A model generated the notes under the pieces. That model worked only from the letters and a program-made list of their open reading frames with translations. It did no database searches and was not told where the DNA came from. Made by a program: the position numbers and the translations under genes. From Anseongella ginsenosidimutans (GTDB lineage: Bacteria; Bacteroidota; Bacteroidia; Sphingobacteriales; Sphingobacteriaceae): a DNA stretch of 64,000 nt. The number at the start of each line of letters is the position of its first letter. Within the stretch, counting starts at the first letter, position 1. The stretch covers positions 2,604,001 through 2,668,000 of the forward strand of contig NZ_CP042432.1 of the NCBI RefSeq assembly GCF_008033235.1. Direction: 5' to 3'. This document shows, piece by piece, positions 1 to 64,000 of the stretch.

Positions 1-2070
1 GGCCTTTACCGGGCGTATGAAACAAAAGTGGCAAAGGATCTTCGCTATACGCCGCTGTCGGGAAGAATTCCCCTTGATATCGCCGTTCAGGAAGGCACGG
101 GCCATCTCTACTATCTTTACGGCAATCAATTCCTGACCAATGGCTATGCCGGGGCTCCCTATGGCATGCTCCCGGAGGGGAAATACAGCCGGCTGGCGGT
201 AGCTTCAGACGGGAAAGTGCTGCTTGCAGGCGAAAGAGAAGTAGCGGTTGTTGAAAATGGACGGCTCCGGGAAATCGGGCAGACCATGGAAGCGCTTATT
301 TCCGTTCATGTTTACAAGGGCGCCTTTTACGGCCTTACGGCTGCGGCGGTTTACCGTTTCTCAGGCGGAGCGATCAACAGGATACATGAGGGTGAAGAAT
401 TGCGGGCAATAGCTTTCCGCGAAAAAGAGGCTGTTTTAGGAACCGATTCCGGCTATTACGGCATAGGGCTTTCTCCGGGAAGCCCGGTCTTTCCCCTTCA
501 GAACCGGGTACCCGTGCCGCAGATAACGGCCTTGCTTAGCGTAAACAACGTGCTGTGGGCGGGTACTCCCCTGGGAGTCTTTATGGAAGAACCCGCTATC
601 AGCGGTTCGCCAGGCACTGTGGCTGCCCCCGGCCTCACCGCCGCGCCGCGCCAAACGGATACGGCAGGCTCCGGCGCCCCGCGCCGGCAGTACCGCTACT
701 ATGCATCCAAAAGATGGCTGGACCAGGACCGGGTAACCGGCCTGGCAGCCGGACCGGAAGGCAATGTCTTCGTGCTTACGCCCACCGGGCTTAACGAGAT
801 CCGTTTCATTACCCAGACGCTGGCGGAAAAGGCGGCCTTTTTTCAGCATAAGATCAGGCAGCGGCATATCCGCTATGGGCTGATCGCCAACCTGAACCTG
901 CGTATCCCGGGTGACAAAACCACTTCCGAAATGGTGGACACCGACAACGACGGGCTATGGAGCGCCTTCTACCTCGGCAGCCAGGCTTTTCGCTATGCCG
1001 TCACAGGCGAAGCAAAGGCCAAACGTTACGCCTGGGAAGCCTTCGAAGCCTATGAACGGCTGCTCTCAGTAAACCAGCTGAAGGGTTTTCCTTCCAGGAC
1101 CTTTGAACGCAAGGGATTCAGGCATTCCGACCCGGAAAGATGGCGAGATTCTCCGGACCCGGAATGGGAGTGGAAGGGTCATACCAGCAGCGATGAATTC
1201 GTGGCCTATATTTTTGTAAGCGCTGTCCTGGATCAGCTGGCTGCTGAGACCGGGGAAGAGAAAGCGCGTGTGGCAACATTTATTGACAAGATCCTGACCC
1301 ATATCATTGAAAACGACTATTACCTGGTAGATATTGACGGTAAACCAACTATGTGGGGACGCTGGAACCCGGAATACATCAACTGGTATCCGAAAACAAT
1401 CGGCGACCGGAAGCTGGGGAGCGAAACCATTATCGCCGGGCTCCAGCTGGGTTATGCGCTTACAGGAAAGGAGCTTTATAAAACCGAGGCTGTCCGGCTG
1501 ATGGAGGAACATGGTTACCTGGAGAATATCCTCATTGACCTGAACGACATTCAGCCTACGCCAGGCTATGTGTATATGGGAAAAGATATGGGCATGGGCG
1601 GCTGGAACCATTCCGACGATGAAATGGCCTTCCTTACATACTGGGTGCTTTATCATTATGCGCTTGATGATGATCTCAGGGAAAAGTTTTCCCGGGCCAT
1701 TCATAACCGCTGGGAGATAGAGCTTTCCGAACGCAATGCCCTCTGGAACATGATCACCCTGGGAACGGAAGGCTCCTTTGACAAAGCGTCCGCTTTCTGG
1801 CACCTCCGGGAATTTCCGGTGGACCTGGTAAGGTGGAATGTCCGGAATTCTCACCGGAAAGATATCGTGCTGCTGGCGCCCAACTTCCGCGGGCAGTCAA
1901 CCGAAGAACTGCTGCCGCCGGGCGAACGAATGATCCACCGCCACAACGCCAATCCTTTTAAGCTGGACGGGGGAGAGGGCGGGAAGAGCGAACTGGCCGG
2001 CGACGAATTCCTGCTGCCCTACTGGATGGGCCGTTACCTGGAGGTTATTGACGCCGCCGAAACTTTTTAG
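1..2070 (+). CDS. Propeller/alpha-toroid protein of unknown function (5' end outside window)
   Basis: The frame is open back to base 1, so the gene probably begins before the window. A GTG at 28 is the first internal start candidate but has no reason to be the true start. Roughly the first 250 visible residues are short beta-rich repeats of propeller type. A Pro/Ala/Gly/Thr-rich stretch follows (about 600-690). The C-terminal ~400 residues are helical with many Trp and Asp, like an (alpha/alpha)6 toroid of carbohydrate-active proteins. Motifs such as DTDNDGLW and GGWNHSDDEM are visible. No catalytic assignment is possible. The next gene follows within ~27 bp on the same strand, so co-transcription is likely. 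Function unknown; a role in polysaccharide handling is inference from fold and neighbours. Confidence 0.7.
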   Translation, partial: GLYRAYETKVAKDLRYTPLSGRIPLDIAVQEGTGHLYYLYGNQFLTNGYAGAPYGMLPEGKYSRLAVASDGKVLLAGEREVAVVENGRLREIGQTMEALISVHVYKGAFYGLTAAAVYRFSGGAINRIHEGEELRAIAFREKEAVLGTDSGYYGIGLSPGSPVFPLQNRVPVPQITALLSVNNVLWAGTPLGVFMEEPAISGSPGTVAAPGLTAAPRQTDTAGSGAPRRQYRYYASKRWLDQDRVTGLAAGPEGNVFVLTPTGLNEIRFITQTLAEKAAFFQHKIRQRHIRYGLIANLNLRIPGDKTTSEMVDTDNDGLWSAFYLGSQAFRYAVTGEAKAKRYAWEAFEAYERLLSVNQLKGFPSRTFERKGFRHSDPERWRDSPDPEWEWKGHTSSDEFVAYIFVSAVLDQLAAETGEEKARVATFIDKILTHIIENDYYLVDIDGKPTMWGRWNPEYINWYPKTIGDRKLGSETIIAGLQLGYALTGKELYKTEAVRLMEEHGYLENILIDLNDIQPTPGYVYMGKDMGMGGWNHSDDEMAFLTYWVLYHYALDDDLREKFSRAIHNRWEIELSERNALWNMITLGTEGSFDKASAFWHLREFPVDLVRWNVRNSHRKDIVLLAPNFRGQSTEELLPPGERMIHRHNANPFKLDGGEGGKSELAGDEFLLPYWMGRYLEVIDAAETF

Positions 2071-2096
2071 TAACATTGGACAACCAAACCAGGAAT

Positions 2097-3212
2097 ATGG
2101 AAACTCCCACAACCCCTGCGAAGGGCGAACGTTTGATCTCCCTTGATGCATTCAGGGGCTTTACCATTGCCGCGATGATCATTGTGAATGACCCCGGCGG
2201 CTCTCATCACGATGCATACCCGCCGCTCCGCCATGCCGACTGGAACGGGATCACCCCTACTGACTTTATTTTTCCCTTTTTCATTTTTATCGTGGGCGTA
2301 TCCATCGTATTGTCGTATTCCCCGCAGCAGGCCAGGGGAGTGCCCCGCGGGAAAATGGTAGGAAAGATCCTGAAACGGTCGGCCATTATTTTCGCCCTGG
2401 GTGTATTTTTGAATTTGTTCCCGGACTTTAATTTTGCCGAAGTGCGGCTCCCGGGAGTGCTGCAGCGCATTGCTCTGGCCTTTTTAGCCTGCGCCCTGCT
2501 GTTTCTCTATACGGGACGCCGGACGCAAGCCTGGCTTTCGGCGGGGATCCTGGTCGTTTACTGGCTGCTCATGACCCTGGTACCGGTACCCGGTTACGGA
2601 GAATCTTTGCTGGAGCCCGGAAAGAACCTGGCAGCCTGGATGGACAGCCTTTTGATCCCCGGCACCCTTTACCAGGGAACCTGGGACCCGGAAGGAATAT
2701 TAAGCACCTTTCCGGCGATCGCTACCGGCATCACCGGCATGCTGGCCGGCCATCTGCTGATCAGCGGCAGAACCAGGGAGCAAAAGATCATCTGGTTGTT
2801 TTTCGCCGGCCTCATCGCTTATGCGCTGGGTAATATCTGGAACTGGTTCTTCCCCATTAATAAAAATCTCTGGACCAGCTCTTATGTCCTTTATACTTCC
2901 GGCCTGGCGGCGATGACCCTGGGCGCCTTTTATTTCTTCATCGACGTGCTGGGTTACAGGAAATGGACAAAGCCGGGGCTGGTATTCGGCTCCAATGCCA
3001 TTACCGCTTATGTCATTGCCGGATTGCTTCCCGCCCTTTTGTACCTTTCGCCGGGCGGCGGAGAAAGTATCAACAGCCTCTTTATGGACGGGCTTACCGG
3101 GGCCGGCCTGTCGCAGCCTTTCGCTTCCCTGCTCTGGGCGCTCGGCTTCTGCCTGATCTGCTATATTCCAGTTTATTTCCTGTACAAAAAGCAATTATTT
3201 ATTAAAGTTTGA
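2097..3212 (+). CDS. HGSNAT-like / DUF5009 membrane acyltransferase
   Basis: A multi-pass membrane protein with the N-terminal signature SLDAFRGFTIAAMI followed by a hydrophobic segment and FPFFIFIVGVSI, typical of the heparan-alpha-glucosaminide N-acetyltransferase (NagX/DUF5009) family. Family members move acetyl groups from acetyl-CoA across the membrane to sugar amino groups; whether this one does so is inference. I prefer the ATG at 2097, which has a purine-rich AGGAA stretch just upstream. A TTG at 2076 gives a 7-residue longer product. It lies in a same-strand run with the upstream propeller protein and overlaps the next gene by 4 bp, suggesting one operon for sugar or glycan processing. 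Confidence 0.85.
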   Translation: METPTTPAKGERLISLDAFRGFTIAAMIIVNDPGGSHHDAYPPLRHADWNGITPTDFIFPFFIFIVGVSIVLSYSPQQARGVPRGKMVGKILKRSAIIFALGVFLNLFPDFNFAEVRLPGVLQRIALAFLACALLFLYTGRRTQAWLSAGILVVYWLLMTLVPVPGYGESLLEPGKNLAAWMDSLLIPGTLYQGTWDPEGILSTFPAIATGITGMLAGHLLISGRTREQKIIWLFFAGLIAYALGNIWNWFFPINKNLWTSSYVLYTSGLAAMTLGAFYFFIDVLGYRKWTKPGLVFGSNAITAYVIAGLLPALLYLSPGGGESINSLFMDGLTGAGLSQPFASLLWALGFCLICYIPVYFLYKKQLFIKV

Positions 3213-5611
3213 GAAAGCCGAAACTGTATTTACTCGTCTGGCTGCTGGCAGTTGTTTCCTGTGGCCCCGGGGAAAAAGTGTTTTATGTTTCCCCGGAGGG
3301 CAGCGATAGCGCTGAGGGAACCCTGGAAGCTCCGTTCGCCACTCTGGCGTTTGCAAAAGAACAGGCCAAAACGCTAAAAGCGAAAGGATTCGACGGAGCG
3401 CTGTGCATTTATCTGAGGGAGGGAACTTATTATCCCGCCGAAGCGCTTGTATTCGGGCCGGAGGAGTCCGGAAGTAAAAAGGATCCCTACCTGATCTCGG
3501 CGTATCAGAACGAGAAGGTCGTACTCAGCGGCGCCCGGGAACTTACGTTAACCTGGGAGCAGTACAATGATTCCCTTTGGAAGGCCGCTGTTCCCGGGGG
3601 CCTGGTGTTTGAGCGGTTATTCCTGAATGGCGAACTGCAGCAGCTCGCCCGTTACCCGGATTACCAGGAAAATGTGCTGCCTTTCAATGGTTGGGCGCCG
3701 GACGCGGCGGCGCCCTCCAGGTCGAAGCATTGGAAGAACCCGGCCGGCGGCTATGTGCATGCCCTGCATTCCGGCCGCTGGGGCGGTTTTCACTACAGGA
3801 TATTGGGAAAGGACGCTCAGGGCGAACTTCGGCTTGAAGGGGGCTGGCAGAATAACCGTCCAAGCGAAATGCATCCTGAGTACCGCTACGCAGAGAATAT
3901 ATTCGAAGAGTTGGACGCGCCGGGGGAATGGTACCTGGACAGGGAGAATAAGCTCGTATATTTTTACCCGCCCGCCGGTAAGGACCTGTCTGTTGCCCGG
4001 GTGGAGGTTCCCCGGCTTCTTCACCTGATTGAATTCCGGGGAAGCATGGAGGCGCCTGTTCACGATATCATTATCCGGGGACTTACTTTTACCCAAACAG
4101 CCAGGACATTTATGCTTACCCGGGAGCCTTTGCTGAGAAGCGACTGGGCTATTTACCGGGGAGGGGCCGTTTTCCTGGAAGGGACGGAGCGGTGTTACAT
4201 TGAAAATTCAATGTTTACCAATCTTGGCGGGAATGCGGTATTCTTCAGCAATTATCACCGCAAAAGCTCCGTGACGGGAAATGAGTTCAGTCATATCGGC
4301 GCCAGCGCAATCGCCTTTGTGGGCGATCCAGGGGCGGTTCGTTCCCCTTCATTTCAATACGGCGAATTTGTCCCTGCCGGGGAAATGGATACGATTCCCG
4401 GGCCCTTGTCTGCCAATTACCCGGCTTTTTGCCTTGCGGAAGATAACCTCATCCATGATATCGGACTGGTTGAAAAGCAGGTGGCTGGTGTGCAGATTGC
4501 CATGGCTTCCGCTATTACCGTCAGGCATAACTCTATTTACCAGGTACCCCGGGCCGGCATCAATATAGGCGACGGAACCTGGGGAGGCCACCTTATTGAA
4601 TTTAACGATGTGTTTTCCACCGTACTTGAAACCAGCGACCACGGAGCCTTCAATTCCTGGGGACGTGACCGCTTCTGGCATCCGCACCGGGAAACCATGG
4701 ACAGCCTTGCCGCGCAGCACCCGGACTGGGTAAAGCTGGACGCTATTGCGCCAACCATCATCCGGAACAACCGTTTCCGCTGCGATCATGGCTGGGATAT
4801 CGATCTGGATGACGGATCCACCAATTACGTCATCTATAATAACCTTTGCCTTAGCGGCGGAATTAAATTACGGGAAGGATTTTACCGGACGGTGTATAAT
4901 AATATCATGCTGAACAGCGGTTTCCATCCGCATGTATGGTTCAAAGACAGCCATGATGTGTTCCGGCAGAATATCGTCATGGACCGCCATCGCGATATCC
5001 TGCTTCAGGCATGGGGCGATACCGTTGACCGTAATTTCTTTGTCGATAGCGCGGACCTGGCTTATGCGCTTTCAAAAGGGCTGGACAGCAACAGCATGGC
5101 GGGAAATCCGCTTTTCCGGGCGCCGGGGAAAGGTGATTTCCGGGTAGCTTCCCGGTCAAAAGCGCTGCTTACGGGCTTTCGCAATTTTCCGATGGACCGC
5201 TTCGGAGTAACAAGCGCATCGCTTCGGTCCAGAGCGTTAACGCCGGAAATACCGGATCTGAATTTCATGAAAACGCAAACTGCAGGGGCTTCTCAACGCT
5301 GGATGGGGGCGCTGGTCAAAAACATAGAAAGCCTTGCCGAGCAATCCGCCGCCGGCCTGAACGAAGCCAAAGGTGTGCTGGTACTGGAAATAGCCGCGGA
5401 GTCAGCAGCCGCGGAGTCAGCAGCCGGAGAGTCAGCTGCCGGAAGCTCAGGGTTACGGGAGGGAGACGTGATTTTAGCCTGCGAAGGAACGCCCACCCCG
5501 GAATTAAGCGCGCTTGTGAAGTCGGCCCTCAGCAACCGATGGAAAGGGCAGCTAACGCTGCTTGTATTCCGTAACCAGGCGGAACAGGAAGTGCTGCTAA
5601 AGCTGCAATAG
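3209..5611 (+). CDS. Beta-helix lipoprotein with C-terminal PDZ domain
   Basis: An N-terminal lipoprotein signal is visible (hydrophobic stretch ending LLAVVSC), so the product is probably exported and lipid-anchored. The start FYVSPEGSDSAEGT is characteristic of right-handed beta-helix proteins of the pectate-lyase superfamily. Repeated N-N and GG turns run through about residue 650, and the Asp/His-rich segment DHGWDIDLDDGS lies in the helix. The C-terminal ~90 residues read as a PDZ domain (GVLVLEIA, then GLREGDVIL) carrying a repeated Ala/Glu/Ser insert. The TTG start overlaps the previous stop (TTGA), indicating translational coupling. The substrate cannot be told; a polysaccharide lyase or glycosidase-type role is inferred from the fold. 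Confidence 0.8.
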   Translation: MRKPKLYLLVWLLAVVSCGPGEKVFYVSPEGSDSAEGTLEAPFATLAFAKEQAKTLKAKGFDGALCIYLREGTYYPAEALVFGPEESGSKKDPYLISAYQNEKVVLSGARELTLTWEQYNDSLWKAAVPGGLVFERLFLNGELQQLARYPDYQENVLPFNGWAPDAAAPSRSKHWKNPAGGYVHALHSGRWGGFHYRILGKDAQGELRLEGGWQNNRPSEMHPEYRYAENIFEELDAPGEWYLDRENKLVYFYPPAGKDLSVARVEVPRLLHLIEFRGSMEAPVHDIIIRGLTFTQTARTFMLTREPLLRSDWAIYRGGAVFLEGTERCYIENSMFTNLGGNAVFFSNYHRKSSVTGNEFSHIGASAIAFVGDPGAVRSPSFQYGEFVPAGEMDTIPGPLSANYPAFCLAEDNLIHDIGLVEKQVAGVQIAMASAITVRHNSIYQVPRAGINIGDGTWGGHLIEFNDVFSTVLETSDHGAFNSWGRDRFWHPHRETMDSLAAQHPDWVKLDAIAPTIIRNNRFRCDHGWDIDLDDGSTNYVIYNNLCLSGGIKLREGFYRTVYNNIMLNSGFHPHVWFKDSHDVFRQNIVMDRHRDILLQAWGDTVDRNFFVDSADLAYALSKGLDSNSMAGNPLFRAPGKGDFRVASRSKALLTGFRNFPMDRFGVTSASLRSRALTPEIPDLNFMKTQTAGASQRWMGALVKNIESLAEQSAAGLNEAKGVLVLEIAAESAAAESAAGESAAGSSGLREGDVILACEGTPTPELSALVKSALSNRWKGQLTLLVFRNQAEQEVLLKLQ
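5391..5447 (+). repeat. In-frame 15-bp minisatellite inside PDZ domain
   Basis: About four imperfect copies of a 15-bp unit (GCGGAGTCAGCAGCC-like) encode a run of AESAA/GESAA pentapeptides. The array sits between the first PDZ strand and the GLREGDVI motif, where ordinary PDZ domains have a short PGSPAA-type loop. All copies keep the reading frame. Confidence 0.8.
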
Positions 5612-5735
5612 CCTGCAGGAATAAGCTGCTTGCTGTCACAAAACAGCCTGGCCTCGGCGATGTCCCAAAAGTTTTGAGAAATCATAAGACGGGGGTGAAA
5701 AATCGCAACACCAGCGATTACTGGTTGATACAGTA

Positions 5736-7034
5736 TTAAGTAATAATTTCTGCCCGAAGCCCCAGGAAGCGGCCGTATCGCGCTGCCGCGGAAGTGACAG
5801 CCTGCCCCGCGGTCTTACTTAATTCACCAAAGGGACTAAGTTCTATCAATACGCTGTCCTTTTTGAGCGTGCGTTTCCAGGTGCCTGCCACTTGCCCGTT
5901 CAGTACAATTACCGGCTTGAAAATACCGTTCTGCGTGAATACTTCCCGGAAAAGAGAAGAAGCGAGAGCGGGGCTGCGGTCCTGGTAGCTGACCAGGTAT
6001 TCGTCAAAAGCCGGCAACAGGTGGGCCTGCCGGCTGCGGGCTGCCGGCCGTTTGTTAGTTGACAGCGCGGAGCGATCTTCTCCGGCAGCTCCGGAGTTCG
6101 GTGCAAGCGCGGGTATGCCTGCTGCAGGGTCCGGTCCGGTTGTACCTGCTGCAGCGTCCGATCCGGGTGTACCTGCTGCGGCATCCGGCGTGGAGGTACC
6201 TGCGGCGTCCGGTCCGGTTGTGCCTGTTGCAGCGTCCGGCGAAGCTGTTAGTGAATAATAATAGATTTGTTCTCCAATTTTTTCGGAGCCTAAAGCCGGT
6301 TGAATGGCCGCCAGCGCAGTTCTGATGTCTTTTAGCGGAAGGCCGGACCACCAGGCAAGGTCCTGTATGGTGGCAGGCCCGTGGCTGGTGAAATATCTTT
6401 CGGCGAGTAAGGCAAGGGCCTCTTCACGTGGAAATATACGGCCTCCGGGTACCCGTTCGCTGAGAAGCGCATAGGTGAATTGCTTTTCCCGGCGCGGACC
6501 GCTGCAAACCAGGCCGTCCAGCTCTGCCCGGAACATAAAATAGGCACTTCGCGTGTCCCCGGTGCGGATTCCTTTTTCTTCGAGCAGCGTCATTAGTTCG
6601 GGGCGGGTAAGGTGCTTTCCGCCTTCCAATGCACGCCGGATAATCGTATTGCTCCGTTCGAACAGGGATTCGTTCAGTTCCAGGGCATGGTCCTGGCTTT
6701 TTACTTTGGCTTTGACATGCGGCGAGGATAGTGCCAGCATCCAGTGAATGTCCGCAGCGGCAACCAGGTGCCAGGTAGGTCTTAAAATATGGGTGCGGAT
6801 GATTTCGCCTTTATCAAGTGCGGTTTCAATTTGTTCTTCGTTTGAACCGGGCAGCCGAAGCCCAACCGCCCATTTGGCCATTGCATAATCCTGGGCCTGC
6901 ATAGCGCCCATCCAGCCAACCACTTCCGCAGCCGATCTGCATCCGCTGTTTTCAATGCGCTGAGCAGCGATGCGCTGTCTGGCCAGCGATTGCAACACCC
7001 GCGATTGACCTTCTATGCGGTGGTTGGAAGCCAT
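5736..7034 (-). CDS. Winged-helix DNA-binding protein, AlkZ/YcaQ-like (HTH_42)
   Basis: The N-terminus (RQRIAAQRI, WMGAMQAQDYAMAKWAVGLRLPG) and the TRPTWHLV-type segment (here ILRPTWHLVAAADIHWML) match the HTH_42/DUF1006 family, whose members include the AlkZ (YcaQ) and AlkX DNA glycosylases that unhook interstrand crosslinks. The C-terminal part (LLPAFDEYLVSYQDRSPAL and the GTWKRTLKKDSV segment) also fits. The ATG at 7034 lies 1 nt from the stop of the upstream kinase gene and is better than an in-frame ATG at 7103 inside that gene. A Gly/Ala/Thr/Pro-rich repeat insert (~60 aa) splits the C-terminal half. DNA-repair activity is inferred from family only. Confidence 0.8.
   Translation of the reverse strand: MASNHRIEGQSRVLQSLARQRIAAQRIENSGCRSAAEVVGWMGAMQAQDYAMAKWAVGLRLPGSNEEQIETALDKGEIIRTHILRPTWHLVAAADIHWMLALSSPHVKAKVKSQDHALELNESLFERSNTIIRRALEGGKHLTRPELMTLLEEKGIRTGDTRSAYFMFRAELDGLVCSGPRREKQFTYALLSERVPGGRIFPREEALALLAERYFTSHGPATIQDLAWWSGLPLKDIRTALAAIQPALGSEKIGEQIYYYSLTASPDAATGTTGPDAAGTSTPDAAAGTPGSDAAAGTTGPDPAAGIPALAPNSGAAGEDRSALSTNKRPAARSRQAHLLPAFDEYLVSYQDRSPALASSLFREVFTQNGIFKPVIVLNGQVAGTWKRTLKKDSVLIELSPFGELSKTAGQAVTSAAARYGRFLGLRAEIIT
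6105..6243 (+). repeat. In-frame ~27-30-bp minisatellite in winged-helix gene
   Basis: On the + strand the segment is built from four to five diverged copies of a unit like GTACCTGCTGCAGCGTCCG. In the minus-strand gene it encodes Asp-Ala-Ala-Gly-Thr-rich repeats. Copies differ by point changes but preserve the frame. It falls between the winged-helix region and the conserved C-terminal block. Confidence 0.75.
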
Positions 7035-7035
7035 T

Positions 7036-8034
7036 TTAATCCTCTTTGTAGAAATTGCGTACTTCGGCCAGCAGCTGTTCCCGGTCAATGGGAACCACGC
7101 CAACCTTTTCGCATACCAATCCGCCTGCCAGGTTGGCTATTGCGGTGAATTCGGAAGGAGGGAGGCCGGCCGCAAGGCCCAGCGCCGCCACGCTCACCAC
7201 CGTATCGCCGGCGCCGGAAACATCCGTGATATTTCGCCGGTGAGCGGGAATGATCGTTTCGATGTCCTTGCCCCGGATCAGTATACCTGCTTCGGAAAGC
7301 GTGACCATTACAAGCTCCGCATCCAGTTTTTCCTGCAAAGCGCCGGCCGCACGGATAATGGCCCCGGGATCGCCGGTATGAAGCTCCGTTTTAAGCCCTT
7401 CGCGCAATTCCTTTAAATTCGGTTTGAAAAGGGTGCAGTTCCGGTACGCAAGGAAATTCCTTTTCTTCGGATCCACGACTACCGGTATCTTTTTCTCAAG
7501 CGCCCGGGCCGTTACCTGTCCGATCAGCTCCGGCGTGATGACGCCTTTGTCGTAATCCTCAAAGATGATCACGGAAATGGCCTGTTCGCGGAGCAACTGC
7601 TCAATCCTGTCAAGCAGCCGGCGGGTTTCCTCCGGGGAACTGTTCGCGGTACTTTCTTCATCAATCCGCATCAATTGCTGCTGATGCCCGATGATGCGGG
7701 TCTTAATAGTAGTAGGCCGGTTGTCGCTTTGAATAAGCCCTTCGGTACTGATTCCGGCCTCCCCGAAAAGGGACAGGAAGGTCCTGCCCGCTTCATCATT
7801 TCCCGTCAAGGAGCAGATCAGCGGCGTCGCTCCCAGCGCCCGCACATTAAGGGCTACATTGGCGGCGCCCCCGGGACGAAACTCCCTTCGCAACACCGAT
7901 AATACAGGCACGGGCGCTTCGGGTGATATGCGGTCTACTTTTCCCCAAACATAGGAATCGAGCATTACGTCGCCGATGATCAGTACCCGCTGCCGCCCAA
8001 AGCTTTCAAAGATTTTTTCTGCGCCTGTATTCAA
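7036..8034 (-). CDS. hldA: D-glycero-beta-D-manno-heptose-7-phosphate kinase
   Basis: A PfkB/ribokinase-fold sugar kinase: N-terminal IIGDVMLDSYVWG, the glycine motif RPGGAANVALNVRALG, and the C-terminal signature DVSGAGDTVVSVAALGLAAG with the GAGD anion hole and catalytic Asp. The DRISPEAPVPV segment is typical of RfaE/HldE kinase domains, which phosphorylate heptose-7-phosphate on the way to ADP-heptose for lipopolysaccharide core. At 332 aa only the kinase domain is present; the cytidylyltransferase half of E. coli HldE is absent, as in species with separate hldA and hldC. The AlkZ-like gene follows after 1 nt, so the two are probably co-transcribed. Cytoplasmic. Confidence 0.88.
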   Translation of the reverse strand: MNTGAEKIFESFGRQRVLIIGDVMLDSYVWGKVDRISPEAPVPVLSVLRREFRPGGAANVALNVRALGATPLICSLTGNDEAGRTFLSLFGEAGISTEGLIQSDNRPTTIKTRIIGHQQQLMRIDEESTANSSPEETRRLLDRIEQLLREQAISVIIFEDYDKGVITPELIGQVTARALEKKIPVVVDPKKRNFLAYRNCTLFKPNLKELREGLKTELHTGDPGAIIRAAGALQEKLDAELVMVTLSEAGILIRGKDIETIIPAHRRNITDVSGAGDTVVSVAALGLAAGLPPSEFTAIANLAGGLVCEKVGVVPIDREQLLAEVRNFYKED

Positions 8035-8062
8035 TCTTGGAGGATCATTAGAGGTTCTCGAT

Positions 8063-9253
8063 TCAGGAAATTTGTTCCAGCACTTTCCTGATCCTGCTTA
8101 TTGCCTCGGTGAGTACTTCTTCCGAAGTAGCATAAGACAAACGGATGCATTTGGCTGAACCGAATGCTTCGCCGGTCACTACTGCCACGTGAGCTTCTTT
8201 CAGCAGGAGCATGCTCAGGTCACCCGCGTTATTGATGGTTTCGCCTCTATATTTTTTTCCAAAAAAAGAGCTGACATCCGGGAAGAAATAAAAGGCTCCT
8301 TCCGGCATATTCAATTTTAGCCCGTCAATTTCACTAAGCAGGTCGTAAACCAGTCCGCGTCTTTTGCGGAAGGCCTCGATCATGGCTTCGTCCGCTCCGG
8401 CATTGATCGCTTCCACGGCGGCTTTCTGCGCAATGGAGCAGGTGCCTGACGTTACCTGTCCCTGTATTTTATCGCAGGCCTGGGCAATCGCCTTGGGGGC
8501 GGCCAGGTAGCCGATGCGCCAGCCGGTCATCGCATAGCCTTTGGAGCAGCCATTGATCACAGCGGTGCGCTCTTTCAGATCACCAAACTGGGCAATACTT
8601 TCGTGTTTACCTATAAAGTTAATGTACTCGTAAATTTCATCCGACATGATGAACACGTGGGGGTGCCTGGCAAAGACTTCAGCCAGCGCTGCCAGTTCCT
8701 CTTTACTGTAAACGCTTCCCGTAGGGTTACAGGGGGAAGAATACATGAACAGCTTGGTTTTGGGCGTAATGGCCGCTTCAAGCTGCTCCGGCGTGATCTT
8801 AAAATCGTTTTCAACGCCCGCTTCCACAAATACGCATTCCCCTTCCACCAGTTTCACGATCTCGCTGTAGGAGACCCAGAAGGGCGCCGGGATGATCACT
8901 TCATCGCCGGGGTTTACCAGGGAGATCACCAGGTTAGCAATAGACTGCTTGGCCCCCGTGCTTACCACTACCTGGTCAGGCGTATATTCCAGTCCGTTGT
9001 CATTTTTCAACTTGGAAACAATCGCCTCGCGCAGGTCCGCATAGCCCGGTACGGGAGAATAAAAGGTGAAACCGTCCTCCATCGCCTTCGTGGCCGCCTG
9101 TTTAATATGGTCAGCAGTACCGAAATCAGGTTCTCCCAGGCTAAGGCTGATCACCTTATGACCCTGAGCAGCCAGTTCCCTCGCTTTTTTAGCCATTTGA
9201 ATCGTAGCAGATTCGCTTACCTTGTTGATCCGTTCTGATAAAAAGTTGCTCAT
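8063..9253 (-). CDS. Aspartate aminotransferase (class I PLP, I-gamma type)
   Basis: Fold-type I aminotransferase. The start is LSERINKVSESATIQMAKKA, with SLSLGEPDF, the YSPVPGYADLREAI segment, SSPCNPTGSVYS, and the PLP lysine in CSKGYAMTGWRIGY (K238). The C-terminal RLSYATS carries the Arg that binds the substrate carboxylate. It probably interconverts aspartate and oxaloacetate with glutamate/2-oxoglutarate, although prephenate or other acceptors are possible in this subgroup. The ATG at 9253 matches the usual MSNFLSERI start; an upstream in-frame ATG at 9277 overlaps the likely promoter. It lies upstream of and codirectional with the heptose kinase (28-nt gap). Confidence 0.88.
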   Translation of the reverse strand: MSNFLSERINKVSESATIQMAKKARELAAQGHKVISLSLGEPDFGTADHIKQAATKAMEDGFTFYSPVPGYADLREAIVSKLKNDNGLEYTPDQVVVSTGAKQSIANLVISLVNPGDEVIIPAPFWVSYSEIVKLVEGECVFVEAGVENDFKITPEQLEAAITPKTKLFMYSSPCNPTGSVYSKEELAALAEVFARHPHVFIMSDEIYEYINFIGKHESIAQFGDLKERTAVINGCSKGYAMTGWRIGYLAAPKAIAQACDKIQGQVTSGTCSIAQKAAVEAINAGADEAMIEAFRKRRGLVYDLLSEIDGLKLNMPEGAFYFFPDVSSFFGKKYRGETINNAGDLSMLLLKEAHVAVVTGEAFGSAKCIRLSYATSEEVLTEAISRIRKVLEQIS

Positions 9254-9274
9254 TTTTTCTTTTAGCTTGTGCGG

Positions 9275-9282
9275 CAAATATA
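9275..9282 (-). promoter_or_regulatory. Bacteroidota -7 box for aminotransferase gene
   Basis: The minus strand reads TATATTTG, an exact match to the Bacteroidota TAnnTTTG -7 consensus, 22 nt upstream of the ATG at 9253. A clear -33 TTG box at the usual spacing was not seen. Confidence 0.55.
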
Positions 9283-9327
9283 TGCAATCACTTAGAAATT
9301 TACGTATATTGTAAGCTCCCTGTCAAA

Positions 9328-10248
9328 ATGAATATGACTATGAAGAAAACAGTAAACAACACACTCCGGGCGGCATTGCCCCTGGCATTGGGCTGCCTGG
9401 CGCTTGCTTCCTCCTGTAACAATCCGAACCAGCGGCAAAACGAGGACGGGTCAGCGGAAAGCGATACCACTCAAAACACACAGCCGGCCCTGACCGAGGC
9501 CTGGAAAACAGATTCGGTATTTACCGGTTCGGAGTCCACCCTGTATGACCCCGAAGCTGGTGTTATTTATGTCTCCTGCGGTAATACGGATGCGGGGGCA
9601 AAGGACGGCGACGGGTTTATTGCTGTGCTGAACCCCGATGGTTCGGTAAAGGAAATGAGCTGGGTAAGCGGGCTTCATGCACCCAAAGGCATGGCCCTGC
9701 TGAACGGCAAACTTTACGTGACCGATATCGACGAAGTAAAGATCATCGACGTGGCCGGCGCCGCTGTGGAAAAGTCCATTCCCGTGGAGGGGGCGCAGTT
9801 CCTGAACGATCTTGCTACCGACGGCACTACCGCCTATTTCTCCGATTCGCGTTCCGGAAAGATCTACTCCCTCAGCCAGGAAGGGACTGTGGAAACCGTG
9901 GTGGAGAATGCCGAAGGTATCAACGGCCTGGAATGCTACGAAGGCAATTTGTACACCCTGGACAAAGAAGGGCTGAAAATGTATGATGTGTCCGGCTACA
10001 CCCCGACGCTTATCGATTCAACGGTAAAAGGCGGAGACGGACTTGTGATCCTGAACGACAGCACCTTTGTTGCCAGCCGCTGGGCGGGCGAAATATATTT
10101 CATCAGGGGCAGCGAGTCTACGGTCCTGCTGGACACCAAGGCCGCGAAATCCAATACCGCCGACATCGGGTACATCCCGGATGAGCAGCTGGTGATCGTG
10201 CCCACCTTTATGAAGAATGAAGTAGCAGCCTATAAACTGGAAATGTAG
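9328..10248 (+). CDS. SMP-30/NHL-like beta-propeller lipoprotein
   Basis: The lipoprotein signal is LPLALGCLALASSC followed by an Asn/Gln/Glu-rich linker, so the mature protein is probably anchored in the envelope. The rest is repeated propeller blades with short DG and NDL motifs (LNDLATDG, GINGLECYEG, GDGLVILNDS), resembling the SMP-30/gluconolactonase and YncE-like superfamily. Start is ATG 9328 or ATG 9340. Enzymatic activity is unknown. It diverges from the aminotransferase gene. Confidence 0.75.
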   Translation: MNMTMKKTVNNTLRAALPLALGCLALASSCNNPNQRQNEDGSAESDTTQNTQPALTEAWKTDSVFTGSESTLYDPEAGVIYVSCGNTDAGAKDGDGFIAVLNPDGSVKEMSWVSGLHAPKGMALLNGKLYVTDIDEVKIIDVAGAAVEKSIPVEGAQFLNDLATDGTTAYFSDSRSGKIYSLSQEGTVETVVENAEGINGLECYEGNLYTLDKEGLKMYDVSGYTPTLIDSTVKGGDGLVILNDSTFVASRWAGEIYFIRGSESTVLLDTKAAKSNTADIGYIPDEQLVIVPTFMKNEVAAYKLEM

Positions 10249-10266
10249 GCTGTCGCCGCAGAAGAA

Positions 10267-11067
10267 TTAAATCGTTTCCACGGAGCCGCCATCCACGCGG
10301 TAAACGGCGCCGGTAATGAAAGAGCTTCTTTCGGAGCAGAGAAAAGCGACCAGGCCGGCTACTTCTTCCGCGGTGCCTGCGTTGCCGCGGACAATGCCGG
10401 GCCGTTTCTCGGTGGCAAATTCTTTTTCGGCCGCCGTTGTGCCGCCTTCTTTCCCGGACGCCATGTTTTTCAGCATGCCTTCCACCAGCGGGGTTTTGAT
10501 AAAGGCGGGGGCTACTGAATTTACAAGGATCCCGTCTTTTCCGTAGGCTTTGGAAAGCGTCTTGGTAAGGTTATTCAGGGCTCCTTTTGTTACGTTGTAG
10601 GCAGGCATGTCGGGGTAAGGTTGTTCGGCGTTTTCCGAAGAAATATTAATGATGCGGCCCCATTGCTTTTCCTGCATAAGCGGGAGAACCAGACGGGTGA
10701 GCGTGACAACTGAAAACAGGTTCAGTTCAAAAAGGCTGCGCCAGTCCTGCGTGTTAAGGTCGGCGAAAGATCCCTGCCTGCCGATGCCTCCGGCGTTGTT
10801 GACCAGGATATCTATACTGCCAAATGTTTCCCTGCTTTTTTTAACCAGGTTGTTCAGATCTTCTTCTTTCGTTACATCCGCCACCAGGGCCAGTACACCC
10901 CAGCCTTCGGATTCAATTTCCCTGCGGGCGTCGGCGAGTTCTTCTTCGCTGCGGGCGCAAATGATCACATTCGCACCTTCTTTAGCCAGCTCCAGGGCAA
11001 TGGCCTTGCCAATCCCCTTGGAACCGCCCGTTACCAGGGCTGTTTTATTCTTCAACTGAAGGTCCAT
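10267..11067 (-). CDS. SDR-family NAD(P)-dependent oxidoreductase
   Basis: Classical short-chain dehydrogenase: cofactor loop VTGGSKGIGKAIA, LVNNAGG, serine in INISSENAEQ, and the active-site YNVTK (YxxxK). The C-terminal GAVYRVDGGSVETI is typical of the 3-oxoacyl-ACP reductase-like subgroup. The ATG at 11067 (MDLQLKNKTALVTGG) is the natural start for the family. Substrate unknown; cytoplasmic. Confidence 0.88.
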   Translation of the reverse strand: MDLQLKNKTALVTGGSKGIGKAIALELAKEGANVIICARSEEELADARREIESEGWGVLALVADVTKEEDLNNLVKKSRETFGSIDILVNNAGGIGRQGSFADLNTQDWRSLFELNLFSVVTLTRLVLPLMQEKQWGRIINISSENAEQPYPDMPAYNVTKGALNNLTKTLSKAYGKDGILVNSVAPAFIKTPLVEGMLKNMASGKEGGTTAAEKEFATEKRPGIVRGNAGTAEEVAGLVAFLCSERSSFITGAVYRVDGGSVETI

Positions 11068-11164
11068 GCAGGAAAAAACATGCAGGGGCGGATAAGGTTT
11101 TGGCTGCTTACCCCCGGGCATTATCCCTTTTGCCCCGGTCCGGGATTCATCCGCGGCTGCGGCC

Positions 11165-12187
11165 TCAGGTCGTTCCGGCGAAGCTCTTCATGACTTCGGC
11201 GAACAACCGGTAAGAGCGGAGCCGGTCCTGATGGTCGTAGATATTGGACGAAACAATTACCTCATCCACGCCGGTCTGCTCCCGGAAAGACTGTATGCCT
11301 GATCGCAGGCTTTCCGGCCCGCCTATAAAGGAGACTGCCAGCATCTGGTACACCGCTTCCCGTTCCATTTCGGTCCATATATCGTCGATGTTTTTTACCG
11401 GCGGCTGCAGCGGACGCCGCAAGCCGGTGACAATTCCGCGAAACATCAGCTTCATGGAGCTGGACAAGAATTCGGCCTCTTCATCCGTGGGAGCTGCAAT
11501 TACATTTATGCAGGACATGACGTACGGCGTTTGCAGGTATTCCGAAGGCTTGAAGTTTTCCCGGTAGAGCCGGACGGCGCGCAGGAATTCCCTGGGGGCG
11601 AAATGACTGGCGAATGCATAAGGAAGCCCGTAGTCGGCGGCGAGCAGGGCGCTGAAGGTGCTGGAACCCAGTAAAAAGATGGGAATATTGGTCCCTTCGC
11701 CCGGAAACGCCCTTACCCGGGCCTCGCTGTTATCGTCCGAGAGGAAGGATTGCAGTTCCCTGATATCTTCCGGAAAGCTATCGGCTGCATGAAAACGTTC
11801 GCGGCGGATAGCCAGGGCCGTGGTTTGGTCGGTTCCCGGCGCGCGCCCCAGCCCCAGGTCAATACGTCCGGGATAAAGGGTTGCCAGGGTGCCGAACTGT
11901 TCCGCCACGATCAGCGGGGTATGGTTGGGGAGCATGATACCCCCGGAACCCACCCTGATGGAGGTCGTTCCGCCGGCGATATAGGAAAGCAGTACCGAGG
12001 TGGCCGAGCTGGCCACATGTTCCATATTATGATGTTCGGCCATCCAGAAGCGTTTGTATCCTAGTTTTTCGGCCTCCCGGGCCAGATCAAGGCTTTGCGC
12101 AAAGGCGTCCGCAGGCGTTTTACCTTCGGCGACTACTGCAAGATCCAGTACTGAAAAAGGAATAGGGGATAATTGTTCCTGGTCCAT
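11165..12187 (-). CDS. LLM-class flavin-dependent oxidoreductase
   Basis: Luciferase-like monooxygenase fold: the N-terminal IPFSVLDLAVVAEG, then GYKRFWMAEHHNMEHVASSATSV and IRVGSGGIMLPNHTPL. The segment GRIDLGLGRAPGTD is diagnostic of the YhbW/MsnO8-like group that uses FMNH2. The physiological substrate cannot be inferred. ATG at 12187 fits the family length of ~340 aa. Divergent from the glycoside hydrolase-like gene at 12233; the 45-bp gap must hold both promoters. Confidence 0.88.
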   Translation of the reverse strand: MDQEQLSPIPFSVLDLAVVAEGKTPADAFAQSLDLAREAEKLGYKRFWMAEHHNMEHVASSATSVLLSYIAGGTTSIRVGSGGIMLPNHTPLIVAEQFGTLATLYPGRIDLGLGRAPGTDQTTALAIRRERFHAADSFPEDIRELQSFLSDDNSEARVRAFPGEGTNIPIFLLGSSTFSALLAADYGLPYAFASHFAPREFLRAVRLYRENFKPSEYLQTPYVMSCINVIAAPTDEEAEFLSSSMKLMFRGIVTGLRRPLQPPVKNIDDIWTEMEREAVYQMLAVSFIGGPESLRSGIQSFREQTGVDEVIVSSNIYDHQDRLRSYRLFAEVMKSFAGTT

Positions 12188-12232
12188 TTTAATTTATCTA
12201 AATTTAGCTTCTTATAATTACCAAGTTAGCCG

Positions 12233-13528
12233 ATGAATGTTTGTATAAAGAGTTTTCTTGTGCTGTCCCTGCTGCTGCCGGCCGCGGAACTTTCGGCGCA
12301 AAACGCTCCCGAATCTGCAGGCAGCGAAAAGGACATGAACCGTCTGATGGATGAAGTAAAAAATAAGGCGGAAGACCTTGTCAAAAGCGGCTTTACCGCC
12401 GGCGACGGGTACGGGGAAGTATGGATCCGCGATTTCAACACCTTTATTGAAGTTGCCTGCCAGGTAAACGACAGGGAACTGATCAGGCGGCACCTGCTTA
12501 CTTTCTTCCGGTTCCAGCAGGAAGACGGGCAGATCGTAGACGGTTATATTCCCGCCGGAAAGGCAAGCGCAGGTTATGAATACATTTATTCCAGGCTTGC
12601 GCCGGAATACGCCGGGCATAAGAATACCGTGGAAACCGATCAGGAAAGTTCCCTGGTTCAAGCGCTTGCCCGTTACGTCCGCGCAACAGGAGACGAAGAA
12701 ATACTGGAGGAGGAAATCGGAGGAATCAACGTGGAAACCCGCCTGGAAATGGCCTTGGATTTTCTTTTTTCGGAGCGATTCAACCAGGAATACGGACTCA
12801 TATGGGGCGCTACCACCGCTGACTGGGGAGACGTCCAGCCCGAACACCCCTGGGGCGTGGAACTGGATAGCAATTCCCATTTGGCCATTGATATTTACGA
12901 TAACGCGATGCTGCTGATCGCATTACAAGATTTCCTGGAGATCGCTCTGCCGGAGGGGAATGCCGACGCGAAGTGGCTAAACAGGAAAAAGGCGCTGGAG
13001 AAAAATATCAGGAAACACCTTTGGGACCGCTCGCGCGGCCAATTCAGGCCCCATATTTACCTGGATGGCTCTCCTTTTCCGGCCACCTTTGATGAGGAGG
13101 CAATTTATTATCACGGCGGAACGGCGGTCGCTATAGAAGCCGGCCTTTTGTCCCGGAAAGAGGTGAAGGAAGCCTATGCCAGAATGCAGCAGAACGTCCG
13201 GGAAAGTGGTGCAGCCAGTATTGGCCTCACGCTTTACCCGGTGTACCCAGAAGGATTCTTTCTGAACAAGAGCATGGGACCTTATTCTTACCAGAACGGG
13301 GGCGACTGGACCTGGTTCGGAGCCAGAATGGTGACCCAGCTGGCCAGGTACGGATTCTTAAGCGAGGCGAAGGCCGCCCTTCGCCCGATGCTGGAAAGAG
13401 TGGTCGATAATGACGGCTTCTACGAATGGTATAGCCGGGAAAATCAGCCACGCGGCTCCGGATCATTCAGGGGTTCGGCAGGCGTGCTGTGGACAGCGAT
13501 AAAAGCACTTGAAAGCAAGGCGGAATAA
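12233..13528 (+). CDS. Exported (alpha/alpha)6-toroid glycoside hydrolase-like protein
   Basis: A Sec signal peptide is visible (SFLVLSLLLPAAELSAQ). The mature protein is Trp- and acid-rich with GYGEVWIRDFNTFIE, ETDQESSLVQALARYV, IWGATTADWGDV and GDWTWFGARMVTQLARYG. These patterns are seen in six-hairpin glycosidases of the amylo-alpha-1,6-glucosidase, GH63 and GH125 type. The catalytic acids cannot be assigned with certainty; D in WIRDF and D in TADWGD are candidates. It sits 11 bp before the GH95-SGNH gene on the same strand, so a shared role in glycan degradation is a reasonable inference. Confidence 0.7.
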   Translation: MNVCIKSFLVLSLLLPAAELSAQNAPESAGSEKDMNRLMDEVKNKAEDLVKSGFTAGDGYGEVWIRDFNTFIEVACQVNDRELIRRHLLTFFRFQQEDGQIVDGYIPAGKASAGYEYIYSRLAPEYAGHKNTVETDQESSLVQALARYVRATGDEEILEEEIGGINVETRLEMALDFLFSERFNQEYGLIWGATTADWGDVQPEHPWGVELDSNSHLAIDIYDNAMLLIALQDFLEIALPEGNADAKWLNRKKALEKNIRKHLWDRSRGQFRPHIYLDGSPFPATFDEEAIYYHGGTAVAIEAGLLSRKEVKEAYARMQQNVRESGAASIGLTLYPVYPEGFFLNKSMGPYSYQNGGDWTWFGARMVTQLARYGFLSEAKAALRPMLERVVDNDGFYEWYSRENQPRGSGSFRGSAGVLWTAIKALESKAE

Positions 13529-13539
13529 TCAACTTTCTG

Positions 13540-16500
13540 ATGAATATCAAAAACATTACGGCAGCGGCTTTATTGTGCTGCATTTCCGCCATCTGCCAGG
13601 GGCAGCGGCTGAGGTTGTGGTATGAGGAGCCGGCGCGGCAATGGGAAGAAACGCTGCCGCTGGGTAACGGGCGGCTGGGTATGATGCCCGGCGGCGGTAT
13701 AGCAGAAGAAACCATTGTACTGAATGAAATAAGCCTGTGGTCGGGCGGGCCCCAGGACGCCAATAATTATGAGGCCCGCAAGGTACTGCCCAAAATCCGT
13801 TCACTCATCGCCGCCGGCCGTAATGACGAGGCCCAGGAACTGATTAACAAAGAATTTATTTGCCGCGGCGAAGGGTCGGGGCATGGTAACGGCGCCAATG
13901 TGCCTTTTGGCTGTTACCAGGTGCTGGGTGAATTGCACCTGAAGTTTGATCATGGAAATACCGATAGCTTGCCTGCGCAGAACTACCAAAGGGAATTATC
14001 CCTGGACAGCGCCATTGCCAGCTGCCGGTACCGTCTGAACGGCGTAAACTACCGGCGCGAATATTTTACCGCCTTCGGCGGCGATGTGGCCGTGGTAAGG
14101 TTAACAGCGGACAAGCCGGGAAGCCTGAACCTTAGCGTGGGCATAAGCCGCCCTGAAAGAGCAGTTGTGACCGTTGAAGGAACAACACTGAAATTATCCG
14201 GGCAGCTTAATAATGGTACAGACGGCAAAGGCATGCAGTTCCTTTCAAAGATTGCCGCCCGGCTCAGGGGTGGAACGCTTAGCACGGGGAAAGACGTCCT
14301 TCATATAAAGGGCGCCACCGAGGTGGTTTTAATTATTTCAGCCGCCACAAATTTCAGAGAACCCGCCTTTGACGAAAAAGCGGATTCCCTTCTCCGGGCC
14401 GCCATGAAAAAACCGTACGAGGTTTTGAAGCAGGAACACATTACCCGTTACCGCGAGTTATTCACCAGAGTAAGCCTGGATCTTGGCGGGAAGCAAGAAG
14501 CAGACAAGCGCAGCACCCCGGAGCGGTTAGCGGATTTTTATAAAGATCCCGCCGCGGACAAGGGCCTGGCCGTGCTGTTTTTCCAGTTTGGGCGGTACCT
14601 GACCATCAGCAGTACCCGCGAGGGCTTGCTGCCGCCGAACCTGCAGGGCTTATGGGCCAACCAGGTGCAGACTCCCTGGAACGGGGATTATCATCTGGAC
14701 GTGAATGTGCAAATGAATCATTGGCCGGTGGAAGTGTGCAATTTGTCTGAACTGAACCTGCCGTTGGCTGCATTGGTAAAGGGGATGGTGAAGCCCGGTG
14801 AAAGGACAGCCAAAGCTTACTATGACGCGGAAGGCTGGGTAGCGCATGTGATTGCCAATATCTGGGGTTATACCGCTCCCGGCGAAGAAGCTTCCTGGGG
14901 CGCTACTACGGCCGGATCCGGCTGGCTCTGCAACAACCTTTGGGAACATTATGCTTTCAGCGGGGATAAGCAATACCTGGAATGTATTTACCCCATTTTA
15001 AAAGGAGCCGCTTTGTTCTATAACAGCGTGCTGGTAAGGGATCCGGAAACCGGCTGGCTGGTGACCTCGCCTTCGGTTTCGCCTGAAAACTCATTTTACC
15101 TGCCTAACGGGAACCGGGCAAGCATCTGCATGGGGCCAACTATGGACAACCAGATCATCCGGGAGCTGTTCACGAATATGATCCGGGCATCGGAACTGCT
15201 GGGAAAAGATGAAGAATTCAGGAAGGTACTCTCGCAGAAACTGGAAGAAATCCCCCCGGCCGGTGTTGTCGGCAAAGACGGACGATTGATGGAATGGCTG
15301 GAAGAATACAAGGAAACGGACCCGCAACACCGGCATATTTCCCACCTCTATGGCTTGTACCCTGCGTCCCTCATCACTCCGGAAGGAACGCCGGAACTGG
15401 CTGAAGCCTGCCGGAAGACGCTGGAAGTGCGGGGAGATGACGGCCCCGGCTGGACCATCGCCTACAAGATGCTCTTTTGGGCAAGGCTGCATGACGGGAA
15501 CAAGGCTTATCAGCTCTTTACCCAGCTCATGCGCCCTACACTCAAAACGGATATGAATTACGGAGCGGGGGGAGGTGTATACCCCAACCTTTTATCAGCA
15601 GGGCCGCCTTTCCAGATAGACGGGAATTTCGGCGGTACCGCCGGCATCGCGGAAATGCTTATTCAGAGCCATGCAGGATATATCGAATTGCTTCCCGCTT
15701 TGCCTTCCGCCTGGAAGGCCTCCGGGTCGGTAAAAGGGCTGAAAGCCCGGGGCAATTATACCGTGGACTTTTCATGGAAAGAAGGGAAGGTTATCAAGTA
15801 CCGCGTAAGCTCGCCGCTGAGCGGAGAAGGCACAGGGCGGAAAGTACAGGTAAAAATAAACGGCAGGCTTCAGGAGGTGACCGCCGAAGTACTGCCCGAA
15901 ACCAGCCGGACTGCGCCGGGCAGCGAAGGCAAGGAAGGCACAGAAGGCAGGGACCAAATACCACAGCAGGTTCGCCTTCGAAATGAGGATTATATCCAGC
16001 GCAATGGCGGATTGCAGCATGTTTTCCGCAGGATAAAAAAAGAAGGGAAGGCTACCGTTGCTTTCCTGGGCGGCTCCATTACCCATATGAAGGGCTGGAG
16101 AGACCTTGTGTGCGAACAGCTGCGCAAGGATTATCCCGAAGTGGAATTTACCTTTGTTGAAGCAGGTATTCCTTCGCTGGGAAGCCTTCCCCATGCTTTT
16201 CGCCTGCAGCGGGACGTGCTGGACAAAGGCGCCCCGGACCTGCTGTTCCTCGAATCAGCCGTAAATGACGAAACCAACGGAACCCCGGTCAGAACACAAG
16301 TACGTGCGCTGGAAGGAATCATTCGTCATACCCGTGAACAGCATCCCCGGGCAGGCATTGTATTGATGGCGTTTGCGGATCCCGGGAAAATGGAAAATTA
16401 CCGCGCGGGCAAAGTACCAGCCGAAGTAAGGGTGCATGAAACAGTTGCCCGGCATTACCAGCTGCCTTTTATTGACCTGGCTAAGGAAATTACCGACCGG

Positions 16501-17295
16501 ATTGATGCCGGTGAATTTACCTGGGAAGATGATTTTAAGGACCTGCACCCCTCGCCTTTCGGACAGCAAAAGTATTTTGAGACCATTTATACCCTGCTCC
16601 GGGAGGAAATGAAGGGCGGAGATCAACCGGAAGAGGCTTTAATGCCGGCCACGTCAACGCCGGCCACGTCAACGCCGGCCACCGCAACTCCGGCCACCGC
16701 AACTCCGGTTACTGCGACTCCGGTTACCGCAACTCCGGTTACTGCGACTCCGGTTACCGCAACTCCGGTTACTGCGACTCCGGAGACCGCAATGCAGGTC
16801 CCCGCAATAACCATGGCTTCAATGCCCGCCGCCATTGATCCGTTCAATTATAGCAAGGGTCACTACCTGGATGTTCGCCGTGCTTCCCGGCTGAAAGGAT
16901 TTAAAGTGATTGAAAATTGGACGCCTGCCGCTTCCGGCCATCCCGGAAAAACCGTTGCCGCCGCTGGTACCCGGGAAGGTTTTACAAACGTGCCGGTGCT
17001 GGAAGGAACGGGACCCGGCGCACGATTCCGCCTGGAATTCAGCGGGCCTGTGATTGGCATCGGGCTGGTATCCGGACCGGATGCAGGCATTCTGAAATAT
17101 CGCATCGATGGGAAAAAGTACGAGCCAGTTGATCTTTATACCCAATGGAGCCGGCAACTCCACCTGCCCTGGTACCTGCTGCTGGCGGACGAGCTGGGGC
17201 CTGGCAAGCACCTGCTGGAGGTACGTATCAGTTCCCGGCATCACCCCGCGTCGGAAGGAAGAGCAGCCCGCCTAGTCTGCTTCCTGGAAAATTAA
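13540..17295 (+). CDS. GH95-type alpha-L-fucosidase fused to SGNH esterase domain
   Basis: After a signal peptide (ITAAALLCCISAICQGQ), residues ~22-800 match GH95: RLWYEEPARQWEETLPLGNG, NLQGLWANQVQTPWNGDYH, the DVNVQMNHWP base region (D387, N389), SPSVSPEN with candidate acid E516, ISHLYGLYPAS, and QIDGNFGGTAGIAEML with D694. Known members remove alpha-1,2-L-fucose, a few L-galactose, by inversion. A second enzyme domain starts near residue 835: AFLGGSITHMKGW (S846), SAVNDE, and D1001/H1003, an SGNH-hydrolase triad suggesting an esterase or deacetylase. A Thr/Pro/Ala repeat linker and an unassigned C-terminal beta-rich domain follow. At 1251 aa it is far longer than a plain GH95 (~750-800 aa). 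Confidence 0.85.
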   Translation: MNIKNITAAALLCCISAICQGQRLRLWYEEPARQWEETLPLGNGRLGMMPGGGIAEETIVLNEISLWSGGPQDANNYEARKVLPKIRSLIAAGRNDEAQELINKEFICRGEGSGHGNGANVPFGCYQVLGELHLKFDHGNTDSLPAQNYQRELSLDSAIASCRYRLNGVNYRREYFTAFGGDVAVVRLTADKPGSLNLSVGISRPERAVVTVEGTTLKLSGQLNNGTDGKGMQFLSKIAARLRGGTLSTGKDVLHIKGATEVVLIISAATNFREPAFDEKADSLLRAAMKKPYEVLKQEHITRYRELFTRVSLDLGGKQEADKRSTPERLADFYKDPAADKGLAVLFFQFGRYLTISSTREGLLPPNLQGLWANQVQTPWNGDYHLDVNVQMNHWPVEVCNLSELNLPLAALVKGMVKPGERTAKAYYDAEGWVAHVIANIWGYTAPGEEASWGATTAGSGWLCNNLWEHYAFSGDKQYLECIYPILKGAALFYNSVLVRDPETGWLVTSPSVSPENSFYLPNGNRASICMGPTMDNQIIRELFTNMIRASELLGKDEEFRKVLSQKLEEIPPAGVVGKDGRLMEWLEEYKETDPQHRHISHLYGLYPASLITPEGTPELAEACRKTLEVRGDDGPGWTIAYKMLFWARLHDGNKAYQLFTQLMRPTLKTDMNYGAGGGVYPNLLSAGPPFQIDGNFGGTAGIAEMLIQSHAGYIELLPALPSAWKASGSVKGLKARGNYTVDFSWKEGKVIKYRVSSPLSGEGTGRKVQVKINGRLQEVTAEVLPETSRTAPGSEGKEGTEGRDQIPQQVRLRNEDYIQRNGGLQHVFRRIKKEGKATVAFLGGSITHMKGWRDLVCEQLRKDYPEVEFTFVEAGIPSLGSLPHAFRLQRDVLDKGAPDLLFLESAVNDETNGTPVRTQVRALEGIIRHTREQHPRAGIVLMAFADPGKMENYRAGKVPAEVRVHETVARHYQLPFIDLAKEITDRIDAGEFTWEDDFKDLHPSPFGQQKYFETIYTLLREEMKGGDQPEEALMPATSTPATSTPATATPATATPVTATPVTATPVTATPVTATPVTATPETAMQVPAITMASMPAAIDPFNYSKGHYLDVRRASRLKGFKVIENWTPAASGHPGKTVAAAGTREGFTNVPVLEGTGPGARFRLEFSGPVIGIGLVSGPDAGILKYRIDGKKYEPVDLYTQWSRQLHLPWYLLLADELGPGKHLLEVRISSRHHPASEGRAARLVCFLEN
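16642..16795 (+). repeat. In-frame 15-bp minisatellite encoding (TPVTA)n linker
   Basis: About ten tandem copies of a 15-bp unit such as ACTCCGGTTACTGCG, with alternating ACTGCG/ACCGCA variants, encode TPATS, TPATA and TPVTA pentapeptides. They form a flexible linker between the SGNH domain and the C-terminal domain. The alternating variant pattern suggests expansion as a 30-bp dimer. Confidence 0.85.
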
Positions 17296-17399
17296 TGAAA
17301 GTTCAGCCGGCGCGGGGCGGCCGCCCTATTTAGCGATCGCAACGTTTAGTTAAAGAAAAAATAGTACTTTAGCCTTACTAACCAAGTTTCGGAAATTTC

Positions 17400-18041
17400 A
17401 TGAAAGTTACCCGGTTTCTCCTTTTGGCTGTGTGTTCCCTGTGCGTTGCCCAAGACAGGCTTTTTGCACAAAGCACCAGCGTTTCCCTGTTTGACGGCCG
17501 TACACTAAATGGCTGGGAAGTCGTTGACCCGGCTGACAGCAAGTACTGGAAAGTTTCCGACAGCGTCATTACCGGCGGCGACGGCGTAACGGCCATCCCT
17601 AAAAACACTTACCTGAGAACCGTCAAAGAATATGAGGACTTTGAATTTCGCTGCCTCTTTCGCCTTACCGGCGATGAATCTACCGGGATGATCAACAGCG
17701 GTATCCAATATCGCTCCACCGATTCCGGTACCGATATGATTGGTTACCAGGCCGACATCGGCAACGGCTATTGGGGCGATATTTATGATGAACACCGCCG
17801 TGGCAAACTCGTTGGGGGAGACCTGGCCGCCCTTCGCTTCCTGCTGAAGGAAAATGGCTGGAACAGCTATATCGTTCGGGTAAAGGGAGATCTCCATGAG
17901 CTGTATATCAATGGCATTAAGGCCTGCGAATACGTAGAAAAGGATCCGGATGTTCCCCGAAAAGGGGTGATCGCCATCCAGCTGCACGGCGGCGGGGCCG
18001 CGAAAATTGAATTGCGGAACCCCACCATTACGGAATTATAA
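17400..18041 (+). CDS. Exported DUF1080 (3-keto-disaccharide hydrolase-like) protein
   Basis: A signal peptide ends near LCVAQDRLFAQ. The rest is the DUF1080 jelly-roll: SLFDGRTLNGWEVVD at the start, then DFEFRCLFRLTGDESTGMINSGIQYRS, MIGYQADIGNGYWG and GVIAIQLHGGGAAKIELRNP. Characterised DUF1080 proteins include hydrolases of 3-keto-glycosides. The downstream ATG overlaps its stop by 1 nt, indicating translational coupling with the cytochrome/HEAT protein. A weak -7-like TACTTTAG lies at 17365-17372. Confidence 0.85.
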   Translation: MKVTRFLLLAVCSLCVAQDRLFAQSTSVSLFDGRTLNGWEVVDPADSKYWKVSDSVITGGDGVTAIPKNTYLRTVKEYEDFEFRCLFRLTGDESTGMINSGIQYRSTDSGTDMIGYQADIGNGYWGDIYDEHRRGKLVGGDLAALRFLLKENGWNSYIVRVKGDLHELYINGIKACEYVEKDPDVPRKGVIAIQLHGGGAAKIELRNPTITEL

Positions 18042-21000
18042 TGCGCCTGCTTTTTCTGGCAATCTGCTGCCTTCCCTGCTGGGGATACGGCCAGCAACTA
18101 TCCGGGCGCACGGGCGCCCTGTCGCCCGAGGAAGAACTGGCCGGATTCAAGCTGCCCGAAGGTTTCGTAATAGAGCTGGTTGCCAGCGAACGTGACGGAG
18201 TGGTAAAACCAATTGACCTGGCTTTTGACGACGCGGGCCGTCTATGGACCCAAACCGCCCGCATGTACCCGCTTGATCCCGTTACTGACATTCAATGGGA
18301 GCAGCTCCTGGAGCTGATGAACGACCGGGAAAAACAGGAAAGCCATCCTGCCTTCAGACGGGTACTGGACCTTTACCAGGGAAAAACGAAGGGCGACGAT
18401 AAGATATTGGTCATTTCCGGCCTGTACGGGGAAGAAAAACGGGAAGTAGCGGTCTGGGCGGACGGCCTGGCCAACCCCATGAGCATCCTTCCCTATAAGA
18501 ACGGCGCGTATGTAGCGCAAGGTTCGGAGTTGTTTTTCCTGGACGATACAAACCAGGACGGGCTTGCGGATAAACGCTTGCCCCTGCTTACCGGCTTCGG
18601 TTTTACCGATTCCCATACCATGACCCACCTGCTTACCCGCGGGCCCGGCGGCTGGATCTATTTCAGTCATGGCGCGCTCAATAAAGGTGAAGTTTCCTCC
18701 TTAACCGGAAATGCACGCCAGAACGTGGATTACAGTAAGATCGGCCGCTTTTCCCTGGACGCAGCCCGCCTGGAACTGGTGACCGCCGGCCTGAATAATA
18801 TCTGGGGCCTGCAGCTTCGCGGTAAAGGACAGTGGTATGGTTCGGAAGCAAACGACCTGGGTTATTCGGTGGCGCCTATGGATCCCGGGACCAGCTTTCC
18901 CGGCATCGGGAACGAGCGGCTGCGCCCTTACCAGCCCTTTATGCCCGCCCTGCATGAATTCAGGGTAGGAGGAACCGGTCTTTCCGGCCTGGCATTTGCG
19001 GAAGACGCTTCCGGTTCCTTTCCCGCCGAATGGAAAGATGTCGCTTTCCTGGCCAATCCCATTACCAGTACCATTAACGCGGTAAGGATCGTTCGCCATG
19101 CCGACGGCAGCGTCAGTGCTGAACACCTTCCCGATCTGCTGACATCCAAAGATGACTGGTTTCGGCCCGTAAACCTGAAATTCGGACCGGACGGATGCCT
19201 GTACATCGCTGACTGGTACAATAAAATCATTTCGCATAACGAAGTGCCCACGAGCCATCCTGAAAGAGATAAAACCCATGGCCGCATCTGGCGCATCCGC
19301 CACGTGAGCCAAGCGCCCCGCCCCATCCCGAACCTTTACGAGGCAAAGGCCCGGCAGCTGATCACTTCCCTTCAATCGCCTTCCCTCTGGGAAAAAAGAG
19401 CAGCCTGGCACCAGCTCGCCGAGCGTGAAGTAAAACCCGCGACTGTCGGCTCCCTGCAAGACCTGCTGGCCGATAATTCCCGGGACGAAATAACCCGCAT
19501 TCATGCACTCTGGTCCCTTGAAGCGCTGAATGGATATGATGCAGCGCTCTGGCGCAGCCTGCTGGAACCAGGCACGGCGGCGGACCGGCAGGGAGAAGAC
19601 CCTGACCGGAAGGGAGGAACCCCGGACCTGAAGAGCGAAGTCACGGACCGGCAGGAGGGAACCTCGGTCCAGCAGCGACGAACCCCGGACCAGCAGGGCG
19701 GAACACCGGAACGGTCGGGAAAAGCTCCGGACCCGCGGGAAGGAGCCGCAGATGACCTTCGCAGGGAGGCCATTCGCTCGCTGGCCAGCTTTCAGCTTTC
19801 TCCCGCGGAAATAGCTGAATTGCTGAAAGGCCCGGCGGAGGACCCCAATCCCATGATCCGCTCCCAGGTACTCCGGACTATTGCGGAAATCGATTCGGCC
19901 AATGAAGACCTTCTTGCCATCCTTGTACGTGCCTGCCGCCCTGAATTGCCCGGAAAGGGCCTGGGCGGGCCCTACGAACGGCGGTTTGAACGTTACCTGG
20001 CCCGCAAAGCCCTTGAACAATACCCGGAAGCCCTGGAAGCCTTTCTGAAAAATGTACCGGCAGGTATTCCCGTTGAAAATATTTTATGGGCTGTTCAATC
20101 CCTTCCGCAGAAGCAAAAAGAAGCCGCCTTCCTGGAATTCTGGCCGCAAGCCCAGCTTCGCACGATCGATGAATCCACTTTTGTAAGCATTGCCGGTATG
20201 TTGGGCAATCAGGCCATCTACGATGCGGTCCGCCCTTTGATGGAAGCGCCGGGTAACGCCGCGGATATTGTCCGCTTTGCCATAGCCAACCAGTCGCAGG
20301 TGCAATCGCCGGAGATGGCGAGCCTGCTGCAGCAGCCTGTTTCCAACCTGCTTCAGGAAAATGATCCCGAAGGAATCAAGCTTGCGCTGGATGCGGCCAA
20401 TCGCTTCAAGATAGATCTTCCGGCCGAAACTGTAGCCGCGCTTTTTGCCGGCCAGCCTTCGGAACAAACCACTGAACTTATTATCAACGCCCTGGAAGCC
20501 CGGCCTGGCGCCAATGAAGCGGTGTTCAGCCGCATTGTAAAAGATGATCAATTCAGCTTCGCCCTGCGCAGCACCGCCCTTCATCACCTGGCGAAGGCGA
20601 ACCAACAGTCCGCCTTTTCCGTATTGAAGTCCTGGCTGCCGGGCCTTGATACCACGCAGGCGGGCAAGCTGGCCGAAACGCTTTCCGGTTCCCCGCAGGG
20701 CGCCGCGTTGCTTGTAAGCGTGTATGAAAAGAAGTTGCTCCCGGCCCGGGCCTTTTCCCTTTCCACCGCAGAACGTATCCGTGAGGCCCAGCCTGAAAGC
20801 TCCGGAGCAACGCGTCTTCTTGCCTACGTAAAAGAACAGCAGTCTGCCCGCAGGCAGCAGGTACATAGCAAAATGGAACGTTTCCTGGCTATTGCCACCA
20901 ATAACAAGGGCAATCCGGTAAAAGGCGCCGCCCTTTTCCAGACCTGCCTTATGTGTCACCAGGTAGGCAGTCAGGGCGTTAACCTGGGCCCCGCCCTTGA

Positions 21001-21313
21001 CGGCTCCGCCAATCGCGACAGCGAAGCCCTCCTCACCGCTATCCTGAGCCCCGATGCGGCCGTGGAATCCGGCTATGCCGCCTACCGCATCACCAAAAAA
21101 GACGGTACCAGTTACCAGGGCCTGCTCGTTGAAAAAAACGACCGCGGCGCTACCATCGCCTTTATGGGCGGCTCCACCGTCTTCATCCAGGCTGCTGAGA
21201 TAAAAAGCCAGGGCTTTCTCCCCGGCCGTTCCTTTATGCCCAAAGGGCTGATAGAAAGTTATAGCGATGAACAGGTAGCCGACCTGCTGGCCTATATCAG
21301 GAGCTTGAAATAG
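18041..21313 (+). CDS. PVC-type dehydrogenase-like propeller/HEAT protein with C-terminal cytochrome c
   Basis: The signal peptide is LFLAICCLPCWGYGQ. Residues ~30-420 form a propeller of the membrane-bound dehydrogenase type (PEGFVIELVASE, AGRLWTQTARMYP, NLKFGPDGCLYIADWYN). About residues 430-950 are helical repeats (HEAT-like). The C-terminus is a cytochrome c module with CLMCH heme attachment (C969, C972, H973), then LGPALDGSAN and the GRSFMPKGLI segment with a candidate Met ligand. It likely moves electrons from a periplasmic sugar or alcohol oxidation; substrate unknown. Pairing with DUF1080 suggests 3-keto-sugar metabolism (inference). A repetitive hydrophilic insert occurs near residues 515-570. 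Confidence 0.85.
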   Translation: MRLLFLAICCLPCWGYGQQLSGRTGALSPEEELAGFKLPEGFVIELVASERDGVVKPIDLAFDDAGRLWTQTARMYPLDPVTDIQWEQLLELMNDREKQESHPAFRRVLDLYQGKTKGDDKILVISGLYGEEKREVAVWADGLANPMSILPYKNGAYVAQGSELFFLDDTNQDGLADKRLPLLTGFGFTDSHTMTHLLTRGPGGWIYFSHGALNKGEVSSLTGNARQNVDYSKIGRFSLDAARLELVTAGLNNIWGLQLRGKGQWYGSEANDLGYSVAPMDPGTSFPGIGNERLRPYQPFMPALHEFRVGGTGLSGLAFAEDASGSFPAEWKDVAFLANPITSTINAVRIVRHADGSVSAEHLPDLLTSKDDWFRPVNLKFGPDGCLYIADWYNKIISHNEVPTSHPERDKTHGRIWRIRHVSQAPRPIPNLYEAKARQLITSLQSPSLWEKRAAWHQLAEREVKPATVGSLQDLLADNSRDEITRIHALWSLEALNGYDAALWRSLLEPGTAADRQGEDPDRKGGTPDLKSEVTDRQEGTSVQQRRTPDQQGGTPERSGKAPDPREGAADDLRREAIRSLASFQLSPAEIAELLKGPAEDPNPMIRSQVLRTIAEIDSANEDLLAILVRACRPELPGKGLGGPYERRFERYLARKALEQYPEALEAFLKNVPAGIPVENILWAVQSLPQKQKEAAFLEFWPQAQLRTIDESTFVSIAGMLGNQAIYDAVRPLMEAPGNAADIVRFAIANQSQVQSPEMASLLQQPVSNLLQENDPEGIKLALDAANRFKIDLPAETVAALFAGQPSEQTTELIINALEARPGANEAVFSRIVKDDQFSFALRSTALHHLAKANQQSAFSVLKSWLPGLDTTQAGKLAETLSGSPQGAALLVSVYEKKLLPARAFSLSTAERIREAQPESSGATRLLAYVKEQQSARRQQVHSKMERFLAIATNNKGNPVKGAALFQTCLMCHQVGSQGVNLGPALDGSANRDSEALLTAILSPDAAVESGYAAYRITKKDGTSYQGLLVEKNDRGATIAFMGGSTVFIQAAEIKSQGFLPGRSFMPKGLIESYSDEQVADLLAYIRSLK
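19588..19745 (+). repeat. In-frame degenerate ~24-27-bp minisatellite in HEAT region
   Basis: Diverged tandem units around CCGGACCAGCAGGGCGGAAC encode charged repeats of the PDxQGGT type (DPDRKGGTPDLK, RTPDQQGGTPERSG). They are inserted between two helical repeats. Frame is kept throughout and composition is strongly purine- and G-rich on the coding strand. Confidence 0.75.
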
Positions 21314-22658
21314 TATTTTCTGACGGCTTGCGGAAGCTTTCCATTAAACGCGGCAGGTAAAGGTACAGGGTGATCCCGCGGATAAAAACATAGGCGATAA
21401 AGGCCAGCCAAAGACCGTTATTATGGGTCCAGGATGTAAGAACGATCTCAAGACCAATAAAAAGCAGCAGCGAGGCAATGGACGCATTCCGCATTTCCCT
21501 GCTCCGTATAGCCCCGATAAAGACGCCGTCCAGCTGGAAGGCAAAAAAGGAAATGGCTATATAAATGGCCGCATAGGAGAGATGCTGTCCTGCAATTTCC
21601 TGAACCCCCGCATCCCGGGTCAGGAATGAGATAGCGGGCCTTCCAAAGGTCCAGACCATCAGGGCGAGCAGCAAAGCCGTGCCGCCGGCAAGCTGAGTCG
21701 CATTTTTTACATCGCGGATAAACCGGCTCCGGTCTTTTGCGCCCAGCGCCCGCCCGGTTAACATTTCCACCACATAAGCGAATCCGTCTAAAAAGAAAGC
21801 AGATAAGGAAACAAACTGAAGCAATACATGGTTCGCCGCCAGCGTGGCATCCCCGAATTTCGCTCCCTGGTTGGTGAACCAGGCAAAGCCCCCGAGCAAG
21901 GCCAGGGTCCTGATCATGATATCGGAATTGGTTTTCAGCATACCCAAAAGCGGCCCCTTCCGGAGAACGTCCGCCCGGGATTTTCGCAGGAAGCGGAAAA
22001 GGTTAAAATGCAGCGACCGAAGCACCAGCCACAAGGCCAGCCCAAACGCCGCCCACTCAGCGATCAGGGTCCCCAGGGCAATTCCTTCCACGCCCATTTT
22101 CAACTCAAAGACAAAAAAGAGATTCAGGCAAACATTCACCCCATTCAAAAACAACTGGGTAATCAGTAGCTTCCGGGTATGCCCCAATCCAATCAAAGCG
22201 CCCAGCAGGGCAAAGGTTGCCAGGGTAGCGGGAGCCCCCCATATCCGGATAAAAAAATACCGCTTAACCAGCTCGCTGACCTCGTCACTCGCACTCAATA
22301 ACCGCAGCGCCGCCCAGCAAATCCCTGACTGGAACAGCACCAGCACCACGCCAATTCCAAGCCCCAGCAATAAGGCCCTGGTCAGCGCCAAACGCGCCTC
22401 CTGATCATCCCGGGCGCCCGCCGCCTGCGCAATGAACCCGGTAGTCCCCATTCTCAGAAAGCCGAAGCTCCAGTAAACAAAACTGAACACCAACGCCCCC
22501 AGGGCAATAGCGCCCAATTCCCGCGCCGTCGCCGTCCGCCCGATAGCCGCCGTATCCGCCAGCCCCAAAAGGGGCACAGACGCGTTCGCCAATATAATTG
22601 GAATAGCCAGGCGAACAATGACCCGGTAATTTTCTAGTTTCGCCCAGCGCCCAGCCAC
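21297..22658 (-). CDS. MATE-family multidrug/toxin efflux transporter
   Basis: A twelve-helix membrane protein with the MATE start LAIPIILANASVPLLGLADTA and AIGRTATARELGAIALG, close to the DinF branch. Family members export cationic drugs or metabolites by H+ or Na+ antiport; the substrate is not predictable. Its 3' end overlaps that of the convergent cytochrome/HEAT gene by 17 bp, and its start overlaps the upstream DUF4260 gene by 25 bp. Confidence 0.9.
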   Translation of the reverse strand: MAGRWAKLENYRVIVRLAIPIILANASVPLLGLADTAAIGRTATARELGAIALGALVFSFVYWSFGFLRMGTTGFIAQAAGARDDQEARLALTRALLLGLGIGVVLVLFQSGICWAALRLLSASDEVSELVKRYFFIRIWGAPATLATFALLGALIGLGHTRKLLITQLFLNGVNVCLNLFFVFELKMGVEGIALGTLIAEWAAFGLALWLVLRSLHFNLFRFLRKSRADVLRKGPLLGMLKTNSDIMIRTLALLGGFAWFTNQGAKFGDATLAANHVLLQFVSLSAFFLDGFAYVVEMLTGRALGAKDRSRFIRDVKNATQLAGGTALLLALMVWTFGRPAISFLTRDAGVQEIAGQHLSYAAIYIAISFFAFQLDGVFIGAIRSREMRNASIASLLLFIGLEIVLTSWTHNNGLWLAFIAYVFIRGITLYLYLPRLMESFRKPSENTISSS

Positions 22659-22993
22659 CCTAAACTCGTATGTTTAAAATCATCCGGATACTTCAGTCCA
22701 TACCCCGCTATCCGGTCCATGCAGGCATGCCCCAGCAAAATAATCCCCGACAATTCCACCCACTCCCGCGAAAAATGCCATCCCACACATATCAGCACCG
22801 CACCCAGCGCCTTATGATGAAAGAAATTGTACACCCACGCGCCCGTTTTGGGCCCCCGAACATACCCGAGCATACTAATGTCGGGAGCCAAAAGCAGCAG
22901 GGGATACCACCACCACGCAAAAGAAGTTTGAGCGAACAAATAAATAGAAAATCCGAATAAAGCGATTTCCTCCAGTTTCAGTAAAAGATTCAT
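22634..22993 (-). CDS. DUF4260 small membrane protein
   Basis: A 119-aa protein with three to four hydrophobic segments and the DUF4260 hallmarks LEEIALFGFSIYLF, WYPLLLLAPDISMLGYV, YNFFHHKALG and HACMDRIAGYGLKY. No function is established for the family. It overlaps the MATE gene by 25 bp, so the two are probably one operon. Confidence 0.85.
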   Translation of the reverse strand: MNLLLKLEEIALFGFSIYLFAQTSFAWWWYPLLLLAPDISMLGYVRGPKTGAWVYNFFHHKALGAVLICVGWHFSREWVELSGIILLGHACMDRIAGYGLKYPDDFKHTSLGWLGAGRN

Positions 22994-23061
22994 TGATCAA
23001 AGATAGGAGAAGGTTTGCATTTTTGCGGCGGGAAAGAGCATTGAAAAAATTACAAGATTTA

Positions 23062-23091
23062 TTTGCATTTTCCGAAAAATGGTTATATTTA
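23062..23091 (+). promoter_or_regulatory. Candidate Bacteroidota promoter for HsdR_N gene
   Basis: TTTG at 23062-23065 and TATATTTA at 23084-23091 (7/8 to TAnnTTTG) are separated by 18 bp. The predicted transcript would have an unusually long (~145 nt) leader before the ATG at 23245. The rest of this ~250-bp intergenic region shows no other gene. Confidence 0.45.
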
Positions 23092-23244
23092 GGGAAATTA
23101 AAACTATGGAATGACCCTTACGCAACCTGTTAAACCTTAAACTCCGTCAACAATTTGCCCATGAAAAGCAATATCCGTATTACAAGCATAAAGTAATATT
23201 TACATCGGTTTATCATTGCGTGGAGTCGTATTAGACTTGCGACT

Positions 23245-24291
23245 ATGGATTTTAAAGATTCTATTATGCAGTTTGCCGGCCGGGTCGAAAAACTGCTGCC
23301 CCAGATCCAGACGGAGGAGGCAACCAAGAATGCATTGATAATGCCATTTATCCAGCTTCTTGGATACGACGTCTTCAATCCGTTTGAAGTTAATCCCGAA
23401 TTTATTGCCGATCTGGGTATAAAAAAGGGAGAAAAGGTTGATTATGCTATTATAAGAGATGGGCAACCGGTAATCCTGGTAGAGTGTAAGCATCATGCGG
23501 ATAGCCTCGACCCCCACAATTCCCAGCTTTTCAGATATTTTCACACTACTGATGCGAAATTTGGACTACTTAGTAATGGCCTGCATTATCGGTTTTATAC
23601 TGATTTGATAAAGCCTAACAAGATGGATGAAAAGCCCTTTTTCGAGTTCAAGATCAACGAGATTCGGGATAACGAGATCCAGGAGCTAAAAAAGTTTCAT
23701 AAATCTTATTTCAATCTCGAAAATATTGCTAATACAGCCAGCGAGTTGAAATTTCTTAATGAGGTCAAAATGCTACTAAATAAGGAGTTAAGTAGCCCAA
23801 CAGAAGATTTCGTCCGCTTTTTTGCCAAACAAACTTACCCCACCATTGTGACTGCAAAGGTTTTAGAGCAGTTTACTTCTATTACTAAAAGAGCCTTTAA
23901 TCAAATTTTAAACGATCTTATCAACGAAAGGCTTAAGACTGCTCTTAATAAAGAGAACGAATCCGAAGCGGCTTTAATCAAGCCGGAAACGAAGGATACC
24001 TTAAAAGCGGAAACTACCCAAGATGAAATTGATGGTTATTTGATAATAAAATCGATCCTGCGAGCAAAGGTGGACGTACAACGAGTGGTGATGCGTGACA
24101 ACCAGACGTATTGCGCCATTCTTTTGGATGATAATAACCGGAAGCCGATTTGTCGGCTTTATTTTAACGGGAAAAAGAAGCAATTAGCTCTGGTAGGGGC
24201 AAATAAAAAAGAGGCAAAATACGAGATTGCGTCGCTGGATGATATATACCAGTATTCGGAAGAGTTATTGAAAACAGCAGAGGTCTACTAA
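23245..24291 (+). CDS. Orphan HsdR-N-type PD-(D/E)xK nuclease-like protein
   Basis: The N-terminal ~170 residues match the type I restriction enzyme R-subunit N-terminal domain: TEEATKNALIMPFIQLLGYDV and EKVDYAIIRDGQPVILVECK with the nuclease triad D66, E80, K82. No helicase domain follows; residues ~170-250 are helical and the C-terminal ~90 form a small beta-rich domain (DNQTYCAILLDDNNRKPICRL). No methylase or specificity gene is adjacent, so it is not a full type I system. It is AT-richer than the genes to its left and ends beside the tracrRNA terminator. A defence role is plausible from location but unproven. Confidence 0.8.
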   Translation: MDFKDSIMQFAGRVEKLLPQIQTEEATKNALIMPFIQLLGYDVFNPFEVNPEFIADLGIKKGEKVDYAIIRDGQPVILVECKHHADSLDPHNSQLFRYFHTTDAKFGLLSNGLHYRFYTDLIKPNKMDEKPFFEFKINEIRDNEIQELKKFHKSYFNLENIANTASELKFLNEVKMLLNKELSSPTEDFVRFFAKQTYPTIVTAKVLEQFTSITKRAFNQILNDLINERLKTALNKENESEAALIKPETKDTLKAETTQDEIDGYLIIKSILRAKVDVQRVVMRDNQTYCAILLDDNNRKPICRLYFNGKKKQLALVGANKKEAKYEIASLDDIYQYSEELLKTAEVY

Positions 24292-24293
24292 AT

Positions 24294-24323
24294 AAAAAAG
24301 CCCCCTGATTATGGACAAGAGGC
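24294..24323 (-). terminator. Rho-independent terminator of tracrRNA
   Basis: On the minus strand GCCTC pairs with GGGGC of the run at 24300-24305 (one G-T pair) and is followed by six T. It begins 3 bp past the stop of the convergent HsdR_N gene. Confidence 0.8.
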
Positions 24324-24395
24324 GATCCAAATGTTTACACAACGGAATAAAATCCTTATTGTGACTTGCTTTCGAACGCAAGGTAAAAAAAATCC
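24294..24395 (-). ncRNA. tracrRNA for the type II-C Cas9
   Basis: Read on the minus strand, GAAAGCAAGTCACAA (24359-24373) is complementary to the 5' part of the repeat in its GTTGTGATTTGC orientation, with one G-U wobble over 15 nt. It is followed by AAGGATTTTATTCCGTT, a nexus-like hairpin seen in Bacteroidota tracrRNAs, a single-stranded stretch, and a terminator ending in U6. The 5' end is uncertain; a start near 24395 would follow a TAATTTTTG box inside the upstream hairpin. The gene lies in the 331-bp gap between the HsdR_N gene and cas9 and is divergent from cas9. Confidence 0.85.
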
Positions 24396-24422
24396 TGCAA
24401 TAGCAAAAATTATTGCAGGATT
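24385..24422 (-). terminator. Strong hairpin plus T8 upstream of tracrRNA anti-repeat
   Basis: On the minus strand AATCCTGCAATA and TATTGCAGGATT form a perfect 12-bp stem with an 8-nt loop followed by eight T. Its form is that of an intrinsic terminator for a minus-strand RNA starting nearer cas9. It would end such an RNA just before the anti-repeat unless transcription reads through. Confidence 0.65.
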
Positions 24423-24436
24423 AAGCAAGTCACAAC
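24423..24436 (-). other. Solitary CRISPR-repeat-like segment
   Basis: The minus strand reads GTTGTGACTTGCTT, matching the first 14 nt of the crRNA-sense repeat except for one T-to-C change. That change makes TTGTGACTTGC perfectly complementary to the tracrRNA anti-repeat GCAAGTCACAA. No second repeat copy flanks it. The sequence 5' of it (24437 upward) occupies the place of a spacer. Confidence 0.7.
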
Positions 24437-24576
24437 TCATGCCACTACCACACTATACACAGCATGTACTGTAATTTCCTTAAAATGAAGACAAGCGAGA
24501 ACGCTAAATCGAAGGGTTGGGTCCCTTTTTTTAGTCAAGAAAGCTCGTACGCCAAGAGAATAAATGGGTAGTGGTA

Positions 24577-24603
24577 TTGCAAAATTAATTATTTATATCT
24601 TGA
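24577..24603 (+). promoter_or_regulatory. Candidate cas9 promoter
   Basis: TTG at 24577-24579 and TATCTTGA at 24596-24603 resemble the Bacteroidota -33 and -7 boxes, with a rather short 16-bp spacing. The predicted leader to the cas9 ATG is ~10-15 nt. Confidence 0.35.
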
Positions 24604-24621
24604 CATAAGTATCTGAAAATC

Positions 24622-27600
24622 ATGAAGAAAAAATTAGGCTTAGATCTGGGAAGTAACTCTGTAGGTTGGGCGTTAGTGGAACAAGATTTTAAAAGTAAGG
24701 ACGGCCGAATTCTTGGAATGGGAAGTCGTATTATTCCAATGAGCCAGGATATATTAGGTGATTTTGATAAGGGAAACTCGGTTTCTCAGACAGCCGAGCG
24801 AACAGGTTATCGTGCAACCCGGAGATTGCGAGAGCGCTACTTGCTAAGACGGGAGAGACTCCATCGTGTTTTATATGTTTTAGGCTTTCTGCCTGAACAT
24901 TATGCGAAACAAATTGATTTTGAACGGCGTTTGGGGAAGTTTATTAAGGAAGCTGAGCCCAAACTTGCTTATAAGGTGGTTGAAGACAAGATTAAAGGGA
25001 AAAACGAGTATGAATTTGTCTTCATCGAATCTTTCAATGAAATGTTATCGGATTTTCGTGAGCATCAGCCTCAAATTCTGTTGAGTGAAGACGGTGAATC
25101 CCGGCTTGTTCCTTACGACTGGACTATTTATTATTTACGCAAGAAGGCGTTGACAAAAAAAATAAAAAAGGAGGAACTGGCATGGATCTTATTGAATTTC
25201 AATCAAAAAAGGGGTTATTATCAACTGCGTGGTGAGGAAGAAGAGGGAAATCCTAATAAGATGGTGGAGTTTTACTCATTAAAGGTAGTAGATGTCAACG
25301 CAGATGAAGGTCAAAAAGGCAGTTCAGAGATTTGGTATTCGCTAACTCTGGAAAATGGGTGGGTATACAGACGTTCGAGCAAAACGCCCCTGTCAAACTG
25401 GAAGGGCAAGGTTCGGGACTTTATTGTTACTACTGACCTGAACGATGATGGAACTGTAAAGACCGATAAAGAAAGTAATGAAAAGAGAAGTTTCCGCGCC
25501 CCGGGGGAAGACGATTGGACGTTGTTAAAGAAGAAAACGGAAAGGGATATTGAGCAGTCTGACAAAACAGTTGGAACCTACATCTATGATACGTTATTGC
25601 AAAACCCCAAACAGAAAATCAAGGGCAAGCTGGTCCGAACCATCGAACGCAAGTTTTATAAAAATGAGCTGAGACGCATTTTGCAAAAGCAAAAAGAGTT
25701 TCACCCAGAGCTTCGAAATGGGGATATTTATAATGACTGTGTACGCGAGTTATATAGAAACAATGATGCTCATCGGCTTTTGTTGAGCAAGAAGGATTTC
25801 GTGCATTTGCTTGTGGATGATATTATCTTCTACCAACGTCCGTTGCGCAGCCAAAAATTATCTATTGGTAACTGTACCTTGGAATATCGAAAGTATAAAG
25901 ACGCCAGCGGAGTGGAACATACTAAATACTTAAAAGCTATTCCCAAATCCCATCCGTATTATCAGGAGTTTCGTCTATGGCAGTGGCTGTGCAATCTTAG
26001 TATCTACAAAAGAGAAGATGACACAAATGTCACGCTTAAGTTTTTAACTAACACAAGCGATTACGCGAAGCTGTTTGATTTTCTGAATAATCGGAAGGAA
26101 GTTGATCAGAAGTCATTGCTAAAGTACTTCAAGTTGAATGAGAAAACACATCGATGGAATTTTGTAGAGGATAAGAAATACCCCTGCAATGACACCGGGT
26201 ATGAAATCCGAAGAAGATTTGCCAAAATTGAAACTCTCCCGGAGGGTTTTCTAAACCCTGATATAGAGAAAAAAATATGGCATATTATCTATTCTGTAAC
26301 TGATAAAAAAGAGTACGAAAAAGCTCTGAAATCCTTTGCTAATAAATATCAAGTAGATGAAATTCAATTTGTTGATGCGTTCAGGAAGGTTCCCCCCTTT
26401 AAAAGAGAGTATGGTGCTTATTCCGAGAAGGCGATTAAAAAATTGCTTCCATTGATGCGACTGGGAAAATATTGGTGCTGGGATGCCATTGATAAATGCT
26501 CGAGAGAAAGGATAGAAAAGATAATTACGGGCGAGTATGACGAGAATATTGATGACCGAATACGAGAGAAAGCCCGACATTTCCGAGATGAAAGCGATTT
26601 TCAGGGTTTACAGCACTGGCTGGCCCAATACGTTGCATACGGACGAGCCGCTATAACAGATAAATGGAATTCTGTAGATGATTTGGAGCAATACCTGGAA
26701 GACTTCAAACTGCACTCGCTTCGTAATCCGATTGTGGAGCAATTAATTATGGAAACGCTGCGGGTAGTAAAAGATATTTGGATTAAATATGGCAATGGGG
26801 TTAAAGATTTCTTTGACGAAATTCATATTGAGCTAGGCAGAGAAATGAAGAACACCAAGGATGAGAGAAAGAGAATTGCCAACCAGATAGCAGAAAATGA
26901 AAACACAAATCTTCGTATTAAAGCCATTTTGGCAGAAATGGTGAAGTATACTGAAATGGAGAACGTGCGTCCATATTCGCCAATGCAGCAGGAGATATTA
27001 AAAGTGTATGAAGACGGCGTACTTAATTCAGATATAGAGATCGACGAAGATATTTTGAAGATCAGCAAAATGGCACAGCCGTCATCAGCCGATTTGAGAA
27101 AGTATAAATTGTGGTTAGAGCAAAGGTATCGTTCGCCTTACACCGGGGCGATTATTCCATTGAATAAGTTGTTTACGCCTGAATATGAAATAGAACACAT
27201 TATCCCTCAAAGTCGCTATTTCGACGACAGCTTTAGCAATAAGGTGATTTGTGAAGCTGCTGTAAATACACTCAAGGACAATCAGCTTGGCTATGAGTTT
27301 GTTAGGCATCATCATGGAGAAAAGGTGCAGATTGGTCACAAAACGGTTCAGGTATTTGAAATAACTGAATATGAAGATTTTATCAAACGACATTATGCAA
27401 AAAGTCGCAGCAAGCGCAATAAGCTTTTAATGGAGGACATCCCAGAGGATATGGTCAAAAGACAAATGAACGATACACGTTACATTAGTAAGTTTATTTC
27501 TTCGGTATTATCTAATTTAGTTCGTGCTGAAGCCAATGATGATGGTATTAATTCCAAGAACCTCATTCCCGTAAATGGAAAGATAACTAATCAACTGAAG

Positions 27601-29171
27601 CAGGATTGGGGGCTAAATGACGTGTGGAACGAATTGATTTTACTACGTTTCGAACGGATGAATCAATTGACTAATTCCAGCAATTTTACTGCATGGAGTA
27701 AAAATCACCAAAAATATCTGCCGACAGTTCCCCTGGAATTCTCAAAAGGCTTTTCTAAGAAGAGAATAGACCATCGCCACCACTCGATGGATGCTTTAGT
27801 TATAGCATGCACGACGAGGGATCACGTCAATTTGCTTAATAACAAGTACGCAAAGTCAAAGGAGCGGTTTGACTTAAGCCGGAAGCTCAGACTATTCGAA
27901 AGGGTGAATTATGTTGATCCTCGGACTGGCAGACGGGTTGAGCGGGAGGTGCCCAAAGATTTTATCAAGCCTTGGATTAACTTTACTTCCGAAGCAAAGA
28001 CCGCCATGGAAAATATTGTGGTTAGTTTCAAGCAGAATCTGCGTGTAATCAACAAGGCAACTAACCGTTATGAAAAATGGGTGGAGAGAGATGGCGTTAA
28101 AGTAAAAGAGGTGCGAGCGCAGAAAGGGGTGAATTGGGCGATCAGAAAGCCTTTACACAAAGATACGGTAGCCGGATTGGTTCTATTGAGAAGAAGAAAA
28201 ATCGTTTCACTTAACGCTGCATTGGAAACCGTGAATGAAATTGCCGATAGGGAACTGAGAAAAGAAATACAATCCATGCAGCTGAAGGGTCTGGATCGAA
28301 AGCAGATCACCAAGTATTTTAAAGATATCAAATATCAATGGAGAGGACAAGATATATCCAGACTAGAGATTTTCTATTGGGATAATGACAACGTAGCTTC
28401 GAGGGTCTCGCTCAACGACACATTCGATGAAAAACGCATCGGAACTATTACCGATACCGGTATTCAAAAAATTCTGCTTAATCATTTAGATAGCTGTAAA
28501 GGCCGTTTGGATGCAAGAGGCAAAGATATACCTGCTCCTCTCATTGCATTTTCCCCAGAAGGTATTGAAGAAATGAATAAGAATATTGTTTCACTCAATA
28601 ATGGTCGGCCGCATCAGCCTATTTTAAAAGTCCGCACTTACGAGCCAAAAGGCAATAAGTTCTATGTAGGACAAACGGGAAACAAGAGGGCAAAATATGT
28701 AGAAGCAGCCAAGGGGACAAATTTGTTTTTTGCTATTTATCAAGATCAGGTAGGAAAGAGGAAATATGAAACTATTCCACTTAATATAGTAATTGAACGT
28801 CAGAAGCAGGGGCTTGGATCTGTTCCATCGGAAAATGAGCAGGGAGATAAACTATTGTTTTATCTCTCACCCAATGACCTGGTATATGTGCCATCGGAGG
28901 AGGAGAAAGGAGATGCCGACAATGCAGATTTTGGCGATTTAAGCACCCCGCAGCTATATAATATTTATAAGGTGGTGAGCTTTACCGGGTACCAGATTTT
29001 TTTTGTTAAACATGATGTAGCTGCACCTATTGTAAATAAAGGCGAATTTTCTCCGTTGAACAAAATGGAGCGGGCTTGGGACGGAAGGATGATCAAAGAA
29101 CACTGTATAAAACTAAAAGTAGATAGATTAGGTGTCATTTCGCGATTCAATGCCTATATTGACATTACGGT

Positions 29172-29175
<4 letters not shown>
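24622..29175 (+). CDS. cas9: Cas9 endonuclease, type II-C
   Basis: RNA-guided double-strand DNA nuclease of CRISPR interference. RuvC-I is GLDLGSNSVGWALVE with D8. An Arg-rich bridge helix follows (RATRRLRERYLLRRERLHR). RuvC-II is EIHIELGREMKNT with E737. The HNH domain has EIEHIIPQ with H859, then N873 and N882 at the spacing of S. pyogenes N854/N863. RuvC-III is DHRHHSMDAL with H1054 and D1057. All catalytic residues are present, so it appears active. At 1517 aa it is at the large end for subtype II-C. Only cas1 and cas2 follow (no csn2 or cas4), which defines II-C. The stop overlaps the cas1 start (ATGA). Confidence 0.97.
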
Positions 29176-30418
<1,243 letters not shown>

Positions 30419-30524
30419 AGCAAAAACAGCGCGGCTAGTTAGATATCATCAGTTTATTCTTCCCGTTTTTGAATCCTAAAGGATGAGATAAACCACAGTA
30501 TATCAGTACGATAAATGGTGATAT
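30419..30524 (+). other. cas2-proximal array flank (putative leader) with junction palindrome
   Basis: A 106-bp AT-rich gap between cas2 and the first repeat, at the expected place of spacer acquisition because repeats are perfect here and degenerate at the far end. A 14-bp perfect inverted repeat (30492-30505 and 30519-30532, arms ACCACAGTATATCA / TGATATACTGTGGT) spans the junction, using the first 8 nt of repeat 1 as part of its right arm. Confidence 0.6.
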
Positions 30525-33500
30525 ACTGTGGTAAATCTCGTGATTCTGATAATTGAAAGCAAATCACAACGCCGGAAGGGCGCGAACTCTTTTGGTGCAG
30601 ACTGTGGTAAATCTCGTGATTCTGATAATTGAAAGCAAATCACAACGAAAAGGTATCCTAATCAGGACCTTGATAAACTGTGGTAAATCTCGTGATTCTG
30701 ATAATTGAAAGCAAATCACAACAGATACCGACCTATGGGAAAAAGAGTGGTTACTGTGGTAAATCTCGTGATTCTGATAATTGAAAGCAAATCACAACAA
30801 AAACAGGCGGGGATGGACATAGTTAAAGACTGTGGTAAATCTCGTGATTCTGATAATTGAAAGCAAATCACAACGATAGGATAATATAGACCGCAGCCCG
30901 TCAAACTGTGGTAAATCTCGTGATTCTGATAATTGAAAGCAAATCACAACAAGGGGCTGCCAGCAATGGTAGTCGCCGAAACTGTGGTAAATCTCGTGAT
31001 TCTGATAATTGAAAGCAAATCACAACTCCTCGGTCAAGGTAGCCCAGCTCAAAGGACTGTGGTAAATCTCGTGATTCTGATAATTGAAAGCAAATCACAA
31101 CGCAAAGAGTTTTGCGACCCTTCCGATGGCGACTGTGGTAAATCTCGTGATTCTGATAATTGAAAGCAAATCACAACCAAAATATGAAAACCGTAACCGG
31201 CAGTACGACTGTGGTAAATCTCGTGATTCTGATAATTGAAAGCAAATCACAACTTTAGGACGTCTGCGTGGCCGCTTATCTCTACTGTGGTAAATCTCGT
31301 GATTCTGATAATTGAAAGCAAATCACAACTCCTTTTGCAGAAGAAGTCACGAAAATCGTACTGTGGTAAATCTCGTGATTCTGATAATTGAAAGCAAATC
31401 ACAACCGCCCAAGAGGCGAAGATTGTAAAAGAGTAACTGTGGTAAATCTCGTGATTCTGATAATTGAAAGCAAATCACAACCGGATCAAATCCGAAGACC
31501 CGGACGAGGAAACTGTGGTAAATCTCGTGATTCTGATAATTGAAAGCAAATCACAACTAATTCATGCGCGGTAGTAGCATGCATTGTACTGTGGTAAATC
31601 TCGTGATTCTGATAATTGAAAGCAAATCACAACACTACGCTTGAACTCGCAAATGGGTCGTGGACTGTGGTAAATCTCGTGATTCTGATAATTGAAAGCA
31701 AATCACAACTTGAAAACCGAACATAAAAACAGCGATATGACTGTGGTAAATCTCGTGATTCTGATAATTGAAAGCAAATCACAACGATCGACAACTCGGA
31801 TCTACCTATGGTTCCACTGTGGTAAATCTCGTGATTCTGATAATTGAAAGCAAATCACAACTAGGAGAAAATAAAACATGGGCGGAATAGCACTGTGGTA
31901 AATCTCGTGATTCTGATAATTGAAAGCAAATCACAACCCCCGCTGGAAGGTATTCCGCAGGGCAAAGACTGTGGTAAATCTCGTGATTCTGATAATTGAA
32001 AGCAAATCACAACAAGTATAACGCAGTTCCGATCTCACTAGGTACTGTGGTAAATCTCGTGATTCTGATAATTGAAAGCAAATCACAACGGTATCGCTCT
32101 GTTCATCGTGTTTATTTTGACTGTGGTAAATCTCGTGATTCTGATAATTGAAAGCAAATCACAACTTCGCAGCCTGCGTTGAATGCTGACTTTATACTGT
32201 GGTAAATCTCGTGATTCTGATAATTGAAAGCAAATCACAACTGGCGGTAGCTTGTCTGCTAGTTATGTTATACTGTGGTAAATCTCGTGATTCTGATAAT
32301 TGAAAGCAAATCACAACCCGGAAGACAGTTTTTTCGGAAGCAGCGGCACTGTGGTAAATCTCGTGATTCTGATAATTGAAAGCAAATCACAACAGTTTTT
32401 GATTAAAGGCCCATCATTGTTTCACTGTGGTAAATCTCGTGATTCTGATAATTGAAAGCAAATCACAACTCCGCTGCACCGGGGTCGATCCGGCATATAA
32501 CTGTGGTAAATCTCGTGATTCTGATAATTGAAAGCAAATCACAACCCGGGGTCTGCCCGAACGCGTGACGAATCTACTGTGGTAAATCTCGTGATTCTGA
32601 TAATTGAAAGCAAATCACAACTACCCATTGTTTGCGAAATCCATAGGTTGGACTGTGGTAAATCTCGTGATTCTGATAATTGAAAGCAAATCACAACGGA
32701 AGAAGCAGCCGAAATATACGCAAGCGAACTGTGGTAAATCTCGTGATTCTGATAATTGAAAGCAAATCACAACTGTGTACGGCGAGATGTATGCATGAAG
32801 GCGACTGTGGTAAATCTCGTGATTCTGATAATTGAAAGCAAATCACAACAATTGAGAACAACGAAAACGTGCAGAAATGACTGTGGTAAATCTCGTGATT
32901 CTGATAATTGAAAGCAAATCACAACTGGTTTTTAAATTCCATTGCCGGGTTGCCCACTGTGGTAAATCTCGTGATTCTGATAATTGAAAGCAAATCACAA
33001 CTACCCATTGTTTGCGAAATCCATAGGTTGGACTGTGGTAAATCTCGTGATTCTGATAATTGAAAGCAAATCACAACGGAAGAAGCAGCCGAAATATACG
33101 CAAGCGAACTGTGGTAAATCTCGTGATTCTGATAATTGAAAGCAAATCACAACTGTGTACGGCGAGATGTATGCATGAAGGCGACTGTGGTAAATCTCGT
33201 GATTCTGATAATTGAAAGCAAATCACAACAATTGAGAACAACGAAAACGTGCAGAAATGACTGTGGTAAATCTCGTGATTCTGATAATTGAAAGCAAATC
33301 ACAACCAAAAATGCCGTTCGATGATAATATTTTCCACTGTGGTAAATCTCGTGATTCTGATAATTGAAAGCAAATCACAACAATACTTGTACGATGGCAA
33401 GTCCTTGATAGACTGTGGTAAATCTCGTGATTCTGATAATTGAAAGCAAATCACAACGGCAAAAGGATATTGAGATCAACGATATAAACTGTGGTAAATC

Positions 33501-34059
33501 TCGTGATTCTGATAATTGAAAGCAAATCACAACGGCAAAAGGATATTGAGATCAACGATATAAACTGTGGTAAATCTCGTGATTCTGATAATTGAAAGCA
33601 AATCACAACCGAGTATGGCTTCAGCTGTTTTTGGTGTTTACTGTGGTAAATCTCGTGATTCTGATAATTGAAAGCAAATCACAACGCAGCACTTGCGGAA
33701 ATTCTCCGTCATCATACTGTGGTAAATCTCGTGATTCTGATAATTGAAAGCAAATCACAACTGGGGATTCAATCGTTTTTAAAATGTTTGCACTGTGGTA
33801 AATCTCGTGATTCTGATAATTGAAAGCAAATCACAACACCGTCACGCCAATATTATCCCCGACAAAGACTGTGGTAAATCTCGTGATTCTGATAATTGAA
33901 AGCAAATCACAACCATAGTGGATATTCAGTTTGCCGGAGATAAACTGTGGTAAATCTCGTGATTCTGATAATTGAAAGCAAATCACAACTACGTTGCCGG
34001 ATGAAAACATGAATAAGATACTGTGATAAATTTCGTGATTCTGATAATTGAAAGCAAAT
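30525..34059 (-). CRISPR. CRISPR array, segment 1 (46 full repeats plus one cut repeat)
   Basis: The 46-bp repeat runs ACTGTGGTAAAT ... GCAAATCACAAC on the + strand, with spacers of 30 nt (one of 29) and a 76-bp period. Strand is given as minus because the tracrRNA pairs with the reverse complement. Repeats 1-46 appear identical. Repeat 47 (34020-34059) has two changes and is cut after GCAAAT by the IS21 element. A block of four spacers (32622-32879) recurs at 33002-33259, and the spacer at 33458-33487 recurs at 33534-33563. The apparent short open frames across the array are products of the repeat sequence. Confidence 0.98.
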
Positions 34060-34298
34060 TGGATAATCCGGACCATGCTGACCCCTTCAGAAGGGCCGGA
34101 ATTTCGGATGTGCGAGAGCGATTGCAGCTCGTATTCACATGCCAATCCGGCAGATGCTGACCCCTCTGGGGAGGTAATCCGGCCCATGCTGACCCCTGTT
34201 TAAGACGGAAGGCGGCAGAATCCGGAGCATACTGACCCCTTATTGAATGGGTTTTGGTTTCTTGAGTGATCATTTTTCAATAAAGAAGATCACTACTG

Positions 34299-35876
34299 AT
34301 GGCAGGAAAACCACGACCCATGAGTCAAGTAAAACAGCTTATACGTTTGCACCTGCAAGGCAATGGCAAGAAAACCATTGCCAGGGAGTTAGGCATCAGC
34401 AAAAACACGGTTAAGCAATATTTGGAAAAGGCAGCAGCCGACCCGCTTTCTATCAAGGAATTGCTTGAATTGGATGATCCGGTGCTGGAGGGCCGGTTTC
34501 ATGCGGGCAATCCGGCGTATAAAGATCTCCGTTTTGAAGATCTGAAACGCCGCTTACCCTACCTGGAAAAGGAATTGGAAAAGGTGGGGGTGAATAAAAT
34601 GCTGCTCTGGGAGGAATATAAACAGGCATACCCTGCAGGCTACGGGCGTACCCAGTTCTTCTTCCATTTCGCCCAGCTCTCCCGGGCCCGCAAACCCAGT
34701 GCAGTGCTCACTCATAAACCGGGTGATAAGCTCTATATTGATTTTTCAGGTAAAAAGGTGCATTACACCGACCGGGAAACCGGGGAGATGATCGTCTGCG
34801 AGCTATTTGTGGCCTGTTTGCCTTTTTCTGATTATGCTTTTTGTATCGCCGTCCCCAGCCAGCGCCTCAATGATTTCATTTATGCACTTATCCGCTGCCT
34901 GGAAGCACTCGGCGGGGCGGCACAGGCACTTGTGCCGGACAATATGAAAACGGCCGTCACCCGTGCCGATCGCTACGAACCGACCATCAATCAGACGCTC
35001 GAGGACCTGGCCAACCATTACCAGATGACGGTCGTGCCTGCCCGCCCCCGAAAACCAAAAGACAAGAGTTTGGCGGAGAATCAGGTGAAGCTGATCTATA
35101 CCCGGGTACTGGCCAAACTGCGCAACCGGCAGTTCTTCGATCTTGATTCGCTCAACACCGCCATTACCGAAAAAATCCGGGAGCATAACCAGACCCGCCG
35201 CCAGCAGAAGCCCTACACGCGGGAAGAAGAGTTCCTGGCGGCGGAAAAAGATCAGTTAACGCCGCTGCCCGATAAGCGTTTCGAGCTGAAATATTATGCC
35301 GAGCTCAAGGTAGCCCAAAACGGACACGTATACCTTGGGAGGGACAAACATTATTACAGTGTTCCCTACACCTATATCGGCAGCAAGGTAAAAGTGATTT
35401 ATACCCGCATGCTGGTACGCATCTATGCCCAGGGCAAACAGATTGCCTTGCATCAGCGAAATTATGCGCCGGGGAAATACACCTCGGTAAAAGAGCACCT
35501 GTGCTCCCAGCATCAGCATTACCATAACCGGAGTCCGGCGTATTATCTGGACCGGGCCAGACATACCTGCCGGGAATTATACGATCTCCTGGAAGCTCTG
35601 TTTGGACAGAACCGTTATCCCGAACAATTATACAACACCTGTGACGGGCTCTTCTCGCTGGCCCGCCGGAGCGACCCCGGCCGGTTTGCCCGGGCCTGTC
35701 AGATCGCGGCCGAGCATCGGGTATACTCCTATAAATTCGTGCAGAGCATCCTGGAAAACAACATGACTGAGCTTGAACAGGATCGTCCAATGGATCACCC
35801 CCTGCCCGGAGGGAGCAATGTCCGCGGTAAAGATTATTACCAGCAGCTCACCTTGACACTTAAAACACCATCATAA
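34299..35876 (+). CDS. istA: IS21-family transposase IstA
   Basis: 525 aa. The N-terminal helix-turn-helix is IRLHLQGNGKKTIARELGISKNTVKQYLEKA. The DDE integrase core has KLYIDFSGKKVHY, ALVPDNMKTAV and the glutamate in SLAENQVKLIY. The C-terminal Mu-type beta segment includes NGHVYLGRDKHYYSVPYTYIG. Intact. It is followed by istB after one nucleotide, the usual IS21 arrangement. Confidence 0.95.
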   Translation: MAGKPRPMSQVKQLIRLHLQGNGKKTIARELGISKNTVKQYLEKAAADPLSIKELLELDDPVLEGRFHAGNPAYKDLRFEDLKRRLPYLEKELEKVGVNKMLLWEEYKQAYPAGYGRTQFFFHFAQLSRARKPSAVLTHKPGDKLYIDFSGKKVHYTDRETGEMIVCELFVACLPFSDYAFCIAVPSQRLNDFIYALIRCLEALGGAAQALVPDNMKTAVTRADRYEPTINQTLEDLANHYQMTVVPARPRKPKDKSLAENQVKLIYTRVLAKLRNRQFFDLDSLNTAITEKIREHNQTRRQQKPYTREEEFLAAEKDQLTPLPDKRFELKYYAELKVAQNGHVYLGRDKHYYSVPYTYIGSKVKVIYTRMLVRIYAQGKQIALHQRNYAPGKYTSVKEHLCSQHQHYHNRSPAYYLDRARHTCRELYDLLEALFGQNRYPEQLYNTCDGLFSLARRSDPGRFARACQIAAEHRVYSYKFVQSILENNMTELEQDRPMDHPLPGGSNVRGKDYYQQLTLTLKTPS

Positions 35877-35877
35877 C

Positions 35878-36597
35878 ATGCAAGAACTACTTTCACAACT
35901 GAAAACGCTGCGCCTGAGTGGCATGAGCCGTAGCCTGGAGGCCATGACAGCCACCCGGCAGCATCAGGAGCTTACGCTCATAGAAGGACTGGCACTACTG
36001 CTGCAAGCCGAAGAGGAAGATCGTGACCACAAACGGTTTGACCGGCTGATCAAAAATGCCCGATTCCGCTACCAGGCTTCCATGGAAGAACTGCATATCG
36101 ATGCCGCGCGCGGTATTGATAAGACCCTGGTTACCGAACTGGCAAGTAATAACTACGTTTCCAAGGGAATGCCGGTATTGGTCGAAGGCGCGACCGGAAC
36201 CGGAAAAAGCTTTCTTATCTCTGCCCTGGGTCATCAGGCATGCGCAGGAGGGTACAAGGTGGCTTATTACAACCTGCAAAAGCTATTACTCAGGATCAAG
36301 CTCACGCGGCTGGACGGCAGTATTTACAAGTTCCTGGAGAAACTCTCCAGAACCGATCTGCTCATCCTGGACGACTTCGGTCTGGCGCACCTGGATCAGC
36401 AGCAACGGCTGGACCTGATGGAAATCATTGAAGATCGTCATGGAAAAACAGCCACCGTCATTGCCAGTCAACTACCCATTGCCAGTTGGTATGACGTAAT
36501 TGGCGATGACGTGATCGCGGACGGAATTCTCGATAGGTTAGTTCACAGCGCCTACAAAATCCAGCTTAAGGGAGACAGTCTAAGAAAAAAACGGTAA
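35878..36597 (+). CDS. istB: IS21-family helper ATPase IstB
   Basis: 239-aa AAA+ ATPase of the DnaC/IstB group: LKTLRLSGMSRSLEAM at the start, Walker A GATGTGKS, Walker B LLILDDFGLA, sensor motif ATVIASQLP. IstB assembles on DNA and recruits IstA to target sites. Intact, so this copy may still transpose. Confidence 0.95.
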   Translation: MQELLSQLKTLRLSGMSRSLEAMTATRQHQELTLIEGLALLLQAEEEDRDHKRFDRLIKNARFRYQASMEELHIDAARGIDKTLVTELASNNYVSKGMPVLVEGATGTGKSFLISALGHQACAGGYKVAYYNLQKLLLRIKLTRLDGSIYKFLEKLSRTDLLILDDFGLAHLDQQQRLDLMEIIEDRHGKTATVIASQLPIASWYDVIGDDVIADGILDRLVHSAYKIQLKGDSLRKKR

Positions 36598-36687
36598 TAT
36601 TGTCACACCATCAGCTCTGATGGAAACCAATCCCCTCAAGAGGGGTCAGTATGCCCGACACCGGGGTCAGCATTGACGGAATATCCA

Positions 36688-38400
36688 CAAATCACAACCC
36701 CCTGCCTCTTGGGGTATGTGAGGGGGATACTGTGGTAAATCTCGTGATTCTGATAATTGAAAGCAAATCACAACCTGGACAAATTGGCGGACGAAGACAA
36801 AGAAACTGTGGTAAATCTCGTGATTCTGATAATTGAAAGCAAATCACAACGGAAGGCGAGTAAGCTTTCCAGGCCATTCAACTGTGGTAAATCTCGTGAT
36901 TCTGATAATTGAAAGCAAATCACAACAGCAGGAAATAGGCGCCGGGATTAACTTCTACTGTGGTAAATCTCGTGATTCTGATAATTGAAAGCAAATCACA
37001 ACGGCGGTTTTTAAGTGCTTCCGCCGCCTTGTACTGTGGTAAATCTCGTGATTCTGATAATTGAAAGCAAATCACAACAAAACTACGTTTACCGGGGCGT
37101 ATGCTTATACTGTGGTAAATCTCGTGATTCTGATAATTGAAAGCAAATCACAACGGATAATAGTTTGGAAGATGAAGGGCAAAAACTGTGGTAAATCTCG
37201 TGATTCTGATAATTGAAAGCAAATCACAACGGTAATTAGCGTCGACATGTTCTTCGCTGGACTGTGGTAAATCTCGTGATTCTGATAATTGAAAGCAAAT
37301 CACAACGTGGATATGCGACGTTGGAAGAGTTAGGGGACTGTGGTAAATCTCGTGATTCTGATAATTGAAAGCAAATCACAACAAAAAGTGTGGGAATCCC
37401 TTCAAAAGACGGAACTGTGGTAAATCTCGTGATTCTGATAATTGAAAGCAAATCACAACATACCCCGACAAATCGGGAGGAACTACATCACTGTGGTAAA
37501 TCTCGTGATTCTGATAATTGAAAGCAAATCACAACAGCTTCCGGCAGTAGTAACTACATGCCCACACTGTGGTAAATCTCGTGATTCTGATAATTGAAAG
37601 CAAATCACAACTTTCGGCTTTGCCTCCGGGGCGGTTGTGCTACTGTGGTAAATCTCGTGATTCTGATAATTGAAAGCAAATCACAACGATGCGCCGGCAA
37701 CGACCCGGCTTTGTGAGACTGTGGTAAATCTCGTGATTCTGATAATTGAAAGCAAATCACAACATTGATAATTATCTTAAAGAGTATGAGTAAACTGTGG
37801 TAAATCTCGTGATTCTGATAATTGAAAGCAAATCACAACACGTGAGTAAATATCGGGAAGCTGATGACTACTGTGGTAAATCTCGTGATTCTGATAATTG
37901 AAAGCAAATCACAACCCAATCCTACCCGATCTCCTTTGTTGAAAGACTGTGGTAAATCTCGTGATTCTGATAATTGAAAGCAAATCACAACAGGATGTAC
38001 CATATATACAGATTTCCTTGCACTGTGGTAAATCTCGTGATTCTGATAATTGAAAGCAAATCACAACGGGATCCCGCTCCAAGGCAGAGTAGTATTTACT
38101 GTGGTAAATCTCGTGATTCTGATAATTGAAAGCAAATCACAACAGAGATAAGATCAAGCAGGGAGATATTGCAACTGTGGTAAATCTCGTGATTCTGATA
38201 ATTGAAAGCAAATCACAACGTGTGATCGCCTATAAGCACTACTTCCTAAACTGTGGTAAATCTCGTGATTCTGATAATTGAAAGCAAATCACAACCCGGT
38301 ATCGCCTGCCCTTGTTTAATTCTAGACTGTGGTAAATCTCGTGATTCTGATAATTGAAAGCAAATCACAACATCACATCAGAACTACCAGTGATTAACAT
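36688..38400 (-). CRISPR. CRISPR array, segment 2 (22 full repeats)
   Basis: Begins with the remaining 3' part of the cut repeat (target duplication plus CACAAC), one spacer (36699-36728), then 22 full repeats from 36729 to 38371. The last spacer is cut at 38400 by the IS3 element. Spacers are 30 nt except one of 31 nt (37383-37413). The spacer at 38144-38173 is found again in segment 3. Confidence 0.97.
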
Positions 38401-38579
38401 TGAGATACTCCCCATTTTCAGGACCAATTTCTCTAAATCTTAATTGAATTTATAGTCATTTGTTGTTGTAGCGGTGTGGGGTTGTGGTAAACTCGGAGAG
38501 TTTTCCACAAATCCACGCCTTTTTTCTCTTTTGGTTCTTTTCTCTTTTTTGCCCATGATCTCCCATTTGTGGATAACTC

Positions 38580-39395
38580 TCATGCTGCTTTGCCCGTCAG
38601 GTACAAACTGGCTGGTTTTCTTCGTCCGATCCCTTGATGGGATTTATAAAAGTTATAACGGTGGAAAAAGGCACGAAGTCCTTGTTCCAGTTCCCATCCG
38701 TCCAGCGCCGGGTTCAGGTACACGTATTCGTACTTTACCGTACGCCACAGCCGCTCAATGAACACGTTGTCAATCGCTCTTCCTTTGCCGTCCATGCTGA
38801 TCTTGATGCCCAGCTGCGGAAGAAGCGATATCCATTCCCGGCAGGTAAACTGGCTGCCTTGATCGGAATTAACGATCTCCGGTTTTCCGTGCCGCTTCAC
38901 CGCTTCTTTTACCAGTGAACAGACCCACTCGGAGGTCATGCTGTTGGAAAGGCTCCAGGCCACCACAAAGCGGCTATGCAGGTCAATAATGGCGGCCAGG
39001 TACATGAACCCCTTTTTCATTGGGATGTACGTTATATCCACAGCCCACACCTGATTAGGGCGTTCGATCTTCAGGTTCCGAAGCAGGTAGGGCCGGATGT
39101 ATTCGGCCTTGCCCAATTTGGTCAGTATACGCCGGGGATATTGCGCCCGGATGCCCATCTTGCGCATTAACCGCCGGATCCGCTTGTGATTCACCTGGAG
39201 GCCCTCATCCCGAAAGTAATCCTGCAATTGCAGCACGCCTTCGGTCGGGTATTGCAAATGACGCTCATCCATCCTCCGCATCAGCGCAAGGTTTTTTTCT
39301 CCTTCTCCGACCGGGGTGTAATAAATTCCGCTGCGGTGAAGTTCCAGCAACTCACACTGCCGGCGCACGCTCAATCGATGGGAAGGTGTGATCAT
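38580..39395 (-). CDS. IS3-family transposase OrfB (DDE integrase)
   Basis: 271 aa. An HTH_21-like region (YPTEGVLQLQDYF, INHKRIRRLMRKMGI-type) precedes the rve integrase core with D in VWAVDITYIP, D in VNSDQGSQFT and E in IERLWRTVKYEYV. Its frame is open upstream through the A8 run at the end of orfA, so an OrfAB fusion by -1 slippage is possible. The stand-alone ATG is at 39395. Confidence 0.93.
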   Translation of the reverse strand: MITPSHRLSVRRQCELLELHRSGIYYTPVGEGEKNLALMRRMDERHLQYPTEGVLQLQDYFRDEGLQVNHKRIRRLMRKMGIRAQYPRRILTKLGKAEYIRPYLLRNLKIERPNQVWAVDITYIPMKKGFMYLAAIIDLHSRFVVAWSLSNSMTSEWVCSLVKEAVKRHGKPEIVNSDQGSQFTCREWISLLPQLGIKISMDGKGRAIDNVFIERLWRTVKYEYVYLNPALDGWELEQGLRAFFHRYNFYKSHQGIGRRKPASLYLTGKAA

Positions 39396-39409
39396 CGCTC
39401 TACGATCGG

Positions 39410-39700
39410 TTAATGGAGCTTTTTCAAGCTTTTTTTTAAAAAGTCATTTTCCAGCTCCAGTTGGCCGATCTTAGCATACAGCCGGTCGGGATCCACCTGT
39501 TCTTCTTGATCCGCCTCTTTGTCAAACACGTGAGCGGACTTTTCCAGAAACTCCTGTTTCCACTTGCTGATCATTACCGCGTGAACTTCGAACCGCTGAG
39601 CCAATTCTGCCAGCGTTTCCTTTTCCTTCAGCGCTTCCAGCGCCACTTTGGCCTTGAAGGCCGAACTGAATTTTCTACGTTTTCCTTTCATTGTTACCAC
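39410..39700 (-). CDS. IS3-family OrfA (helix-turn-helix)
   Basis: 96 aa: KRRKFSSAFKAKVALEALKE, TLAELAQRFEVHAVMISKWK, then a leucine-zipper-like end (LYAKIGQLELENDFLKK). It binds the element ends and forms the N-terminal part of the fused transposase. An in-frame ATG 9 bp downstream (MKGKRRKF) is an equally good start. Confidence 0.92.
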   Translation of the reverse strand: MVTMKGKRRKFSSAFKAKVALEALKEKETLAELAQRFEVHAVMISKWKQEFLEKSAHVFDKEADQEEQVDPDRLYAKIGQLELENDFLKKSLKKLH

Positions 39701-39759
39701 GAAGTTAGTTACTTATTTTTTTAACTTAACCAGTGGTCCTGATTTTGGGGAGTATTACA

Positions 39760-41847
39760 CATTACTGTGGTAAATCTCGTGATTCTGATAATTGAAAGCA
39801 AATCACAACGTGAGCAAAGTACGGCTCTTTAGTACAGTCACTGTGGTAAATCTCGTGATTCTGATAATTGAAAGCAAATCACAACACTAAATGGCAAACC
39901 CGGACTTAACTGGATACTGTGGTAAATCTCGTGATTCTGATAATTGAAAGCAAATCACAACACTCCCCAACGGGCGCAGACACTTCAATATACTGTGGTA
40001 AATCTCGTGATTCTGATAATTGAAAGCAAATCACAACAGAGATAAGATCAAGCAGGGAGATATTGCAACTGTGGTAAATCTCGTGATTCTGATAATTGAA
40101 AGCAAATCACAACTAGATTTTTAAATGAAGTCGCTATCTGATCACTGTGGTAAATCTCGTGATTCTGATAATTGAAAGCAAATCACAACCAAGATCGGAG
40201 GGCTTTGGGCTTTCTGAAACTGTGGTAAATCTCGTGATTCTGATAATTGAAAGCAAATCACAACTGGTGCTTGGGATTTCCGCTATTACCACGACTGTGG
40301 TAAATCTCGTGATTCTGATAATTGAAAGCAAATCACAACCCATCCGTCAACGATTCCCTAAGCCCTGGAACTGTGGTAAATCTCGTGATTCTGATAATTG
40401 AAAGCAAATCACAACCAGGGGCAGTACGTTGTTTTTGTGGATGATACTGTGGTAAATCTCGTGATTCTGATAATTGAAAGCAAATCACAACGTGGCGAAG
40501 GTGTGTACAATAGGCTGGCACACTGTGGTAAATCTCGTGATTCTGATAATTGAAAGCAAATCACAACTTGCCGATTACGGCGCAGGCGAATACAGGGACT
40601 GTGGTAAATCTCGTGATTCTGATAATTGAAAGCAAATCACAACTACCCATTGTTTGCGAAATTCATGGGTTGGACTGTGGTAAATCTCGTGATTCTGATA
40701 ATTGAAAGCAAATCACAACTACCCATTGTTTGCGAAATTCATGGGTTGGACTGTGGTAAATCTCGTGATTCTGATAATTGAAAGCAAATCACAACGTCAA
40801 GGGTATATGAAATGTAATTCCCCGCACTGTGGTAAATCTCGTGATTCTGATAATTGAAAGCAAATCACAACGGCGGGGTTAACCATACGTCCGTTTCCAT
40901 CACTGTGGTAAATCTCGTGATTCTGATAATTGAAAGCAAATCACAACATGGAACCACTGTACTCTACTACTATACCTACTGTGGTAAATCTCGTGATTCT
41001 GATAATTGAAAGCAAATCACAACATCTGGCCGGGCTGAACAGCGTTTGCCTACACTGTGGTAAATCTCGTGATTCTGATAATTGAAAGCAAATCACAACA
41101 GGACGACCTGGGGGACGACAGCGTTGCCGACTGTGGTAAATCTCGTGATTCTGATAATTGAAAGCAAATCACAACGTAAGGCAATAGCTGAAACAAAATA
41201 CCAGAACTGTGGTAAATCTCGTGATTCTGATAATTGAAAGCAAATCACAACCCTACGCAGGAAGGCATTGCGTATATAAATACTGTGGTAAATCTCGTGA
41301 TTCTGATAATTGAAAGCAAATCACAACCCTACGCAGGAAGGCATTGCGTATATAAATACTGTGGTAAATCTCGTGATTCTGATAATTGAAAGCAAATCAC
41401 AACATTTTCGGTTAAATCTCTGTTGGGGGGGGACTGTGGTAAATCTCGTGATTCTGATAATTGAAAGCAAATCACAACCGGGAATGTCGCGAAGTGAGCC
41501 TCTTTAAAACTGTGGTAAATCTCGTGATTCTGATAATTGAAAGCAAATCACAACTCGTCAGATGGGATAATTACCTCTGAAATCACTGTGGTAAATCTCG
41601 TCATTCTGAAAATTGAAAGCAAATCACAACGAACTGAACAACATCAAGGATCACCGTGGTTTATCTCATGATTCCAAAATTTGAGAGCAATTCACAACTT
41701 TTGCAGGCGCTGAACCTTCAGATCGATGACTGTGGTAAATATCGTGATTCTGGAAATGGAGGCAAATCACAACGCCGGGAATTGGAGCGGATATGAAAGC
41801 TGACTACACTAAGTTTCGTGATTTGGTAATTGAGGACAAATCACACG
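39760..41847 (-). CRISPR. CRISPR array, segment 3 (24 good plus 4 decaying repeats)
   Basis: Repeats start at 39764 and stay near perfect to 41509. Then follow four increasingly degenerate copies at 41585, 41653, 41729 and 41803-41847, the last barely recognisable. This marks the old, non-acquiring end of the array. Three spacers are 29 nt; the spacer before repeat 41653 is only 22 nt. Adjacent identical spacer pairs occur at 40644/40720 and 41252/41328. The 40038-40067 spacer repeats one in segment 2. The ~175 bp to the next gene are AT-rich with no clear feature. Confidence 0.97.
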
Positions 41848-42022
41848 CTCCACGACTTATATGATATGCCTTTAAATTAAGCGTTTAACCCGTCAAAATC
41901 CCAACCGCCCCAAACCGAATGCAGTTTTCTCCGGAAAATTCCACAGAATCCAACACAATAAATTACTTTTATCATCCCGGACCGCGTGACAGGGGCTCGG
42001 TTTCTTAAAATCTGATAAACAA

Positions 42023-43366
42023 ATGCAGTTAGCTTATTTCAAAAAGGTATTACTTTTTGCATTAACCGGCCTTCTTTCGGCCGTTGCGGACGGCCACGGG
42101 CTCCAAGGGCTTCGGGGATCGCACACACTCACGGAATCCTCACTCACAACCACCTTCAGGGAGCCAATCGCAAACGATACTAATCACCTAAAGATTGTTT
42201 ATTTCGGGTCCTCTGTTCCGGCAGGGCAGGGGGCTACCAACCATAAAGGCTACACCAGTTTGTTTTCGGATATTCTGAAAAACAGGGCGTCGGAGGGTGG
42301 AAATGTATGGGAGACGGCCAATATCAGCATAGGCGGGGATAATACGATAAGGGTTTTGAAGCGGTATGAAACCGATTTGCTGCCTCAGAAAGGGGATTAT
42401 GTTGTTTTTGCGTTGGCTTTGGGGAATGAAGGCATTCATGAACGTGGGCAGCCGGTGTTTGATCAGTTTGAAAGAAATATGAAGGTTCTCATAAAAAAGG
42501 CACGAGCTGATGGTTATGTTCCGGTGGTCACGAATAATTATACCCGGAACGACTATAATGAAAAGGATTACCGCTTCATAAAACAAATGAATATTCTGAT
42601 CCACGGATGGGATGTGCCCAGCATTAATTTACTTGGCGCAATAGACGATCTTTCCGGGCATTGGGTGGATGGATTTTGGGATGATGGTTTCCATCCGAAT
42701 GACGCGGGGCATGCGGAAATGTCTTATACCATTGTTCCTTCGTTGTTTGAGGCCCTGGAAAGCGGGAAGCCGATGCCGAAAAAGGTAGAAGGATCGTATA
42801 TCCGGCTGACTAAAAGAAGGTCAGAAGGTAAATATCTCACATTTAAGCCTGAGCATATTGTGCATCCGTTTACGACGGCGATCAGTTTTAAGACAAGCGG
42901 GCCGGGAGTTTTGCTGCGGATGGAGGATGTTGACGGAACAGGGGTAGTTTCGGTCAATGATAAGGGGCGGCTTGTTTATTCGTCGGCTAAGTCGGGAGTC
43001 ATTACCGGAACGGGTAAAGTTGATGACGGTCAATGGCACAAAGTCATTGTTTCGCATTATTATGCAAAGGGGCTTACCATGCTTTACTGCGATAGCACGC
43101 TGCAGGGAACGGTAGAAGAAAGGCTGGTAACTACGGGCGTTAAGATAGGGGGAGCCGGTATTCCTAAAAAACTGGCTTATAAGGACTGGTTGTTTTACCG
43201 GTCGGGCATGAACCAGGATGAAATCAGTTGCCTTGCAAAAGATGCCTTACTGAAGTCCAGCCTGGAATTATATGCGCCGCTGGATGGAAAAGGGGTTAGT
43301 GTTTCCGATCCTTTGGTTAATCTTGCGCAAAGCATGAATGTCATCCGGGAGGTCAGCAGGCGTTAA
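42023..43366 (+). CDS. Exported SGNH/GDSL hydrolase with LamG-like C-terminal domain
   Basis: A hydrophobic signal peptide is followed by an SGNH domain: IVYFGSSVPAGQG with S64, ALALGNEGIHE, and DDGFHPNDAGH with the D221/H224 pair. The C-terminal half (~residues 260-430) is beta-rich with DDGQWHKVIVSHYY and MLYCDSTLQGT, typical of LamG/concanavalin-like folds. It probably de-esterifies a glycan. Its 3' end overlaps the convergent map gene by 14 bp. Confidence 0.8.
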   Translation: MQLAYFKKVLLFALTGLLSAVADGHGLQGLRGSHTLTESSLTTTFREPIANDTNHLKIVYFGSSVPAGQGATNHKGYTSLFSDILKNRASEGGNVWETANISIGGDNTIRVLKRYETDLLPQKGDYVVFALALGNEGIHERGQPVFDQFERNMKVLIKKARADGYVPVVTNNYTRNDYNEKDYRFIKQMNILIHGWDVPSINLLGAIDDLSGHWVDGFWDDGFHPNDAGHAEMSYTIVPSLFEALESGKPMPKKVEGSYIRLTKRRSEGKYLTFKPEHIVHPFTTAISFKTSGPGVLLRMEDVDGTGVVSVNDKGRLVYSSAKSGVITGTGKVDDGQWHKVIVSHYYAKGLTMLYCDSTLQGTVEERLVTTGVKIGGAGIPKKLAYKDWLFYRSGMNQDEISCLAKDALLKSSLELYAPLDGKGVSVSDPLVNLAQSMNVIREVSRR

Positions 43367-44123
43367 ATATTCCGTTCATTTCGGTTAGTATCATAGGCTT
43401 TCCATCGGTAACAACGATCGTATGCTCATGCTGCGCCATATGGCCTCCCTTGTTGCCAACCATGGTCCATCCGTCGTTGCGTTCCACGGCGTAGGTAGAT
43501 GATGTGGATATAAACGTTTCGATAGCTACCACCGAATTCTTTTTGAATCTCCTCTGGTCAAGACAGTTCCGGTAGTTTAACAATTCTTCAGGGGCTTCAT
43601 GAAGGCTGCGGCCAATCCCATGCCCGCCTAGGTTTTTAATAACCTTGTAGCCGCGTTTCCTAGCCTCTGTTTCCATAAGGTGGCCAATATCGGCTATTTT
43701 TGTTCCTCCCTTTATATGGCTGATTGCCTTATGCAGGATCTCTTTTGAAGCATCAACTAATTTTTGATGTTGATTGATATCTTCCCCAAGTACAAAGGAC
43801 CCTCCATTGTCGGCCCAGAACCCGTCAAGCTCGGCGGAAACATCAATGTTTACCAGGTCGCCCTCTTTTAAAATGCGCTTTCGCCGGGGAATACCGTGAC
43901 AAAACTCATCACCAACGCTTATGCATGTCCAGCCCGGGAATCCGTAAGCCAGATACGGCGCTGATCTTGCGCCAAAGCCGGAAAGGACCTTGGCGCCAAA
44001 GTTATCCAGCTCCTTCGTACTCATGCCCGGCCGTGCGTGATTGACCATTTCCTTTAATGTGCAGGCAACGGCTTCGCTTGCTTTCTGCATTCCCAATAAT
44101 TCGGATTCTTTCGTGATTGACAT
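43353..44123 (-). CDS. map: Type I methionine aminopeptidase
   Basis: Pita-bread metalloprotease: VNIDVSAELDGFWADNGGSF holds the two metal Asp residues, GGHGIGRSLHEAPE the His, VAIETFIS and MAQHEHTIVV the two Glu. It removes initiator Met from nascent proteins. This copy stands outside any ribosomal protein cluster, so it may be a second paralogue; that cannot be tested here. Confidence 0.92.
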   Translation of the reverse strand: MSITKESELLGMQKASEAVACTLKEMVNHARPGMSTKELDNFGAKVLSGFGARSAPYLAYGFPGWTCISVGDEFCHGIPRRKRILKEGDLVNIDVSAELDGFWADNGGSFVLGEDINQHQKLVDASKEILHKAISHIKGGTKIADIGHLMETEARKRGYKVIKNLGGHGIGRSLHEAPEELLNYRNCLDQRRFKKNSVVAIETFISTSSTYAVERNDGWTMVGNKGGHMAQHEHTIVVTDGKPMILTEMNGIFNAC

Positions 44124-44207
44124 ATTTTCCTTTTAGGGGTCCCCGGAGTTTGGCTTTGTTGCCGCTGTCTGAGTGCAAAGTTAGATAAAATACCTGACGG
44201 CGCTGTA

Positions 44208-44243
44208 TGTCCGCGTGCGAACGCCTATGTTCGGAATCGGACA
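44208..44243 (+). promoter_or_regulatory. Tandem enhancer palindromes upstream of permease 1
   Basis: Two copies of the palindrome TGTYCG-N4-CGRACR lie 20 bp apart: TGTCCGCGTGCGAACG (44208-44223) and TGTTCGGAATCGGACA (44228-44243). They sit ~55-90 bp upstream of a sigma-54 promoter, where enhancer-binding proteins normally bind. The same arrangement precedes permease 2. Confidence 0.65.
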
Positions 44244-44295
44244 CCTTATGACGAAACGAACCACTTTGATATGCCGTATAGCAAAATTTCAGGTA

Positions 44296-44310
44296 TGGCA
44301 GCGTTCTTGT
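44296..44310 (+). promoter_or_regulatory. Sigma-54 (RpoN) promoter of permease 1
   Basis: TGGCAGCGTTCTTGT matches the -24 GG and -12 elements (GT instead of GC) with the correct 12-bp spacing. The ATG at 44334 lies 24 bp downstream, the same distance as in the paralogue. Confidence 0.65.
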
Positions 44311-44333
44311 GTTTCAACGCCAAACACGGAACC

Positions 44334-46730
44334 ATGCTTCGGAATTACTTTAAGATCGCTCTGCGGAATCTATGGAAACACCGGGTGTTTTCTTTTATCA
44401 ATATCACCGGCCTGGCCGTTGGTATGACGGCTTGTTTTCTCATTTTTCTGTACGTAAGCTTTGAATCAAGCTATGATAGCTTCCATCAGAAGGGCGACCG
44501 GATTTATCGCCTGGTCAGCGATCTGAAAATACCCACCGGAAGAAATAGTTTTGGAACTGTTCCATGGCCTGTGGGCCCGGCGATCAAAAACGATTTTCCC
44601 GAGGTGGAGTCTTTTGTCCGCATGCTTTCAGAGGACCTGGTGCTGACTAAAGGAAACGTGAAATTTGAAGAAGCGAACGTGCTGTATGCAGATTCGGCTT
44701 TCTTCCAGGTATTTGATTTTAAATTGCTGAATGGAAACTTTCGGACAGCGCTAAAAGATCCCTTCAGCATCGTGCTTTCCCGCCGTGCGGCAAAGAAGTA
44801 TTTCGGGAATGAGGATCCTCTCGGGCAAACGTTAACCCTTCCCAGAAATGATACGGTGCTGACCGCGAGCGTGACGGGAATTATGGAAAACATGCCGGAA
44901 AACTCCCAGATACAAGCGGATATACTGGTCTCGGCGTCTACATTGACCCAATTTTTGTTCCCCTGGCTGGACGAACAGTGGGGAGGTATTGGCTGCAGCA
45001 CGTACTTATTATTAAAGCCTGGCGCCAATGCCGGGGCTTTAAAAGCAAAATTTCCGGCATTTCTGGATAGAAAAGCCGGTGAGCAGGCGGAGGCCCGGCA
45101 GAGCGAACGCAGTTTGCAGCTTGAACCCCTCAAAGAGGTGTACTTGCATTCCAGGTACGCAGGGCCAGGTATGGAAATGGGTAACATACAAAATATACGA
45201 ATATTTTCGCTGGTTGCCGTTCTCATCATGCTGATCGCCTGTTTTAACTTTATAAACCTGACTACTGCGCGGGCGGCTGAACGGGCCAGGGAAGTTGGTG
45301 TGAGGAAAGCTGTCGGGGCCGTTAAAAAGCACCTGGTCCTGCAGTTCATCGTGGAGTCTGTTTTGTTATGTTTAATGGCCTTTGTATTAACGCTCATTCT
45401 TTCGATGCTGCTTATACCGGCCTTTAATCACCTGGCAGGTAAAACCATTACGCCGGGCCTGTTTGCCAGTGGCGGAGTGATCCTGATCGTATTTCTGGCG
45501 GCGATCGGGGTCGGGTTACTGGCAGGGCTTTATCCGGCCCTGGTACTTTCTTCTTTCCGTCCTGTAGGTGTATTGAAAGGGCGGTTTGTGGCAAACACGA
45601 AGGGGATTTTATTCAGAAAGGGGATGGTAGTAGCGCAATTTACCATTTCCCTGATGCTGATCATCGCCACAATTGTCGTTTACAGGCAACTGCACTACAT
45701 GCGCAGCCAGGACCTGGGCTTTCGTAAAGACCAGATGATGGTTATCAAAACATACAGCAACCCTGCCATAGAGGCTTTTAATCAGTCAATCGAAAGGTTA
45801 TCCGGGGTGAATTCAACTACCTTTTCTTCCTCTGCCCCGGGGGATCGTAATCCGCGGGCTAACTCGGAAATAGAAAATACACAAGGCGATTTGCAGCCCC
45901 TGGACCTGGATGCATACTTTGTGGATTTCGACTACATGCATCAATATGAAATGGAAATGGCGGCAGGCCGGCCCTTTTCCCGGAACTTTGGGACGGATTC
46001 CGCGCAAGCCCTGATCCTCAATGAAGCAGCCGTTCGGCTATTAGGTTATACTTCTCCTGAGCAGATCATAGGTAAACGTTTCCGGCAATGGGACAAGAAT
46101 GGCAAAGTCATCGGAGTAGTAAAGGATTTTCACGTCCGTTCCCTGCAGGACAAAATAACTCCCTTGTCCATAGGCATCGACCCGACGTTGAACCGCTTTC
46201 TTCTTTCCGTGGATGTACGGGGGGCTAACCTGTCTGCTACGATCACGGCCATTGAAAAAGAATGGCAGAAATTTATCCCCGATTATCCATTCAGCTACGA
46301 ATTCCTGGACGCCGCCTTTGACCAGCAATATCGAAGTGAGGAAAGGTTCGGAAATATCTTCTCTTATTTTACCATGCTGGCCATTTTTATTTCCTGTCTT
46401 GGACTGCTGGGACTCGCCTCTTATACTGCGCTGCAGCGGACTAAGGAAATTGGTATCCGCAAAGTTATGGGTGCGTCAGTTGCCAGTATATTGGCACTGC
46501 TTTCCAGGGATTTTGTGAAGCTGATCGCTATCTCCATCCTTATTGCAGTACCGGTGGCCTGGTATGCCATGAGCAATTGGCTTGAAGGATTTGCCTATCG
46601 CGTTAACGTAGAATGGTGGGTGCTGTCCCTGGCTAGTCTATTGTTAATACTGATCGCGCTGCTGACCATCAGTTTCCAGTCGGTAAAAGCCGCGCTGATG
46701 AATCCGTTGAAGAGCTTAAAATCTGAATAA
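44334..46730 (+). CDS. FtsX/MacB-type ABC transporter permease (paralogue 1)
   Basis: Starts LRNYFKIALRNLWKHRVFSF and INITGLAVGMTACFLIFLYV: the MacB/FtsX N-terminal helix, then a periplasmic MacB-PCD-like domain, three to four central membrane segments, a second periplasmic domain and three C-terminal helices around RTKEIGIRKVMGAS. About 800 aa with two FtsX modules. No ATPase gene is adjacent. I chose ATG 44334 rather than the upstream in-frame ATG at 44271 because the sigma-54 promoter lies between them. Probably moves lipid, peptide or toxin across the envelope, or senses stress; substrate unknown. Confidence 0.88.
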   Translation: MLRNYFKIALRNLWKHRVFSFINITGLAVGMTACFLIFLYVSFESSYDSFHQKGDRIYRLVSDLKIPTGRNSFGTVPWPVGPAIKNDFPEVESFVRMLSEDLVLTKGNVKFEEANVLYADSAFFQVFDFKLLNGNFRTALKDPFSIVLSRRAAKKYFGNEDPLGQTLTLPRNDTVLTASVTGIMENMPENSQIQADILVSASTLTQFLFPWLDEQWGGIGCSTYLLLKPGANAGALKAKFPAFLDRKAGEQAEARQSERSLQLEPLKEVYLHSRYAGPGMEMGNIQNIRIFSLVAVLIMLIACFNFINLTTARAAERAREVGVRKAVGAVKKHLVLQFIVESVLLCLMAFVLTLILSMLLIPAFNHLAGKTITPGLFASGGVILIVFLAAIGVGLLAGLYPALVLSSFRPVGVLKGRFVANTKGILFRKGMVVAQFTISLMLIIATIVVYRQLHYMRSQDLGFRKDQMMVIKTYSNPAIEAFNQSIERLSGVNSTTFSSSAPGDRNPRANSEIENTQGDLQPLDLDAYFVDFDYMHQYEMEMAAGRPFSRNFGTDSAQALILNEAAVRLLGYTSPEQIIGKRFRQWDKNGKVIGVVKDFHVRSLQDKITPLSIGIDPTLNRFLLSVDVRGANLSATITAIEKEWQKFIPDYPFSYEFLDAAFDQQYRSEERFGNIFSYFTMLAIFISCLGLLGLASYTALQRTKEIGIRKVMGASVASILALLSRDFVKLIAISILIAVPVAWYAMSNWLEGFAYRVNVEWWVLSLASLLLILIALLTISFQSVKAALMNPLKSLKSE

Positions 46731-46864
46731 GGACGTTTTTCACCTGGAAAGTTGTAATCGGTAAATAGAAGTGCAGAGTTTTTGGCAATTTAGAATACAC
46801 AGTTTCGGCAACAATGGGTGCAGAGAAATGGCAACAATGGTGCAGAACCGTGTGCAAATGTATA

Positions 46865-47626
46865 TCAGTTGTCTGAGTTATCAAAGAACGATTTCCTATT
46901 TTTCATACGGTAGCTATCTCCTGATAGCTTGATGATCTCACACCGGTACAGCATCCTGTCGAGCAAAGCGGTTGCAATGACTTCGTCATCAAGCATTTTA
47001 GCCCATTCCGCGGGTGCTTTGTTGGTGGTAATGATGATGGAAGCGGATTCATAGATCTGGTTGATGAAATTGAAGAAAGCAACAGCGGTTTCCTTATTCA
47101 GCGGGAATAGCATGATATCATCGATGACGATCAGGTTGGCCTTCATGAGCCTTCGGTATTCGGTATTTTGGGAAGGTACGGCGTCCTTTGTCTGCAGGGT
47201 ATGGACGATGTCCTGCATGGTCCTGAAATAGGCGCTGTACCCGGCTCGGACCGCATCCAGGCATAGTCCGGAAGCAATCCGTGTTTTCCCTACTCCGGAT
47301 GGCCCCATTAGCACGATATTGAAGAGCTGGTCGACCCAGTTCAGCTCACGGAGCTGGCCCATTCTTTTGGGGGGAAACCCGATATCCACGGAGGTGTCGA
47401 AGTGGTCAAGGTCAACCCCTTTTGGCAGCCCGGCAGTTTTCAGGCGTTTGAGTTCATCGCGCTGGGTGCGGTGTGCCGCTTCGGCCTTTAGCAGCTGCAG
47501 GGTGAAGGTGGCGTAGCCCATGTTGTTTTTTTCTGCCGCCTGCACGGCCTGGTCCAATGCGGGATATAGGGCCCCGAGCCTGAACTGTTCGCATAACTGT
47601 TTGATTTCCTGTTTTACTGATTCCAT
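46865..47626 (-). CDS. istB: IS21-family helper ATPase IstB (element 2)
   Basis: 253 aa with Walker A GPSGVGKTRIA, Walker B NLIVIDDIMLFPL and ITTNKAPAEWAK (sensor 1). Intact reading frame. Could act in trans with an intact IstA elsewhere. Confidence 0.93.
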   Translation of the reverse strand: MESVKQEIKQLCEQFRLGALYPALDQAVQAAEKNNMGYATFTLQLLKAEAAHRTQRDELKRLKTAGLPKGVDLDHFDTSVDIGFPPKRMGQLRELNWVDQLFNIVLMGPSGVGKTRIASGLCLDAVRAGYSAYFRTMQDIVHTLQTKDAVPSQNTEYRRLMKANLIVIDDIMLFPLNKETAVAFFNFINQIYESASIIITTNKAPAEWAKMLDDEVIATALLDRMLYRCEIIKLSGDSYRMKNRKSFFDNSDN

Positions 47627-47706
47627 TTTTGTGTTTTTGTGTTATTGATAATTGACATCCTGTTGGTTTGCCGGCCGGGGTCCCTTGCCCCAGCCGGAGG
47701 GGCTTT

Positions 47707-49352
47707 TCAGAATTTTTCCAGCAGGTCATCGTAGTCGGCGATATCGCTCCTGTCGGGCTGGATATCGGCCCCGGCGATCCTGCCACCGCCCAGGGGGTTC
47801 ATCCGTATCACCTTGGTTTCACGCTTCTTCGATTGACCCTGCAGTTTTGCCGACACGGCCTTGAAGTCGGCAGCGCCATTGATTCCGTGTGCCACGCAGT
47901 ATTCCAGGGTAGCGGCAGTGACCTGCAGCTCTAGTGTACTTACCGTTTCTACCAAAGACTGGACCTGATCGCGGATGTACCGGGGTTTGCTGTCTTTGAC
48001 TATTTTAATCCATGCCAGGGCCGCATCGTGGTCGGGCATCATGGCGGCAAAGCTTTCCATCATTTCTGCGATGGCCGTGCTTTTGTCGCGCTTGTGGTCG
48101 GTAAGGATGATTTTCTGTCCTTTCAGCGGGGAGATCCTATGCACACACAAGAGATTGCCCTGTACTCCCAGCACGGTGATCCCTTCAGCGGAGGGCTTTA
48201 TGGTTACGGTAGTTCCGGGCCCCTTGTAGGTACCCAGCGGGACACTGTACAGGTTGCTCTTCCAGCTGATGGTATTGTCGCGCCGCACGGCATGCACGGG
48301 ATATTCCGGCGGTGGTATGGCCACCGGGTACCAGGGGAGAGGAAGGCTTGTTCGGTATCCAGTTCTTCACGCGGTACTTTGCCCGTGGTGCCGTGTGGCA
48401 GGTTGTTGGCCGTGCGGTGTAGCCAGGCCACCGTCTGGTCATTCAATGTCTCCAGATCCCGATAATAGCGGTTATACAGGAAGTTACGTTTGACATACTT
48501 AACCACGTTCTCCACCTTACCCTTGCTCTCGGGATCGGCCTTGCGGCAGAACCAGGTATTGATGCCCCGTTGGCGTACATAGGACCTGAACGCTCCGGTA
48601 AGAATGATATCCCCCAGGTTTTCCGAGACCATCATCAGCCGGTCCTGATCGTAGACCACTTCCCGCGGAACGCCGCCCGTGAATTCAAAGGCCCGCTCGT
48701 GGGCATACACCAGCAGCTCGCAGGTGAAAGGAGAGTCTGAGAATATTACGTATTTGTGGCGCGAACGGGACAATACGAATGTAAAGAACTGGACTTTCTT
48801 TATTTTGCCCGTGGTGGTCCGCATGTTGTAGAACCCGAAGTCGGCCTGCCCCTGCTGTCCGTAGGGAAGCTCCTCCACGGCCATGTACTCCCGCACCGGG
48901 TCGGTACGCGGGATGTTGTGTTTGTCCCGCACGTACTGGACAAAATTAAAAACGGTTTTCTGGCTTACCCGCGGAAATCCGGCATGGTACTCCTTCAGCC
49001 AGTCGTGCAGCTGCGCGGCCGGTGTTTCCGGATGAAGTGACAGCTTTTCCCTGACGAAACCCTCGTAGGCATCAAGCACCTTCTCCCGCGTGCGGCCTCT
49101 CTCAAGCTCTTGGGTAAAGGTCCGCTCATCCATGGACAGCATCCGCTTGACCGTACGCCAGTTCAGCCCCAGCTCCATTGAAATCCGGCTGATCGAATGA
49201 CCCTCACGGGACATTTTATGAATGTGATGGTACAGCATAATTTTGCTCAGATAATAATTCATTGTTCGCTTTGCTTTTTTGAGAAGCAAAGTTGCTTTAT
49301 TCAAACCGGGGCATACCCCGGTTGAACACTTATCCCTGAAATTATTCTGCAC
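47707..49352 (-). pseudogene. istA: IS21-family transposase istA, frameshifted (element 2)
   Basis: Two overlapping frames make up one istA. The N-terminal part (49352 down to about 48340) has the HTH KMSREGHSISRISMELGLNW and integrase-core residues (GQADFGFYN, EVVYDQDRLMMVSEN). The C-terminal part continues in another frame (IPPPEYPVHAVRRDNTISW). The switch falls near a CTCCCC run at ~48333-48345, where a one-base indel accounts for it. It is either a real inactivating indel or a sequencing error. Confidence 0.85.
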
Positions 49353-49661
49353 CCATTGTTACCGAAATTCTGTATTTATTGTTGCCGATTACTCTGCACT
49401 CTTATTTTCCATTCTCTCTGCACTTCTACTTACCGATTACAAAAGTACTTGTCTGTTCGCGCAGCGTGGCCTAAAGCTCGCTAATGGGACCGATGTATTT
49501 CCGGGCCATGACCAAATTGGAGAATTTGATATGGTGTGACTCGCCGTCCGGCGTTGTGTCGTCAAAAAACTGGATCCAGATATAGTTAGCATAAATGGAT
49601 TTACCGCTAAATCGAATTTTTTATTACTTTGTAAGTTCATAAGAGTAAGTTTAAAATTAGT

Positions 49662-50303
49662 ATGATTGATACCGCCGCCGGTTTGCTGACCAATGTGGAA
49701 AATCTTTTTCCCGATCAACTTACTGTTTACAAGTTGGATATACTGGAAAAGCCTGTTGCGCCGGGGAGGTCTTCGCTCTTGCATCAGCATTTCGGTGACG
49801 GCCTTTCAGCGGAAAAGATGAAAGAATTGATTTGGGAAATCGCTTTATTTCTGCGGGATAAAGAAGAGTCGTCTACCTATTGCTTTTTTTATCGGAAGGA
49901 AGGCACTGGGGCGGAAGCAGATTGGTTCCTTGCTTCCGCGAAACTTAATGCCTGCAGCAAGGGTTTCCCTGAAGAGATTGTTGTCGTTTCCTACAACCTG
50001 CAGCTTTTGGGAGATCAAAAGAATCGGATTTACAGGGTTCTTAATAATGGTGATTTTTTCAAGAAGCACTTTTCAAAGGTTGCGGCCCTTACCAAAAGGG
50101 AAAAGGAAGTTGTTAGACTTCTGGCCGCCGGCATGAATAGTTCGGAAATTGCCGGAACACTGTGTGTTTCTATGCATACGGTGCAGGCTCATCGCAAAAA
50201 TATTATTAAGAAACTTGATATCCGGAACTTTGCCGGACTGCTGAAATTTGCAGAAGTATTTGATTTAATGTCACCAAATGAGCATGAATGCCCGGTTAAC
50301 TGA
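49662..50303 (+). CDS. LuxR-type transcriptional regulator (first of pair)
   Basis: The C-terminal GerE/LuxR helix-turn-helix is LTKREKEVVRLLAAGMNSSE and CVSMHTVQAHRKNIIKKLDI. The N-terminal ~140 residues have no phospho-receiver Asp pocket; they may be a PAS-like sensor but I cannot assign it. A near-match -7 box (TTACTTTG) occurs at about 49624. It overlaps the next regulator gene by 26 bp. Confidence 0.82.
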   Translation: MIDTAAGLLTNVENLFPDQLTVYKLDILEKPVAPGRSSLLHQHFGDGLSAEKMKELIWEIALFLRDKEESSTYCFFYRKEGTGAEADWFLASAKLNACSKGFPEEIVVVSYNLQLLGDQKNRIYRVLNNGDFFKKHFSKVAALTKREKEVVRLLAAGMNSSEIAGTLCVSMHTVQAHRKNIIKKLDIRNFAGLLKFAEVFDLMSPNEHECPVN

Positions 50304-51009
50304 CCAGGAGATAGCTGATACGAACAGCCGGCAAACTTTTTCGCTTGCCGCGAAAATACACAAAGGCGAATTCACCATAGAATCCGTGGGCGATTATTTG
50401 CCGGGAAATGTGCTGGTAACCGACCTGAGTAAACCTGGTACGGTTTATATGAACAAGAGAGGCTGCAGCCATCTTAAACATTCTGTGGAAGAGCTTCAGG
50501 CATTGGGACCCGCTTATTTTCAGCAATTCTTTGTCCCGGACGAGATTGGTATGGTCATCCGGAACTACGGTAAAATGTACCAGCGGCAGGACATGACGGC
50601 CGGTTTTAACTTTGTACACCGGGTAAAGCACCCGGACGAAAAGTTCTACAAATGGCATTTTGCGTCGGCCAGGCTGCTTTTCGCGCCCGGAAAAGAACAT
50701 ACTGATAAAATAGTACTTATTGTAAACGAGGTTCATTCTGCCGAATCCATCACAAAGAAAATCAATAGTGCGCTGGACGAAAGCGACTGGATGAAAAAGA
50801 ATTTTCTAAAATTCTGCCGCCTTACCAGACGCGAAAAGGATATCATCGCCCTGATAGTAGACGGTAACAGTACTGCGGATATTGCTGATTTTTTCTGCAT
50901 TTCACAACTAACTGTAAAGACTCACCGCAAAAATTTATTAAGTAAACTGGAAGTAAACAGCTTTGCAGAACTGTATAAATTTGCGCTGACTTACGGCCTG
51001 GTGCGTTAA
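50284..51009 (+). CDS. LuxR-type regulator with PAS-like N-terminus (second of pair)
   Basis: The C-terminal HTH is LTRREKDIIALIVDGNSTAD and CISQLTVKTHRKNLLSKLEV, a paralogue of the preceding protein. The N-terminal NVLVTDLSKPGTVYMNKRGC and FNFVHRVKHPDEKFYKWHF pattern resembles PAS domains. Start is ATG 50284 or 50278, both within the end of the upstream gene, so translation is coupled. Targets unknown; both may regulate the following lipoprotein and permease genes, but that is only neighbourhood inference. Confidence 0.82.
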   Translation: MNARLTDQEIADTNSRQTFSLAAKIHKGEFTIESVGDYLPGNVLVTDLSKPGTVYMNKRGCSHLKHSVEELQALGPAYFQQFFVPDEIGMVIRNYGKMYQRQDMTAGFNFVHRVKHPDEKFYKWHFASARLLFAPGKEHTDKIVLIVNEVHSAESITKKINSALDESDWMKKNFLKFCRLTRREKDIIALIVDGNSTADIADFFCISQLTVKTHRKNLLSKLEVNSFAELYKFALTYGLVR

Positions 51010-51123
51010 ATGCATTACACCTAAAGGTCATTTGTCCGTTCAGCGAAAAAGCCTTTGGAAATCATTTGTAGCGTTATAGCTGTCTCACTCCGTAATTAAC
51101 ATTATAACCTTAAATCACCGTTT

Positions 51124-51627
51124 ATGAATAACCGGCCTTTACTTATTTTGATGCTCCTAATATCTTGTTTTCATGTCAGCTGCCAGAAGGATAAAGCCGT
51201 CCCTTGCGAAAAAGTGCTGAATGATGGCCCTACGGAAATGGTCGGCATTCTCGTTGTCGATGAAGAGACGGGCGAAAGCATCATCCTTGCCCACGATCTT
51301 GACTCAACCGACGTGAAGGTGACCTCGGTGAACGACGGGAAGCCTTACAAGGACTATCAAATCGCCAATGCTATAGACGATCGCTTGATGAGAGGGGCAG
51401 TGATTTTTTATGCGCCGAAGCAGGAAGGTGTTTATCTCTACGAACTCCGGGTGGGCGATCACGGTAGGGTAAAATTTTCATATACCGTTAGCCGGGTCGG
51501 GACGGGTGATGCCTGCCGCCCGTACGTTTATCCGGTTAGCGAGGTAAAAATTATTGACCGGCCGTCTGAGCCGATAGAACATTCAATGCTGCCCGAGCAG
51601 TTGACCTTGCTCCAGGTCGCCTTGTAG
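51124..51627 (+). CDS. Hypothetical lipoprotein
   Basis: A lipobox-like LISCFHVSC at the end of a hydrophobic N-terminus, then a 145-residue beta-rich domain without a recognised family (VGILVVDEETGESIILAHDL, GVYLYELRVGDHGRVKFSY). Possibly an Ig-like envelope domain. No function assigned. Confidence 0.6.
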   Translation: MNNRPLLILMLLISCFHVSCQKDKAVPCEKVLNDGPTEMVGILVVDEETGESIILAHDLDSTDVKVTSVNDGKPYKDYQIANAIDDRLMRGAVIFYAPKQEGVYLYELRVGDHGRVKFSYTVSRVGTGDACRPYVYPVSEVKIIDRPSEPIEHSMLPEQLTLLQVAL

Positions 51628-51748
51628 GCCGGTTGATGCAGAGCGGTTCCGGATCCCGGCTTCCTGGTAATAGCCGGTACCTTCGGTAATAAGCAGGATT
51701 TACCCACCTGAAGGAATAAGCCGGGGTTTCGCTTAATGAATACCAAAA

Positions 51749-51786
51749 TGTTCGGACATGGACGCGCTAACGTTCGAAATCGGACA
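51749..51786 (+). promoter_or_regulatory. Tandem enhancer palindromes upstream of permease 2
   Basis: CGTTCGAAATCGGACA (51771-51786) matches the TGTYCG-N4-CGRACA palindrome at 11 of 12 defined positions. A weaker copy TGTTCGGACATGGACG lies 22 bp upstream (51749-51764). The pair is placed ~50-90 bp before a sigma-54 promoter, as for permease 1. Confidence 0.6.
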
Positions 51787-51837
51787 TTTTTCAAGAAGCA
51801 ATGGGCATTGAGAGACCATATAAGGGTGAGTATAGTA

Positions 51838-51852
51838 TGGCAGCTTTCTTGC
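51838..51852 (+). promoter_or_regulatory. Sigma-54 (RpoN) promoter of permease 2
   Basis: TGGCAGCTTTCTTGC has GG at -24 and GC at -12 with exact spacing. The ATG at 51877 is 25 bp downstream. Confidence 0.75.
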
Positions 51853-51876
51853 GGTCTGGTGGAAAACTGCTAAGCC

Positions 51877-54276
51877 ATGCTAAGGAACTATCTCAAGATC
51901 GCCTTTCGTAATCTGTGGAAGCACCGGCTATTTTCCATTATCAATATTACAGGGTTGGCTGTCGGGATGACGGCCTGTTTTCTCATCTTTTTATATGTAA
52001 GCTTTGAATTAAGCTACGACAAGTTTCACTCCAAGGCCGATCGCATTTATCGTCTGGTATGTAATATTAAGACCCCTACGGAAACTATAGATAATTTCAG
52101 TAATACCGGATGGGCTATGGCGCCGAATATCCAAAGCGGTCTTCCTGAAGTAGAATCTTTTGTACGATTAAAAGAGGACGATGTCTTGGTGAGAAAAGGC
52201 ACGCTGAAGTTCCAGGAAAAAAACGCCGTGTGGGCGGATTCCGCTTTCTTTCGTGTATTTGATTTTAAGTTGCTAAGCGGCCATGCTGGCACGGTGTTAA
52301 AAGAGCCTTTCAGCATCGTGCTTACACAAAGCGCGGCCAAAAAGTATTTTGGGAATGAAGATCCTGTCGGACAAACTTTAACACTTCCCAGAAATGATAT
52401 GACCATTACCGCGACAGTTACCGGTCTTATGCAGGATATTCCGGAAAACTCGCAGATAAAAGGGGACATATTGATATCCATGTCCTCGCGGAAAGCCTTT
52501 AGCCCCGGTGAAGACGAACAGTGGAATAATTTGCAGGCTATCTCCTATCTTTTACTAAAGCCTGGTGCTAGTGCCAGTACTTTAGAAGCAAAATTTCCGG
52601 CATTTCTCGAAGACCGAAGGGGCGATATCATGAGGCACGAGCAGATGTTTTTCAGTTTATTCCTGGAACCACTCAAAGACATCTATCTGCATTCTAACCG
52701 GGTATCTTTTGAAGGCAAAACCGAAACCGGAAGCATGCGAAATGTGTATGTATTTTCCAGCGTTGCCCTCCTTATTTTACTGATCGCCTGTTTTAACTTT
52801 ATCAATCTCACAACAGCTCGCGCTTCCCAGCGAGCCAGGGAAGTCGGTGTACGGAAAGTCGTTGGGGCCGTCAAAAAAAACCTTTCCTTACAATTTATAG
52901 GAGAATCTGTTCTGATGTGTTTAATGGCCTATGTGCTGGCGGTAATTTTATCCGCTTTACTCTTGCCGGTATTCAACTACCTGGCAGGAAAAGCCGTTGC
53001 ACAAAACTTGTTTGAAAATCCCTTTTCCCTGCTGATCCTCTTGTTGGGAGCTATTGGAATAGGAATATTGGCTGGATTTTATCCGGCTTGGGTACTGGCA
53101 TCTTTTAAACCTGTAACGGTGTTAAAGGGGCGTTTTGTAACAAGTGCTAAGGGGATTATGCTAAGGCGGGGATTGGTGGTCGCCCAGTTTGCCATATCCC
53201 TGATATTGATTGCTTCCACGATAATCGTTTACAAGCAACTGACTTATATGCGCACCCAGGATCTGGGCTTCAGGAAAGATCACACGATGGTCATTGATTC
53301 GTATTCTGATCCCGCCCGGTATGCTTTTAAGGAAGCGATTGACGGCCTGTCCGGCGTTCAATCCACTACTATTTCTTCTCACGTTCCCGGAGGAGATCAC
53401 AGCGGTTATTACGCTGAAATTGAGAACAGGCAGGGGGATATGCAGGTTACCACTTTTGAGGTATACTTGGTGGATTTTGATTTTATTTCTCAATACCAGG
53501 TGAAAATGGCTGCCGGCCGGCAATTCTCGAGAAACTTTGCTACTGACTCTACCCAGGCTATGATCCTGAATGAAGCAGCTGCGGACATGTTGGGGTACCG
53601 TTCCCCGGAGGAAGCGTTAGGCGGACGCTTCAATCAGAATGGAAGAGTAGGTAAGATTATTGGGGTAGTGAAAGACTTTCATTATCACTCCTTGCGGGAG
53701 AAGATCCAGCCCTTGACCATGCGTATCGAGCCCAATGAATGGAAACTTATTTCCGTAAAGGTGTCAGCTGCGGATTTGCCTGCCACCATTGCCGCTATTG
53801 AAAATGCATGGAACGCACTCATACCGGCCCGGCCCTTCACCTACCGCTTTTTAGACACCTCTTTTGATAATCAATATCGTGGCGAGGAACGTTTCGGAAG
53901 GCTATTTCTCAACTTTGCTATCCTCGCTATTTTTATTTCCTGCCTGGGTCTGCTGGGACTGGCATCTTATACCACCTTGCAGCGTACGAAAGAGATTGGG
54001 ATCCGAAAAGTGATGGGAGCCTCGGTGGCCAGCGTGGTTACACTACTTTCCAAGGATTTTATTAAGCTGGTGGGGATCGCCATCCTCATTGCCGTACCCC
54101 TGGTATTGTATGCCATGCGGCAATGGTTAGAAGGTTTCGCTTACCAGACAGCCATCGCATGGTGGGTGTTTGTCCTGGCTGGATTGCTGGCTCTGGTAGT
54201 TGCATTGCTAACCATTGGCTTCCAATCCGTCAGAGCCGCGCTGATGAACCCGGTGAAGTCATTGAGGTCGGAGTAA
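51877..54276 (+). CDS. FtsX/MacB-type ABC transporter permease (paralogue 2)
   Basis: Near-collinear paralogue of the 44334-46730 product over its whole length (LRNYLKIAFRNLWKHRLFSI at the start, RTKEIGIRKVMGASVASVV near the end). Same two-module FtsX architecture with eight predicted membrane segments and two periplasmic domains. It shares the sigma-54 promoter type, so the two are likely co-regulated. No partner ATPase in the window. Confidence 0.88.
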   Translation: MLRNYLKIAFRNLWKHRLFSIINITGLAVGMTACFLIFLYVSFELSYDKFHSKADRIYRLVCNIKTPTETIDNFSNTGWAMAPNIQSGLPEVESFVRLKEDDVLVRKGTLKFQEKNAVWADSAFFRVFDFKLLSGHAGTVLKEPFSIVLTQSAAKKYFGNEDPVGQTLTLPRNDMTITATVTGLMQDIPENSQIKGDILISMSSRKAFSPGEDEQWNNLQAISYLLLKPGASASTLEAKFPAFLEDRRGDIMRHEQMFFSLFLEPLKDIYLHSNRVSFEGKTETGSMRNVYVFSSVALLILLIACFNFINLTTARASQRAREVGVRKVVGAVKKNLSLQFIGESVLMCLMAYVLAVILSALLLPVFNYLAGKAVAQNLFENPFSLLILLLGAIGIGILAGFYPAWVLASFKPVTVLKGRFVTSAKGIMLRRGLVVAQFAISLILIASTIIVYKQLTYMRTQDLGFRKDHTMVIDSYSDPARYAFKEAIDGLSGVQSTTISSHVPGGDHSGYYAEIENRQGDMQVTTFEVYLVDFDFISQYQVKMAAGRQFSRNFATDSTQAMILNEAAADMLGYRSPEEALGGRFNQNGRVGKIIGVVKDFHYHSLREKIQPLTMRIEPNEWKLISVKVSAADLPATIAAIENAWNALIPARPFTYRFLDTSFDNQYRGEERFGRLFLNFAILAIFISCLGLLGLASYTTLQRTKEIGIRKVMGASVASVVTLLSKDFIKLVGIAILIAVPLVLYAMRQWLEGFAYQTAIAWWVFVLAGLLALVVALLTIGFQSVRAALMNPVKSLRSE

Positions 54277-54401
54277 GGGCCCGTTCTCTTTTGTCCCTTA
54301 TGTGTGGAAGTCAGGTTGCGATGCGCTGATCGTGCGTTTTGGAAGTTGTCATGTCCTAAAATTATGACGAAATTTGTATTTTACCGAAAAACAGTATCGT
54401 A

Positions 54402-54968
54402 ATGGAACTAAAATATATTGCAATCCTTCCATTCCTGTTATTCTGTAATACGTGTTTCTCTCAGGAAAATACAAAACAGGCTGGATACTTTAATATTACG
54501 GAAGTTGGATATATTAAAGGCATGTCAGCGAGTTATTCCGGGAGTAAGGGTTATAAAGCCCCAAGTGCCGGAAGCCTGCGCACGATAAATGGCGTTTTTC
54601 TTTCACCTGAATGGTCATTAGGCATTGGAATCGGATTGGATGGCTATAACAAGTCTCACGATGAAGGTCTCTTCAGACAATATCACAATACAGCGCCCGT
54701 ATTTTTTGATGCTCGTTACTATATTGACAATAGCCCGAATACGCCTTTGGTCTTCACGGATATCGGATATTCTTTGAGCTGGGGTGATAACTTTGACAAA
54801 GGATTGATGCTAAACATCGGAGGAGGGTATAAATTTTTCCCCGGTAGCAAAACCTGTCTTATTGCCGCACTCGGCTATAATTTGCAGCAGATCGAGGGCG
54901 CTGTCAATGCAGCGTCGGACAATCTGAATCTGCATTCAGCAAGCCTGCATGTTGGGTTTCTTTTTTAA
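54402..54968 (+). CDS. Hypothetical exported outer-membrane beta-barrel-like protein
   Basis: A signal peptide (IAILPFLLFCNTCFSQ) is followed by alternating amphipathic strands (LGIGIGLDGYNKS, FFDARYYIDN, LMLNIGGGYKFFPGSK) ending in SASLHVGFLF with a terminal Phe, as in small outer-membrane barrels. 188 aa, no specific family recognised. Confidence 0.65.
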   Translation: MELKYIAILPFLLFCNTCFSQENTKQAGYFNITEVGYIKGMSASYSGSKGYKAPSAGSLRTINGVFLSPEWSLGIGIGLDGYNKSHDEGLFRQYHNTAPVFFDARYYIDNSPNTPLVFTDIGYSLSWGDNFDKGLMLNIGGGYKFFPGSKTCLIAALGYNLQQIEGAVNAASDNLNLHSASLHVGFLF

Positions 54969-55056
54969 GAATGTTTCCTGCATTTATACGTATCCTGACG
55001 TTATTTAGGTCGCTAATCCGAAAAAGGTGACCTGGACATTGGTTGTACCTCAAATA

Positions 55057-55950
55057 CTAATTCAAGTTCCGGTACTCATTTGGGGTATATCCAACACGTT
55101 GCTTGAACAACCTGGTGAAATGTTGCGGGTATTTGAACCCTAGTTCGTATGCAATCTCGCTGATAGATGTTTGTGTGCCAAAAACCTTATCCTTTGCTAT
55201 TTCGATAATTTTATTCTGGATATATTCCTGCGCTGATTTTCCGGTCTCTTTTTTTATCAGGTCACCAAAATAGTTCGATGACAAGTGAAGTGCATCGGCA
55301 AAATAAGCAACAGAAGGCAAGCCTATGCTATAGGGCTTTTCGGAGGTGAAATAGTTATTCAATTGTGTTTCGAATTTTTCCAATATCCCTTTGTTGGCAT
55401 TCTCCCGGGTGATAAACTGCCGATCATAGAACCTCTCACAGTAATTCAGGAACAACTCTATGTTGGAGACGATCAGCTGCCTGGTGTGCTTGTCGATACT
55501 ACGCTTCAATTCATATTGGATCTTTTCAAAACAGTCCAGGATAGTCTTCCGTTCGTACTCTGATAGATGCAATGCTTCATTGACCGCGTAGGAAAAAAAG
55601 GTGTAGTCTGCCATTTTCTTTCCAAGCGCCGTGCCGAGCAGTAAATCGGGATGAAAAACCAGGGCTATCCCCTGGGGCTGGTAATATTCATCTTTGTTTT
55701 CGCCTATTACCTGGCCGGGTGCAAGAAATATCAGCGTGCCTTCCTCGTAATCATAATTATTCAAGCCATAGCGGAGATCCCCGCAGTATATTTTTTTAAA
55801 GAATACGGTATAAAAATCATATTGCAGGCGTCGGAGCCTGCGCGGTTCTGCTTTATCCAGATCAACAATGCTTACCAGGGGATGCAGGGTCTCGTTATTA
55901 TTGAATACATTGTATTCATGTATGGTATGAAAATTAACAATATCCTCCAT
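55057..55950 (-). CDS. AraC-family transcriptional regulator
   Basis: The C-terminal AraC/XylS double helix-turn-helix is ISEIAYELGFKYPQHFTRLF and KQRVGYTPNEYRNLN. The N-terminal ~170 residues form a cupin-like ligand domain (GTLIFLAPGQVIG). It is transcribed away from the enzyme cluster that starts near 56150, and this type of regulator commonly controls its divergent neighbours; that is inference. Confidence 0.88.
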   Translation of the reverse strand: MEDIVNFHTIHEYNVFNNNETLHPLVSIVDLDKAEPRRLRRLQYDFYTVFFKKIYCGDLRYGLNNYDYEEGTLIFLAPGQVIGENKDEYYQPQGIALVFHPDLLLGTALGKKMADYTFFSYAVNEALHLSEYERKTILDCFEKIQYELKRSIDKHTRQLIVSNIELFLNYCERFYDRQFITRENANKGILEKFETQLNNYFTSEKPYSIGLPSVAYFADALHLSSNYFGDLIKKETGKSAQEYIQNKIIEIAKDKVFGTQTSISEIAYELGFKYPQHFTRLFKQRVGYTPNEYRNLN

Positions 55951-56147
55951 GACGTTATTTCTTTGATATACACAAATGTACGGAATGAGGGCACTTCTTT
56001 TTCATCCCGGCCGCGCAAACAGTAATAATGGTAGTAAAAGCAGTAATTCATATACAAATCTGGTAGCGAACAATATCGACCTTTGTACGAAAGGCGGGAT
56101 ATCCCGGGCATCTGCCATGCAGAGTCGGAAAATAAACACCTGTTAAT

Positions 56148-56243
56148 ATGAAGAAACGAATGAAGTTTATGGGAGCATTGACATTCTTATTGGCCGCTGT
56201 CTTTTACCAGAACAATGGGCCCGGGCCGATAAAAACTGATTAA
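56148..56243 (+). CDS. 31-codon signal-peptide-like small ORF or gene remnant
   Basis: ATG at 56148 to TAA at 56241-56243 encodes a short peptide with a basic start, a hydrophobic core (FMGALTFLLAAVFY) and a short polar tail. It may be the decayed start of an exported protein or a real small membrane peptide. No homology is claimed. Confidence 0.3.
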   Translation: MKKRMKFMGALTFLLAAVFYQNNGPGPIKTD

Positions 56244-56292
56244 AGCACTCTGAAGGATTAAGCCTTTATATAACCCATAAATAATAATACAA

Positions 56293-56745
56293 ATGAGAGC
56301 ATCAATTATCGGACTGTTTTTAGTCCTCATCAGCACACAATGGTCCTTCGCGCAAAATTCCGCCACGGAACAGGAAATTAAGGATCTCTCAAAAATGAAA
56401 TGGGAATGGATGGCAGAGAAAGATGTAGACAAGCTTGCTAAATTGTTCCATGAGAGGTCAAAATTTGTCCATATGAGTGGAACCTGGAAGAAGGCCGAGG
56501 AACTTGATATCATTAAAACCGGAAGAATTTGGTATAAGAAAGCCGATGTCCACGATGTTGCAGTAGAAGTTTTTGACGATACTGCCATTCTCTGGAACCG
56601 CATCACGCTGCAGGCCGTAGTTCGGGGCAATGAGGTGTCGAATGAATTTACGGTAACCGAAGTCTATCAACAACAAGGGAGCGGCTGGAAATTGTTAGCC
56701 TTAACATTCAGCAGCGTACGGGACACCCATACCATTGAGCATTAG
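56293..56745 (+). CDS. Exported NTF2-like (DUF4440/SnoaL) protein
   Basis: A signal peptide (IIGLFLVLISTQWSFAQ) precedes a 125-residue cone-shaped NTF2-like domain: EIKDLSKMKWEWMAEKDVDKLAKLF, FVHMSGTWKKAEEL and WKLLALTFSSVRD. Members bind small molecules or act as isomerases; the role here is unknown. First full gene of the AraC-flanked cluster, 20 bp upstream of the next. Confidence 0.82.
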   Translation: MRASIIGLFLVLISTQWSFAQNSATEQEIKDLSKMKWEWMAEKDVDKLAKLFHERSKFVHMSGTWKKAEELDIIKTGRIWYKKADVHDVAVEVFDDTAILWNRITLQAVVRGNEVSNEFTVTEVYQQQGSGWKLLALTFSSVRDTHTIEH

Positions 56746-56765
56746 TAGGACTAAATAATAAAGTT

Positions 56766-57755
56766 ATGCAAAAAAGAAAGCTGGGAAAGATCCTTACCCT
56801 TATGATGGCCGTAAGCATCTTCAGTAATCCGGTATTTGCCCAGGAGCAGGAAACAGAACCCTATCCTGTCGGGAATCCTCTTTCATCCAACGTAAAAGTA
56901 TATGGAGGCATCTACGGGGCGGAGAGTTGTTCGTACGACGCAGCGCGCGGTGTCATTGTGGTGCCAAACCGTGGCGCGCCGCAGAACGTCCGAACCAACG
57001 ATGCCTGGATTTCCTTCATCAATCACGACGGATCCGTACATACGCTGCGATGGATCGGCATTCAGCATGCTGATGGACGAAAAACCCTGTCACCTCCTCT
57101 TGTATTAAATGAGCCGTTTGGCAGTGACATCGTGAATGACGTATTGTATGTCGCTGATCGTGATGGCGGTACCGCTAATGATGATCCAAGTGTTGCCGTC
57201 ATTCGTCAATTTGACATGAAGTCCGGCAAGCCTCTGAAGGAATTTCGAATTGAAGATTCTCCATGGGTCAATGACATCGAAGTTAGGGAAGGCGGTACCA
57301 TTTACGCTACACAGACTGGCGATTTTTTTGGTGAGGACCCCAACCCTGAAACATGGAAGGTTTGGAAGATTACACCCGATGGGAAAGCAACTGTTTTTGT
57401 ACAAGGGGAGCCGCTCAATGCACCCAATGGTATTGCCTTCGATCCTGAAGGAAATATTGTAGTTGCTAATTTTGGAAACGCCGAGGTGCTGACCTTTTCA
57501 GAAGACGGGAAATTGTTGAAAACAGAATCTGCTGCTCAGCCAGGAAGTGACGGCCTTGTTATCATGCCGGACGGCACGAAGTATGTCTGCAGCGTTACGC
57601 AGGGAGGAGTATCCCGCATTCGTCCTGGTGAATCCGCCGAGCTGATCGCTAACAACATTCCGAATGCAGCTTCAATGTGTTACGATGCAGGAGCAAATCA
57701 GCTGGTAATTCCGATGAATTCGAGCAACAGCCTGGCATTTATACCACTCGACTGA
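56766..57755 (+). CDS. Exported SMP-30/gluconolactonase-like propeller
   Basis: Signal peptide ILTLMMAVSIFSNPVFAQ. Propeller repeats include APNGIAFDPEGNIVVANFGN, GSDGLVIMPDGTKYVCSV and NDIEVREGGTIYATQTG, typical of SMP-30/NHL lactonase-like proteins. With the adjacent PQQ-type dehydrogenase it could hydrolyse a sugar lactone in the periplasm (inference). Confidence 0.8.
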   Translation: MQKRKLGKILTLMMAVSIFSNPVFAQEQETEPYPVGNPLSSNVKVYGGIYGAESCSYDAARGVIVVPNRGAPQNVRTNDAWISFINHDGSVHTLRWIGIQHADGRKTLSPPLVLNEPFGSDIVNDVLYVADRDGGTANDDPSVAVIRQFDMKSGKPLKEFRIEDSPWVNDIEVREGGTIYATQTGDFFGEDPNPETWKVWKITPDGKATVFVQGEPLNAPNGIAFDPEGNIVVANFGNAEVLTFSEDGKLLKTESAAQPGSDGLVIMPDGTKYVCSVTQGGVSRIRPGESAELIANNIPNAASMCYDAGANQLVIPMNSSNSLAFIPLD

Positions 57756-57780
57756 TCTTTATACCCAAAACGCAAGGATA

Positions 57781-59547
57781 ATGGACATCAAAAACACCTT
57801 CTTTAAAAAGCACATCTTGTATCGGCTTAATTCGCTTGTAATGCGCGCGGGCCGCCTGCTTTCTATTTTGTCCCTTCTAGTGTTGCTGATTGCCGGATGC
57901 AGCAATCAGGCCCAAAAGGAAGAAGCGGCCACAAAGATCGTGTGTGCCGCCGGCAACGGCGGCATTACGTTGCCGGAAGGATTTTGTGCGACGCTTGTCA
58001 TTGATAGCCTTGGCCTCCGCGACGATCATAGCGCGCGTCACATCGCTGTGGCGCCCAATGGCGACATTTATGTGAAGACGCGCAGCCAGGAAGGTGGGAT
58101 CGCCGCCCTGCGGGATACTACGGGCGACTTCCGTGCCGACATCATCGAATATTTCGGCGATATGACCGGGACGGGAGACGGCATTCTATGGGAGACGGGA
58201 ATCGCCATCCACGACGGCTATCTCTGGGCATCGAACACCGTGGCCGTGTATCGCTGGCCTATGCCCGAAGGCAATGCGCTCATTCCCGAAGGTGAGCCGG
58301 AAATTGTTGTCAGCGGTTTTCCGGAGCAGCAATCGCATGCCTCCAAGTCTTTTGCCTTCGATGGGCGTGGTCACCTTTATGTGAGCGTGGGAGCCCCGTC
58401 CAACGCGTGTCAGGAACAGGAACGTACAAACGGGTCTCCGGGAATAGAGCCCTGCCCGCTATTGGAGGAACACGGCGGCATCTGGCGCTTCGATGCGAAC
58501 CAAACAGGGCAGACCTTCAGTGCAGACGCGCGCTATGCCACAGGACTGCGCAATGTCGTCGGCCTCGACTGGAACGTTGCAGGCGATGCGCTCTATGTAA
58601 TGCAGCACGGGCGCGACCAGTTGCACACGCTTTGGCCGGACTTTTACACCGTTGAGGAGAGCGCCGAACTTCCCTCCGAAGCCATGTACAAGGTTAATGA
58701 AGGCGACCGGTTTGGCTGGCCCTATGGATATTACGATCATCTAAAGGATACGCTTATGCTTTCACCGGAATATGGCGGCAATGGGAAAATAACAATTTCT
58801 GAAAGTAAGTATGCCGGTGAGTTTGAAGAGCCGGTCATTGGTTTTCCCGGCCATTGGGCGCCCAACGATCTGCTCTTTTACACAGGGGAGCAATTCCCTG
58901 AGCGGTACCGGGGCGGCGCGTTCATCGCCTTCATCGGCTCCTGGAACCGCGCGCCGCTGCCACAGAAAGGCTATAAGATCGCCTTTGTGCCCTTCAGGGA
59001 CGGACAGCCCTCCGGCGACTACGAGACCTTTGCCGACGGCTTCGCCGGGGTAGAGCCGATCCCTGACCGGGGCGCGGCGGAATACCGCCCGACGGGTCTG
59101 GCCCTGGGACCGGACGGCGCGCTCTATATCTCGGATTATAAAAAGGGCCGTATCTGGCGCGTGGTTTACACCGGAAAAGCGGCGCCGGCGGACGACACGA
59201 CGGTGTCGATGCCAGCGGACACGACCGGCACACCTTCTGCCAGAACTGCGGCCGCTTCATCGCTCACGGGTGAGGCGCTCTTCCGCCGGATGGAGTGCGC
59301 CACCTGTCACACCGTGGATCCGAATGCCCCGGCTTCTACCGGCCCGTCCCTGTATGACCTCTATGGAAGCGAGGTGACCCTGCAGAACGGCCGCGCGGTA
59401 ATGGCGGACGAAGCCTATCTCCGCGAGTCCATCCTGCAGGCGGGCGCAAAAATCGTGGCGGGGTATATGCCCGTGATGCCGAGCTACGAAGGCCAGCTCA
59501 TGAAAGAAGAGCTGAGCCTGCTCGTCTCCTATATGAAGTCTTTATAA
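57781..59547 (+). CDS. PQQ-type sugar (sorbosone) dehydrogenase-like lipoprotein with cytochrome c domain
   Basis: The lipobox LLVLLIAGC follows a hydrophobic N-terminus. ATG 57781 has an AGGATA just upstream, but ATG 57841 gives a more ordinary signal peptide. Residues ~55-480 form a six-blade propeller of the PQQ glucose/sorbosone dehydrogenase type (LPEGFCATLVIDSLG, DRFGWPYGYYD, YRPTGLALGPDGALYISDY). The C-terminal cytochrome c has CATCH (C506, C509, H510) and a candidate Met ligand in YMPVMPSYEG. The coding sequence is visibly more GC-rich than its flanks, suggesting a different history. Confidence 0.85.
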   Translation: MDIKNTFFKKHILYRLNSLVMRAGRLLSILSLLVLLIAGCSNQAQKEEAATKIVCAAGNGGITLPEGFCATLVIDSLGLRDDHSARHIAVAPNGDIYVKTRSQEGGIAALRDTTGDFRADIIEYFGDMTGTGDGILWETGIAIHDGYLWASNTVAVYRWPMPEGNALIPEGEPEIVVSGFPEQQSHASKSFAFDGRGHLYVSVGAPSNACQEQERTNGSPGIEPCPLLEEHGGIWRFDANQTGQTFSADARYATGLRNVVGLDWNVAGDALYVMQHGRDQLHTLWPDFYTVEESAELPSEAMYKVNEGDRFGWPYGYYDHLKDTLMLSPEYGGNGKITISESKYAGEFEEPVIGFPGHWAPNDLLFYTGEQFPERYRGGAFIAFIGSWNRAPLPQKGYKIAFVPFRDGQPSGDYETFADGFAGVEPIPDRGAAEYRPTGLALGPDGALYISDYKKGRIWRVVYTGKAAPADDTTVSMPADTTGTPSARTAAASSLTGEALFRRMECATCHTVDPNAPASTGPSLYDLYGSEVTLQNGRAVMADEAYLRESILQAGAKIVAGYMPVMPSYEGQLMKEELSLLVSYMKSL

Positions 59548-59614
59548 TGAAGATCAGGCATAAGCAGAAGTGAAATAGTGGTTGAAGAAAGTTGGCGTAT
59601 TGAAGTAAAAAATA

Positions 59615-60343
59615 ATGATTGATCTATTTAATAAAAAACCGGTGTTGGCAACATTAATGACGATGGTTGCTATGTTTTCAACCGTAAACGCGCAGCAAAA
59701 AAGCAAAGCAGAAGAGCCATTAAGCCCTAAACAGGAAAGCATAATTGTCATTGCATCCTATACGGCGCAGGGCGGCCTGGAAAATTTGCACCAGGCGCTT
59801 GGAACCGGATTGGACAATGGCTTAACCGTTAACCAGATCAAGGAAGCCATCGTTCATGCATATGCTTACTGCGGTTTCCCGCGAAGTATCCGCGGATTGC
59901 AAACCTTTATGGAAGTATTGGATGAGCGGAAAGCCCGGGGTATCAACGACGATTGGGGCCCGGAAGCATCACCCATTGCGGATGAAAGAAACAAGTACGA
60001 ACGGGGCGCAGAAACCCTGTATGAACTGACCGGCAAAAAATGGGATAAGCCGGAATCGGGCTACGGAGCCTTTTCCCCTGAAATTGACCGCTTCCTCAAA
60101 GAGCATCTTTTCGCGGATATTTTTGAACGCGATGTGTTAAGCTATGCCGAAAGGGAGCTGGTGACCGTATCGGTACTTAGCGGCATTGGCGGAGTAGAAC
60201 CCATGCTTCGATCACATTTGAATATCTGCCTGAATGTAGGGCTTACCCCAAAACAATTACAGCAATTTGCAGGCATTATCAAACGGACAATTGGTAAACA
60301 GGAAGCAAAAGCGGTACAGACCGCGTTGGATGAAGTGTTATGA
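59615..60343 (+). CDS. Exported carboxymuconolactone decarboxylase-family protein (two CMD repeats)
   Basis: A short signal peptide (LMTMVAMFSTVNAQ) precedes two AhpD/CMD-like helical repeats: IVIASYTAQGGLENLHQALG with GLTVNQIKEAIVHAYAYCGF, and LVTVSVLSGIGGVEPMLRSH with GLTPKQLQQFAGII. Only the first repeat has a Cys (AYCGF); the AhpD CxxC pair is absent, so peroxidase-reductase activity is doubtful. ATGA overlap with the hydrolase gene shows coupling. Confidence 0.85.
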   Translation: MIDLFNKKPVLATLMTMVAMFSTVNAQQKSKAEEPLSPKQESIIVIASYTAQGGLENLHQALGTGLDNGLTVNQIKEAIVHAYAYCGFPRSIRGLQTFMEVLDERKARGINDDWGPEASPIADERNKYERGAETLYELTGKKWDKPESGYGAFSPEIDRFLKEHLFADIFERDVLSYAERELVTVSVLSGIGGVEPMLRSHLNICLNVGLTPKQLQQFAGIIKRTIGKQEAKAVQTALDEVL

Positions 60344-61408
60344 AAAAGTTAACATTGATCGTCGCATTAGCGATGTCAACAGTAGATTCTATTACAGTTA
60401 ATGCACAATCTACTCAAAAAGGACGTCCACAAAATCCCTGGACGCTTGTCTATGATGGTGCAATTACCGAAAACGTAGAGGGAAAAGTAAATATCCATCC
60501 GGTTACTTATAAAATCAGCGTTATTGAAATAGCTGCCAATGTTTACACACCGCCTGACTACGATGCTTCGCAGAAATATCCGGCGGTGGTTGTTGCACAT
60601 CCCAATGGAGGTGTGAAGGAACAGGTTGCGGGTTTATATGCCCAGCGGTTAGCGGAACAGGGATATATTACCATCGCGGCAGATGCAGCCTGCCAGGGAG
60701 CCAGTAGCGGAGAACCCCGCAACGTGGATAAGCCGGCAAACCGGATTGAGGATATCCAAGGGATGGCTGATTTTATTTCTCAATATAAAGGGGTTGACAC
60801 TGCAAAACTTGGATTACTCGGCATTTGCGGTGGCGGAGGCTATGCGTTAAAGGCAACACAGGGTGATAAACGGTTTAACGCAGTAGCGACCCTGAGCATG
60901 TTCAATTCAGGTTTGGTAAGACGTAACGGCTTTCAGAATTCCGAATTGGCTACGGTCCAGGAACGATTACAACAAGCTTTGGATGCCCGGGCATTGGAAG
61001 CAGCCGGAGGCGAAGTACGTTACGCTGCCGATATAGAGTGGTCCGATGAAATGGCGGACAAGATGCCTTTTGCTCTGTACCGCGAAGGTCATTATTACTA
61101 CCATAGAACCCATGCACATCCGAACTCCACATTCAGGTACACGATGAGCAGCCTGCCCGACTTAATGACTTGGGATGCGGCCACAAATTTGGAACTGATC
61201 AACCAACCCTTATTAATGATTGCAGGAAGCAAAGCCGATACAAAATATATGACAGATGAAGCATTCAGTAAAGCAATCAATGCAAAAAACAAAGAACAAA
61301 GAACTATTCCTGATTGACGGGGCTACCCATATAGAGACCTATTGGAAACCCGCATATGTATCGCAGGCCGTAGGTAAATTGTTGAATTTTTATCAAACCA
61401 ACCTTTAA
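60340..61408 (+). pseudogene. Exported alpha/beta hydrolase, frameshifted near the C-terminus
   Basis: A signal peptide and a dienelactone-hydrolase-like fold: PAVVVAHPNGGVKEQ, nucleophile-elbow-like LGLLGICGGGGYALKA (Cys in the elbow) and LLMIAGSKADTKYM. The current frame stops at 61317. A 7-bp tandem duplication AAAGAAC-AAAGAAC (about 61288-61301) shifts the frame; with one copy removed the protein would continue as ELFLIDGATHIETYWK and end at 61408. The lost tail includes the His (GATH) expected to complete the catalytic triad, so the present product is probably inactive. Alternatively the tract is phase-variable or a sequencing artefact. Confidence 0.8.
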
Positions 61409-61415
61409 ATATTGA

Positions 61416-61877
61416 ATGATGAAGCATAACCTTATATATATCCTGCCACTTGCAATAGCCCTTCTTACGGCTTGTAATAACAATGCGCTCGTTTTTCCCA
61501 AAGGCGAAAAAATCATGAACGAAAATTTCACCGGAACCGCCTATCTGCAAATGCTGATGGAAGCGGACAGCCTTAACTCCATATCCGTTGGAAATGTAAC
61601 TTTTGAACCCGGAGCTAGGAGCAACTGGCATTTGCACCCGGCAGGGCAGATATTACTGGTAACCGATGGTGTTGGGTATTATCAGGAAAAAGGACAATCC
61701 AAAAAAATACTTCGCAAAGGCGATGCAGTAAAATGCCCGCCCAATACCCCTCATTGGCATGGAGCAAGTGCGGATACTGCTTTTATCCAGGTGGCAATAA
61801 CCGGAAGGGAAAACGGGCCAACCGTTTGGTTGGAAGAAGTAACGGATGAAGAATATCACAGCGAACCAGAGCGTTAG
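61416..61877 (+). CDS. Cupin-domain lipoprotein
   Basis: Lipobox-like LAIALLTAC, then a single cupin barrel with metal-ligand motifs GARSNWHLHPAGQILLVTDG (His pair) and CPPNTPHWHGAS. Such proteins often accompany CMD-family proteins. Eight bases after the restored end of the hydrolase; same operon. Confidence 0.85.
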   Translation: MMKHNLIYILPLAIALLTACNNNALVFPKGEKIMNENFTGTAYLQMLMEADSLNSISVGNVTFEPGARSNWHLHPAGQILLVTDGVGYYQEKGQSKKILRKGDAVKCPPNTPHWHGASADTAFIQVAITGRENGPTVWLEEVTDEEYHSEPER

Positions 61878-61879
61878 CG

Positions 61880-62077
61880 TTAGCGGACACCATCGCGGAC
61901 TCCGGATAAGATAGCCCTCCCTTTGTCTGCCTGCTGCTTGCTGACCTTCTCTTCAATGACCTCAAATAATTCCAACAATTGGTTTTGGGTAAGTCCTGTA
62001 CTTATCCCAGCGGTGAGGTGGAATTGCAATTGTGCCTCAACACCTGTCATCGCTGCTAATGCAGAATAGTTACGAGT
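61880..62077 (-). pseudogene. Remnant of a carboxymuconolactone decarboxylase gene (C-terminal part)
   Basis: On the minus strand the open stretch from 62077 to the TAA at 61880-61882 encodes a CMD C-terminal repeat: SALAAMTGVEAQLQFHLTAG and GLTQNQLLELFEVIEEKV, closely resembling the second repeat of the 59615 product. No N-terminal half follows upstream, where a TGA ends the frame. The ATG at 62050 would give only 56 aa. Best read as a truncated gene in opposite orientation to the intact copy. The remainder of the 61.88-62.2 kb gap holds the promoter palindrome below. Confidence 0.7.
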
Positions 62078-62134
62078 TCACGTTGCTGAAAGGACAGAAT
62101 GTACCGGCCGAAAATGGCGCACAGATGATAAAAA

Positions 62135-62179
62135 ACACTATAATTGACTTGATAATAAGTCAATTATAGTGTATATTTG
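62135..62179 (+). promoter_or_regulatory. 16-bp palindrome overlapping a Bacteroidota promoter
   Basis: ACACTATAATTGACTT (62135-62150) and its exact reverse complement (62157-62172) are separated by 6 bp. TTG at 62149-62151 and TATATTTG at 62172-62179 form a -33/-7 pair with 20-bp spacing and an exact TAnnTTTG box. The palindrome therefore covers the promoter and could be an operator or an RNA hairpin. Confidence 0.7.
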
Positions 62180-62203
62180 CCCTGAAGACAAGTCAAAACA
62201 TGA

Positions 62204-63403
62204 ATGGAACCTCTTATAGAATATCAGCAAAACCTAGTTGACGAGGTAAATAACGATTTCCACCGATTCCTTTACCATCGTCTTCCGTGGGAAAGCAGAA
62301 TGTTGGCTATTAAAGGGTTACGCGGTGCCGGGAAGACAACGATGCTTCTCCAACACCTCAAATACGGTCAACCGCAAGGAACCAAAAGTCTATATATCAC
62401 AGCTGACCATCCCTGGTTATACACCCATACCTTATTGGATACCGCAAGGATGTGGGTCCAGAACGGTGGGCAAGCCCTCTACATAGACGAAGTACATAAG
62501 TATGCCAATTGGTCACGCGAGATAAAGAATATCTATGACGGATATCCAAAATTACAGCTTTTTTTTACAGCATCATCTGCGCTCGATATCTATCGCGGAG
62601 AAAGCGATCTCAGCCGTCGAGTGTTGACTTTTACGTTACCAGGAATGTCTTTCAGGGAATACCTGAATTTGATGTATGGACGAGCCTTGGCACCAGTTTC
62701 GTTAACGGAGTTACTAAGCAACCCCATCGAAATATCGTCAACCCTCAGAAAACAAATTGAAATCCCTATTCCATTGTTCCATGAATATCTCATGAAAGGA
62801 TACCTGCCATTCGTACACGACGATCGGGGGAAGTCTTATCTTCCAAAGCTCATGCGGGTTATTGAGACTTCAATCACCGATGACCTGGCATTCATCGAAA
62901 ACTATTCCGCCACCCATATCGTCAAGATCAAGAAACTCCTTGGCGTGATCGCAGAGTCCGCCCCATTTGAACCCAATATATCCTCACTTGCCCAAAAACT
63001 TCAGCTGGGCCGCGATACAGTCAACAATTTCCTGCATCAACTAGAACGAGCATTCCTCCTCAACCTCGCCAACAGACCATCGGAAGGAGTGGCTGCTCTG
63101 CAAAAGCCAGACAAAATATATCTTGAGAATACCAATCTGTCTTACGCATTGAGAGAACATCCCGACCCCGGAACAACCCGCGAAACCTTTTTCCTCAATC
63201 AACTACGTAATGCCGGTTACAAAATACATTTGGCTGGAAAAGGTGACTTTCTGGTAGACAAAACCTATACGTTTGAGGTTGGGGGACGCAATAAGTCCAT
63301 CAAACAAATCGCTGGAATACCGAACGCTTATATCGTTTCAGATAACATCGAGATCGGGTTTAACAACAAAATCCCGCTTTGGTTATTCGGGTTTCTTTAC
63401 TAG
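62204..63403 (+). CDS. AAA-family ATPase with DUF4143-like C-terminus
   Basis: Walker A GLRGAGKTTMLLQHL and Walker B ALYIDEVHKYANWS, then FFTASSALDIYRGESDLSRR and LPGMSFREYL, the standard pattern of prokaryotic ATPases annotated AAA_14/DUF4143. The C-terminal region has KGDFLVDKTYTFEVGGRNKS, which resembles the PD-(D/E)xK-like fold often found there. Biological role of the family is unclear (defence or mobile-element association is sometimes suggested). Preceded by a palindromic promoter. Confidence 0.85.
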   Translation: MEPLIEYQQNLVDEVNNDFHRFLYHRLPWESRMLAIKGLRGAGKTTMLLQHLKYGQPQGTKSLYITADHPWLYTHTLLDTARMWVQNGGQALYIDEVHKYANWSREIKNIYDGYPKLQLFFTASSALDIYRGESDLSRRVLTFTLPGMSFREYLNLMYGRALAPVSLTELLSNPIEISSTLRKQIEIPIPLFHEYLMKGYLPFVHDDRGKSYLPKLMRVIETSITDDLAFIENYSATHIVKIKKLLGVIAESAPFEPNISSLAQKLQLGRDTVNNFLHQLERAFLLNLANRPSEGVAALQKPDKIYLENTNLSYALREHPDPGTTRETFFLNQLRNAGYKIHLAGKGDFLVDKTYTFEVGGRNKSIKQIAGIPNAYIVSDNIEIGFNNKIPLWLFGFLY

Positions 63404-63504
63404 CCTGCCGCGGATTTGATGAAAAAATCCATATGAATATAAGCTTACTCACAAGAGGCGATCTAAGCATTCTTCAGGGTCAGGCTTTTCGTCCTTTATA
63501 GCCT

Positions 63505-64000
63505 CTAAAGTAATTTTGAGAAACCTATTCCTTCTCCAAAGCGGTACCCCAGTGTAATTTCATGCGTCCCGTCATTGACCTGCCCCAGGCGGTAACTGTT
63601 CAGGCCGAACTGGTAACTGTAGCCGAAGCGGAGCCGGTTATTCAGAAACACGGAAAGAATGGCGCCCATTTCATTGTTGGTGCGGTAGTTCAGCCCCAGT
63701 CCGATGGCTTCTTTCAAATACAGCGTAGTAGAAATATCGGCATGCAGTGGAATGTTGGAAGCGTAAGAAGCCAGGATGGCGGGTTTTATCTTAATATCTT
63801 CTCCCAGGGAACCCAGGAAACCCATCATCAGGTAATAATGGTTTTTAAAATACCGGGAATCCTCCACCGATGCCCTTCCCAGCTCACGGAAACTGATGCG
63901 GGGCACGGAAACGCCGGCGTAGAATTTCTCGGGAATAAAGTACATCAGTCCCAGCCCTAGTGTACCGACGGTTTCCAGGATGTCGTCCTGGAAGAGCGGA
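63505..64000 (-). CDS. PorP/SprF-family type IX secretion membrane protein (5' end outside window)
   Basis: The frame is open to the right edge; the visible part starts PLFQDDILETVGTLGLGL and continues GLMYFIPEKFYAGVSVPRIS, the conserved PorP/SprF block, then beta-strands ending ITLGYRFGEGIGF. Family members are outer-membrane partners of gliding adhesins or T9SS substrates with type B sorting domains. The N-terminal half is missing because the window ends. Confidence 0.85.
   Translation of the reverse strand, partial: PLFQDDILETVGTLGLGLMYFIPEKFYAGVSVPRISFRELGRASVEDSRYFKNHYYLMMGFLGSLGEDIKIKPAILASYASNIPLHADISTTLYLKEAIGLGLNYRTNNEMGAILSVFLNNRLRFGYSYQFGLNSYRLGQVNDGTHEITLGYRFGEGIGFSKLL

Follow-up and report, generated by a model that had tools for sequence, protein, structure and literature searches.

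Between the divergent cas9 and tracrRNA genes of Anseongella ginsenosidimutans lies a short copy of the start of the CRISPR repeat, which raises the question of what kind of RNA it belongs to and what such an RNA would do beside cas9. An earlier note made from the sequence alone had offered two options, namely a long transcript that folds as guide, repeat, linker and tracrRNA, or a free crRNA-like RNA that ends at a terminator between the copy and the tracrRNA. The window considered here is the whole 64,000-nucleotide stretch of DNA that was analysed. Its CRISPR-Cas locus is of type II-C, its Cas9 is intact, and its features are as follows, in window coordinates.

24300 to 24377, minus strand: tracrRNA, with a presumed start; its own terminator (24323-24300) forms the 3' end
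24354 to 24373, minus strand: anti-repeat region of the tracrRNA, in which a rare A-to-G change provides the partner for the C of the solitary copy
24378 to 24385, minus strand: predicted tracrRNA -7 element, TACCTTGC, at the position that TAnnTTTG takes in relatives
24383 to 24422, minus strand: intrinsic terminator of the solitary RNA, a 12-bp stem (24391-24422) and a T-run
24423 to 24436, minus strand: solitary copy of the CRISPR repeat start, GTTGTGACTTGCTT, with one T-to-C change relative to the array repeat
24437 to 24466, minus strand: guide-like segment, CATGCTGTGTATAGTGTGGTAGTGGCATGA, directly 5' of the copy, its length taken from II-C crRNA anatomy
24567 to 24579, plus strand: putative target site in the cas9 promoter, GGTAGTGGTATTG, with a weak guide match (10/13, p about 0.04)
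from 24580, plus strand: would-be PAM of the putative site, CAAAATTA
24580 to 24587, minus strand: predicted Bacteroidota -7 element of the solitary RNA, TAATTTTG, 151 nt upstream of the copy, by consensus match only
24596 to 24603, plus strand: predicted cas9 -7 element, TATCTTGA, by consensus match
24622 to 29175, plus strand: cas9 (1517 aa, type II-C; RuvC, HNH and bridge helix domains)
29172 to 30074, plus strand: cas1
30071 to 30418, plus strand: cas2
30525 to 41774, minus strand: CRISPR arrays with 46-nt repeats and 30-nt spacers, broken into three by insertions

The plus strand also has a terminator-like hairpin (24511-24533); it lies between the cas9 promoter and the solitary gene and has no obvious transcript to terminate. 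Rfam searches of the whole window and of the cas9-tracrRNA gap gave nothing above threshold, and one match with an E value of 0.2 was taken as chance.

The array repeat (GTTGTGATTTGCTTTCAATTATCAGAATCACGAGATTTACCACAGT, 46 nt) starts with GTTGTGATTTGCTT and occurs in 92 perfect copies. Across the whole 4.32-Mb genome, the segment at 24436-24423 is the sole repeat copy outside the arrays, and a search for the repeat start that allowed one mismatch hit nothing but the arrays, the solitary copy and the anti-repeat itself (control 1+1). Because the copy is thus unique beyond the arrays, the anti-repeat aside, it is not a chance occurrence, and the repeat-start copy proposed earlier is real. With the anti-repeat (24359-24371) it forms a 13-bp perfect inverted repeat whose arms lie 51 nt apart, and it abuts the 12-bp hairpin, which is followed by a run of eight Ts, two of them within the stem, just as the linker had been described. 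It is the window's anti-repeat, through its A-to-G change, that departs from the near-invariant tracrRNA of relatives, a point the earlier note had not made. The window's array repeat pairs with this changed anti-repeat through a G-U wobble, whereas the solitary copy supplies a Watson-Crick C, so the suggestion that the T-to-C change restores pairing holds (-20.7 kcal/mol for the 14-mer duplex, versus -18.4 for the first 14 nt of the array repeat). The broader statement that the copy fits the tracrRNA better than the array does is correct for these 14 nt but fails over 19 nt, where the array repeat reaches -23.4 and the solitary copy -21.4.

A second such pair was found in a related locus, L174, where the anti-repeat (AATCGCAA) and the solitary copy (GTTGCGATT, containing GTTGCGA) are matched at a position other than that in the window; the array repeat of that genome, located on another contig, is GTTGTGATT. 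At the level of sequence, copy and anti-repeat have thus undergone compensatory change twice independently, each time at a different position. This covariation, which had been put forward as a check, extends to the window and L174 but not to the solitary copies of L182, L180 and L137. Each of these has one mismatch to its anti-repeat and therefore pairs more weakly, at about -12 kcal/mol over 14 nt compared with -17 to -21.

Whether the copy is transcribed with or apart from the tracrRNA depends on where promoters and terminators lie. In about 60 relatives the tracrRNA is near-invariant (TCACAATAAGGATTATTCCGTTGTGAAAACAT), and the promoter-like element TAnnTTTG mostly resides a short way upstream of the anti-repeat. 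A promoter matrix derived from 50 of these elements and then run on the window finds TACCTTGC at 24385-24378, immediately behind the T-run, as the tracrRNA promoter element, and a second element, TAATTTTG, at 24587-24580. The order on the minus strand is therefore a predicted promoter, leader, guide-like segment, repeat copy and terminator, followed by the predicted tracrRNA promoter and the tracrRNA. Since a terminator follows the copy and the tracrRNA appears to have its own promoter behind it, the best reading is that the element is a stand-alone crRNA-like gene rather than a fused guide-tracrRNA. Two observations on this region stand apart. In a stretch that is near-invariant among relatives, the window's tracrRNA (24300-24377) has 2 inserted nt (GGATTTTATTCC) and T in place of A at one position. 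In addition, a TACGG-N4-5-CCGTA palindrome occurs 57-69 nt upstream of CACAATAAGG in 19/109 tracr loci (0.1 expected in shuffles), including L005, L006, L009, L017, L032, L181 and L185, the last being the only one among the solitary-RNA loci; it is likely the operator of a regulator at the tracrRNA promoter.

Cas9 relatives were collected from whole genomes and named contigs, and tracr loci by a class-wide search and direct fetching. A strict search pattern that combined copy and anti-repeat identified only the window among 395 genomes of the class, because the copies of relatives sit further off or precede other sequence; this search was superseded by reading 113 Bacteroidota II-C tracr loci, which were scanned for solitary copies with the repeat alone as criterion. 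The scan revealed same-strand copies between cas9 and tracrRNA in L184, L185, L174, L176 and L182, as well as in the window, which belongs to the family Sphingobacteriaceae, as does Mucilaginibacter arboris (L003 and L038, one locus). The copy of L180, a homologue of L182, was recognised on reading the sequences, so that a solitary copy sits between divergent cas9 and tracrRNA in six loci besides the window; L137, from another family, is a later and weaker addition. Most loci have no repeat copy, and their anti-repeat is separated from the cas9 start by about 40-170 nt; the gap that holds the element measures 255-1290 nt versus a median of 103 over all loci. A clear terminator immediately follows the copy in L184 and L185, and in the window, L185, L176, L182 and L180 a promoter-like TAnnTTTG precedes the copy by 133-153 nt.

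Several of these loci show rearrangements of their own. Between the solitary gene and the tracrRNA, L184 (tracr offsets -200 to -100) retains a short piece of a second cas9 N-terminus (MIKRILGLDLGTNNVG...), and L185 (-200 to -115) another (MKTILGLDLGTNSVG...), as if cas9 had been replaced beside an old tracrRNA. In L174 and L176, a gene that by eye resembles DUF3800 (MKYSLYIDESGDHGL...) is inserted at the same place; the sequences that flank guide and copy on their 5' and 3' sides also look complementary, and the terminator stem of these loci may enclose the guide.

The relatives suggest what such a gene would be for. In 6/6 of them, the copy is immediately preceded on its 5' side by 8-10 nt that are repeated on the cas9 strand of the cas9 promoter; they stand there in exact guide register, the guide's 3' end being turned towards the PAM side of the site. 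The guides and their sites, all on the cas9 strand, are listed below with p values from shuffled guides.

L184: guide AGATTATAGT, site GAGTTTTTAT (p 0.002)
L185: guide CTTACTGA, sites AGATTTTTTT and CAGTTTTTTA (p 0.018; both sites 0.0005)
L174: guide CTTATTGA, sites TAGTTTTATA and TAGTTTTGTA (p 0.071; both sites 0.02)
L176: guide AGATTAGTAG, site GAATTTTTTA (p 0.001)
L182: guide GTAGTGTGA, site GAGAGTGTTA (p 0.0035)
L180, the homologue of L182: guide GTAGTGTGA, site GAAAGATTTA (p 0.004)

Fisher combination over five loci, with L180 set aside, gives about 2e-7. A contiguous seed of 8-10 nt to the cas9 promoter is present in five of the six loci found by their repeat, all but the window. L184, L185 and L174 have two sites apiece, although the second in L184, which possibly belongs to a hairpin of the RNA itself, was not treated as independent; a further copy in L174, at -65, has no seed match and was also left out of the counts. 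Guide and site change together between related loci (L184 versus L185; L174 versus L176), and the sites lie within about 30 nt of the predicted cas9 -7 element. All six sites of L184, L185, L174 and L176, whose Cas9 proteins form one clade, carry TTTT at PAM positions 4-7, a motif expected at 2-5% of positions in those regions. Judged from these sequences, recurrent Cas9 autorepression by a tracrRNA-dependent crRNA-like RNA appears well supported in the six relatives. Solitary copies on the opposite strand were observed in L038 (tracr offset -908), L144 (-337) and L164 (+104), where the guides match nearby sites over 10-11 nt; these suggest further forms of the design, and the guide of L164 perhaps serves another gene.

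In the window itself, the guide (...GGTAGTGGCATGA) matches GGTAGTGGTATTG (24567-24579) at 10/13 positions, with mismatches at positions 1, 2 and 5, which are those where Cas9 is least tolerant of them. The putative site is on the cas9 strand, 16 nt before the cas9 -7 element, a placement equivalent to that of the relatives' sites, and lacks the TTTT of the other Cas9 clade's sites. When both strands of the entire gap are considered, p is 0.036 for the 13-nt match, and there is no significant contiguous seed (p 0.22); a longest run of 16 nt (p 0) was discarded because there the guide had been matched with itself. By a 12-nt count, 24% of the array's own spacers score as well as the window guide; in the region upstream of the window's cas9, a 9-nt seed is found for 0/93 real array spacers and an 8-nt seed for 4/93. 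The stretch of the putative site could alternatively pair with the guide as an internal RNA stem. From its sequence and place, the cas9 promoter is the probable target of the window guide, and the genome yielded no better or convincing target elsewhere. Two possible origins of this segment were set aside: descent of 24437-24579 from a mobile element, as a DNA search of the genome gave no second copy, and descent from a former array unit, for which an ACAGT 31 nt upstream of the copy resembles the repeat end, as neither a guide-like spacer nor a full repeat could be aligned.

We infer the following mechanism. A promoter near 24587 would drive a minus-strand leader, the guide-like segment and the 14-nt repeat up to the terminator, yielding a small crRNA-like RNA. 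Its repeat copy would pair with the tracrRNA, and the pair would load into Cas9, which would then bind the cas9 promoter but, given how short the guide match is, not cut it, and would reduce transcription of cas9-cas1-cas2. Ordinary crRNAs would vie with the solitary RNA for tracrRNA and Cas9, so that repression would ease at high crRNA levels. We consider it fairly likely that, in II-C loci of Bacteroidota, autorepression by a separate tracrRNA-dependent crRNA-like RNA with 8-10 nt seeds and a cognate PAM arose repeatedly, as a two-RNA type II counterpart of tracr-L and CreR of which the window is a member. With slightly less assurance, and by kinship of anatomy, we regard cas9 autorepression as the most likely function of the window's own element.

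The main rival is a decayed autorepressor, in which guide and site have drifted apart while the repeat copy, terminator and promoters remain. The imperfect guide match with its seed mismatches would be expected of such a relic, as would a tracrRNA that deviates at several near-invariant positions; however, the copy has remained a perfect partner of the altered anti-repeat, a sign that pairing has been maintained, and an intact Cas9 and 92 identical repeats also speak against decay, which we judge unlikely. Less probable still is a scaRNA-like RNA whose guide, with tracrRNA and Cas9, would act on another host gene. The guide, diverged repeat, terminator and adjoining tracrRNA are parts that scaRNA shares, but only three other 10-nt seed matches occur genome-wide, none of them intergenic, as two fall in copies of a single IS gene and the third within a different reading frame; moreover, the 16-nt guide has no other genomic match within 2 mismatches, and reversed-pattern controls match more often than the guide. 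We give equally little credence to the copy being a decoy for the tracrRNA, or an inverted duplicate of the anti-repeat that has no function and that template switching may have perfected: either would explain a 13-bp perfect inverted repeat and a copy of just 14 nt, but the first G of the copy agrees with the repeat and not with the complement of the anti-repeat, and the copies of relatives are preceded by guides that fit the cas9 promoter. Least probable is the fused option, a natural single guide made by reading through the hairpin, which folds well (24296-24462, z -4.4, copy paired with anti-repeat) but would have to pass a 12-bp stem and T-run within its linker although the tracrRNA keeps its own promoter, and which the up to 950 nt and a gene between copy and tracrRNA in relatives show not to be the common design.

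Thus, of the two options first offered, a free crRNA-like RNA ended at the terminator is favoured by the separate tracrRNA promoter and by the same layout in relatives. In type II-A of Streptococcus pyogenes, tracr-L enables Cas9 to repress cas genes through a guide match of about 9 bp to the cas promoter (Workman 2021; PMC8730458, PMC11417352). The comparison with tracr-L remains apt in function, as the relatives' guides match the cas9 promoter, but not in the fused design. Like tracr-L, the elements of the relatives have a short guide match to the cas promoter and are encoded together with the tracrRNA; tracr-L is one fused RNA of type II-A, whereas here guide plus repeat form a gene of their own, set apart from that of the tracrRNA by a terminator, in II-C of Bacteroidota. 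Binding without cutting is established for short guide matches of tracr-L and scaRNA (PMC8730458), and the 8-10 nt matches of the relatives would fit the same behaviour.

CreR regulators are crRNA-like RNAs of types I and V-A that use an ectopic repeat, direct the effector to its own cas promoter and compete with crRNAs (PMC12737573). The window likewise has a stand-alone guide and ectopic repeat outside the arrays, a terminator and its own promoter (by consensus match only), with a guide that would address its own cas promoter, but it would require tracrRNA and Cas9. Because the locus is II-C and not type I or V-A, the element is better said to work like CreR than to be CreR. The scaRNA of Francisella novicida belongs to type II-B, with predictions for II-A and II-C systems of pathogens (PMC8730458, PMC6199352), and a II-C scaRNA of N. 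meningitidis acts on efeUOB post-transcriptionally (PMC13431127). As in scaRNA, a predicted separate RNA flanked by promoter and terminator has a diverged repeat that, by sequence, pairs with the tracrRNA; scaRNA targets are other genes (lipoprotein genes; efeUOB), whereas the site matched here is the cas9 promoter. Solitary repeat units and Racr RNAs are repeat mimics of phages and plasmids (PMC10651486). These too are repeat copies outside arrays behind a predicted promoter, but Racr RNAs are encoded by phages, plasmids or prophages, whereas the window's copy adjoins the host's own cas9 and tracrRNA, between the two, and has a guide-like part. The junction of copy and terminator had no match in IMG/VR, no phage match was found for the region of the solitary element, and no Cas9 was found on viral contigs.

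Our search of open-licence literature, which could miss subscription papers, turned up neither a Cas9 autorepressor for II-C systems of Bacteroidota nor CreR-like regulators for type II. If our reading is correct, streptococci are not alone in limiting Cas9 through partly matching guides; this would be a recurrent solution, reached with fused guides in II-A, crRNA-like guides in types I and V-A, and separate crRNA-like RNAs in II-C. The idea that crRNAs and a regulator contend for tracrRNA and Cas9 as a form of sensing would then become testable in type II. Natural guide-target pairs would also allow PAMs to be read for little-studied Bacteroidota Cas9s, one clade of which has TTTT at positions 4-7.

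The distribution of the element over a tree built from 99 Cas9 N-termini requires seven changes, at least five of which are forced by well-supported branches. The closest Cas9 relative of the window (78% identical over 411 N-terminal columns) is without the element, which occurs in more distant Cas9 lineages; therefore, repeated gain and loss, or transfer, must be invoked. The earlier note would have counted absence from relatives with the same cas9 against the element, and its absence from the nearest ones is indeed seen, but so is its presence in distant lineages.

The CRISPR arrays of the window show some further peculiarities. Insertions occupy 34070-36730 and 38400-39760, the first of which carries an IS21-like transposase gene and has a truncated repeat at its edge. 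A four-spacer block is present twice at 32622-33290, and the spacer GGCAAAAGGATATTGAGATC... is doubled nearby. Part of the array was searched for phage matches from which a PAM might be inferred, and none was found. Degenerate repeats at 41653-41774 mark the array end far from the cas genes, which points to acquisition of new spacers at the cas-proximal end.
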